Shown: positions 1 through 32,632 of the stretch, piece after piece
Layout: each line of letters starts with the position of its first letter
Numbering within the stretch: position 1 is the first letter of the stretch
Virus record (IMG/VR): IMGVR_UViG_3300034073_003363
Span: 1 to 32,632 of that record
Strand: one strand, 5' to 3'
Origin: a virus
DNA length: 32,632 nucleotides
Program-made: the position numbers and the translations under genes
The notes under the pieces: generated by a model
Told to the model about the DNA's origin: nothing
The model's database searches: none
Seen by the model: the letters and a program-made list of their open reading frames with translations, nothing else

Positions 1-77
1 GTGCCGATCGCCGGTCGCGCGCCGTGTCGACCCCGCCCCCCGCCCCCTCGCCGGCCGGGTCGCGCCGCGGGTCGGGG
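1..77. other. Non-coding, very GC-rich edge segment
   Basis: I see no supportable gene here. The segment lies downstream of the HNH gene and reaches the window edge. Three C-runs at 31-34, 36-41 and 43-47 make the minus strand (the mRNA sense) G-rich, which could fold as a G-quadruplex. No T-tract follows a stable stem, so I do not call a terminator. Confidence 0.5.
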
Positions 78-383
78 TCATGTTCGGTTGCCGCGTGCGG
101 CGTTGCAGCTGCGATGCGCGGGTAGGAGTGGCGAGGTGGGGTCGGCTGGCACCAGGTGGTCGGCCTGCCAGGGGTCGCCGTCTCGAGGTCCGTGCCCGCA
201 GATCCAGCAGTGTGTTGCGTTGGCTCTGACGGCTGCTGCTCGTCGCCGGTAGTCGCCTTGGTAGTGGCGGCGGACTGGTCGTTGTGCTGCGCGTTGTGTG
301 GCGATTCGGGTGTGGCAGGTGGGGCATCGGGTTCCGTTGATGGTGAGTTGTTGGCAGTCGAGGCAGGGTCGTGGTGTGCCCAT
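78..383 (-). CDS. HNH endonuclease with N-terminal zinc knuckle
   Basis: This 101-residue protein is a small phage HNH nuclease. An N-terminal CxxC pair (C7/C10 and C20/C23) looks like a zinc ribbon. The HNH core follows: C59/C62, then D75-H76 in QADHL, and the closing H90, C93, N94 of HRSCN. The ATG overlaps the primase stop by one base (TGATG), so it is translationally coupled to that gene. In many actinobacteriophages an HNH gene lies just upstream of the terminase genes and helps DNA packaging. Here the terminase large subunit lies at the opposite window edge, so the two would be neighbours on a circular or circularly permuted genome. That role is inference; the fold call is firm. Confidence 0.85.
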   Translation of the reverse strand: MGTPRPCLDCQQLTINGTRCPTCHTRIATQRAAQRPVRRHYQGDYRRRAAAVRANATHCWICGHGPRDGDPWQADHLVPADPTSPLLPAHRSCNAARGNRT

Positions 384-3118
384 CAGAAGATCTCCCCGGC
401 GGGTGGTGGTGTTTTGATGGTGTCATGTGTGGGGAGCGTGTCGCGCGTGTCGCGCGTGTCGACGGGGGTGGGGGGAGAGATGTTGTTTATTTCTGAAGAA
501 GAAGAAGGGGTGTTTTCTCCCCCCTTACGCGACACGCGCGACACGGACGACACGCTCGGGTTATCCACAGGCGAAACGGTCCGCGACACGGACGACACGG
601 ACGACACGCTCTGGTTTTTGGTGATTTTGGTCGGCGACACGCGCGACACGGACGACACGCTCGGTTGTGGGTTGGTGAGGTGTTTGGCGGCGTCGGGGTG
701 TGTGGCGAAGGTTGGTGATGGTTTGCCTTTGCTTGTTTGGGTGAGGAATGGGCCGTCGAACTGTGGTCTGATCCAGCCGGTGTCGGTGAGTAGTTGGACG
801 GTTGGTGCGAGTTCGGTGATGTCGGTGAACACTCGGCGCATGTTGCGGAGGATGTCGCGTGCGCTGAACTCGATGAGGCCGGCACGGGTCACCCATTCCA
901 ACAACTTTTTCGCTTTGGCGATTCGTTCGTCGATACCCCATCCTGCGGAGATTCCGGCCATGTGGGCGATGTAGTAGTCGCCGAGGTCGATGGCTCGTTG
1001 CATGGTGTCGACCTGGATGTCGGGTTGGTTGTTGTGTTCGGCGAGGTGGAGTAGTGCGGCGATGCGTAGGACGTTGGCTCGTACTTTGCCGCACCATTCG
1101 GCGAGGTGTTCCAGGTCGCCGCCTGGTGCGATGCGATGCTCGAGGTGTTGGTCCCATTGGGCGAAGAGGTCGCTTGTTTGGCCGGTGACGTGGAGTGTGG
1201 CTGGTGCAGTTGCCAGCGTTTCGGCCAGGTCGACGATGGCAGCGTCGTAGTGTCGTCGTGCGGTGTCGTCGCCATTCGATACCTTCATGCGGTTGCGGGT
1301 GCCGACGTTGGATGCGGGTTTGCAGAGCAGGAATCTTGCTGTGAGGCCTCGTCCGGCGAACTGTTTTTTGGCTCCTACTTCGTCGAGGACAAGTGGTTGA
1401 ACGGTGGTGATGACGCAGAGGTTGGCTTCGGCGATGTGGATGCTGTCTCGTTTGATGCGGTCGACGACGTAGCGGCCGCCGCTCCAGCCTTCGAGGTAGA
1501 GGTCTAGGTTGGCGGTGCCGTCGCCGTACATGCCGGCGATGCGGTCGAAGATGCCGCCTTCTGCGCTGACTACGGCCATGGAGCCGCCTGCGTCGGCTAG
1601 TGCGACGCCTAGGGCTTCTGTGGTGGCGTCGTCGGCCATGAATCGCCCGGATGGCACCCGTGGCAGGGTGAAGAGTTCTTCGACGATGTCGAGCATTTCG
1701 TGGCGTGCTGCGCGTGCGTCTTCGCCGCTTGTTTTGGCGGCTTTGTCTTCGAGGTTGCGGCGTTTCTTTTCGAGGACTGATCGGTCGGCGTCTGCGCGTG
1801 CTCGTGCTGGTGCTGCTGCCGCCATGCGTTGTAGTTCGAGTTGTTCGAGGGCGTTGAACATGGCGGCTTTGGCTGGTGATTTGCCGGCGGAGGGTGGGAG
1901 TGCGACGGCGCAGAACAGGTTTAGTGGTTGTGTCCATTTCTGCCGGTTGTAGGTGACTTTGGTTTTGCCGAGCGCTGCGACTGATAGTGCTCCGAGTGCG
2001 AGTGTGGCTGGGAGGTCGACGGCGACCTGGAGGTCGTCTGCTACGTCGACGGCGTGGTCGACGATCCATGTGGGCAGGGTGTGTAGTGGGAATGGGGGTG
2101 GTTCGGTTTCTTCGGTGAGTGGGATGGGGTCGGGCCACGGTTCGTTGGGGTCGATTGTGGTGTGGCTGGTTGGGGTGACCATCCCCCCTGTTTTTTGGGT
2201 TTGTAGGAGTCGTTTGGCTGCTTCGCTGCGGTTGCCGTTGTGGTGGCGGCAGGCGTAGTAGCCGAAGCGGCTGTATGCGGCTTCGGGTAGCCAGGGGAGG
2301 CTCGAGGTGAAGACTCGGAGCATGTCTTGGCCGTTCCAGCCGACGGTGGCTGAGGTGCCTTCTTGCGGGTTTTTGCCTGGTCGTGTCCAGTGTTGTTCGC
2401 CGTTGCGGTCGGTGTGGGTGTGTGTCCAGCCGTCGGCTTGGAGGAGTTCGGGCCAGGTGGTGGCTGCGTTGAATCGTGCGGCGGGGCCGTCGTCGATCAC
2501 ATCCCATCCCGATGGTTCGACTGTTCGTGGTGGTGTGGCTGGTTCGATAGGTGTGAGCCGTTCGACCAGCCAGGACGGTGCCTCTGCGACGGTGATATCA
2601 GATGGGCTATGGTCGGCGAGCCATTCGTATGGTCGGCCGTTGGGGTGGATGGTTGGTGGTGCGAGGACTTGGCCGCCGACGCCTCGGATGTCGAGTCCTG
2701 GGCCGAGTCGTCGACCAGCGTCGTTGTGCACCGGTGTTGGTGATGTGAGGTAGATGTGTCGGCCATCTGACCCGGTGAGCACTTCGACGGTGGCCGGTAG
2801 CGCCCCGTTGGCTGTCTCGAGGTCGTGCAGTGTGTCTGAGCCTGATGCTGCGGGGTCGTGTTCGTCGACGTCGACGACGAATAGGTAGTGGCCGTTTGGG
2901 AGTTGGCCGGTGGCGACGCCGAGTCCGTGGTCGCGGTAGAGGCCGGTGAACCAGTTGCGGATGGTTGCGGGGTTGTTGGTGGCGGCGTCTTGCCATGCGG
3001 TCATGGGTGGCCGTTTGTGACCGGGTTTGATAGGCAGTACACGCCAGCCGAGTTGCGCGAGTTGGAGTGCTTCGGTAAGGACGTCGGGTGGTGTGGGTGT
3101 GTCGTGGGCAGTGCTCAT
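383..3118 (-). CDS. Prim-Pol / DUF3987-like primase-helicase replication protein
   Basis: This 911-residue protein is the main replication protein visible. Residues about 10-190 match the bifunctional primase-polymerase (AEP) fold: D83 and D85 in VVDVDEHD, H121 in GRHIYL, and LDIRGVGG near 142-149. These are the usual metal and nucleotide residues. From about 345 a helicase-like domain resembling DUF3987 begins, with a Walker A-like PPSAGKS at 408-414. I start at the ATG at 3118, which forms an ATGA overlap with the GIY-YIG stop; upstream in-frame codons would run deep into that gene. The last ~100 residues are low-complexity, with repeated SVSSVSRVS blocks that come from DNA iterons (see the origin feature) rather than from a recognisable protein domain. 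It probably primes and unwinds phage DNA at that origin. Confidence 0.88.
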   Translation of the reverse strand: MSTAHDTPTPPDVLTEALQLAQLGWRVLPIKPGHKRPPMTAWQDAATNNPATIRNWFTGLYRDHGLGVATGQLPNGHYLFVVDVDEHDPAASGSDTLHDLETANGALPATVEVLTGSDGRHIYLTSPTPVHNDAGRRLGPGLDIRGVGGQVLAPPTIHPNGRPYEWLADHSPSDITVAEAPSWLVERLTPIEPATPPRTVEPSGWDVIDDGPAARFNAATTWPELLQADGWTHTHTDRNGEQHWTRPGKNPQEGTSATVGWNGQDMLRVFTSSLPWLPEAAYSRFGYYACRHHNGNRSEAAKRLLQTQKTGGMVTPTSHTTIDPNEPWPDPIPLTEETEPPPFPLHTLPTWIVDHAVDVADDLQVAVDLPATLALGALSVAALGKTKVTYNRQKWTQPLNLFCAVALPPSAGKSPAKAAMFNALEQLELQRMAAAAPARARADADRSVLEKKRRNLEDKAAKTSGEDARAARHEMLDIVEELFTLPRVPSGRFMADDATTEALGVALADAGGSMAVVSAEGGIFDRIAGMYGDGTANLDLYLEGWSGGRYVVDRIKRDSIHIAEANLCVITTVQPLVLDEVGAKKQFAGRGLTARFLLCKPASNVGTRNRMKVSNGDDTARRHYDAAIVDLAETLATAPATLHVTGQTSDLFAQWDQHLEHRIAPGGDLEHLAEWCGKVRANVLRIAALLHLAEHNNQPDIQVDTMQRAIDLGDYYIAHMAGISAGWGIDERIAKAKKLLEWVTRAGLIEFSARDILRNMRRVFTDITELAPTVQLLTDTGWIRPQFDGPFLTQTSKGKPSPTFATHPDAAKHLTNPQPSVSSVSRVSPTKITKNQSVSSVSSVSRTVSPVDNPSVSSVSRVSRKGGENTPSSSSEINNISPPTPVDTRDTRDTLPTHDTIKTPPPAGEIF
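434..662. repeat. Iteron array, candidate replication origin inside the primase gene
   Basis: Four 28-bp clusters lie at 434-461 (inverted), 530-557, 584-611 and 635-662. Each holds exactly three CGACAC units spaced 9 bp apart and ends in CGACACGCTC. Unit starts on the + strand are 530, 539, 548; 584, 593, 602; and 635, 644, 653. In the inverted cluster GTGTCG starts at 438, 447 and 456. A perfect DnaA box lies between the first two forward clusters. The stretch 481-506, between the inverted and forward clusters, is about 73% A+T in a GC-rich genome and could be the unwinding element. Because one cluster is inverted and read in another frame, conservation acts on DNA. Iterons plus DnaA box plus AT-rich DNA next to a primase gene is the classic theta-origin layout; use as an origin is inference. 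Confidence 0.72.
561..569 (+). promoter_or_regulatory. Consensus DnaA box (TTATCCACA)
   Basis: The nine bases match the bacterial DnaA-box consensus exactly. They lie 3 bases after the end of the 530-557 iteron cluster and 14 bases before the next. In the primase frame they encode part of VDN. The perfect match in the middle of an iteron array suggests that host DnaA binds here to help open the origin. Confidence 0.7.
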
Positions 3119-3651
3119 GAGTAGTTCCTTGCAAGTCTTTTGGCATAGATGCGGCCAGGTTCGCAATCGGGTCTATGTGGGCCGATCACCCATCGCGTTC
3201 TGTTGTTGGCGAGCGCAATCCAACGCCGTTTCTTGGCGAGATTCAAGGCATCGATGCGAATTGACCAGCTCCATTCGTCGAGCATTTCGGTCAACTCGTT
3301 GAACGACCCGTTTCGTTCTGCAATGACTTTCCATATGTAGCGAGCGCAAAGTTCAACATCCTGGGCGTAAAAGTCGGTAAGGCGATCACAAACGCAGTCA
3401 GCAAAGTGTTCCGACAAAGCGTCGGTGTTGTGCTGCTTGTTGTAGAGCGGCCGTTCATTTCTTATCGCTAAACGCTCCAAGTGCTCTGCCTCGGCGCGAC
3501 TCTCGGTAATGACAATCTCGATTCTCGCAACATCGCCGAACCAGGGCTTCTCTGCCTTGTGTTGGCTCATTCGACCAAGAGCGGACCATGAGATTCCGAC
3601 GTACAGCAATTGATCTTCTGCGTCGTACAGCCGATACAGATCGCAACTCAT
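3115..3651 (-). CDS. GIY-YIG nuclease-domain protein
   Basis: This protein has 178 residues. The N-terminal ~75 residues follow the GIY-YIG pattern: LYRLYD at 5-10 replaces GIY and LYVGIS at 16-21 replaces YIG. Next come a basic stretch with R27 and H31, a glutamate-rich helix (HLERLAIR, E59) and LYN at 69-71. The C-terminal ~100 residues are unrecognised. The ATG overlaps the upstream HNH stop (ATGA), and its own stop overlaps the primase ATG (ATGA). A sample line of this gene is about 48% GC while the neighbouring primase is about 63%, which suggests recent acquisition. It may be a free-standing homing-type nuclease or act in host DNA degradation or repair; the sequence does not decide. Confidence 0.8.
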   Translation of the reverse strand: MSCDLYRLYDAEDQLLYVGISWSALGRMSQHKAEKPWFGDVARIEIVITESRAEAEHLERLAIRNERPLYNKQHNTDALSEHFADCVCDRLTDFYAQDVELCARYIWKVIAERNGSFNELTEMLDEWSWSIRIDALNLAKKRRWIALANNRTRWVIGPHRPDCEPGRIYAKRLARNYS

Positions 3652-4103
3652 GAGGTCTGCCTCGGCAGTGCTTTGATCATGAGGACTCGGTACATGAGTG
3701 CGATGTGTGTGGCGTTGATGTCGTCTGATTTACCGAGGTTGCATTCCTCGCAGAGTGGTACGAGATTCCATTCGCTTTCGATGAGTGCGTCGTAGCAGCC
3801 TGCTCGTTTGGCGGCCTCGACCGGCAGCATGTGGTCGATGTGGAGTACGACGCCGTGTAGGGCGGGTGATCTGCCGCAGCTGACGCATTGGTGGCTGTGG
3901 GTGGCTAGGACTCGGGCCCGGGTTGATGGTTTGAGGTTTGGTCTTGACCGGACGGGTTGGCGTTCGTCTTTGGGTGCGTTGTAGCACCAGGTGCCGCAGT
4001 GGTCGCAGGTGACGCAGCGTTGCCCGTTGCGGACGTCGATGCTGCCTTCGATCGAGCCACATTTCTGGCACGGTGAACGCATGGTGATCGGTTCGAGGTT
4101 CAT
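3648..4103 (-). CDS. HNH endonuclease with N-terminal zinc ribbon
   Basis: This 151-residue protein starts with a cysteine-rich ribbon (C12, C15, C30, C33, C36, C40). It then has a clear HNH core: C73/C76, H88-I-D90-H91, N113 in EWNLVPL, and C118, C121, N122. It is followed directly by the GIY-YIG gene (4-base overlap), so two nucleases of different folds sit side by side upstream of the primase. A GAGGAC Shine-Dalgarno lies just upstream of the ATG, in the 15-base gap after the HTH gene. It is a second HNH gene, distinct from the one at 78-383. Likely roles are homing or DNA processing; its target is unknown. Confidence 0.87.
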   Translation of the reverse strand: MNLEPITMRSPCQKCGSIEGSIDVRNGQRCVTCDHCGTWCYNAPKDERQPVRSRPNLKPSTRARVLATHSHQCVSCGRSPALHGVVLHIDHMLPVEAAKRAGCYDALIESEWNLVPLCEECNLGKSDDINATHIALMYRVLMIKALPRQTS

Positions 4104-4118
4104 GGGGCAGTCCTCGGG

Positions 4119-4619
4119 TTACAGGAGTTGGCGGAGGCGGTCGAGTGTTTCACGTCGCACCCTGGTTCGGCTGATTTGCACAGCTGGCCGTTTGTGACCG
4201 AGTCGTCTGGCTATCTCAGCGTTCGACAGGCCTCGAGCGTTGAGTGTGGCGATGATCGCCCAGGCTTGGTCGGCGTCGACGAGTGGTGGCGGTGTGCGGT
4301 GTAGTCCGATGGCGAGGATGCGGTCGGCGGTTCGTGCGGTGATGTGTTTGCGGTCACCTCGAACGATGCGTTGCAGGTTTGATCGTGAGAGGCCGGTTTG
4401 GTCGACGATGGTGCGGAGCCCGATGCCTTGCGAGTTCAGCCAGGCGAGGTGTCGTCGGGTTTCTTTCGGGTCGACGAGTGTGACGGTTTGGAATGGTTGG
4501 ATTCCGTATCGGTCGCGTCGATGTCGTCGTTCGAGGTTGCGTGCGTAGTCACGGTTTGCTTGCCGACACGGTTCGCAGCGGCAGCCGGCGACGTAGCTAC
4601 TGCGGTTGCCGTGCTTCAC
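4119..4619 (-). CDS. DNA-binding protein with zinc knuckle and two HTH domains
   Basis: I start this 166-residue protein at the GTG at 4619, inside the 3' end of the WhiB gene (23-base overlap), because the family motif begins there. Residues 1-20 carry KHGNRSSYVAGCRCEPC, a C13/C15/C18 knuckle common in actinophage regulators. Two similar helix-turn-helix units follow: about 65-105 (QGIGLRTIVDQTGLSRSNLQ) and about 125-160 (RGLSNAEIARRLGHKRPAVQ). The arrangement suggests two-site DNA recognition by a transcription regulator. The knuckle echoes the C-terminal tail of the upstream WhiB protein, so the two may share an ancestral module. The operator is unknown. Confidence 0.8.
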   Translation of the reverse strand: MKHGNRSSYVAGCRCEPCRQANRDYARNLERRHRRDRYGIQPFQTVTLVDPKETRRHLAWLNSQGIGLRTIVDQTGLSRSNLQRIVRGDRKHITARTADRILAIGLHRTPPPLVDADQAWAIIATLNARGLSNAEIARRLGHKRPAVQISRTRVRRETLDRLRQLL

Positions 4620-5016
4620 GTCGTGCCTTGCGTTCCATCGCGTTGATGCTGTTCGCCCGTCGGCAGGATTCGCAGGGTTCTTCTCGGCGGCGTTTGTGTT
4701 GGTGGTAGCCGGCGACGGTGCCGTGTTCGATCGGTTTGCGTCGCCGATCCCATTTGACACCGGTTTCTTTGTATCGCTGGGCGCGTAGTTTGCGGCGTGC
4801 GGATTCGGGCATGCCTCCCCAGATGCCGTATTTCTCCTCCAGGCCGTACTCGAGGCATTGGTGGCGGACGTGACAGTTTCGGCACACTGCTTTGGCTTGG
4901 TTGAGTGTGTCGATGTCGCCACGTTCTGGCATGAACAGGTCTGTGTCCATGCCTCGGCAGGCTGCGTGTTGCATCCATGTGGGGCGGGCGAGGTCGATCG
5001 GGTCGGGCAGGTTCAT
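4597..5016 (-). CDS. WhiB-family Fe-S transcription regulator with C-terminal zinc knuckle
   Basis: This 139-residue protein has a complete WhiB signature: C20, then C45-x2-C48-x5-C54 to ligate a [4Fe-4S] cluster, then the GIWGG turn at 64-68 and a basic region. WhiB proteins are restricted to Actinomycetota and their phages and bind the principal sigma factor. A phage copy (WhiB of TM4) is known to antagonise host WhiB2. After the WhiB domain there is an unusual ~40-residue tail, HGTVAGYHQHKRR followed by C115-x2-C118. That motif is also seen at the start of the next gene and suggests extra DNA or RNA contact. It is one of two WhiB genes in the window. The Shine-Dalgarno is weak. Confidence 0.92.
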   Translation of the reverse strand: MNLPDPIDLARPTWMQHAACRGMDTDLFMPERGDIDTLNQAKAVCRNCHVRHQCLEYGLEEKYGIWGGMPESARRKLRAQRYKETGVKWDRRRKPIEHGTVAGYHQHKRRREEPCESCRRANSINAMERKARREARQPQ

Positions 5017-5035
5017 GGTTTGGTCCAGGGCAGGT

Positions 5036-5215
5036 TCAGATTTTGGTCCGGTTGAGAAACGATGTGAGAAGGATCAACAGCAGTTGGGCGCAGGTTTGGT
5101 CGGCGATCCGTTCGTCGACGCCTTCGCGTATGAGCCGGTTGCGTTGGCCGACGGCGAGGTCGGTGAATTTGGTGAGTAGGCCGGCGTACTCGAGGAATCC
5201 TTCGTCGGGTGTCAT
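5036..5215 (-). CDS. Small protein of unknown function between two WhiB genes
   Basis: This 59-residue product starts at the ATG at 5215, which forms an ATGA overlap with the upstream WhiB stop. It is predicted helical, with a charged middle (QRNRLIREGVDERIADQ) and a hydrophobic C-terminal helix (CAQLLLILLTSFL). I do not recognise the family. Its place between two WhiB genes suggests a regulatory accessory role, but nothing in the sequence proves it. Confidence 0.65.
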   Translation of the reverse strand: MTPDEGFLEYAGLLTKFTDLAVGQRNRLIREGVDERIADQTCAQLLLILLTSFLNRTKI

Positions 5216-5658
5216 GTCGGTTTCAAATGTTTGCGGCGGATGGTGCGTCGTTCCCACGGGGTGAGCCCACCGGCGACCATGTCGACTGCGGGGTCGGGTG
5301 AGGTGAGCGCCCAGCGGCGGCAGTCCATCAGCACGGGACAGATGTGGCAGATGGCGACGGCCCGTTGCGACATGTCTCGGTATGCGGCTTCGCGTGCGAC
5401 GAGAATGTTGGATTGTGGGTACACGAACAGTTGCTGTCGGCCTCGGCAGGCTGCGTCGGTCACCCAGTCACCTGGCGGCTCGATCTCGGTTTGTTTGCCG
5501 ATGATGAGCCGCCAGGTGGTGTCGTCCTTAAGCTCCCGTCGTTTCATGTTGCGTTCCTCTCGGTCTGCGACGTGTTGCATGTTGATGCGGTTGCCGTGGG
5601 TGGCTTCGTCAACGTCGAGTACGAGTTTGAAGCCGGGTGCGTCAGGATTGATGCGCAT
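5212..5658 (-). CDS. WhiB-family Fe-S transcription regulator (divergent)
   Basis: This protein has 148 residues from the ATG at 5658. The Fe-S ligands are C71, C104, C107 and C113 with canonical C-x2-C-x5-C spacing. They are followed by VAGGLTPWERR, a variant of the WhiB glycine turn, and a basic tail. The first ~37 residues are not part of the usual WhiB domain. An internal ATG at 5547 has a GAGGAA Shine-Dalgarno nearby and would give a typical 111-residue WhiB, so the true start may be there. The gene lies 3 bases after the SSB-like gene. It probably binds the host sigma factor to redirect or dampen host transcription. Confidence 0.88.
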   Translation of the reverse strand: MRINPDAPGFKLVLDVDEATHGNRINMQHVADREERNMKRRELKDDTTWRLIIGKQTEIEPPGDWVTDAACRGRQQLFVYPQSNILVAREAAYRDMSQRAVAICHICPVLMDCRRWALTSPDPAVDMVAGGLTPWERRTIRRKHLKPT

Positions 5659-5661
5659 GGT

Positions 5662-6075
5662 TTAGAAGTCGTCGTCGACGACGATCGGCTTGTCGGGGGC
5701 CGGTTCAGCCTTCGCTTTGAACAGTTTCGGCGGGGCATAACCCTTCTTGGTGGGTTCGCCGAGTTCGGTGTGCTTGATGGTGAGGATCGGCCGGTCGGAC
5801 GGCTTGAGGTTGGCGGAGCGGAGTGCTTCGCGGACGGCGGTGACCATGTTGCCTCGCACCCAAACAGCCCAGTCGGGGTTGCCGTCGAGGCCGGTGGCGA
5901 GGTCGAACACGAACACGTGCATCGGGGATCCGTCGGGCCATTTCTTGACGGTGCCGTCAGGTGCCCGGTCTTCGAGTTTGGACACGTTGCAGATCTGGCC
6001 TCGGATGGTGTCGCCTGGGTTGGTGAACTTGTAGGCGGGCAGTTTGTCGCCGCCCATGAAATCGTCGAATGACAT
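5662..6075 (-). CDS. SSB-like single-stranded DNA-binding protein
   Basis: This 137-residue protein lies 2 bases after the RecB-like exonuclease gene and has a good Shine-Dalgarno (AAGGAGC) within the end of that gene. It looks like a phage ssDNA-binding protein with a compact beta-rich body (GDTIRGQICNVS, VFVFDLATG, ILTIKHTEL). A Pro/Ala/Lys linker follows, then a short acidic tail ending VVDDDF, which mimics the protein-binding tip of bacterial SSB. The assignment rests on that tail, its size and its pairing with a nuclease; overall similarity to classical SSB is weak. The expected role is coating ssDNA during replication and recombination and recruiting the exonuclease. Confidence 0.65.
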   Translation of the reverse strand: MSFDDFMGGDKLPAYKFTNPGDTIRGQICNVSKLEDRAPDGTVKKWPDGSPMHVFVFDLATGLDGNPDWAVWVRGNMVTAVREALRSANLKPSDRPILTIKHTELGEPTKKGYAPPKLFKAKAEPAPDKPIVVDDDF

Positions 6076-6077
6076 GG

Positions 6078-7550
6078 TCAGTTTGCTCCTTGGGTGATGT
6101 TGGTGAGTTCGGCAAGCGTTGCGGCTTGCCGGTGGTCGAGGCAGCCGAGTGCGGCCCCGAGACTGATGCTGTCCATTGTGACGGTGTCGTCACCGAGGAC
6201 TGCGGCGATCATCTGTCGGATCGTGTCGTCGTCGAGTTGTTTCGCTAACGCTGTGAACATGGCGTCGGCGATCGCGATGCGGCGCTGTGATGGGTGTTCG
6301 GCAACTCGGATGGGGAGTTGAGCTTCGTGTGCTTCCCAAACTCTTGCAGCGATCCAAGATTTCCCGTCGTCGTTTAGGGCGTCGTAGGCGTCTTTCAGGC
6401 GTTGACGTTGGTCTGGTTGCTCTGCGCCTTCTGCGGGGCTCACAGGCTCTTCCAGGGGTTCCTGGGAGGCTTGTAGCGCCCCTTTGTCGACGGTGATGGT
6501 GGCGATCCGTGGGTCGGGTGTCGGCCAGGTGATGTCGAGTTCACGTTCGACACGACCCAACACGACGTCCAGGTCGTCGATCTCCGCAGACGTGTACATC
6601 TTCGCTTTCTTCGGCGGGAGGATCGACGCCGGCCAATGTGCAGCGAGCAGTTTCTTGTTTGCTTCGGTGCAGGCGGCGATGCGGTCCCTGATCCACAGGT
6701 TGCGGGCCTCGAGGAGCGCTTCCAACGGTGTCTGCCACGGTTGCAGCAGGTTTCGCATCGACCTGGAGGAGCGAACGTCGATCGCCATTTCAGCGAGCCA
6801 CCAGTGCAGCTGTAACTGGTGGATGGTGCATAGGCCGGAGCCGGGTTCGACGTGAATGATCACAGCGTGTTGCTGTGACACGGTTGGCATCGGTTCACGG
6901 CGATCCTGCGAACCGTCTGCGGCTTCGCCCTGCGTGTACAAACTGTCGGCGTGCGCGTACAGGGATAGTTGGACGCAGAATCCGAGCGCCCCGTATTCGA
7001 CGCTGCTGCCGGTCTTTATATCGCCGATTAGGAGCTCACCGGTCGATATAACGCGCAGCAGAAGATCGAATGTGCCCGCAATAGTATGTTCGTCCAATAC
7101 GACGACCCGTTCGGTCATCCCTGCGACGACCTCGAGGCCGGCGTGACGCAGCTGGGCGTGAACCGCCTCCACATCAGCCTTGTGCGCTGCTGGCGGTTCG
7201 TATGTGGCGTCGTTGAACGACTGTTCCAACATGCTGTGCAGTGCTGTGCCCAGGTCGCGTCGTACGGTGGCGCCACCGGCTTCTTTCGCACGTTCACAGA
7301 TCCGGTTGAGTGCTGTTTTGTCGTTGCGGGCGTCGTGCACCTGGGCGAGCAGATCGGGTCGATCGGACAGGCCGATCGCCGTCATCCGTTCACCCCACGC
7401 CATCAGACTCGAGGTGTCATCCAACGCTTTCGCGACGGTGGTGGCTCGGGTGTAACCGACCGGTTTGCCACCGGTCGGTGGCACGACCAAATAGCGACCC
7501 CAGCGATCCCGGCGTGTTTCGGACGGTGTGTTGATGATGTCGTCATTCAT
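6078..7550 (-). CDS. RecB-like PD-(D/E)XK exonuclease
   Basis: This protein has 490 residues. The nuclease core carries LGTALHSMLE (H105), TFDLL (D162), GDIKTG (D177 and K179) and VQLSLYA (Q194). That is the full motif set of RecB/Cas4/lambda-exonuclease-like 5' to 3' nucleases. The remaining ~250 residues are an unrecognised, largely helical C-terminal extension (from about 360) with an acidic linker. The ATG forms an ATGA overlap with the upstream zinc-finger gene. The SSB-like gene follows immediately, so the pair probably resects and protects DNA ends for phage recombination, repair or degradation of host DNA. I see no Erf/RecT-type annealase nearby. Confidence 0.85.
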   Translation of the reverse strand: MNDDIINTPSETRRDRWGRYLVVPPTGGKPVGYTRATTVAKALDDTSSLMAWGERMTAIGLSDRPDLLAQVHDARNDKTALNRICERAKEAGGATVRRDLGTALHSMLEQSFNDATYEPPAAHKADVEAVHAQLRHAGLEVVAGMTERVVVLDEHTIAGTFDLLLRVISTGELLIGDIKTGSSVEYGALGFCVQLSLYAHADSLYTQGEAADGSQDRREPMPTVSQQHAVIIHVEPGSGLCTIHQLQLHWWLAEMAIDVRSSRSMRNLLQPWQTPLEALLEARNLWIRDRIAACTEANKKLLAAHWPASILPPKKAKMYTSAEIDDLDVVLGRVERELDITWPTPDPRIATITVDKGALQASQEPLEEPVSPAEGAEQPDQRQRLKDAYDALNDDGKSWIAARVWEAHEAQLPIRVAEHPSQRRIAIADAMFTALAKQLDDDTIRQMIAAVLGDDTVTMDSISLGAALGCLDHRQAATLAELTNITQGAN

Positions 7551-7699
7551 TGCAGCGCCAACTCATTCGGCTGCCTGTCGGGTGTCATGCGGACGGTGCG
7601 TCGCATGTGCCGATGGCAGGTGGGTGGTTCGCTGACGGTGACGTAGGTGGTGACGTGTTGGCCGCAGATGGGGCACGTCCAAGTGATCGGTTCAGTCAT
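7547..7699 (-). CDS. Small zinc-finger protein
   Basis: This 50-residue protein starts at the ATG at 7699 and overlaps the upstream stop by 8 bases (ATGACTGA). CPICG near residue 10 and a later CHRH make a plausible C2-CH zinc site. It is coupled to the RecB-like gene by an ATGA overlap. The function is unknown; such mini-proteins are often nuclease accessories or transcription modulators. Confidence 0.65.
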   Translation of the reverse strand: MTEPITWTCPICGQHVTTYVTVSEPPTCHRHMRRTVRMTPDRQPNELALQ

Positions 7700-8126
7700 C
7701 GAGTTCTTCCGCCCAGTTGATGCCGTGACGGTCGCATAGTTCACGCAGCTGGTTGATCTCTTGACGCAGCCAGTGGAGTTCGTAGATTTCCCAGATGTTG
7801 TCGGGGTGGCCGGTGGCGATGTCATGCCACGGTCCTTCCGGTTCCCACGCGCGCATCAGTGTGGCGAGAACGGGATCGTTGTCGGTTTCACGGTCGTGGA
7901 TGCGGACCGCCCACAGCTCTTGGCGTTTGATTGGATGTGTCATGGTGTTCTCCTGTCTTTTGTCATATTTGTTTTCGGGTGAATGGAACTTTTCAAGTTG
8001 GCCATAACCGTCGGTGTTGCAGGCTTCGTGGTCGCAGGCTGCTTCGCCTGGTCGGACGATGTGGAGGTCGCAGTCGGTGCGTGCGCATCTTGGCCACCAG
8101 CTGTAGCCGTCGGTGATGTCAGCCAC
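7692..8126 (-). CDS. Unknown protein with Cys/His-rich N-terminus and in-frame internal start
   Basis: The frame is open for 144 residues from the GTG at 8126, which lies in the second copy of a 26-bp repeat. The first ~60 residues hold Cys/His pairs (CARTDC, CDHEAC) that suggest metal binding. An internal ATG at 7943 (MTHPIKRQ) has a strong AGGAGA Shine-Dalgarno and would give an 83-residue protein rich in Trp and acidic residues. Either a two-part protein or two products from one frame is possible. I do not recognise the family. If the upstream nuclease cassette were absent, this gene would overlap the 57-residue gene through the usual 8-base junction. Confidence 0.6.
   Translation of the reverse strand: MADITDGYSWWPRCARTDCDLHIVRPGEAACDHEACNTDGYGQLEKFHSPENKYDKRQENTMTHPIKRQELWAVRIHDRETDNDPVLATLMRAWEPEGPWHDIATGHPDNIWEIYELHWLRQEINQLRELCDRHGINWAEELDD
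7943..7956 (-). promoter_or_regulatory. Internal ribosome binding site and ATG within the 7692-8126 gene
   Basis: On the coding strand AGGAGA is followed 5 bases later by ATG, in the same frame as the upstream GTG start. This is a stronger initiation signal than the GTG at 8126, so a shorter product is likely. Confidence 0.5.
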
Positions 8127-8142
8127 GGGTCACCTGCTCGAG
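8117..8142. repeat. 26-bp direct repeat, distal copy
   Basis: This is identical over 26 bases to 8807-8832. It covers the last codons and stop of the PD-(D/E)XK-like gene and the GTG GCT GAC start of the next gene. Here it is read in a different frame from the other copy (SSR-stop instead of LEQVTRG-stop). Confidence 0.95.
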
Positions 8143-8816
8143 ACCTTCAGCGCACCTGATTGGCCGTGCTCGAACCGTGCCGACTTAGCTGCCTTGATCG
8201 CCCGCAAATACTTGTCGGATGCGTCGCAACTGAGATGAAGCCTTTCAAGCAGATCGAATCTGATGCTGTCCCGAGTGCGACCGTAATACTGATAAGGCTC
8301 TTCAGTTCCTCGATAGCCAATGTCATATGCGATTTCTTCTCCACGCCACCAAGAGAAGTTGCGTCGTCGAGGAGCGATAAAGTCATCATGCTCCTTCATG
8401 CATAAATCGCCTTCATGGAATGTCAATACTTTCGGAATGAAGGTCCAATCTGAGTTTGGTGTTGATCTGAAGTCGCAAAGCAGCAGCACTGACGGATTTT
8501 TGTAGCCGTAGTCGCTTAGGTAAGCCGCAGCGTTCAAGAATCGATCAAGTTGTTCGTCGTCCATCTTGACTTTGACCTCGACGAACGTGTTGAGATCGGG
8601 CAGAAAGAAGTCCGGCAGATAGCGAAATGTGTCGTCGGTGGGCCAACAGTCTGCAGGGACATATTGATGTAAACGCCATCGACAATCGTATCCCTCAGGC
8701 TCGTACTGCCAGACCCAGCCCATCTCGTCGAAGAACACCGCCCACCGGGCCTCAAGCCTCGATCGAAACGTGCAGCCTCGATATTCGGTTTCGATTGCTT
8801 TGAGGTTGTCAGCCAC
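8130..8816 (-). CDS. PD-(D/E)XK nuclease-like protein in a repeat-bracketed cassette
   Basis: This 228-residue protein contains YRGCTFRSRLEARWAVFFDEM near residues 12-32, YLPDFFLP around 66-73 and TFVEVKVK around 77-84. E22, D69 and E80-x-K82 fit the PD-(D/E)XK catalytic set. The family is widespread in actinobacteria and their phages, and a restriction-like or repair nuclease is likely; the C-terminal half is unrecognised. A sample line is about 42% GC, far below its neighbours. The gene is bracketed by exact 26-bp direct repeats. Its start (GTGGCTGAC) lies in one copy and its stop in the other, so the gene looks inserted at a gene junction. The GTG overlaps the upstream stop by 8 bases. Confidence 0.78.
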   Translation of the reverse strand: MADNLKAIETEYRGCTFRSRLEARWAVFFDEMGWVWQYEPEGYDCRWRLHQYVPADCWPTDDTFRYLPDFFLPDLNTFVEVKVKMDDEQLDRFLNAAAYLSDYGYKNPSVLLLCDFRSTPNSDWTFIPKVLTFHEGDLCMKEHDDFIAPRRRNFSWWRGEEIAYDIGYRGTEEPYQYYGRTRDSIRFDLLERLHLSCDASDKYLRAIKAAKSARFEHGQSGALKVSSR

Positions 8817-8832
8817 GGGTCACCTGCTCGAG
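8807..8832. repeat. 26-bp direct repeat, proximal copy
   Basis: This is identical to 8117-8142, 690 bp away in the same orientation. It spans the end of the 57-residue gene (LEQVTRG-stop) and the GTG start of the nuclease-like gene. Recombination between copies would remove exactly the nuclease-like gene. Confidence 0.95.
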
Positions 8833-8982
8833 GCGTTGAATCTCGGCGCGCAATTCAATGTTGACGGCCTGCAACCTTTCAATCTCGTCAGCGGCTTTGC
8901 AAGCATCACAGTCATCGGTCAGATATGACTCAGCGCAGCAGCACATCACGTCTCGCAGTCGGGTCACGATGTCGTCAGCCAC
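8809..8982 (-). CDS. Small MADDIVTRLR / AADEIERL family protein
   Basis: This 57-residue protein starts at the GTG at 8982, overlapping the upstream stop by 8 bases. It reads MADDIVTRLR, then a Cys-rich patch (MCCC, CDAC), then AADEIERLQ and a coiled-coil-like C-terminus. The framing by IVxRLR and AADEIERL recurs in many phage small proteins of unknown role. It is a paralogue of the N-terminus of the next upstream gene (8975-9382). Confidence 0.75.
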   Translation of the reverse strand: MADDIVTRLRDVMCCCAESYLTDDCDACKAADEIERLQAVNIELRAEIQRLEQVTRG

Positions 8983-8993
8983 GATCGGTCTCC
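8957..8993. repeat. 37-bp direct repeat, distal copy
   Basis: This is identical over 37 bases to 9357-9393, exactly 400 bp away. It covers the ETDRG-stop end of one gene and the MADDIVTRL start of the next. Confidence 0.95.
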
Positions 8994-9382
8994 CTTTGAG
9001 GGCCACGAAGCAGGTTCATGTTCCGTTCGCGATAACACGCCTGCAAAACACGACATGCGTCAACAAGCGAAGGAAGCCAAACGTCTTGCATGATGCGTTG
9101 AGCATCACCACTGTTCGAGTAGCCGCCATCTACGAGAAGAACGACCCACCATGCGCCATGTTTGTCTTGCTGCAAGTCCAAGCTGATGCGATCGTCCGTG
9201 GTGCGATATGAATTGTGTCGGGCCACATGAAAAGTAAGTTCGTATGCGGCTTCGACAGCGATGATCTTCCGCAACCGTTCGATCTCGTCGGCGGCTTGAC
9301 ATGTCAAACATGTTCCGCACGGGATTAGATCATCGGCGGCGCAATGGATGATGCGTAGTCGGGTCACGATGTCGTCAGCCAC
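8975..9382 (-). CDS. MADDIVTRLR / AADEIERLR family protein, longer paralogue
   Basis: This 135-residue protein starts at the GTG at 9382 (8-base overlap with the upstream stop). The N-terminal ~40 residues parallel the 57-residue downstream gene: MADDIVTRLR, a CGTCLTC knuckle, then AADEIERLR. The rest is different, with a Trp/Asp-rich middle (GAWWVVLLVDGGYSN) and a C-terminal helix. Both its start and its end lie in 37-bp direct repeats, so tandem duplication or cassette insertion is likely. The function is unknown. Confidence 0.75.
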   Translation of the reverse strand: MADDIVTRLRIIHCAADDLIPCGTCLTCQAADEIERLRKIIAVEAAYELTFHVARHNSYRTTDDRISLDLQQDKHGAWWVVLLVDGGYSNSGDAQRIMQDVWLPSLVDACRVLQACYRERNMNLLRGPQRETDRG

Positions 9383-9393
9383 GATCGGTCTCC
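9357..9393. repeat. 37-bp direct repeat, proximal copy
   Basis: This is identical to 8957-8993. It overlaps the stop of the 85-residue gene and the GTG start of the 135-residue gene. Confidence 0.95.
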
Positions 9394-9632
9394 TGAATGC
9401 GGCCCAATGCAGAGTTCAAGGCACGTTGCATCTGAGCCAACTTGTCAGCGGCCTGATGAACAAGATCGGCACGCCACGGCGTGTCGTCTTCCTCGAGGTG
9501 GAACGCCATATCGCGCAGATCGAACACCAGACGGTCGATTTCGGTCGGGTCGCTGATCGGTCTTCCAGCGACGAACTTGCGGCGACCGCCCAACGGTGTC
9601 ACCTCCAACATCTCCCAAACCTTCTCAGCCAT
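9375..9632 (-). CDS. Unknown small helical protein
   Basis: This 85-residue protein starts at the ATG at 9632 (MAEKVWEML), overlapping the upstream stop by 8 bases (ATGGCTGA). It is acidic and helical, with heptad-like stretches (LVFDLRDMAFHLEED, AADKLAQMQRAL). It ends ETDRG like the next gene, because both ends lie in the 37-bp repeat. I do not recognise a family. Confidence 0.65.
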   Translation of the reverse strand: MAEKVWEMLEVTPLGGRRKFVAGRPISDPTEIDRLVFDLRDMAFHLEEDDTPWRADLVHQAADKLAQMQRALNSALGRIQETDRG

Positions 9633-9828
9633 TGCGGCCTCCCTGCGGGTCCGGCATCCGGCCACCGAGGTAGACGGAGATGAGGTGGATGATGAAGCGG
9701 CGCAGCTGGTCGTCGTCACGAAACCACCACTGGTTGAACTCGTAGTTCGACGCTTCGAACTCGACACCGAGCCGACCGGAGTCGTCAATGCCGAGCAACG
9801 TCCAATGCTTGATCGCAGGCCCCGTCAT
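9625..9828 (-). CDS. Unknown small protein
   Basis: This 67-residue protein starts at the ATG at 9828, in an ATGA overlap with the upstream stop. Aromatic residues cluster in the middle (NYEFNQWWF) before an acidic-basic step and a hydrophobic helix (FIIHLISVYLGG). No family is recognised. Confidence 0.62.
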   Translation of the reverse strand: MTGPAIKHWTLLGIDDSGRLGVEFEASNYEFNQWWFRDDDQLRRFIIHLISVYLGGRMPDPQGGRNG

Positions 9829-10169
9829 GACAGCCATCCCCACTGGCCGGCGTTCCACGTGTCCCAACTGTTCTCGCGTTCAGCGATGTGGAACTGGGCG
9901 TCGGCGAAGATCTCGATGAGGAGTTGGTTGCCGTTCCAGTTGTCGAGTGTGCCGACCCGCACCTGGCGGGCGGTGTCGTCGATGTGCGGCCGTGCTGCCG
10001 TCAATGCTGCTTCGACCTGCTTGTCGAACCACGCCGGTCGACCGTGTGTCGACATGGATTCCTGCAAAGCGTCATGCAGTTGCACGATGGCACGTCGCAT
10101 GTTCTGCCGCTCGGTGAGGTGACGCAGCTCGGCGCTGTTCAACTGTTCGAGTAGTTCGTCGACGGTCAC
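9825..10169 (-). CDS. Unknown 114-residue protein
   Basis: The GTG at 10169 forms a GTGA overlap with the upstream membrane microprotein. The N-terminal ~60 residues look alpha-helical and charged. The end is Trp-rich (SWDTWNAGQWGW). I see no catalytic motif and do not recognise the family. Confidence 0.65.
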   Translation of the reverse strand: MTVDELLEQLNSAELRHLTERQNMRRAIVQLHDALQESMSTHGRPAWFDKQVEAALTAARPHIDDTARQVRVGTLDNWNGNQLLIEIFADAQFHIAERENSWDTWNAGQWGWLS

Positions 10170-10315
10170 GGCTGCACCTCGAGCACCCGAGCGTTGGGGC
10201 CTGGCTGAGGGTTGTGCAGCGACGGATCGTCCACCAGGGCGACACCGATCAGCAGCGCAAGAAGGATGAGCAGCGGTCGTCGAAGTGACGGTTGTTTCAT
10301 GTGGGCAGTAGTCAT
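10166..10315 (-). CDS. Membrane microprotein (49 residues)
   Basis: This product begins MTTAHMKQPSLRRP and has one clear transmembrane helix (LLILLALLIGVALV, about residues 15-28). A short polar C-terminus follows. The positive residues before the helix suggest an N-in topology. A second ATG at residue 6 is possible. Its stop overlaps the next GTG (GTGA), as at other junctions here, which supports it being a real gene. It lies just after the secreted transglycosylase gene, so an envelope role is conceivable. Confidence 0.6.
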   Translation of the reverse strand: MTTAHMKQPSLRRPLLILLALLIGVALVDDPSLHNPQPGPNARVLEVQP

Positions 10316-10357
10316 GGTCGCCGGTTTACCGCACCTGGCAGCCGTCAGTCAAGAACC

Positions 10358-10732
10358 TCAGCGGGTTTTCTTCCACGGCTGATAACCGTCACCGACCGCA
10401 CGTCGCCAGAACTTGTACAACTCGGCGGACGATCTCACGTTGATATCGGCGTCTTTCAACGCTTCGACCGTGACTTCGAACCCGAACCGTTGGGTGAGCC
10501 ATGGCCGATTGATGTCATTTATTTGCAAAACGCCAGTGTCTGATGTTCTGGAGCGCACCGTCGGCTGGCATCGCGACTCGCGCCACATGATGCGCGACAT
10601 GCGCGCCACATCCCAACCAGGGTTGTACGCCTCGAGCAGATGTTCATGTTGTGGGCATCGTTCAACAGGTTTCGCCTCATCAACCGGTGCACACATCGGC
10701 AGAATCGCAGCCAACACGGCTGCGAGACGCAT
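10358..10732 (-). CDS. Secreted lytic transglycosylase-like protein
   Basis: This 124-residue protein starts at the ATG at 10732 in a TGATG junction. Residues 1-20 form a signal peptide-like segment (MRLAAVLAAILPMCAP). The body resembles a transglycosylase/lysozyme-like domain: MWRESRC with catalytic-candidate E52, then DTGVLQIND near 65-73 and a closing WRRAVGDGYQPW. It would cleave peptidoglycan outside the membrane. It is separate from the lysis cassette at 12.5-13.4 kb and sits beside the resolvase-like nuclease gene, which is odd for a lysin. The lysozyme-like call is good; its role in lysis or entry is inference. Confidence 0.75.
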   Translation of the reverse strand: MRLAAVLAAILPMCAPVDEAKPVERCPQHEHLLEAYNPGWDVARMSRIMWRESRCQPTVRSRTSDTGVLQINDINRPWLTQRFGFEVTVEALKDADINVRSSAELYKFWRRAVGDGYQPWKKTR

Positions 10733-11073
10733 CACCAGCCAGCCGCCTTCAACAGGCGAACAAGAACATCGGCCGGCACCACACACCACCAGTCACCAGG
10801 CGCAGGCTTACCCTTCGGCCTCACCACCGTGTAACCCACGTCGGTGCCGTCGTTACGCATCTCCACCTCGAGCTCACCCATCCAACCGGCCAGGTCGAGA
10901 CGAGCACCCGACTTCACCTCACAGGTGACACCCGGCATCCCGGTGATGTCGCCACGATCAGCGACACCAGCCAGGTGGCGGCGTTCAACGAACGGCCAAC
11001 CACAGTCACGCAGATACTCGACCCACAGCTGTTCCGTTTTGGCACCTTTGGCTTTTGCGGTTGACGGTTTCAC
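10732..11073 (-). CDS. Holliday-junction-resolvase-like PD-(D/E)XK nuclease
   Basis: This protein has 113 residues. E14 in AKTEQLW, D42 in DRGDITG and E52-V-K54 in CEVKSG reproduce the Hjc/VRR-NUC type PD-(D/E)XK pattern. GVADRGDI and the LDLAGWMGE helix match the small resolvase-like proteins common in actinophages. It probably resolves branched replication or packaging intermediates. The GTG start makes a GTGA overlap with the upstream 46-residue gene. Confidence 0.8.
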   Translation of the reverse strand: MKPSTAKAKGAKTEQLWVEYLRDCGWPFVERRHLAGVADRGDITGMPGVTCEVKSGARLDLAGWMGELEVEMRNDGTDVGYTVVRPKGKPAPGDWWCVVPADVLVRLLKAAGW

Positions 11074-11210
11074 CGTTTGCGCTCCAGCTCCTGGGTGCAG
11101 CGTTCGATGATGAGTTCGAGGAACGCACGATCGATCACGTCACGTTGCTGTTCTTTCATGACGTTGACCAGTGATTGGCAGACGGCACGAACTTGGGCGG
11201 GTGATTTCAT
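11070..11210 (-). CDS. Small helical protein upstream of the resolvase gene
   Basis: This 46-residue product reads MKSPAQVRAVCQSLVNVM and onward and is all helical and charged, ending ELERKR. Its start makes an ATGA overlap with the previous stop and its stop a GTGA overlap with the resolvase start, the same junction style as the real genes here. No family is recognised. Confidence 0.6.
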   Translation of the reverse strand: MKSPAQVRAVCQSLVNVMKEQQRDVIDRAFLELIIERCTQELERKR

Positions 11211-11395
11211 TTGTCCCACGGGGAACCTCCAGCGGGGTGATCAGCGATCGAGGCGCGCAACCGCTCCAGAAGAACGGTTGGCGGTTCGACGTCACCTCGA
11301 GGGGGGAGCGAGGTGTTTGCGCAGCCGTGCGTCAGATAATCGTCGAAGCGAAGAAAGTGTATGCGACAGTGTGCGCATCGCACAGTGTGTGCCAT
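11207..11395 (-). CDS. Small C2H2/C2HC zinc-finger-like protein
   Basis: This 62-residue protein has CAHCRIHFLRFDDYLTHGC near the N-terminus, a plausible zinc finger. A charged helical tail follows (LLERLRASIADH). A strong AGGAGG Shine-Dalgarno precedes the ATG at 11395 in the 33-base gap after the tail-fibre gene. This marks the start of a new translational block, the DNA-metabolism arm. A DNA-binding role is likely but untested. Confidence 0.65.
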   Translation of the reverse strand: MAHTVRCAHCRIHFLRFDDYLTHGCANTSLPPRGDVEPPTVLLERLRASIADHPAGGSPWDK

Positions 11396-11428
11396 CGGGA
11401 ACCTCCTGGGCAGTTGGAGGACGCCACC

Positions 11429-12484
11429 TTACGCAGGTTGCTGGTTGATCCACAACCCCGTCGACGCCTGGTAGGTGAGCACGTCACCGTCCTGCGGGTT
11501 GCTGATCAACACACCTTCGGTGCCGGCAAGTTCGTTCGAGAACGTCGGCCGAACGAACACTGCACCGTTGTTCGCCGCAGAGATCACCGCCGCGACCAGC
11601 ACGTTGTTGTTCGGTGACAGCGGTCGGCTGTTTTGCAGACCGTGTGTGCCGTTCGCTGCGGTCGGTGACGCCCAGAGGAGGCTGCCGTCGATCCATCCGC
11701 TGTAGTTGGTTTTCAGCCCGGCGAGAATGCCGAAGTTCAACACATAGCCAAATTCGCCGTTGTCGATGTTCTCTTTCGCCAACCCCATGAACACATGTGA
11801 GTCGTCGGTGCCGTCAGCAACAAACGGTGCGATGAGCAGATGTTGTGAGGTGCCTTCGGTGCCGGCGAACTTGACGGCTTGACCTTTGTTGATTGTCGAC
11901 CCGGTCGAGTTCTTCACATAGAACAGGGTTTCCTGACCTACGTGAAGTGCGCTGCCACCGTTGACCAACCCGATGTCGAGGGTTTCGTATTTGTCGGACC
12001 AGGCGAGGCGGCCGTGATCGACAGCAACACCGGCTGTGGTTTCGAAGATGATCGATTCCCACAGGTTCGTCCACGCACCAACACCGGCAGTGATCGACAA
12101 ACTGACCGTTGGTGCTGTGGTAATGGCCAGCGTCGCCGACGCAGAACTGGAACCGCCATAGCCTCGAGGAACCACGGTGAGGTTGCCAGCCACCCACGGT
12201 GACGTCACCGAGTTCTTGGTGACCCGTACCTCGTAGCGGAACGATCCTGCACCGAGATCACCAGTCGTCAGGTTCGACAACGAGATCGTGAGAACGTTGC
12301 TGGCTGTGGTGGTGTCGAAGTTCTCGGCCGACACATCACCGTTGTCGTCGTAGATGACGGTCGTGATCGCCGCACCCGTGAAGTCGTAGGCCACACCGCC
12401 TTCGGTCACGGTCAACGCCACCGCCAGATCAGATCCTTCAGCAACGGCCAACGGCAGATCGGCGGGAAGTTTGGCAACAGTCAT
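11429..12484 (-). CDS. Tail fibre / baseplate protein with BppU-like N-terminus
   Basis: I start this 351-residue protein at the ATG at 12484, which makes an ATGA overlap with the holin stop; the open frame upstream of it is just read-through over the holin gene. The first ~100 residues resemble the BppU-type N-terminal domain (GSDLAVALTVTEGGVAYDF, AITTVIYDD) that attaches fibres to a baseplate. Later segments (FYVKNSTGSTINKGQAV, GLAKENIDNGEFGYVL) and the closing DGDVLTYQASTGLWI are typical of fibre and receptor-binding modules. It probably contributes to host recognition. It is unusual that it lies after the lysis genes rather than with the other tail genes. Confidence 0.75.
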   Translation of the reverse strand: MTVAKLPADLPLAVAEGSDLAVALTVTEGGVAYDFTGAAITTVIYDDNGDVSAENFDTTTASNVLTISLSNLTTGDLGAGSFRYEVRVTKNSVTSPWVAGNLTVVPRGYGGSSSASATLAITTAPTVSLSITAGVGAWTNLWESIIFETTAGVAVDHGRLAWSDKYETLDIGLVNGGSALHVGQETLFYVKNSTGSTINKGQAVKFAGTEGTSQHLLIAPFVADGTDDSHVFMGLAKENIDNGEFGYVLNFGILAGLKTNYSGWIDGSLLWASPTAANGTHGLQNSRPLSPNNNVLVAAVISAANNGAVFVRPTFSNELAGTEGVLISNPQDGDVLTYQASTGLWINQQPA

Positions 12485-12666
12485 CGCTTCAACTCTTTCT
12501 CCGCCCACCTGTAGGCGAGGTTCAACACGGCGCCGATACCTGTCAACACCGCCAACTCCAACGTGGTGGCGTCCACACCGACAATCGCGCCACCACCGAT
12601 CACACCCAACGACGAAAAGATGAACGTCGCAGCACTCCGTCGCACCACATCCTGTAGATCGGTCAT
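12481..12666 (-). CDS. Holin-like membrane protein
   Basis: This 61-residue protein has two hydrophobic segments, about 12-30 (ATFIFSSLGVIGGGAIVG) and about 35-52 (LELAVLTGIGAVLNLAY). It has a short polar N-terminus and a basic C-terminus (RWAEKELKR), similar in form to r1t-type phage holins. It follows the endolysin and a membrane/coiled-coil gene with TGATG coupling. It should form the membrane lesion that releases the endolysin. Confidence 0.78.
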   Translation of the reverse strand: MTDLQDVVRRSAATFIFSSLGVIGGGAIVGVDATTLELAVLTGIGAVLNLAYRWAEKELKR

Positions 12667-12929
12667 CAGTCCTCCAAATGTTTGTGCAAACGGTCCGCCA
12701 GGTCACGATGCTGGCCAGCGAGGTGACGGTGATCGTCCTTCAACGATCGCACGTCGGCTTTGACTTCACGAATGTCGTCACGGTTCTCGAGGACCGCTTC
12801 TTTGATCGACACCAACACTTTGCCGTTGTCGGCATGCTGTTGATCATTTTTCTTGTCGAGCCGGTGCAGCATCCACATCATGGGCCCTGCGATGACGGCG
12901 ACAGCGATCGGCACCCAACCCCAATCCAT
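12666..12929 (-). CDS. Membrane-anchored coiled-coil protein of the lysis cassette
   Basis: From the ATG at 12929 this is 87 residues; an in-frame GTG at 12932 is also possible. One N-terminal transmembrane helix (VPIAVAVIAGPMMWML) is followed by a long charged coiled coil (about 40-85) with many Lys, Asp and His. It lies between endolysin and holin, so a second holin, antiholin or spanin-like regulator is likely. No lipobox is seen. Confidence 0.68.
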   Translation of the reverse strand: MDWGWVPIAVAVIAGPMMWMLHRLDKKNDQQHADNGKVLVSIKEAVLENRDDIREVKADVRSLKDDHRHLAGQHRDLADRLHKHLED

Positions 12930-13414
12930 CACACACCGAACACTTTCCTGAACGCCTGGTCGTAGAACTGTGGGTCACGTGCAGCTGCCGGCGAAATCTC
13001 GATGTGCAGCCAATCGCCCAGGGGTGCACCAGCGATCGTCTTTGTCGAATAGTTGAACCATTCATTGCGGTCACATCGCCAACCTCGACCCCACGGTTTC
13101 GGCGTGTAATCCAGAATCAGCTCGATTCCTAGATCGTCGGCGTGACGCACCAGGAACTCGGCGAACGTCGCAGCCTTCCACCAGTCGCCGTAACCACGTC
13201 GCCCACGGCCCAACGCTGTTTTACGCCACGACAGATCGACGGCGCGTCCGGTGCCGTGAATCGACTCCGATTCTTTGCCGCGCATCTTCCTGATCCCATA
13301 CGAGCCGTTGTTCCACAAGCCGCCTTCGGTGAGAAACATGGCGTAGTCGATGAAACGATTCATCGACGGCCACGGCTTACGCACATTGCCGTCGAAACCG
13401 GTGTAAGGACGCAT
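12929..13414 (-). CDS. Endolysin, M15-type peptidase
   Basis: This 161-residue protein has SIHGTGRAVDLS with H53 and D60 and DWLHIEI with H137. Together these give the H-x6-D and H zinc ligands of VanY/L-Ala-D-Glu type M15 peptidases. It should cut peptidoglycan stem peptides. There is no signal peptide, so release depends on the holin encoded two genes downstream. The start lies 16 bases after the preceding stop, with only a modest Shine-Dalgarno. It is a single-domain lysin with no obvious cell-wall-binding repeat. Confidence 0.85.
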   Translation of the reverse strand: MRPYTGFDGNVRKPWPSMNRFIDYAMFLTEGGLWNNGSYGIRKMRGKESESIHGTGRAVDLSWRKTALGRGRRGYGDWWKAATFAEFLVRHADDLGIELILDYTPKPWGRGWRCDRNEWFNYSTKTIAGAPLGDWLHIEISPAAARDPQFYDQAFRKVFGV

Positions 13415-13430
13415 AGTCGAAGATTACTTC

Positions 13431-13637
13431 TCAGATCGTTTCTTCGGGTTCCGTCTCAACGACCGTCCCGTTGTGCACGACAGCGATCTCAGCGCCATGA
13501 TCCTCGAGCACATCCAACGCCTGAGTCAGCACGCAGTAGACGATGTGTGGGGCGAGGTTGCCACAGTCGATCGTGATGTTGCCGGGGTTGGCGTCCAGGT
13601 CGACGGAGATGATGATGTGACGTTCACTGTGCTTCAT
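13431..13637 (-). CDS. Unknown small protein
   Basis: This 68-residue protein starts at the ATG at 13637, overlapping the metallophosphoesterase stop by 14 bases. It alternates beta-like and helical stretches (HIIISVDLDANPGNITIDCG, VLTQALDVLEDHG, AEIAVVHNGTVV). It is acidic at the end. No family is recognised. Confidence 0.62.
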   Translation of the reverse strand: MKHSERHIIISVDLDANPGNITIDCGNLAPHIVYCVLTQALDVLEDHGAEIAVVHNGTVVETEPEETI

Positions 13638-14778
13638 AGGTTCGTCCACGCCACATCGCCTTTCCATCATGAATCGTGACTAACTCAGCGTGCCACATGC
13701 CGTCAGGTTCCTGAGTGACAACCGCCATCCCTTGCTGCCAGTTCTCCCAACGCCGATACGGCCGACCCAACTCATCCTCACCAGACTTCGTCGACGGCAC
13801 CGTGCCGTCGATCTTGCACAGGCAGCCAGTCGAGAAAGCGATGACAGTTTCCGGTTTTCCTCTCACTTCCCGAGTTTCTGAGTGGTAGGCGATGCGATGA
13901 AGATGACCCTGGACGAATGATTGATGTTCATTTTTGGCAACTTTGACGACATCGAGACGTTCACCGTGAACCGCCCACAGTGGGGTCATAACGCCGTTGC
14001 CCGCGGCGATCTGCCACCTGCCGGCCGGATACGCACCTACATAAACGACGTTCAGGTCGTCGAGACGCAGCAGGTTAGGGATCGACAACACCGGCCACTC
14101 TTCGGGTGCCTCAGCCCGTCGAAGTCGCAGCGCAGCCATTGCGTTGCGTGCGATCGCGTCAGCAATCCTCTTGTCATGATTACCGCCGAGCAGCACGATC
14201 GTCGCTGTCGGTGCGATAGCACGCTGTTGGGCGAGGAACCGGTGTGCTGCGTCGATCGTCGGCTGTGTCGTCAACACGAACTCCGGTTTGACGAGAAACT
14301 TGCTTGACCATTCGGGGAAGTCGAGTGTGTCACCCAGGTTCACGATCTCATCCGGTTTCGCATCCGCTGTGATCTGCAACGCCACATCGATCGCACGATC
14401 ATCGTGGGTGGCGATCATGTCGCCGTCATGCAGACGTCGGAACCCGATCTGCGGATCGGGCAGGATCACCGTCACCGTCGTGTCTCGAGCAACCGGTCGT
14501 GCTTTCGTCGGTCGGATGACGGTGGGTGCGGCCGGCTGTACGACAGGCCACTGCGGGCCTTCTTCCCACGCCGGCGACAGCTGCACACCGATCAGGTCAT
14601 GAACCTCAGCCTCACCCTCGCTGTTCTTCGTGAGGCTTTGATACAGGCTGATGCGTTTGAGGCCACCCAACTCGGTCGGATCGATCCCGTTGCGTTCCAA
14701 TAGGTCAGCAATGCGACCTAATACCTCACGGCGATCTACAGGCTGCGCCTGCAACGCCTCCACCAGGTCATCGGCCAC
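13624..14778 (-). CDS. Calcineurin-like metallophosphoesterase
   Basis: I choose the GTG at 14778 (MADDLVEAL), giving 384 residues and an 11-base overlap with the HTH gene; a TTG at 14796 would add six residues. The metal motifs come in order: PDPQIG near 107-112, NLGDTLD near 147-153, GGNHDK near 198-203, AVHGE near 269-273 and QGHLHR near 290-295. The N-terminal ~90 residues look like a small DNA-binding or linker region. Such genes are common in actinophages between tail and lysis modules, and a role in DNA or nucleotide phosphodiester hydrolysis is inferred. Confidence 0.85.
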   Translation of the reverse strand: MADDLVEALQAQPVDRREVLGRIADLLERNGIDPTELGGLKRISLYQSLTKNSEGEAEVHDLIGVQLSPAWEEGPQWPVVQPAAPTVIRPTKARPVARDTTVTVILPDPQIGFRRLHDGDMIATHDDRAIDVALQITADAKPDEIVNLGDTLDFPEWSSKFLVKPEFVLTTQPTIDAAHRFLAQQRAIAPTATIVLLGGNHDKRIADAIARNAMAALRLRRAEAPEEWPVLSIPNLLRLDDLNVVYVGAYPAGRWQIAAGNGVMTPLWAVHGERLDVVKVAKNEHQSFVQGHLHRIAYHSETREVRGKPETVIAFSTGCLCKIDGTVPSTKSGEDELGRPYRRWENWQQGMAVVTQEPDGMWHAELVTIHDGKAMWRGRTYEAQ

Positions 14779-15037
14779 ACGCACACCTGCCCGCAAGATG
14801 ACCCTGGATCACCGCACCGCGGATCGTGAACCCGTGATCCGACAACACACGCGACAGAGATTCGGCACTGTGCCGGTAACGGGTGTGTGTTTGCCGGGCC
14901 TGAAACAGGCCGTCGAGTTCGACGTCGAACGCCTGGCGTTGCTCATCCGACATCGCTGCACGAATCTTCTGCACACCACACCTGAATCCGGGTTTCTGCG
15001 CAGTGGTTTGCTGCAACGCCTCGATCAGCGGGTCCAT
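14768..15037 (-). CDS. Small HTH-like DNA-binding protein
   Basis: This 89-residue protein starts at the ATG at 15037 in a TGATG junction. A helical N-terminus (MSDEQRQAFDVEL) leads to AESLSRVLSDHGFTIRGAVI and GHLAGRCACG, an HTH-plus-Cys pattern seen in small actinophage proteins often near metallophosphoesterase genes. It may target that enzyme to DNA. The family has no assigned function that I know of. Confidence 0.65.
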   Translation of the reverse strand: MDPLIEALQQTTAQKPGFRCGVQKIRAAMSDEQRQAFDVELDGLFQARQTHTRYRHSAESLSRVLSDHGFTIRGAVIQGHLAGRCACGR

Positions 15038-15153
15038 CAGATCATCCTGCGACTGACATCCCACCACGCGTACACCGACACACCGATCACACCGACACAG
15101 AACGCCGCCAAACAGGCTGCGACGGTGATCAGGGTGTCAGCCGTGCGACCCAT
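15037..15153 (-). CDS. Membrane microprotein (38 residues)
   Basis: This product has one transmembrane helix (residues about 7-30: TLITVAACLAAFCVGVIGVS) between MGRTAD and a basic end. Its start makes a TGATG overlap with the gene before and its stop a TGATG overlap with the gene after. The perfect double junction strongly supports it. The function is unknown. Confidence 0.68.
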   Translation of the reverse strand: MGRTADTLITVAACLAAFCVGVIGVSVYAWWDVSRRMI

Positions 15154-15449
15154 CACGAAACCTGCGTTGTGGTTGCGATGCGTCCATCATCAGACACGTA
15201 GGCGTTCGGGTCGATGCCCTGAGCGAATACGAGCGCATCATTCTCGCTGAGTTCTTGCGCGCTCCAAGCCTCAATCAGCCCGAGGTCTATGTCGCCGTTG
15301 AGGTAGCCGAGAATGACACCAGCCTCGACGGTCGGGTTGACCCACATCGACGCTTCGAGATGCGCGCCGTTGTCGGCTGCGATTGGTTCGGGTCCGTAGC
15401 CGTAGCGATGGTCGCCCGGCCAAGTCAGTTGCCAAGTGAGATAGCGCAC
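15153..15449 (-). CDS. Unknown tail-region protein
   Basis: This 98-residue protein starts at the GTG at 15449, inside the upstream gene (25-base overlap), with a GGGAGGA Shine-Dalgarno. It begins RYLTWQLTWPGDHRYGYGP. Further segments are EASMWVNPTVEAGVILGYL and a Glu/Ala-rich middle. I recall similar short proteins beside coiled-coil partners in siphovirus tail regions. It may be a tail-fibre chaperone or decoration; I cannot assign a function. Confidence 0.65.
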   Translation of the reverse strand: MRYLTWQLTWPGDHRYGYGPEPIAADNGAHLEASMWVNPTVEAGVILGYLNGDIDLGLIEAWSAQELSENDALVFAQGIDPNAYVSDDGRIATTTQVS

Positions 15450-15940
15450 GGCTGTTCCTCCCGATCAAGTAGACCAGCGTTCAGCATGGAATGAAGATTT
15501 GCTGCGCTGATGCCTTGCTGTATCGACAACTGATCCAGCCCGGCTTGACGGGCGAGGCGCAGTTTCCAGTAGTTCGGTTGATCGGCCTCGATGTCGTCAA
15601 AGGTGTGCGGCTCGATCTCGTCGGCGAGTTCTTCGAGCCAGCCGAGTTCCATGCGAGCGGCAGCGAGGCTGCGTTCGATGAGCACCATATGCAGTTGCTT
15701 TTCCTCAGCCTCAATTGAGTCAAGAGGATCGCCTGTTGACAGCAGTTTGTGGCGTTCGATCTTCTTGCGTTCGAGGTCGAGTTCGGCGAGGCGAATCTTG
15801 TACGCCATGTCCTGGGCTTCAAGCAGCAACTGTCGCCATTGCATCGGAGCGGTGTCGTGTTGCCCGATGACAAAATGGCGAAGTTGAAAACGTGTGCGAG
15901 TCGGAATGACTGTTTGCGTTGTGTGCGGTTGCAGATTCAT
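15425..15940 (-). CDS. Coiled-coil protein downstream of the kelch-like protein
   Basis: This protein has 171 residues. An N-terminal ~30 residues contain RHFVIGQHDTAPMQWRQ. A long coiled coil covers about 35-110 (LAELDLERKKIERHKLL and after), then NYWKLRLARQAGLDQL. The family is recognisable as a recurrent siphovirus tail-region protein but has no known function. It could trimerise or chaperone the kelch-like fibre encoded just before it (3-base gap). Confidence 0.68.
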   Translation of the reverse strand: MNLQPHTTQTVIPTRTRFQLRHFVIGQHDTAPMQWRQLLLEAQDMAYKIRLAELDLERKKIERHKLLSTGDPLDSIEAEEKQLHMVLIERSLAAARMELGWLEELADEIEPHTFDDIEADQPNYWKLRLARQAGLDQLSIQQGISAANLHSMLNAGLLDREEQPCAISLGN

Positions 15941-15943
15941 GGT

Positions 15944-16906
15944 TCACGAAGAGAAGGCTGCGGCGTCACGCCGAGCAATTGATAGGCCGGTTCCCAATGT
16001 TGATCTGCTGTCGTTGCTGAACGCGAACTTGTCAACAGTTGCGACGAGACTGTCTGATGCGTTTACGCCTCCTGCGCTATAACCAGCCAATTCCGAGTCG
16101 AATCCCGGCATATTGCGTCGAGCGCCGGAAAGTCCGGTTCCCAATGTTGATCTGCTGTCGTTGCTGAACGCGAACTTGTTTACTGTGTCAACGGCTGGTT
16201 CACCACCACCGGCGACATATCCATCAGTTGCGGACGCGAACGCTGCTGGACCCGAAACAGTAGCAGATAGACCCGTTGCGAGCGTTGATCTGGTGTCGTC
16301 GCTGAACGCGAACTTGTCAACCGTGTCAACTTTCACCGTTGTGAATCCGCCAGCGGCATAGCCTGCATCCGTCGAAGCGAAACCAGATGCAAACCAACGT
16401 GATGACGAAAGACCTGTGCCCAGAGTCGAACGACCATCATTGCTAAATGCGAACTTGTCTACGGTCGAAACAACCGCTGTTTCGAAACCGCCAGCGACAT
16501 ATCCGCTGCTCGAAGAAGAAAAACCTGCGCCACCTCGACGTGCAGCAGATAATCCAGTTGCGAGTGTTGAACGGCCGTCGTTACTAAATGCGAACTTGTC
16601 CACGGTAGATACAGCGGCAGACTCGAAACCGCCAGCAGCATAACCACTTGTGGCAGACGCAAACCCCGTCGCTTCTCGTCGTGCCGCAGATAAACCTGTT
16701 GCGAGTGTTGTTCGAGTATCCGCAGGAAGCGCAAACTTGTCGACAGTCGTTGTGTTGCTGTTTCCACCTGCGACATAACCTGCACTCAGCCGATACGGCC
16801 AAATATCCGCCACTCGCGCCAGAAACTGCTCGACCAGCGTCCACACACCAGACGCAGCACTTTGCGTTGGCGTGTTGACTACGCCGATGATGCCGCCGTT
16901 ACTCAT
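15944..16906 (-). CDS. Kelch-like six-repeat putative tail fibre / receptor-binding protein
   Basis: This 320-residue protein has a ~40-residue N-terminal attachment segment followed by six tandem repeats of about 46-48 residues. The consensus is GYxAGG, then TVDKFAFSND, RSTL, TGLSxARR and a Gly/Phe end. This is the GYxxGG/DKF kelch-like pattern found in phage fibres and would form a six-bladed beta-propeller or similar beta solenoid. The protein ends exactly at the end of repeat six. Repeats are similar at DNA level, including a 46-bp identity (15987-16032 and 16134-16179). Position after the tail-tip genes supports a receptor-binding role. Start and previous stop overlap (TGATG). Confidence 0.8.
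   Translation of the reverse strand: MSNGGIIGVVNTPTQSAASGVWTLVEQFLARVADIWPYRLSAGYVAGGNSNTTTVDKFALPADTRTTLATGLSAARREATGFASATSGYAAGGFESAAVSTVDKFAFSNDGRSTLATGLSAARRGGAGFSSSSSGYVAGGFETAVVSTVDKFAFSNDGRSTLGTGLSSSRWFASGFASTDAGYAAGGFTTVKVDTVDKFAFSDDTRSTLATGLSATVSGPAAFASATDGYVAGGGEPAVDTVNKFAFSNDSRSTLGTGLSGARRNMPGFDSELAGYSAGGVNASDSLVATVDKFAFSNDSRSTLGTGLSIARRDAAAFSS
15987..16032. repeat. 46-bp identical repeat in the kelch-like gene, copy A
   Basis: This is identical to 16134-16179, 147 bp (49 codons) away. It encodes the FAFSNDSRSTLGTG part of repeat six, so it reflects recent duplication or gene conversion between blades. Confidence 0.95.
16134..16179. repeat. 46-bp identical repeat in the kelch-like gene, copy B
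   Basis: This is the partner of 15987-16032 and encodes the same residues in repeat five. Confidence 0.95.
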
Positions 16907-17232
16907 CAGGTGATCTCCAGCACACTCACCGTGATTTCGGCATCGTCGTTGGTTTGGCCGGTGGCGTAGATTGCGTCACCGGCCTCGAGGACGAGTTTGC
17001 CGGCGATCGGGGCGAGCGATGCTTTGGCTGGAATGACAACATCTTCGACTAGGCGTGTGATGGCGTCGGCGTTGCTGTCGTCAGTCCACCAAACGCTGAC
17101 TTCTTCGGCGGTTGCCGACACGTTCGCGATTTGGCAGCCGATCACAATCGCAGTCGTATTTGCCGACACGGTGTAAACCGTTGTGGTGGTGGTTTGGATC
17201 AGCGCACGGCTGTTTTTGAACGTGTTAGCCAT
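16906..17232 (-). CDS. Small beta-rich tail protein
   Basis: This 108-residue protein has a good Shine-Dalgarno (AGGAG) before the ATG at 17232. It has Thr/Val-rich strands (TTTVYTVSANTTAIVIGCQIAN) and an immunoglobulin-like or collar-like outline, ending ITVSVLEIT. Similar short proteins occur next to fibre genes in siphoviruses. A structural role at the tail tip is likely. Confidence 0.68.
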   Translation of the reverse strand: MANTFKNSRALIQTTTTTVYTVSANTTAIVIGCQIANVSATAEEVSVWWTDDSNADAITRLVEDVVIPAKASLAPIAGKLVLEAGDAIYATGQTNDDAEITVSVLEIT

Positions 17233-17242
17233 CGGGTTGCTC

Positions 17243-17491
17243 CTATGAGAGGGCGAGAATCAAGGCGATCGGGTCGGTAATGATTTCCACCCAGCCGCTG
17301 CCGTCGTAGTACCACATCGTGTTCGTACCGGTCAGGTAGGTGACCATCCCCTCCGACGGTGCGGTGATCGCGGTCGACCTGGCTGATGCGTCGGCGAACA
17401 CCATCACCGATTGCTGCATGAGATATGTGTTGACGTTGTTTGCCGTCAACACCTCACCAACGCTGAATGTTTTGAAACCTGCACCAGCCAT
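17243..17491 (-). CDS. Small tail-tip / fibre-associated protein
   Basis: This 82-residue protein contains AGFKTFSVGEVLTANNVNTYL then QQSVMVFADASARS and MWYYDGSGWVEI. The same order appears in the N-terminal or attachment region of many siphovirus tail proteins. A GGGAGA Shine-Dalgarno precedes it. It probably docks fibres to the tail tip. Confidence 0.75.
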   Translation of the reverse strand: MAGAGFKTFSVGEVLTANNVNTYLMQQSVMVFADASARSTAITAPSEGMVTYLTGTNTMWYYDGSGWVEIITDPIALILALS

Positions 17492-17503
17492 CTGCGTCTC
17501 CCG

Positions 17504-18664
17504 TCAGAACGCTAAAGCATTCTCGTCAAGTTTGCCCAACACCGCATCGTCCAACACGAAATAAGACGACGTGTCTCGAGGAGTGAACCCGAACGACAAA
17601 CGCCAACCCTGCCCCACCGTGTACGCGTGAGCGATCGACTCGATGGAACACGGCACCACAATCTGCGACACACCGGGCGGCGTGAACTCCACCGTCACCG
17701 AATCAGCCAAATCCAACTGCACCAGCTGCGACACAGCGATCTGCGACTTCGAATCCAACAACGTCGTCACCTCAGCGATGCGAGGCGAAGTTGACGTGAA
17801 CCGCACCAAAGCGAAATCGAGCATGTCGGTCACCTCGGCATCGGTGTCGAACAACACCTCACCGAGGTCGAGGAACCGCACCCCGTAGATCGACTGGTTG
17901 GTGGCGTTGTCGCGCACCACGTCGATCTGGCCGGCACGGTTCGCCGCCAGGGAGTTGTACAACTCCAGTTGCGTCACGAGCCGTTCGATCGATTCATAGT
18001 TCGTGTCGCTGCCATCGTCGGAGAACGTCAACGTTGCAGCGTTCAACAGTTCGTAACGGTCGAGGAATCGCAGCACACCGGTGCGAGTCACATACAGAGC
18101 ACCCTGCTCGGTAGTGACGATCTGCTCGAGGTAGGCGAGAGCGTTCCCGCTTGCCGTCCCAGCGGCGCACGTCGACTGCCCGGTCGAGATGTTCGTCGTT
18201 CCCTGATAGTCGACTTCGGGCAGATTCAAGATGAAATCGACACGATCACCGGTTGATTCGGCCGACACCGCAGTCGCATCCGGAATCTCCTGTTGCGCCA
18301 AATCGGCGAGCCGATCGACACAAGTGATCGTGACGATCGCATCACCAGCAATCTCATACGACAGTTCATAGTCGGAAATCACACCCTCATACACCTGACG
18401 GGCGTACAGCATCGACGACGAGTTCGATGTGATCTTGATCAACCGGCCGACGAGAATCTCACCGAAGTAGGTGCCGCCAGCGTTGTCTGGGTCGAGTTCG
18501 CCGTCGAGGTTCGACATCACCAAGTTGGCGATGCCAGCACGGAATGGCTGCGTGTAGTCGGTGCGGCCACGGCTGATTGTGAATGACCTGGTGCGTGCCG
18601 TCAGATCAACGAACGATCCTTTGCCACCGAACTCGGCTTCGATCGTGACTGACGGTCCGCTCAC
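17504..18664 (-). CDS. Minor tail protein (tail tip / hub-like)
   Basis: This 386-residue protein begins at the GTG at 18664 in a GTGA overlap with the tape-measure stop. It contains early beta-rich SRGRTDYTQPFRAGIANL, which recalls phage tail-tip proteins, and a later TVTITCVDRLADLAQ segment of hub-type proteins. Its place immediately after the tape measure is where distal tail or hub proteins are encoded. It should form part of the tail-tip complex. Confidence 0.75.
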   Translation of the reverse strand: MSGPSVTIEAEFGGKGSFVDLTARTRSFTISRGRTDYTQPFRAGIANLVMSNLDGELDPDNAGGTYFGEILVGRLIKITSNSSSMLYARQVYEGVISDYELSYEIAGDAIVTITCVDRLADLAQQEIPDATAVSAESTGDRVDFILNLPEVDYQGTTNISTGQSTCAAGTASGNALAYLEQIVTTEQGALYVTRTGVLRFLDRYELLNAATLTFSDDGSDTNYESIERLVTQLELYNSLAANRAGQIDVVRDNATNQSIYGVRFLDLGEVLFDTDAEVTDMLDFALVRFTSTSPRIAEVTTLLDSKSQIAVSQLVQLDLADSVTVEFTPPGVSQIVVPCSIESIAHAYTVGQGWRLSFGFTPRDTSSYFVLDDAVLGKLDENALAF

Positions 18665-20976
18665 GACGCCACCCTGATCGGTGCGGGCCCGTTGCTGCGG
18701 TTGTAGCGGCGGATCGCATCCACCACAGCCTGCGGATCAGCGGATGTCACCGTGACATTGATGACGTTGCCGCCGCCGTCACCGGCTGCCGAACCACGCC
18801 CCAACCCTCGAGATGGTGCACCACGTTTGATCGCATCCACCACATCAGCCGACAGCACGTATTCACCGCCGTGAGCCATGATCGGCGTCGACGTGTTCAA
18901 GATGCCTGGGACCGGGCCGCCGATGTTCCGACTCACCCGTGGGGTACGTGACGCAGCGGCAATCGCAGCCGGCGAAAACTGCTGCGCCTGCACAATCGAC
19001 TGCTGCACAATCTCCTCACGGATCGTGCGAATCACTGTCTCTTTCACCGAAGGGATCAGGCCGAGCTGCTGGATGTAGTCGACCAGTTGACGGCGCAACG
19101 GATCAGCAGGATCAAGTGCGTCAGCGACCGCCGCCAACGACTCAACCATGATCCTCTGGCGATCTGACGCATCCAACGTTTGACCAGCCAACTCAGCCTG
19201 CGCCTCAGCGGCTTTCACCGCAGCGTCAGCCTGACGCAACGCCTCTTCCTTCACGCCACGCTGAGCCGCTTCGAGATCACGACCTTTCAGGCTGCCGTTA
19301 GCGAGCGCTTCCGCATAATCGAACACCGCTTGCTCGGTGCGTGCAATCTGCGCTTCAAGGTTCAGATCGGCGTCGAACATCGCCAACGTTGTATCCATCA
19401 TCGCCTGGAGCGCATCGTTCGCTGCACGCGTCTGATCCTCATATGCGGCCATCGCAGCCTCAGCGGCAGCCATGGAATCAGCCATCGCCTTCGATGTGTC
19501 ATCGGTGCTACGGAACGTGTCAGCCAACGTCTCCTGCGCAGATTGAAGATCTTTCGTAACGGACTCCGTCAACTCCACCTGATTGTTAGCGGCCTCATAC
19601 GAGTTGCGCAGTTTGTCAACTTCGAAATACAGCGCTCGGGCTTTGCCTCCACCGTCACCGAATGCATCCGACAAACGACGCTGCTGCTCATCGGCAGCAA
19701 TACCTTTCTCTGTAGCGAAGGCCATCTTTTCTGCGAACTCATCGAACGCTGGCGTCGTTTCACCACGGATCGCTTTGGCAACATCAACTGACGTGAGACC
19801 AGCAGCTGCGATTCTTTCTTGCATTTGTTCGCTGGCCAACGCCGCTACGATCACAGCGTCAGTTGCACCTTCCTGGCCGCCGCGCTCCGCTTCAAGTGCT
19901 CGAGTGAAATCATCAGTGATCCCAGCCAGGCGTTCTTTCTCTCTCCGGTAAAGGTTGTAAGCAACTGTTCCGAGCCCGATAGCTATACCGACACCTCCGA
20001 GGATGCCGGAGAACTTCAACATCTTGCCGGCAGTCAACTGGAACGACGTGCCCATCACCGTGTTCGCAACTTTCACCACAGCCTGCAAACCGGTATAAAC
20101 CTTCATCGCCACATTCGCCGCAACAATCGCCGTTGCGACAGCGCCGATCGCACCAGCCAACACCAGAAACACCTTCTGGTTCGCCGACACGAAATCGAAC
20201 ACACCGATCATGATCTGAGTGAACTTCTCGAAGATCGGCAGCAACGCAGTACCCAACTTCTCCTGCATCAACGAGAACGACACGTTCATCTTGTCCGACG
20301 CATTCGCAGTCGCCTCGGCGGTCCCACCGACCTGCTTCTCGATCGCCTCGAGAATCAGCGTCTGCGCTTCACCAACCTTGTTCGACTCGACCAGGACACG
20401 AATCCGATCCTGCTCAGCAGCCGTGAACGTCACACCCGACCGGGTCAACGCCGTGATCCCCTTGATCGGATCATTGAGCGCCTTACCCAACTGGACAGCG
20501 TTCGTGGTCGCTTCACCGAACCCTGCCGCCGCCAAGTCGATCGCAGCTTGTGTCGCTCGATCGAACGACCCACCAACCACATCGGCGGTTTCGGCGAGTT
20601 CTTTGAACGTCAGCAGTTTCGCCTGAGTTTCTTTGATGGCGTTCTGATCGACCCCCGTGTTGCGGGCTGTTTGCTCAGCCAGTTTGATCAGACGATCCGT
20701 CACCTGCTGCGTCTCATCGCCGAACAACGCCATCGATTCGGCGACCTGAACGATTCGAGCGTTCGACGTTGACGCTGTTTCCGCAGCGGCGGACAACTTG
20801 ACAAACCCTGCCGTCAAACCACCAACCACAGCAGCCGCCGGCACAAACGACTTCTTCAACCCGAAAGCAATTTTGTCGCTCGTCTTCTCGAGCTTCTCAA
20901 ACTCTCGGATCGCTTTGTCGAGCCCCTGAGGTTTGAACTCGGACAGGATCGGAAGAATCACACCGCCACGTGCCAT
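18661..20976 (-). CDS. Tape measure protein
   Basis: This is the longest tail gene, with 771 residues. The N-terminal ~260 residues are helical. Two hydrophobic helices lie at about 268-290 and 322-343, and an Ala/Glu-rich coiled-coil half follows (about 450-650). At roughly 1.5 angstrom per residue this predicts a tail near 115 nm, in siphovirus range. The gene lies directly after the gp10-like gene (TGATG overlap) and the frameshifting chaperone gene, the standard order. The C-terminus (GGNVINVTVTSADPQAVVDA) is the usual terminal module of actinophage tape measures. Confidence 0.92.
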   Translation of the reverse strand: MARGGVILPILSEFKPQGLDKAIREFEKLEKTSDKIAFGLKKSFVPAAAVVGGLTAGFVKLSAAAETASTSNARIVQVAESMALFGDETQQVTDRLIKLAEQTARNTGVDQNAIKETQAKLLTFKELAETADVVGGSFDRATQAAIDLAAAGFGEATTNAVQLGKALNDPIKGITALTRSGVTFTAAEQDRIRVLVESNKVGEAQTLILEAIEKQVGGTAEATANASDKMNVSFSLMQEKLGTALLPIFEKFTQIMIGVFDFVSANQKVFLVLAGAIGAVATAIVAANVAMKVYTGLQAVVKVANTVMGTSFQLTAGKMLKFSGILGGVGIAIGLGTVAYNLYRREKERLAGITDDFTRALEAERGGQEGATDAVIVAALASEQMQERIAAAGLTSVDVAKAIRGETTPAFDEFAEKMAFATEKGIAADEQQRRLSDAFGDGGGKARALYFEVDKLRNSYEAANNQVELTESVTKDLQSAQETLADTFRSTDDTSKAMADSMAAAEAAMAAYEDQTRAANDALQAMMDTTLAMFDADLNLEAQIARTEQAVFDYAEALANGSLKGRDLEAAQRGVKEEALRQADAAVKAAEAQAELAGQTLDASDRQRIMVESLAAVADALDPADPLRRQLVDYIQQLGLIPSVKETVIRTIREEIVQQSIVQAQQFSPAAIAAASRTPRVSRNIGGPVPGILNTSTPIMAHGGEYVLSADVVDAIKRGAPSRGLGRGSAAGDGGGNVINVTVTSADPQAVVDAIRRYNRSNGPAPIRVAS

Positions 20977-21503
20977 CAGCCGATCCTCTCAATCTCACGG
21001 TTCATCTCGGCGGCGACTTTATCCAACGCCTCCAACAACGCCCCGGTCACCTCCCGGCGCGTCGCCACGAACGAAGGAAACAGAACACGTGAATACTGTG
21101 AGCCTTTGGTGGCACCCAACTTCGGCAGATAGTTCACAAAATGCTCGTCTTTGCGTTTGCCTTTGCCGCTGCGGCCTGCCCAGTCATAGATCATGCCGGC
21201 AGCGTTCTTCTGAGTGAGTTTCAACAACGGCCAAGTATTCGTTCGAACACTGCGACCACCAACAGATGCCGAAATGCCGCCGAGCACTTCGGCATCACGC
21301 CAACCAGTGCGGCCACTGTGTCGCCAGCCCTCGAGTACTGCGTCGCCTGTCGGTGTCGCCACACGCGCCTGAGCGACCATTGGCGACGCAGCACCTCGCA
21401 TCGCCGCCTGAGTCATGCGCAACAAGCGTTTGTCCGTGGTGCGCAGAATGGCGAACATCTCTTTGACGCCCGTGATCTGAACACTGACGTTGAACTCAGC
21501 CAT
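20976..21503 (-). CDS. HK97 gp10-like protein
   Basis: This protein has 175 residues. The N-terminal MAEFNVSVQITGVKEMFAIL and later ATPTGDAVLEGWRHSGRTGW match the HK97 gp10-like family, thought to act in head-tail joining. The ATG overlaps the end of the -1 chaperone frame by 8 bases (ATGGCTGA). It sits between chaperone and tape measure, away from the connector genes, as in some actinophages. Confidence 0.75.
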   Translation of the reverse strand: MAEFNVSVQITGVKEMFAILRTTDKRLLRMTQAAMRGAASPMVAQARVATPTGDAVLEGWRHSGRTGWRDAEVLGGISASVGGRSVRTNTWPLLKLTQKNAAGMIYDWAGRSGKGKRKDEHFVNYLPKLGATKGSQYSRVLFPSFVATRREVTGALLEALDKVAAEMNREIERIG

Positions 21504-21887
21504 TCCGTGCCTCAGCCTGTTTGTTCAGAATCCTGACGATCTCAGCGAACACGTCAGGGTCACAGTCGAGCAGTTCGTTCGGTGAGATACCGGTCGCAAT
21601 CGCAATCGTTGCGACCGTCTTCGTCATGTCGCCCCGGACTCGTCTTTTGGGAGTAGCTCGACTTCCTCGACCTCGTCCAACCAGGTTTCAAACGGCTTCA
21701 CGACATGACCTGATGAACGCATCGCTTCCCAACCCAGAAAGTAGATGTGTTCATGCCGTTGATCGGTACCGAACGCTTTCGCCATCCCCATCCCAAACTT
21801 GCGTTCGAACGCAAGCACGGTACGAGGCCTGACCGGAAACACATGGTTCTGATCGGCGATGGTGACCTGGACGTTGAATGAAGCCAT
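21496..21887 (-). CDS. Tail assembly chaperone, long form by -1 ribosomal frameshift (gpGT-like)
   Basis: The first reading frame gives 87 residues. At 21645-21651 the coding strand reads C CCA AAA, a perfect X XXY YYZ slippery heptamer. A -1 shift after residue 81 adds 49 residues, RRVRGD then MTKTVATIAIATGISPNELL and onward, giving about 130 residues before the stop at 21496-21498. The extension TGISPNELLDCDPDVFAEIV has the usual character of chaperone T regions. Siphoviruses conserve a frameshift in exactly this place before the tape measure. The extension frame also has an ATG at 21627 overlapping the zero-frame stop (ATGA), so re-initiation as a separate 43-residue protein is the alternative. 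Confidence 0.72.
21624..21887 (-). CDS. Tail assembly chaperone, short form (gpG-like)
   Basis: This 87-residue zero-frame product starts at the ATG at 21887 and resembles siphovirus G-type chaperones (RPRTVLAFERKFGMGMAKAF, then an acidic tail VEEVELLPKDESGAT). It binds the tape measure during tail assembly. Its C-terminus carries the slippery site. Confidence 0.85.
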   Translation of the reverse strand: MASFNVQVTIADQNHVFPVRPRTVLAFERKFGMGMAKAFGTDQRHEHIYFLGWEAMRSSGHVVKPFETWLDEVEEVELLPKDESGAT

Positions 21888-21907
21888 GGGCAGCTGGTCC
21901 TTTCAGA

Positions 21908-22315
21908 TCAGGCGTTGGTCTTGGAAATGGCGCCCGACACGGGCCATGTCACGTCAGCGGTCGCCAGGTCGCCGACAGCACCATTCAGGATCGGCCACTC
22001 GGTCACCAGCACCGTCATCGAGAACACAGGGTTGTCGGTCGACGTAGTCGTATTGACCGGCTTCACCGTGATCGACGTCGTCGTGCCGATCAACGGGTAC
22101 ACCGTCTGATGCACTTCGCTTGATGCGAAATCCTCATGGAACGACAACGTGATCGAGTTGTCGCCGAGGCCGGCGATACGGGTGACGGCGGTGTCACCGA
22201 ACGCTGTGGTCGGCACCTCTGCACGGGTCTCGTTGAGCGCCACTGACGCAATGTGGTCCGACAGGTCGACTGCGTTCACCGTGATAACCGGTGACGTCAA
22301 AACGAACTTTGCCAT
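21908..22315 (-). CDS. Major tail protein
   Basis: This 135-residue protein has a strong AGGAGG Shine-Dalgarno that overlaps the end of the upstream gene, as expected of an abundant product. It is a compact beta-sandwich type (DHIASVALNETRAEVPTTAF, NSITLSFHEDF, TTSITVKPVN). It is placed directly before the tail chaperone and matches small actinophage tube proteins. It is probably the tail-tube subunit. Confidence 0.82.
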   Translation of the reverse strand: MAKFVLTSPVITVNAVDLSDHIASVALNETRAEVPTTAFGDTAVTRIAGLGDNSITLSFHEDFASSEVHQTVYPLIGTTTSITVKPVNTTTSTDNPVFSMTVLVTEWPILNGAVGDLATADVTWPVSGAISKTNA

Positions 22316-22321
22316 GCGGGA

Positions 22322-22546
22322 TCAATCCTCCTGGGGAGATTCGGCCTCATCGGCCTTGGCTGATGTGGCCTCATCGGCCTGGATTCGGGCAGCCTTACAC
22401 AACACTTTCGGGACGAGATGACCACCCTCGATGAGAGCCGCCACATTCACCTCAGGCAGATCATCCTCGGTCACCGTGGCACCGAAAGACAATCCTGCGA
22501 TCTTGTTCGAAGCAACCTGATATTCGGCCACAGTCACCTCATGCAT
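22322..22546 (-). CDS. Small protein between tail terminator and tube
   Basis: This 74-residue protein starts at the ATG at 22546, overlapping the terminator stop by 8 bases. It has a beta/helix body and an acidic end (ADEATSAKADEAESPQED). The family is small, and similar short proteins are seen in tail operons. The function is unknown. Confidence 0.65.
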   Translation of the reverse strand: MHEVTVAEYQVASNKIAGLSFGATVTEDDLPEVNVAALIEGGHLVPKVLCKAARIQADEATSAKADEAESPQED

Positions 22547-22946
22547 GAACCGTCAAACCGAAGTCGACGGCCAAATATTCGGCGTCACCTTGCGACACCG
22601 ACCGGATGTTGTCTGCTCGCTGCACGATCAAAGTTTGACACACTCCACCCAGGGTACGATCAGACTCAATCGCTGCACGCACCGACCTGGAGCCCGTAGG
22701 AGCCACATACTCCGACATGCGTTCATATGCGGCACGATCAGAGGTGCGAGCCACAATGACCGTCACCGTGATCTCCATGCGAGGGTCACCCAACGCGAAA
22801 GCGTTCTGAAAGTCGACGGCCTCGAGCAGTGTGAACGCAGCTGGTGCAGCGGTCAGATCTGCCGGCCGGTCATAGCAACGCAAACCATCGATCGTTCGCA
22901 ACGCAGCGACCAACCCGTCGAGCACCTGAACCACTGTTGCGGCCAT
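22539..22946 (-). CDS. Tail terminator / completion protein
   Basis: This protein has 135 residues. The pattern of an N-terminal helix (VVQVLDGLVAALRTIDGLRC), a beta core (FTLLEAVDFQ, EITVTVIVART) and the end DAEYLAVDFGLTV matches siphovirus tail terminator proteins. The start follows the connector stop with no gap (TAG ATG). It should cap the tail and join it to the head. Confidence 0.75.
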   Translation of the reverse strand: MAATVVQVLDGLVAALRTIDGLRCYDRPADLTAAPAAFTLLEAVDFQNAFALGDPRMEITVTVIVARTSDRAAYERMSEYVAPTGSRSVRAAIESDRTLGGVCQTLIVQRADNIRSVSQGDAEYLAVDFGLTVHA

Positions 22947-23558
22947 CTAGGCCACCATCACAGGATCACGTCGATACTGGTGCAGCAAGGCGATCGCAAC
23001 GGGATGCATAGCCTGCCGCAACCGCATGATGCCGATATCACCGAACCCTGCAATACCCAACGGTGCATCCGCCGACTTGAAGATCGACACCGCTTGAATC
23101 TGGGCGGCCTGAGAAACAGGTTTCGGGATCTCCGGCCAACCCCACCTCGCCGTCACCTGCACCAACGCCTGCCCACCCTTGGCAGGAAAGTAGCGGGACT
23201 CGATCGCACGAATAGCGGTGTACGGCCACGACTGACCTGACAGACGCCCATTCAACGGTTCCAACTGGTAGTCGGTCGAAGCCCACGTCGTTTCGAACAC
23301 GCCGTCATCGTCCTCATCGGTCTTCACAATCAGTCCCGACGTCGTCGAGATGTCGTCGACCTCGCACACCCACGGGTTCTCACGAACAAACACCCGAGCC
23401 GTGGCGGTCGTGTCGGCAAAGAACTGGCGTGAGCATTCGGCCTGAATCATCTGCGTCGCAGCATCACATGCCATCGACAGACGAGGGTCGTCGACCAGGT
23501 CGCCGTTAGGGATCCCGAGAATGGCTTTCAGTTCTTCGGTCGTCACCAGTTGCGACAT
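22947..23558 (-). CDS. Head-tail connector (adaptor) protein
   Basis: I start at the ATG at 23558 (MSQLVTTEELKAIL), which forms a TGATG junction with the methyltransferase stop and gives 203 residues; a TTG one codon earlier is an alternative. The outline is a helical N-terminus (AATQMIQAECSRQFF), a beta domain (WASTDYQLEPL) and a helical end. It matches gp6-like adaptors that sit under the portal. The methyltransferase/sugar module separates it from the head genes. Confidence 0.78.
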   Translation of the reverse strand: MSQLVTTEELKAILGIPNGDLVDDPRLSMACDAATQMIQAECSRQFFADTTATARVFVRENPWVCEVDDISTTSGLIVKTDEDDDGVFETTWASTDYQLEPLNGRLSGQSWPYTAIRAIESRYFPAKGGQALVQVTARWGWPEIPKPVSQAAQIQAVSIFKSADAPLGIAGFGDIGIMRLRQAMHPVAIALLHQYRRDPVMVA

Positions 23559-24142
23559 CAAACCCTCTCAGCCAGCAGCACTTGGAACCAGCTCACGCTG
23601 ACATGCCCAAGAATACTCCAGCCATTGTCCTCACAGAGTCGCGCGTAACCCTCGATATCCCACGCCCATGTATGGAACTCGTAATGAGCGGCAGCGGTTT
23701 CAGTCCACGGCGACGAGGCGATCAGAAACCGTGAATGATCAGCGATCTTGCGCACAAACGCATGCGGATCAACCAGATGCTCGAGCATCTCCGTCGCGAC
23801 CGCAATGTCACCCCATTCGACGTCGCCGTCGACACAGTCACCGAGGCGCACATCGACACCTCGCTGAGCTGCGCCGGCCACGTTCGCATTCGTCAAGTCA
23901 TAACCCCACTTCGCATGCTGCGGCACACGATCCAACAAAGACAGCAGACCGCCGTCACCGGCCCCCAGATCGACGACAGTCATCCCTGGCAGCCACACCA
24001 AATGAACCATCTGCGCAGCAGCCTGCAACCGTGGACGATGACCAGCCTGATCCACATGCGGAGCCCGTTCACGCAACGCATGCCACTCCGGCTTCGTCCA
24101 CTCCGGCACAGTCCCCTCGGGGAACAACCGGTGCTCGATCAC
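23558..24142 (-). CDS. SAM-dependent methyltransferase
   Basis: This protein has 194 residues. Motif I is VVDLGAGDGG at 56-65 and a motif IV-like EMLEHL lies at 118-123, so it is a class I methyltransferase. It follows the epimerase gene with a GTGA overlap. In such phage modules it usually modifies a sugar or nucleotide-sugar. Substrate is inferred from context only; protein or DNA methylation is less likely because no target-recognition domain is seen. Confidence 0.85.
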   Translation of the reverse strand: MIEHRLFPEGTVPEWTKPEWHALRERAPHVDQAGHRPRLQAAAQMVHLVWLPGMTVVDLGAGDGGLLSLLDRVPQHAKWGYDLTNANVAGAAQRGVDVRLGDCVDGDVEWGDIAVATEMLEHLVDPHAFVRKIADHSRFLIASSPWTETAAAHYEFHTWAWDIEGYARLCEDNGWSILGHVSVSWFQVLLAERV

Positions 24143-25005
24143 ACCTCACCTCGCAACGCCATTTGGACGCCTTCCTCGAGACTGATCCGAGGCTTGTAGA
24201 AGTCGTGCATCTTCGCCGAGTTCGACACCCGAAACCAGCAGCCGACAGGTTTCGCTGGCAGATGTTCGATCTTCGGCACGTAGTCAGCCGCCATGCACAC
24301 CATGTGTGCCAACTCGTTGAACGACGTCGCACGACCCCAACCCAGATTCGTCGCACCTTGTACGTCCTGGCGGACAGCCTCCAGCGACGCGCCGACGACA
24401 TCACGCATGTGAATGAAGTCGCGCTGCTGGGTGCCGTCACCCCAAATCTGAAACGGATCAGCTTTGCGGAGCGCACGATCGATGAACGACGGGAACGGAT
24501 AATCGAGATCCTGGTCGGTGCCGTAACCGCTAAACGGTCGGAAGATGTGCACCTTCAGCCCGTCAGCCTGCGCGTATTTCGCCAAGATTTCCCCAGTCAA
24601 CTTCGCCCACCCGTACGTCTGATCGGGTGTACCGACGTTCTCCAGGTCGATGTCGTCTTCCCACTGCGGACGGTAAAAGTCACGGGTCTGGATATCGACC
24701 GGGTATGCGGCGCTGCTCGAGTAGTAGATGAGTCGATCAGGTCGGGTGCGCATCGCCCACTGAAACATGTCCGAATCGATCGCCAGATCGGTCGCCACTT
24801 CCAACGGTGCACCGTCGATCTTCATTCGGCCACCCACCACAGCAGCCAGATGCACAACGAGATCAAACTTGGTGTCGTCGACACGGAAGAAGTCACGGCA
24901 ATCGTGACCGGACTTGAGGTCGATTCCGACGATGTCGTGACCGTCAAGTTGACGGCAGAACTCACGCCCCACAAACCCTTGATGGCCGGTGATGAGGATC
25001 TTCAT
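24139..25005 (-). CDS. NAD-dependent sugar epimerase/dehydratase (extended SDR)
   Basis: This 288-residue protein is an extended short-chain dehydrogenase with GHQGFVG at 7-13 for NAD(P) binding, SSSAAYP near 96-102 and Y131-x3-K135 for catalysis. Features such as SGYGTDQDLDYPFPSF and GDGTQQRDFIHMRDV resemble GDP-fucose or heptose epimerases. The ATG overlaps the glycosyltransferase stop (ATGA). It probably makes an activated unusual sugar for the two glycosyltransferases. Confidence 0.88.
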   Translation of the reverse strand: MKILITGHQGFVGREFCRQLDGHDIVGIDLKSGHDCRDFFRVDDTKFDLVVHLAAVVGGRMKIDGAPLEVATDLAIDSDMFQWAMRTRPDRLIYYSSSAAYPVDIQTRDFYRPQWEDDIDLENVGTPDQTYGWAKLTGEILAKYAQADGLKVHIFRPFSGYGTDQDLDYPFPSFIDRALRKADPFQIWGDGTQQRDFIHMRDVVGASLEAVRQDVQGATNLGWGRATSFNELAHMVCMAADYVPKIEHLPAKPVGCWFRVSNSAKMHDFYKPRISLEEGVQMALRGEV

Positions 25006-25664
25006 CGCCGTGTCACCCTGATCAGATCGTTCAGCAGATCGGTGCGCAGGTAGGCGTCGAACGCTGCCCTGTCGGCGTCATAAACGGCCTGAGCGTTCAC
25101 CTCGCGATAGCCGGCGTCCCATTCGGCTTTGCCGGCGATCGGATGCATGTGTTCGATCACGACATCCTCGAGGAACTGCAACGTGCCGAGGTTGGTGCCG
25201 AGCGTCATCCAGAAGTTGTCGATGTACATGTGCTTGATGCCTGGCGGGTTGAACCAACCCAATCTGCGCACCAGCTCCGAACCCATGAACACTTGACTTG
25301 CGAGGTTGCGGCCCTGGAGGAGGTCGTCGCCGTAAACGACACCCAACGGTTCCTTCTCAATCACGGACAGAATCCGTTCATCCCAGCCGACAGTGCGAGG
25401 CCGATGATCGTCACCCATGAACCCGAGACAATCCACCTTGTCGACCCATGTGGCCGCCATCTCGTTGATCGACGCACCAAGCCCCACACGGGGCCCTACG
25501 AACAGCGAACCAGGCACTGCGGCCCGATATGCGTTCAAGTCGTCATCGTCGTCTACACGGCAAATGAGACGGGTATCAGCCCGACACGTAGCGTCGAACG
25601 CTCCAACGAGTTCGGCCATCGCTTGCGGACGACCTCGAGAAGGGACGATCACACCCAACTTCAC
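25002..25664 (-). CDS. GT-A type glycosyltransferase (second)
   Basis: This protein has 220 residues, starting at the GTG at 25664 in a GTGA overlap. It opens LGVIVPSRGRP like GT2 enzymes, then VDDDDD near 38-42 and GFMGDDHRP near 81-89, both possible metal/nucleotide-sugar aspartate motifs. It is a different subfamily from its neighbour. The acceptor is not known; capsid or tail protein is the natural hypothesis from its location. Confidence 0.82.
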   Translation of the reverse strand: MKLGVIVPSRGRPQAMAELVGAFDATCRADTRLICRVDDDDDLNAYRAAVPGSLFVGPRVGLGASINEMAATWVDKVDCLGFMGDDHRPRTVGWDERILSVIEKEPLGVVYGDDLLQGRNLASQVFMGSELVRRLGWFNPPGIKHMYIDNFWMTLGTNLGTLQFLEDVVIEHMHPIAGKAEWDAGYREVNAQAVYDADRAAFDAYLRTDLLNDLIRVTRR

Positions 25665-26380
25665 GTCGGCACCTCAAGCCTGGCGAGACGGTCAACGAAC
25701 CGTTCGTCCAACCACATCCACTTGAAATGCGTGGTCTTCACACCGGTGTGCACATGCACCGGAATCTCCAACGCTGCACAACGCATGCAGAACGACAGAT
25801 CCTCAGACAGCCACGTGCCATCGATCGTTGACTGCACCGGGCTGTACCAAGCGGGCCCGAACTTGGCGTGAATCTTCTCGAACACGCTTCGGTGAATCAC
25901 CAGGCAGGCCGAACCGGTGCCAGCGACCTGAATCAGTTGGTTCCGTCGATAGTCAGGATCGGCTTTGAAGCCGCCACCAACCTCGTCTTTCCACCACTGA
26001 AAGATCGTCGGGTTCGGCTGAATGATGTAGCCACCCATCCCGTCGGTCGAGATCTCACGGTTCATGAAACACAAACCGCCAACCACCGGCCGTTTCTCAG
26101 GGTCACCGGCCTCAATCAATCGATCGACAGTGTCGGGAGCGAAGCCCATGTCGGTGTCGATCCAGAACAGCCAGTCGCCGCCATGCTCGAGGAACTGGCG
26201 TGCCGTGTCGTTGCGCGCCTGGACGATGCCGCCAGTGCCGTAACGGGTAGCGAACCACTGTGCACCCAACACACGCTGATGGTGCGCAACATCATATGAC
26301 AAGAGGGCCACCACTGACGCATGCCAGGAGTGTGTGACCTCGTTGCCGTGAACCCAAGCCATCGAAACCTTGTCAGCCAC
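25661..26380 (-). CDS. GT-A type glycosyltransferase (first)
   Basis: I begin this 239-residue protein at the GTG at 26380, which overlaps the upstream stop by 8 bases (GTGGCTGA). An ATG six codons on, MAWVHGNEVTH, is where the domain proper starts. The DTD motif at 75-77 (FWIDTDMGF) and LSEDLSFCMRC near 210-220 are typical of GT2-like enzymes. Phage relatives near capsid genes have been linked to virion glycosylation. It is immediately downstream of the small head gene. Confidence 0.85.
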   Translation of the reverse strand: MADKVSMAWVHGNEVTHSWHASVVALLSYDVAHHQRVLGAQWFATRYGTGGIVQARNDTARQFLEHGGDWLFWIDTDMGFAPDTVDRLIEAGDPEKRPVVGGLCFMNREISTDGMGGYIIQPNPTIFQWWKDEVGGGFKADPDYRRNQLIQVAGTGSACLVIHRSVFEKIHAKFGPAWYSPVQSTIDGTWLSEDLSFCMRCAALEIPVHVHTGVKTTHFKWMWLDERFVDRLARLEVPT

Positions 26381-26570
26381 GACGCACCGACCTGCGCGCA
26401 CCAGGCTCGGCGGACGCCTGCTCGACGACATCAAGGATGCGGAACAGATCCGGCCTGGCGACCACCAACGGATCATCGGCAGACCATTCGTCATTGCGAC
26501 GCAACATCACACGGATGCCGGTCGCAGGATGAGTCACAAACCCATCCGACTTCGGGAGCGCTAAACGCAT
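26373..26570 (-). CDS. Small head-operon protein
   Basis: This 65-residue protein starts at the ATG at 26570 with an AAGGA Shine-Dalgarno. Its signature, GIRVMLRRNDEWSADDPLVV and ARPDLF, matches a small protein recurring after the capsid gene in actinophages. It may be a head-decoration or connector accessory; there is no proven function that I know of. Confidence 0.72.
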   Translation of the reverse strand: MRLALPKSDGFVTHPATGIRVMLRRNDEWSADDPLVVARPDLFRILDVVEQASAEPGARRSVRRG

Positions 26571-26659
26571 CGGGCAGTTCCTTTCACGGGCAGAAGGGCA
26601 GGTGCCCCACCGACTGCTGCCCATCAGCCGGTGGGGCGGTTGTTTGACTCGAGGTCAGA
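26571..26659. other. Intergenic region after the capsid gene with stable hairpin
   Basis: At 26604-26616 and 26625-26637 there is a 13-base inverted repeat with one G-U wobble and an 8-base loop (stem GCCCCACCGGCTG on the coding strand). It lies 23 bases after the capsid stop. No T-run follows on the coding strand, so an mRNA-processing or stability element that protects the capsid message is more likely than a terminator. Confidence 0.6.
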
Positions 26660-28033
26660 TCACGTATTCTGCAAAATGCGGAAACCCAAATCATTCACTG
26701 AATCAAAGCCGTGACGGGCGTAAGCGAACCAGCCACGCTGACCGGTGGGCCGACCCGCCGTGGTGCCGAACAGGTGCGGGATGAGCTCGATGCTCATACC
26801 GGCCCGCTGCGCCACCAGGAAGTTGGAGAAGTCGCCGACCACCAGGATGTTGGCGGCACCGGTGGTGCCGGTGAACTCGGGTGCGTAATCCGTGGTCCGC
26901 ACGGGGCGTCCGAACAGGGTGCCGATGCCGCCAGCCGCCAGATTGACGGTGTAGTAGGCGCCGGTGTCGTTGGCCGAGAAGGTGCGGATCTCGTTCTCGA
27001 CGTCGGTCGACATGATCCACGTGGCGTTGCCCCGGTAACGCTCCGGCAGGCTCTTCCACACCTTCAACAGGTCGGGTGCAGTGAACTGGCCGTCGGTACC
27101 GACCACCACTTCGACGTTGGTGTTGGCGTCGAGAGCGGTGAAGATGCCCGTCGGGTTCGAAGAACCCGAACCGGTGATCGTCTGCTCGGCGACCAGGTTG
27201 ATGTAACCCTCATCGAGCAGGCGGCGCATCTCCGCAGCAAAGCTGGGATAGTCGTCGCCGATCTCGATCGAGTAGGGAATGAAGCCCCTCGCCGTGTACA
27301 CGGGCACGGTGGGCTGCGCCAACGTCGGCGAATCATCCGAAGTCTCGGTGCCTTCACCGTCGTACGACCACGACACACCGGCGCTGCTCACACCCTTCCA
27401 CTCATCGGTGGTGATCGTGACGATGCGAGCCAGCTCGAGCACCGGAGCGGCGGTCACGCCCGAGGTGAGGATGATGCTGGGGTCGATCAGCACCGGGACA
27501 CCGAAGCCGCCGGCGGTGTCGGTACCACCCGACATCGCACGGAACTCGGAGATGGCACGGGCCTCCTCAGCCGTCCAGGCGGGCTGAGCCGACGTGACAG
27601 CCTTCGCGAAAGCCGACCGGTAGTTGTCGTTCTCGGTCAGCAGCATCCGCTTGGCAATGACACCGCCGTCGGTGTTGCCGTTCTTGGTGCGCAGCAGCTT
27701 CTCGACGTGGTCACCCTGGCGGGTGTTGAGGTCACGGCCGTCACGGTCCAGCATCTTCAGAGCGGCGTCACGGATCTCCATCTGGGAGGCGGAACGCACA
27801 TCGAGGTCGGTGTTGACCTGACGCATCACCTGGACGTCGTAGCCGGCGGCACGCTCGGTCACCTTCGCCTTGGCGGCATCGACACGGGCGGCACGCGCCT
27901 GGCGGGCCTCCAGCTCGGCGGTTTCGGCTTCGAAACGCTCGAGGCAGGCGTCGAGTTCGACGGTCTCCTCTTCGCTGATGTCAGCCTTCTCACTCAGCTC
28001 GATGATTCGAGCGCGCAGTTCGGACAAGTTCAT
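26660..28033 (-). CDS. Major capsid protein (HK97 fold)
   Basis: This 457-residue protein has an AAGGAG Shine-Dalgarno. The N-terminal ~55 residues are a charged coiled coil (ISEEETVELDACLERF, the delta/scaffold-like domain). Then come the HK97 features: TAAPVLELARIVTITT, a long helix (FAAEMRRLLDEGYINLVAEQ) and a P-loop region (WIMSTDVENEIR, LFGRPVRTTDYAP). The N-terminal part is probably removed by the upstream protease. It is the shell subunit. Confidence 0.95.
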   Translation of the reverse strand: MNLSELRARIIELSEKADISEEETVELDACLERFEAETAELEARQARAARVDAAKAKVTERAAGYDVQVMRQVNTDLDVRSASQMEIRDAALKMLDRDGRDLNTRQGDHVEKLLRTKNGNTDGGVIAKRMLLTENDNYRSAFAKAVTSAQPAWTAEEARAISEFRAMSGGTDTAGGFGVPVLIDPSIILTSGVTAAPVLELARIVTITTDEWKGVSSAGVSWSYDGEGTETSDDSPTLAQPTVPVYTARGFIPYSIEIGDDYPSFAAEMRRLLDEGYINLVAEQTITGSGSSNPTGIFTALDANTNVEVVVGTDGQFTAPDLLKVWKSLPERYRGNATWIMSTDVENEIRTFSANDTGAYYTVNLAAGGIGTLFGRPVRTTDYAPEFTGTTGAANILVVGDFSNFLVAQRAGMSIELIPHLFGTTAGRPTGQRGWFAYARHGFDSVNDLGFRILQNT

Positions 28034-28039
28034 TTCGGT

Positions 28040-29650
28040 TCACTCCTTGGTGATTCCGGCCAGGACGAGACGAGCCCGTCGCTGAGAAAGATTGGGAATC
28101 GACACGTGGCGCTCGACCGGGGTGTCGGGTTCCGACGGGTGGCTGTCTGCCGGGCCGTCGGTAAAGGCGGGCGACGTCTGTTCGACGTCGGTGCCTGAGA
28201 TCAACATGCGTGCAATTTCACCACGAATTTCGGGGTCTTGCAGCAAACTCAAAGCCTGCTTGCTTCTGACACCAACCGTGGTCTGTTCGTAGGCGGGGAA
28301 CACGACCGGCCCTACCTCGTACAACTCGACTTCACGGATGGTGCGTTCGGCGATGCCGTTCTTGGTGCGAGTCCAGTTGTCGTCGACGACACGGAACCGA
28401 AACGACATGCCAGAGATCGCACCGTCACGAATTGCGTCACGCACGGGTTCAACCAGCCAGTTGTCGGAAAGACGAGCCTTCACACGCAAGCCGTGTGAAT
28501 CCTCCACGATCGAGGTGATGCGGCCGAGCGGGATCGACCCGATCAGCGGATGGCTGCCGTGATCGAACTGCAACACCGGCATCCGCTGACCGAGAGTGCG
28601 CTTGAATGCGCCAGGGGCGATCCGTTCACGGAACGACCCTTCGTAGTCGTTGATGTCGGTCCACTCGTCGAACACCGCCGCATACCCCTCGAGGGTCAGG
28701 CCGTCAGCCGATGGGGCGGCACGGAACTCGACTCGCCGGATGCATTCCTGCCGCATCTCCGTCATCGTCGTCATCTTCTGCCTCTCTGCTTGAATCTCTT
28801 CAGCCTTCCGGCTGAACCAGTCACGGGCAGGATCAGGGTCGAGCGGATCAATGCCCCAAAGGTAATGGGCGACCGCACCGGCACCAGGCCAGCCGTCGTC
28901 GCTGTCGTTGCTGTTTGACGGGGCCTCGAGGTCGACAGCGTGACGTGCAGCCCAAGCGTTCGCCCGAATCACCTTGTCCTCAGTGATGTCGCCGTTGGCC
29001 ATCGCACGCGCCTCACGAACGGTGCGGTCGGTGACACCATCACCACCGAAGCCGTCGGCACGCAGATCCAGGCCACGGGCCGCAGCCGCAGAAATGTATC
29101 GAGGTAGATCCAATTCGACCTGACGAACTGCACGCAGGGACTGTGGAGTGACCGCCTCAATCCCCAGCTCCCGATACGCCGCACGAATCTGTGGATCGTC
29201 ATCGATCGCTAGGATCACGTTGTGATCATCGAGAATCTGCACAGCAACAGCTTGTTTCCACATGACGCTGTCGGTTTCTTCATCCGGTTTCATCGCCAAT
29301 GAAAACTGTTGCAAACCAGCATCTTCGAGTTCTCGTCTGGTTTCACCATCGTCAGCGACACGCGCTGTCACGACATATACCGAACCAGCGAAAGAGTTGA
29401 CATATTCGATTGTTGAGGTGATCGGGTCGCCTTCGAACGTCAACAGCGTGCCGTCGACATCGACGATGATGGCCGGCGGATCATCCAATGACCGTTCCCC
29501 GCCTGAATCGATCCCCTCCGCAAGCGACAAAGCCACCATCTGATCGATCGCATCAGCTTTCGTCTGATGACAGCCCATCACCTCGCCGTCTTCTTTCACC
29601 GTCGCCCAACCGGAACAGTCAGGGTTGTCGTCCTCGATGAAGTACGGCAT
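28040..29650 (-). CDS. Prohead protease (S78) fused to a HAD-like domain
   Basis: This 536-residue protein appears to have four parts. Residues 1-50 hold SGWATVKEDGEVMGC, a short module seen in phage head proteins. Residues 60-175 form a HAD-like domain with DVDGT at 64-68, VVTAR at 93-97 and DD at 150-152. Residues 183-290 hold an ARGLDLR ... AHYLWGIDP domain also common in phage structural proteins. From ~300 to 465 lies the S78 protease with FDH (H364) and ISGMSFRF (S413/S416), followed by an acidic region (EVELYEVGPVV) that may supply the third residue. An ATG at 28774 with GAGAGG upstream could give a free protease. HAD domain use is unknown. Confidence 0.85.
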   Translation of the reverse strand: MPYFIEDDNPDCSGWATVKEDGEVMGCHQTKADAIDQMVALSLAEGIDSGGERSLDDPPAIIVDVDGTLLTFEGDPITSTIEYVNSFAGSVYVVTARVADDGETRRELEDAGLQQFSLAMKPDEETDSVMWKQAVAVQILDDHNVILAIDDDPQIRAAYRELGIEAVTPQSLRAVRQVELDLPRYISAAAARGLDLRADGFGGDGVTDRTVREARAMANGDITEDKVIRANAWAARHAVDLEAPSNSNDSDDGWPGAGAVAHYLWGIDPLDPDPARDWFSRKAEEIQAERQKMTTMTEMRQECIRRVEFRAAPSADGLTLEGYAAVFDEWTDINDYEGSFRERIAPGAFKRTLGQRMPVLQFDHGSHPLIGSIPLGRITSIVEDSHGLRVKARLSDNWLVEPVRDAIRDGAISGMSFRFRVVDDNWTRTKNGIAERTIREVELYEVGPVVFPAYEQTTVGVRSKQALSLLQDPEIRGEIARMLISGTDVEQTSPAFTDGPADSHPSEPDTPVERHVSIPNLSQRRARLVLAGITKE

Positions 29651-30939
29651 CAGGCTTCACCCTCCGCAACCGGCTGCAACTGCACCGAAACGTTGCCGGT
29701 GTGCTGCAACCTCGACATGTCGTTCGTAGTCACCGCCAACACCACACTGTTCGGCTCAAACCCACCATCGACCAGAGCCCGCATCGTCTGCGCGTCACGT
29801 TCCCGGATGTTCGCCGAATCAAGCACTTCCTCCTGGAGGAACGGCACATCACGATCGTCATACCAAAGTCGACTGGCGGGATCAGGTGGCGGCACCAACA
29901 CCTGCAACGCACCAGCAACACCACGCCACAACGGCCGGATCGTCCCGTCAGCAAACCGACGCCTGGCAGCCTGATAGTTGCCGGCGTTCAAGCTCGAGCC
30001 CGCCAACCCCTCCGAGATGCCCAGATAACTGGCTGGTACACCAGCTGCCGCAGCGATACGGGTCTCACCAGCACCCTGAACAGCCTTCATAGACAACCGT
30101 TCGAAGTCGGCACCGACCACTTTCACATCGGCACCAGCGCCAAGAAACAAAGTCTTGAACGACTTATCCAGCCCCTGGTGTTGCGAGTTGAACCGGCCGA
30201 CGAACGCCTCGAACGCTTCTTTGCTGATCGTCGGATCAAACGACACCACCATCTGCGGCGTCGCAGCATTGTTGATAAATGCATGCTTGTACTTCGACAG
30301 GCTGTCATCGGCGGTTGCGTCAGTCAGGACCGTCGACAGCCAGGTGCGGCCACGGAACCGGTGGAACGGGTCAGGCAACGGCCGAAAATGAGCGATCTCA
30401 CCAGGGGTAAAAAACGCCAACTCGCGTTGATGTTCATCAACCACGCTGTACCCGACCAGATGTCGGCCATACGACATGCCAGACACCTGGTCGACGACGT
30501 CGCCGGTCACGATCATCACCTGCTGCGGATCGAGCCGCACCAACTGATCCACCCCATCGATCCGTTGACGAACCCTGTACGCGTTTCCGTACAAGTCCAC
30601 ATCGAGGAGCATTTCGGCGAGCAGGTCGCCTGTCTGGCCGCCAGGGAACGGCTGCTCGAGCACCGTCAACGCAGGCGACCCATACAGACGGCCAGGCCTA
30701 CCCTCCACGAACGCCTGAAACTGAAACCTCGCCTCGGAGAACACCAGCATCCGTGCATGGATCGCTGCGGCGACGATCGGATTCTTCGCACCCTGCATCG
30801 CCGTGAAATCGGCAAGCGACATCGACGGCGCCACATAGCGTTGCCCGTTGAACGCAAACTCTTGGAACAACGACAGGTAGTCGTTCCATGACAAACCCGA
30901 TGGGGCGATCCCTGACCTGCTCAGTAAACGACCCAACAT
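29650..30939 (-). CDS. Portal protein (HK97 type)
   Basis: This 429-residue protein has typical HK97-portal sections. These are an N-terminal SLADFTAMQGAKNPIVAAAIHARM type region, YGNAYRVRQR and LVRLDPQQVMI in the wing, PDPFHRFRGRTWL and AGVPASYLGISEGLAGSS in the stem/crown. It forms the dodecameric DNA channel at one capsid vertex. The ATG overlaps the upstream small membrane gene stop (TGATG), and its own stop overlaps the protease ATG. Confidence 0.93.
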   Translation of the reverse strand: MLGRLLSRSGIAPSGLSWNDYLSLFQEFAFNGQRYVAPSMSLADFTAMQGAKNPIVAAAIHARMLVFSEARFQFQAFVEGRPGRLYGSPALTVLEQPFPGGQTGDLLAEMLLDVDLYGNAYRVRQRIDGVDQLVRLDPQQVMIVTGDVVDQVSGMSYGRHLVGYSVVDEHQRELAFFTPGEIAHFRPLPDPFHRFRGRTWLSTVLTDATADDSLSKYKHAFINNAATPQMVVSFDPTISKEAFEAFVGRFNSQHQGLDKSFKTLFLGAGADVKVVGADFERLSMKAVQGAGETRIAAAAGVPASYLGISEGLAGSSLNAGNYQAARRRFADGTIRPLWRGVAGALQVLVPPPDPASRLWYDDRDVPFLQEEVLDSANIRERDAQTMRALVDGGFEPNSVVLAVTTNDMSRLQHTGNVSVQLQPVAEGEA

Positions 30940-31097
30940 CAGTCACGCTCCAACGACAAACCGAACAACACCAGGGCGGCACCAGCAGCAGCGAAACCTG
31001 CGGCGAGATGCAACAAACCAGCCGCCAACGTCAACGAAACGCAACCAGCGATCTGCAAACCCGCAGCAACACGTCCCACACGACCTCCGACGTTCAT
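30939..31097 (-). CDS. Small membrane protein between terminase and portal
   Basis: This 52-residue product is almost entirely hydrophobic, with two probable membrane segments (about 10-28 and 32-47) separated by LLHLAA. The ATG is in an ATGA overlap with the terminase stop and its stop makes TGATG with the portal ATG. Both junction types are standard here. The role is unknown; a possible head-membrane contact or toxin is speculation. Confidence 0.72.
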   Translation of the reverse strand: MNVGGRVGRVAAGLQIAGCVSLTLAAGLLHLAAGFAAAGAALVLFGLSLERD

Positions 31098-32599
31098 CCG
31101 AACGCAAACCACAACTCGCCACCGTTAGTGGCACCGGCACCCGACACAGCCCGATGATATGCGATACAGCACGCGACGGCGGCGTCGATTTTCCCTCGAG
31201 ACTTACCCTTCGCCAACGTAAACCCGGCGTCATTCATGCGGGCCTGAGCATTCAACACCTGCGCCGTGAACCCCACATCACCATCATGGGTCAACTCGCC
31301 ACGCTTGATCGCTTCAAACGTCGCACCCACAGCAGGCGTCATACGCGCAACATGCTGCGGAATTTCCACCATCGGCAAACCCTCATCCAACAACATCTGT
31401 GCCGGCACATCAAAAAACCGTGGGTCGAACGCAACCTCACGCACATCAAACCGGCGAGACACATCACGCAGATACGCCATCACATCCGTCACATCCAAAC
31501 GGCCATCACCTGACGGCATCCAAATCTTCGCCTGCGCATGATGCCGGCCATCCGGCCGCTGCTGCACCAACACCACAGCCGTGCTGTCGTGCTTCAGCGC
31601 GACGTCCACACCGATCCACGTCGGTTCGCCATCGACCAGGTCGAACTGATCACGACACGCCTCCCACACCTGCGCACCATCCGCACCCAACCAACAGTCA
31701 GCACCCTCAGCCCACTGCCCCAAACGAAAAATTCGAAAATGGGTTTCAGGTGACATCTCCACAGCTGTCACCAACGCAGCCTCATTCATGTAACCCTCAT
31801 CCAATGCAGGGTTTGCCTTGCGCCATTGCAGGGGATCACGAATATCGCAGCCGGCATCAGCAGCGAACTCGGTGAACCTGAACCCCGGTGGCAGATTGCC
31901 GTGACGCACACGCTCACGCATATGCCACAAAGCGTTCTCCTTCTCGAGGCCCGGAGTGCCGATACCAACCACCAGCGACCTCGGACGCTTACCAGACGCC
32001 AGCACCATTGACTCCCAGCTGTCGACCGGCATAAACCCGATCTCATCCACGATGCCCAACGACATGTCCAACCCTTGGAGGCCGTCAGGGTCGTTCGACC
32101 TGGGAAACATCTCACCGAACGAACCAGGCACCACAATCTTCTGCGCACCGATAGCGCTGTACACGTGACAGCGTGAACTCAGCTCGTAGTTCTGACGCAA
32201 CATCGCCAGAGCCACCCCATACACCGACGTCACCGCCTGCTGCACCGTCGTCGCCACCACCGGAATCTGCGGCGCACCCGACTCATCAGGATCAAACAAC
32301 GCCCACAAACCCAACGCCGCCAAAAACGTCGACTTACCATTCCCGCGCCCAACCGACATCACCGCCGCCTGGACATCACCCGTCAACACCTCCTCGAGCC
32401 ACAACTTCTGAAACTCAGCCAACCGCAAAGGCTTCCCAGCGCCGTAACCCTTCGGCGAAGCGCAGAACGTTTCGATGAACCGGATCGCACGTGCAGCACG
32501 GTCCTGAACACGCCACTTCAGCCACGGGCCCGGCGTGTCATTCTCCAACTTCTTGCCGGCATTCCGGTTGCCTTGCATCTTCGAACCGGTCTCAGCCAC
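31094..32599 (-). CDS. Terminase large subunit
   Basis: This 501-residue protein starts at the GTG at 32599. It has Walker A GRGNGKST at 84-91, Walker B LGIVDE at 181-186, then the nuclease domain with IGVDVALKHDST (D332), VAFDPRFF (D392) and a late GKIDAAVA aspartate. It is the packaging ATPase/nuclease of HK97-type phages. The reading frame stays open to the window edge, so a longer N-terminus cannot be excluded, but GTGGCTGA fits the local start style. No small-terminase gene is seen upstream in the window. Confidence 0.93.
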   Translation of the reverse strand: MAETGSKMQGNRNAGKKLENDTPGPWLKWRVQDRAARAIRFIETFCASPKGYGAGKPLRLAEFQKLWLEEVLTGDVQAAVMSVGRGNGKSTFLAALGLWALFDPDESGAPQIPVVATTVQQAVTSVYGVALAMLRQNYELSSRCHVYSAIGAQKIVVPGSFGEMFPRSNDPDGLQGLDMSLGIVDEIGFMPVDSWESMVLASGKRPRSLVVGIGTPGLEKENALWHMRERVRHGNLPPGFRFTEFAADAGCDIRDPLQWRKANPALDEGYMNEAALVTAVEMSPETHFRIFRLGQWAEGADCWLGADGAQVWEACRDQFDLVDGEPTWIGVDVALKHDSTAVVLVQQRPDGRHHAQAKIWMPSGDGRLDVTDVMAYLRDVSRRFDVREVAFDPRFFDVPAQMLLDEGLPMVEIPQHVARMTPAVGATFEAIKRGELTHDGDVGFTAQVLNAQARMNDAGFTLAKGKSRGKIDAAVACCIAYHRAVSGAGATNGGELWFAFG

Positions 32600-32632
32600 G
32601 GTCCACCGCCCGGTCGGAAGCGTACACCTGAC

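Follow-up and report, generated by a model that had tools for sequence, protein, structure and literature searches.

A putative iteron-type replication origin within the coding tail of a phage primase-helicase gene

The last ~280 bp of a Prim-Pol/DUF3987 primase-helicase gene in a phage genome most likely constitute an iteron-type replication origin lying inside coding sequence and, judging from the sequence, the iterons are probably recognized by the encoded primase-helicase, acting as its own initiator. We describe here, by computation, the sites and their layout, a constraint that acts on the DNA, concerted change of the iteron among relatives, the association of the array with the gene, clustering of DnaA boxes, and a nearby switch in GC skew. 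A preliminary description had proposed a plasmid-type theta origin at this position. Its layout stands, with fixed-phase direct repeats of one short unit (12 units in four clusters, at exactly 9 bp), an A+T-rich region beside the iterons – weaker in the relative L005 – and an adjacent DnaA box, all as in iteron-type theta origins, but the likely initiator is the primase-helicase, and DnaA is a helper at most because L069, the most divergent relative, lacks the box.

The gene and its terminal array

The DNA analyzed (the window) is a complete IMG/VR record of 32,632 bp with genes of a tailed phage, including those for the terminase large subunit, head maturation protease, major head protein, and tape measure. 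A WhiB-like protein encoded in the window points to a probable actinobacterial host. A separate 536-aa open reading frame at 28040-29650 (minus strand) matches polynucleotide kinase profiles at residues about 53-169 and head maturation protease profiles at about 303-467, and is a possible kinase/protease fusion.

What had been called a primase proved to be an N-terminal Prim-Pol domain fused to a DUF3987 helicase-like domain, both assigned by profile matches (Table 1), and the actual start codon may lie downstream of the TTG. A PDB profile search with the Prim-Pol domain returned chains of pRN1 ORF904 as its sole matches (E=3e-4). A winged-helix-like segment immediately precedes the C-terminal tail in an AlphaFold2 model built from seven sequences; its PDB fold matches are weak and non-significant, with origin-recognition-complex subunits ranking first (best E=0.045). 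The array fills the last ~280 bp of the gene and encodes solely the tail, and because this signal-bearing segment is predicted to be disordered the protein would tolerate the DNA signal.

The four clusters of the preliminary description are all present exactly, giving 12 copies of CGACACG in sets of three 9-bp CGACACG(NN) units, with one cluster inverted and CGACACGCTC closing every one. The longer motif CGACACGNNCGACACGNNCGACACG has four zero-mismatch matches, at 437-461 on the minus strand and at 530-554, 584-608, and 635-659 on the plus strand, where dinucleotide shuffles of the whole window predict 0.01 matches with up to three mismatches allowed; just one other match occurs in the window, overlapping and with three mismatches. 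The perfect TTATCCACA reported earlier is the sole exact copy within the window, and the A+T content of about 73% given for the 26 bp at 481-506 agrees with our count of 19/26. Among the 32,607 26-mers of the window, only those starting at 478, 480, and 481 reach at least 73% A+T, and these A+T-richest 26-mers sit between the inverted and the direct clusters. The patch is flanked by two further elements absent from the preliminary description, CGGGGGTGGGGGG and CCCCCCTTA. The array matches none of the families in Rfam, and a search for tRNAs found none.

Table 1. Features of the primase-helicase gene and its array in the window
Feature	Position	Strand	Basis or remark
Prim-Pol + DUF3987 primase-helicase gene, predicted initiator	383..3166	-	927 aa from TTG; full-length homologues exist
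Prim-Pol (AEP) domain, residues 33-199	2570..3070	-	PF09250, E=5e-40
DUF3987 helicase-like domain, residues 380-738	953..2029	-	PF13148, E=1e-88
Predicted winged-helix domain, residues 747-830, candidate iteron-binding domain	677..928	-	AlphaFold2
Predicted disordered C-terminal tail, residues 832-927, pLDDT about 22-30; its codons form the array	386..673	-	AlphaFold2
Iteron cluster 1, inverted, three CGACACG units at 9 bp	434..461	-	pattern match
CGGGGGTGGGGGG box (CCCCCCACCCCCG on gene strand), kept in relatives	463..475	+	comparison with relatives
A+T-rich patch, candidate unwinding element	478..506	.	composition scan
CCCCCCTTA box (TAAGGGGGG on gene strand), kept in relatives in two reading frames	519..527	+	comparison
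Iteron cluster 2	530..557	+	pattern match
TTATCCACA, DnaA box, 3 bp from cluster 2; CCTGTGGATAACCCGAGCGTGTCG identical in L005	561..569	+	
Iteron cluster 3	584..611	+	pattern match
Iteron cluster 4	635..662	+	pattern match

Constraint on the DNA and conservation among related phages

The repeats are constrained as DNA, as the preliminary description had argued. Nine of the ten Val-Ser pairs in the tail are GTG-TCG, although in the gene body GTG accounts for 12.5% of Val codons and TCG for 9.4% of Ser codons, and among 20,000 synonymous recodings of the tail none yielded even one of the four clusters; it is from these two results together that we place the constraint on the DNA. As had been noted, the inverted cluster is translated in a different frame (DTRDTRDT, versus SVSSVSRVS-like for the direct clusters), and the direct clusters are spaced by multiples of three, 54 and 51 bp. 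That the direct clusters encode Val-Ser repeats in one frame could be taken as a low-complexity repeat (VSSVS) maintained in the protein, with the DNA repetition a by-product of tandem duplication. With the inverted cluster, the rare codons, the use of three frames, and the loss of the peptide in relatives all standing against it, this account has a negligible probability, and a conserved peptide was dropped as an explanation, being contradicted by the frame and codon tests.

Searches of viral contigs guided by the protein recovered six relatives with the full or nearly full domain layout (L005/L033, which are one contig; L036; L037; L068; L087; and L069), whose proteins are 44-64% identical to that of the window. 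At the same gene end all six carry 9-bp iterons, a spacer, and inverted 9-bp iterons, although the L005 contig breaks at the array and its inverted side is visible only in part, at the opposite contig end. The spacing is 9 bp in the window and in every relative, and the facing sets are separated by 61-64 nt in the five contigs measured. The unit itself varies between phages while remaining near-uniform within each – CGTGTCGNN in the window and L005, CATGTCGGT in L036, CATGTCATG in L037, CATGTCGCG in L068 and L087, and GGTGTCCGT in L069 – with a TGTC core and variable flanks, and the changes occur in concert on both arms. The encoded peptides differ accordingly (VSSVSRVS, HVGHV, HVMHV, NVAHVAHVT, and MSRMSRMS across the group), and in L068 one iteron read in three frames gives NVAHVAHVT, MSRMSRMS, and, inverted, DMGDMDD. 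The G/C boxes TAAGGGGGG and CCCCCCACCCCCG bound the spacer and are exact in four of the six relatives (L036, L037, L068, and L087), degenerate in L005, and absent in L069, and TAAGGGGGG is encoded in two frames (RKGG/PKGG versus IRGE). The spacer of L005 is not A+T-rich. Read from these alignments, the pattern is one of concerted change in a DNA signal beneath a changing peptide. The preliminary description had named relatives without clusters but with the same protein repeats as the case that would count against a DNA signal; the opposite was found, with the DNA architecture kept.

The bare triple unit was also tried as a diagnostic. A scan of IMG/VR with it returned 24 loci, 23 of which are unrelated to the array, being DT/DS-repeat coding or simple repeats, and L033 is the exception; the triple unit alone is therefore not diagnostic. 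GTDB genome scans found no homologue, and no match was found among the phages searched at the DNA level.

The distribution of DnaA boxes fits an origin: of 13 exact copies of TTATCCACA in the window and eight relative contigs, nine adjoin an array, and exact boxes lie beside arrays in five of the six relatives, L069 having none. One copy in L037 lies immediately 3′ of the stop codon, and because of this placement is not kept for its peptide. GC skew, proposed earlier as a check, also fits, with the largest 3-kb jump falling 124-1030 bp downstream of the array in 7/7 contigs, upward on the gene strand, even though the genes mostly run one way; this assumes joined ends for the contigs of the window, G004, G005, and G006. 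Because the switch is close to where replication genes give way to packaging genes, it may reflect the composition of the modules, and we treat it as supporting evidence only. In small plasmids with arrays (see below) the GC-skew minimum has no consistent position, and skew was therefore used for the phage group only.

The window, G004, G005, and G006 seem to be circularly permuted contigs whose ends fall within the array or close to it, and this is why the window begins there. In G002 the array adjoins the terminase large subunit, which in the window is found at the right end, and roughly 1 kb is missing from the window.

Arrays with other helicases and alternative roles

Similar arrays accompany other helicases. 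In L008-L010 a Prim-Pol N-terminus about 55% identical is fused to a different, RecA-like helicase, and the gene ends (L008:4405, L009:8184, and L010:8175) carry the iteron AACCGCGCC, some copies in another frame, with inverted copies that read GGCGCGGTT; in L084/L085, also with the same Prim-Pol but a different helicase, the gene-end iteron is GGCACA. These sequences suggest that a helicase and its origin are swapped as a unit. Another Prim-Pol helicase type (L073-L082) has GGGGACA repeats and a short ACACA hairpin past its stop codon, a possible downstream origin.

Iterons of 9 bp also occur at the gene end in plasmids of Actinobacteria that carry homologous genes without a terminase in the vicinity. 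Those of plasmid NBC_00562, TGACAGAAC, lie downstream of the homologous gene, and in Tsukamurella tyrosinosolvens plasmid 14 (L104, gene 2287-4023) GGGACAGAA occurs three times inside the gene and twice past its stop, in 9-bp phase. The gene, of YfjI/DUF3987 type, belongs to an integrase-bearing element, and its three GGGACAGAA units encode the terminal GQKGQKGQK, a short intragenic iteron set outside phages. The phage-plasmid NBC_01335 has GCAGGGACC iterons at its primase end. In the Streptomyces NBC_00859 plasmid (L106/L123), where Prim-Pol and DUF3631 genes are adjacent, 29-nt perfect inverted arms of 9-bp CCGCTACNN straddle the DUF3631 stop codon. RepAM of actinomycete ICEs has been described as a predicted rolling-circle initiator, in an account whose relevant passages do not discuss iterons (PMC3218068). 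The inverted arms of NBC_00859, a plasmid comparable to the RepAM/DUF3631 and Prim-Pol modules of those ICEs, suggest that RepAM/DUF3631 replicons may use an iteron origin and not rolling-circle initiation.

By a mechanical repeat score, 18/35 gene-end windows outscored every non-overlapping window of their own locus. Among the gene ends that did not outscore their loci were those of T1-like and marine phages and of plasmids from E. coli and Legionella; since arrays are missing from the distant DUF3987 genes of these plasmids and of the T1-like phages, the association of array and DUF3987 is not universal. Separately, the repeat-richest stretch of the Planktothrix agardhii plasmid p2 (L125, about 28300-28950) lies in the 3′ part of a DUF3987 gene ending at 29053. 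Many DUF3987-linked iterons have GACA in common (CGACACG, CGACATG, TGACATG, TGACAGA, GGACAGA, and TGACAAA), a hint that they may be bound in a similar way. We give an even chance to a general rule for Prim-Pol-linked initiators in the phages, phage-plasmids, and integrative plasmids of Actinobacteria: each would have a cognate 9-bp iteron origin of its own at the 3′ terminus of the gene for the helicase part, often in the codons of a disordered tail, with helicase type and iteron swapping as one module.

Other roles for the array have to be weighed against this body of comparisons. The inverted clusters could act mainly as a DNA stem-loop origin that is recognized by its structure and not as iterons, as proposed for pRN1: the gene-strand DNA at 430-561 folds at -46.7 kcal/mol (z = -11), and the window, L036, and L037 have exact arms of 16-25 nt and loops of 67-73 nt that resemble pRN1. 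The L068 fold is far weaker, however (z = -4), the arms match one another at 44/44 positions in the TGTC core but at 19/22 in the flanks and 25/33 in the linkers, and a hairpin needs neither the 9-bp periodicity nor the extra direct units, of which there are six in the window and five in L068. A stem-loop as the main element thus seems unlikely; iterons read by a protein offer a better interpretation of the sequence, to which extruded structure may contribute.

Regulation of transcription is a still less probable role. Any regulator could bind short tandem sites, and the window encodes HTH and WhiB-like proteins, such that the repeats might be operators of a repressor or activator for downstream or antisense transcription instead of an origin. 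But the array follows the 3′ end of the primase-helicase across phages and plasmids despite different neighbors, lies inside the preceding gene in the window's group, and has a symmetric inverted layout around a spacer, with DnaA boxes, that is unusual for operators. A packaging (pac/cos) site, with terminase genes about 1 kb downstream, is more improbable again. Pac sites can be intragenic repeat clusters, HNH and terminase genes come after the array in the window's group, and the contigs are circularly permuted and frequently broken at the array, although such breaks also fit assembly failure at inverted repeats. We rate packaging low because plasmid homologues without terminase carry equivalent arrays; moreover, the array of NBC_01335 is at the primase end and about 9 kb from the terminase, the genes annotated around the array in phage Constance include no terminase, the iterons change with the helicase module, and DnaA boxes would be unexpected at pac.

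Comparison with known origins and a proposed mechanism

The closest parallels to an embedded iteron origin come from several known replicons. ORF904 of pRN1 combines Prim-Pol, SF3 helicase, and a C-terminal winged helix. Its origin, mapped by experiment to a site immediately 3′ of the gene, was proposed to be a stem-loop with a 21-nt stem and a 58-nt loop, the sequence motifs bound by the AEP initiator being described as 'not yet identified' (PMC4234260). The window resembles it in the AEP primase-helicase fusion, in Prim-Pol domains that are homologous by profile, and in a putative origin placed where its own gene ends, with inverted arms and a ~60-70-nt loop, the arms differing among relatives while symmetry is retained; the predicted winged-helix-like segment of the window protein, with its weak fold matches, may be a further likeness. 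It differs in that the pRN1 origin lies past the stop codon and is described without iterons, whereas the window has 9-bp iterons, and in that pRN1 is an archaeal plasmid with an SF3 helicase where the window has DUF3987.

SaPI Rep and SCCmec Cch2 bind iterons 3′ of their own genes through C-terminal domains (PMC7581432). Both are self-loading helicases, as proposed here, in which a C-terminal domain reads short iterons (predicted for the window), and the SaPI arrangement, an A+T-rich segment flanked by iteron sets where the helicase gene ends, recurs in the window, there inside the gene. These origins lie outside the gene, however, in Firmicute satellites and cassettes, with DUF927 or D5-like helicases that were not found in the window protein, and most lack the Prim-Pol fusion. 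Lambda O is not a primase-helicase, and its iterons are all direct, lie mid-gene, and are bound by the O N-terminal domain. The lambda ori in gene O, for which intragenic iterons are mentioned (PMC11447400), is nonetheless similar in placing iterons within the initiator's coding sequence beside an A+T-rich region. The alpha protein of P4 is a single primase-helicase initiator whose winged-helix origin-binding domain reads repeats (PMC4234260). The window resembles P4 alpha and its ori/crr in its single predicted primase-helicase initiator, in which a candidate winged helix would read the repeats, although the primase of P4 alpha is of the TOPRIM type. P4 uses two separate sites.

We infer a mechanism in which binding, melting, priming, and bidirectionality are the steps deduced from sequence. 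The C-terminal winged helix of the primase-helicase would bind the 9-bp iterons through their TGTC/GACA core, and the oppositely oriented sets would position two facing helicase assemblies across the ~60-bp spacer bounded by the G/C boxes. Host DnaA at the adjacent TTATCCACA would assist in melting the A+T/pyrimidine-rich spacer, after which the helicases would load, one on each strand, and the Prim-Pol domain would prime.

By these comparisons the origin mechanism would be comparable to those of SaPI, P4, lambda, and pRN1, and the writing of iterons into the coding tail of a Prim-Pol/DUF3987 gene would be new; in the literature searched, the origins of many actinobacterial Prim-Pol/DUF3987 replicons appear undescribed. 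The array presents a clean case of one DNA stretch as both a predicted origin and coding sequence, and an iteron that changes in step on both arms beside a variable, predicted winged helix offers a testable recognition code. The array family also provides a means of locating origins in uncultured phages and, if the rule linking Prim-Pol initiators to gene-end iterons is true, the origin would be readable from the gene end alone.
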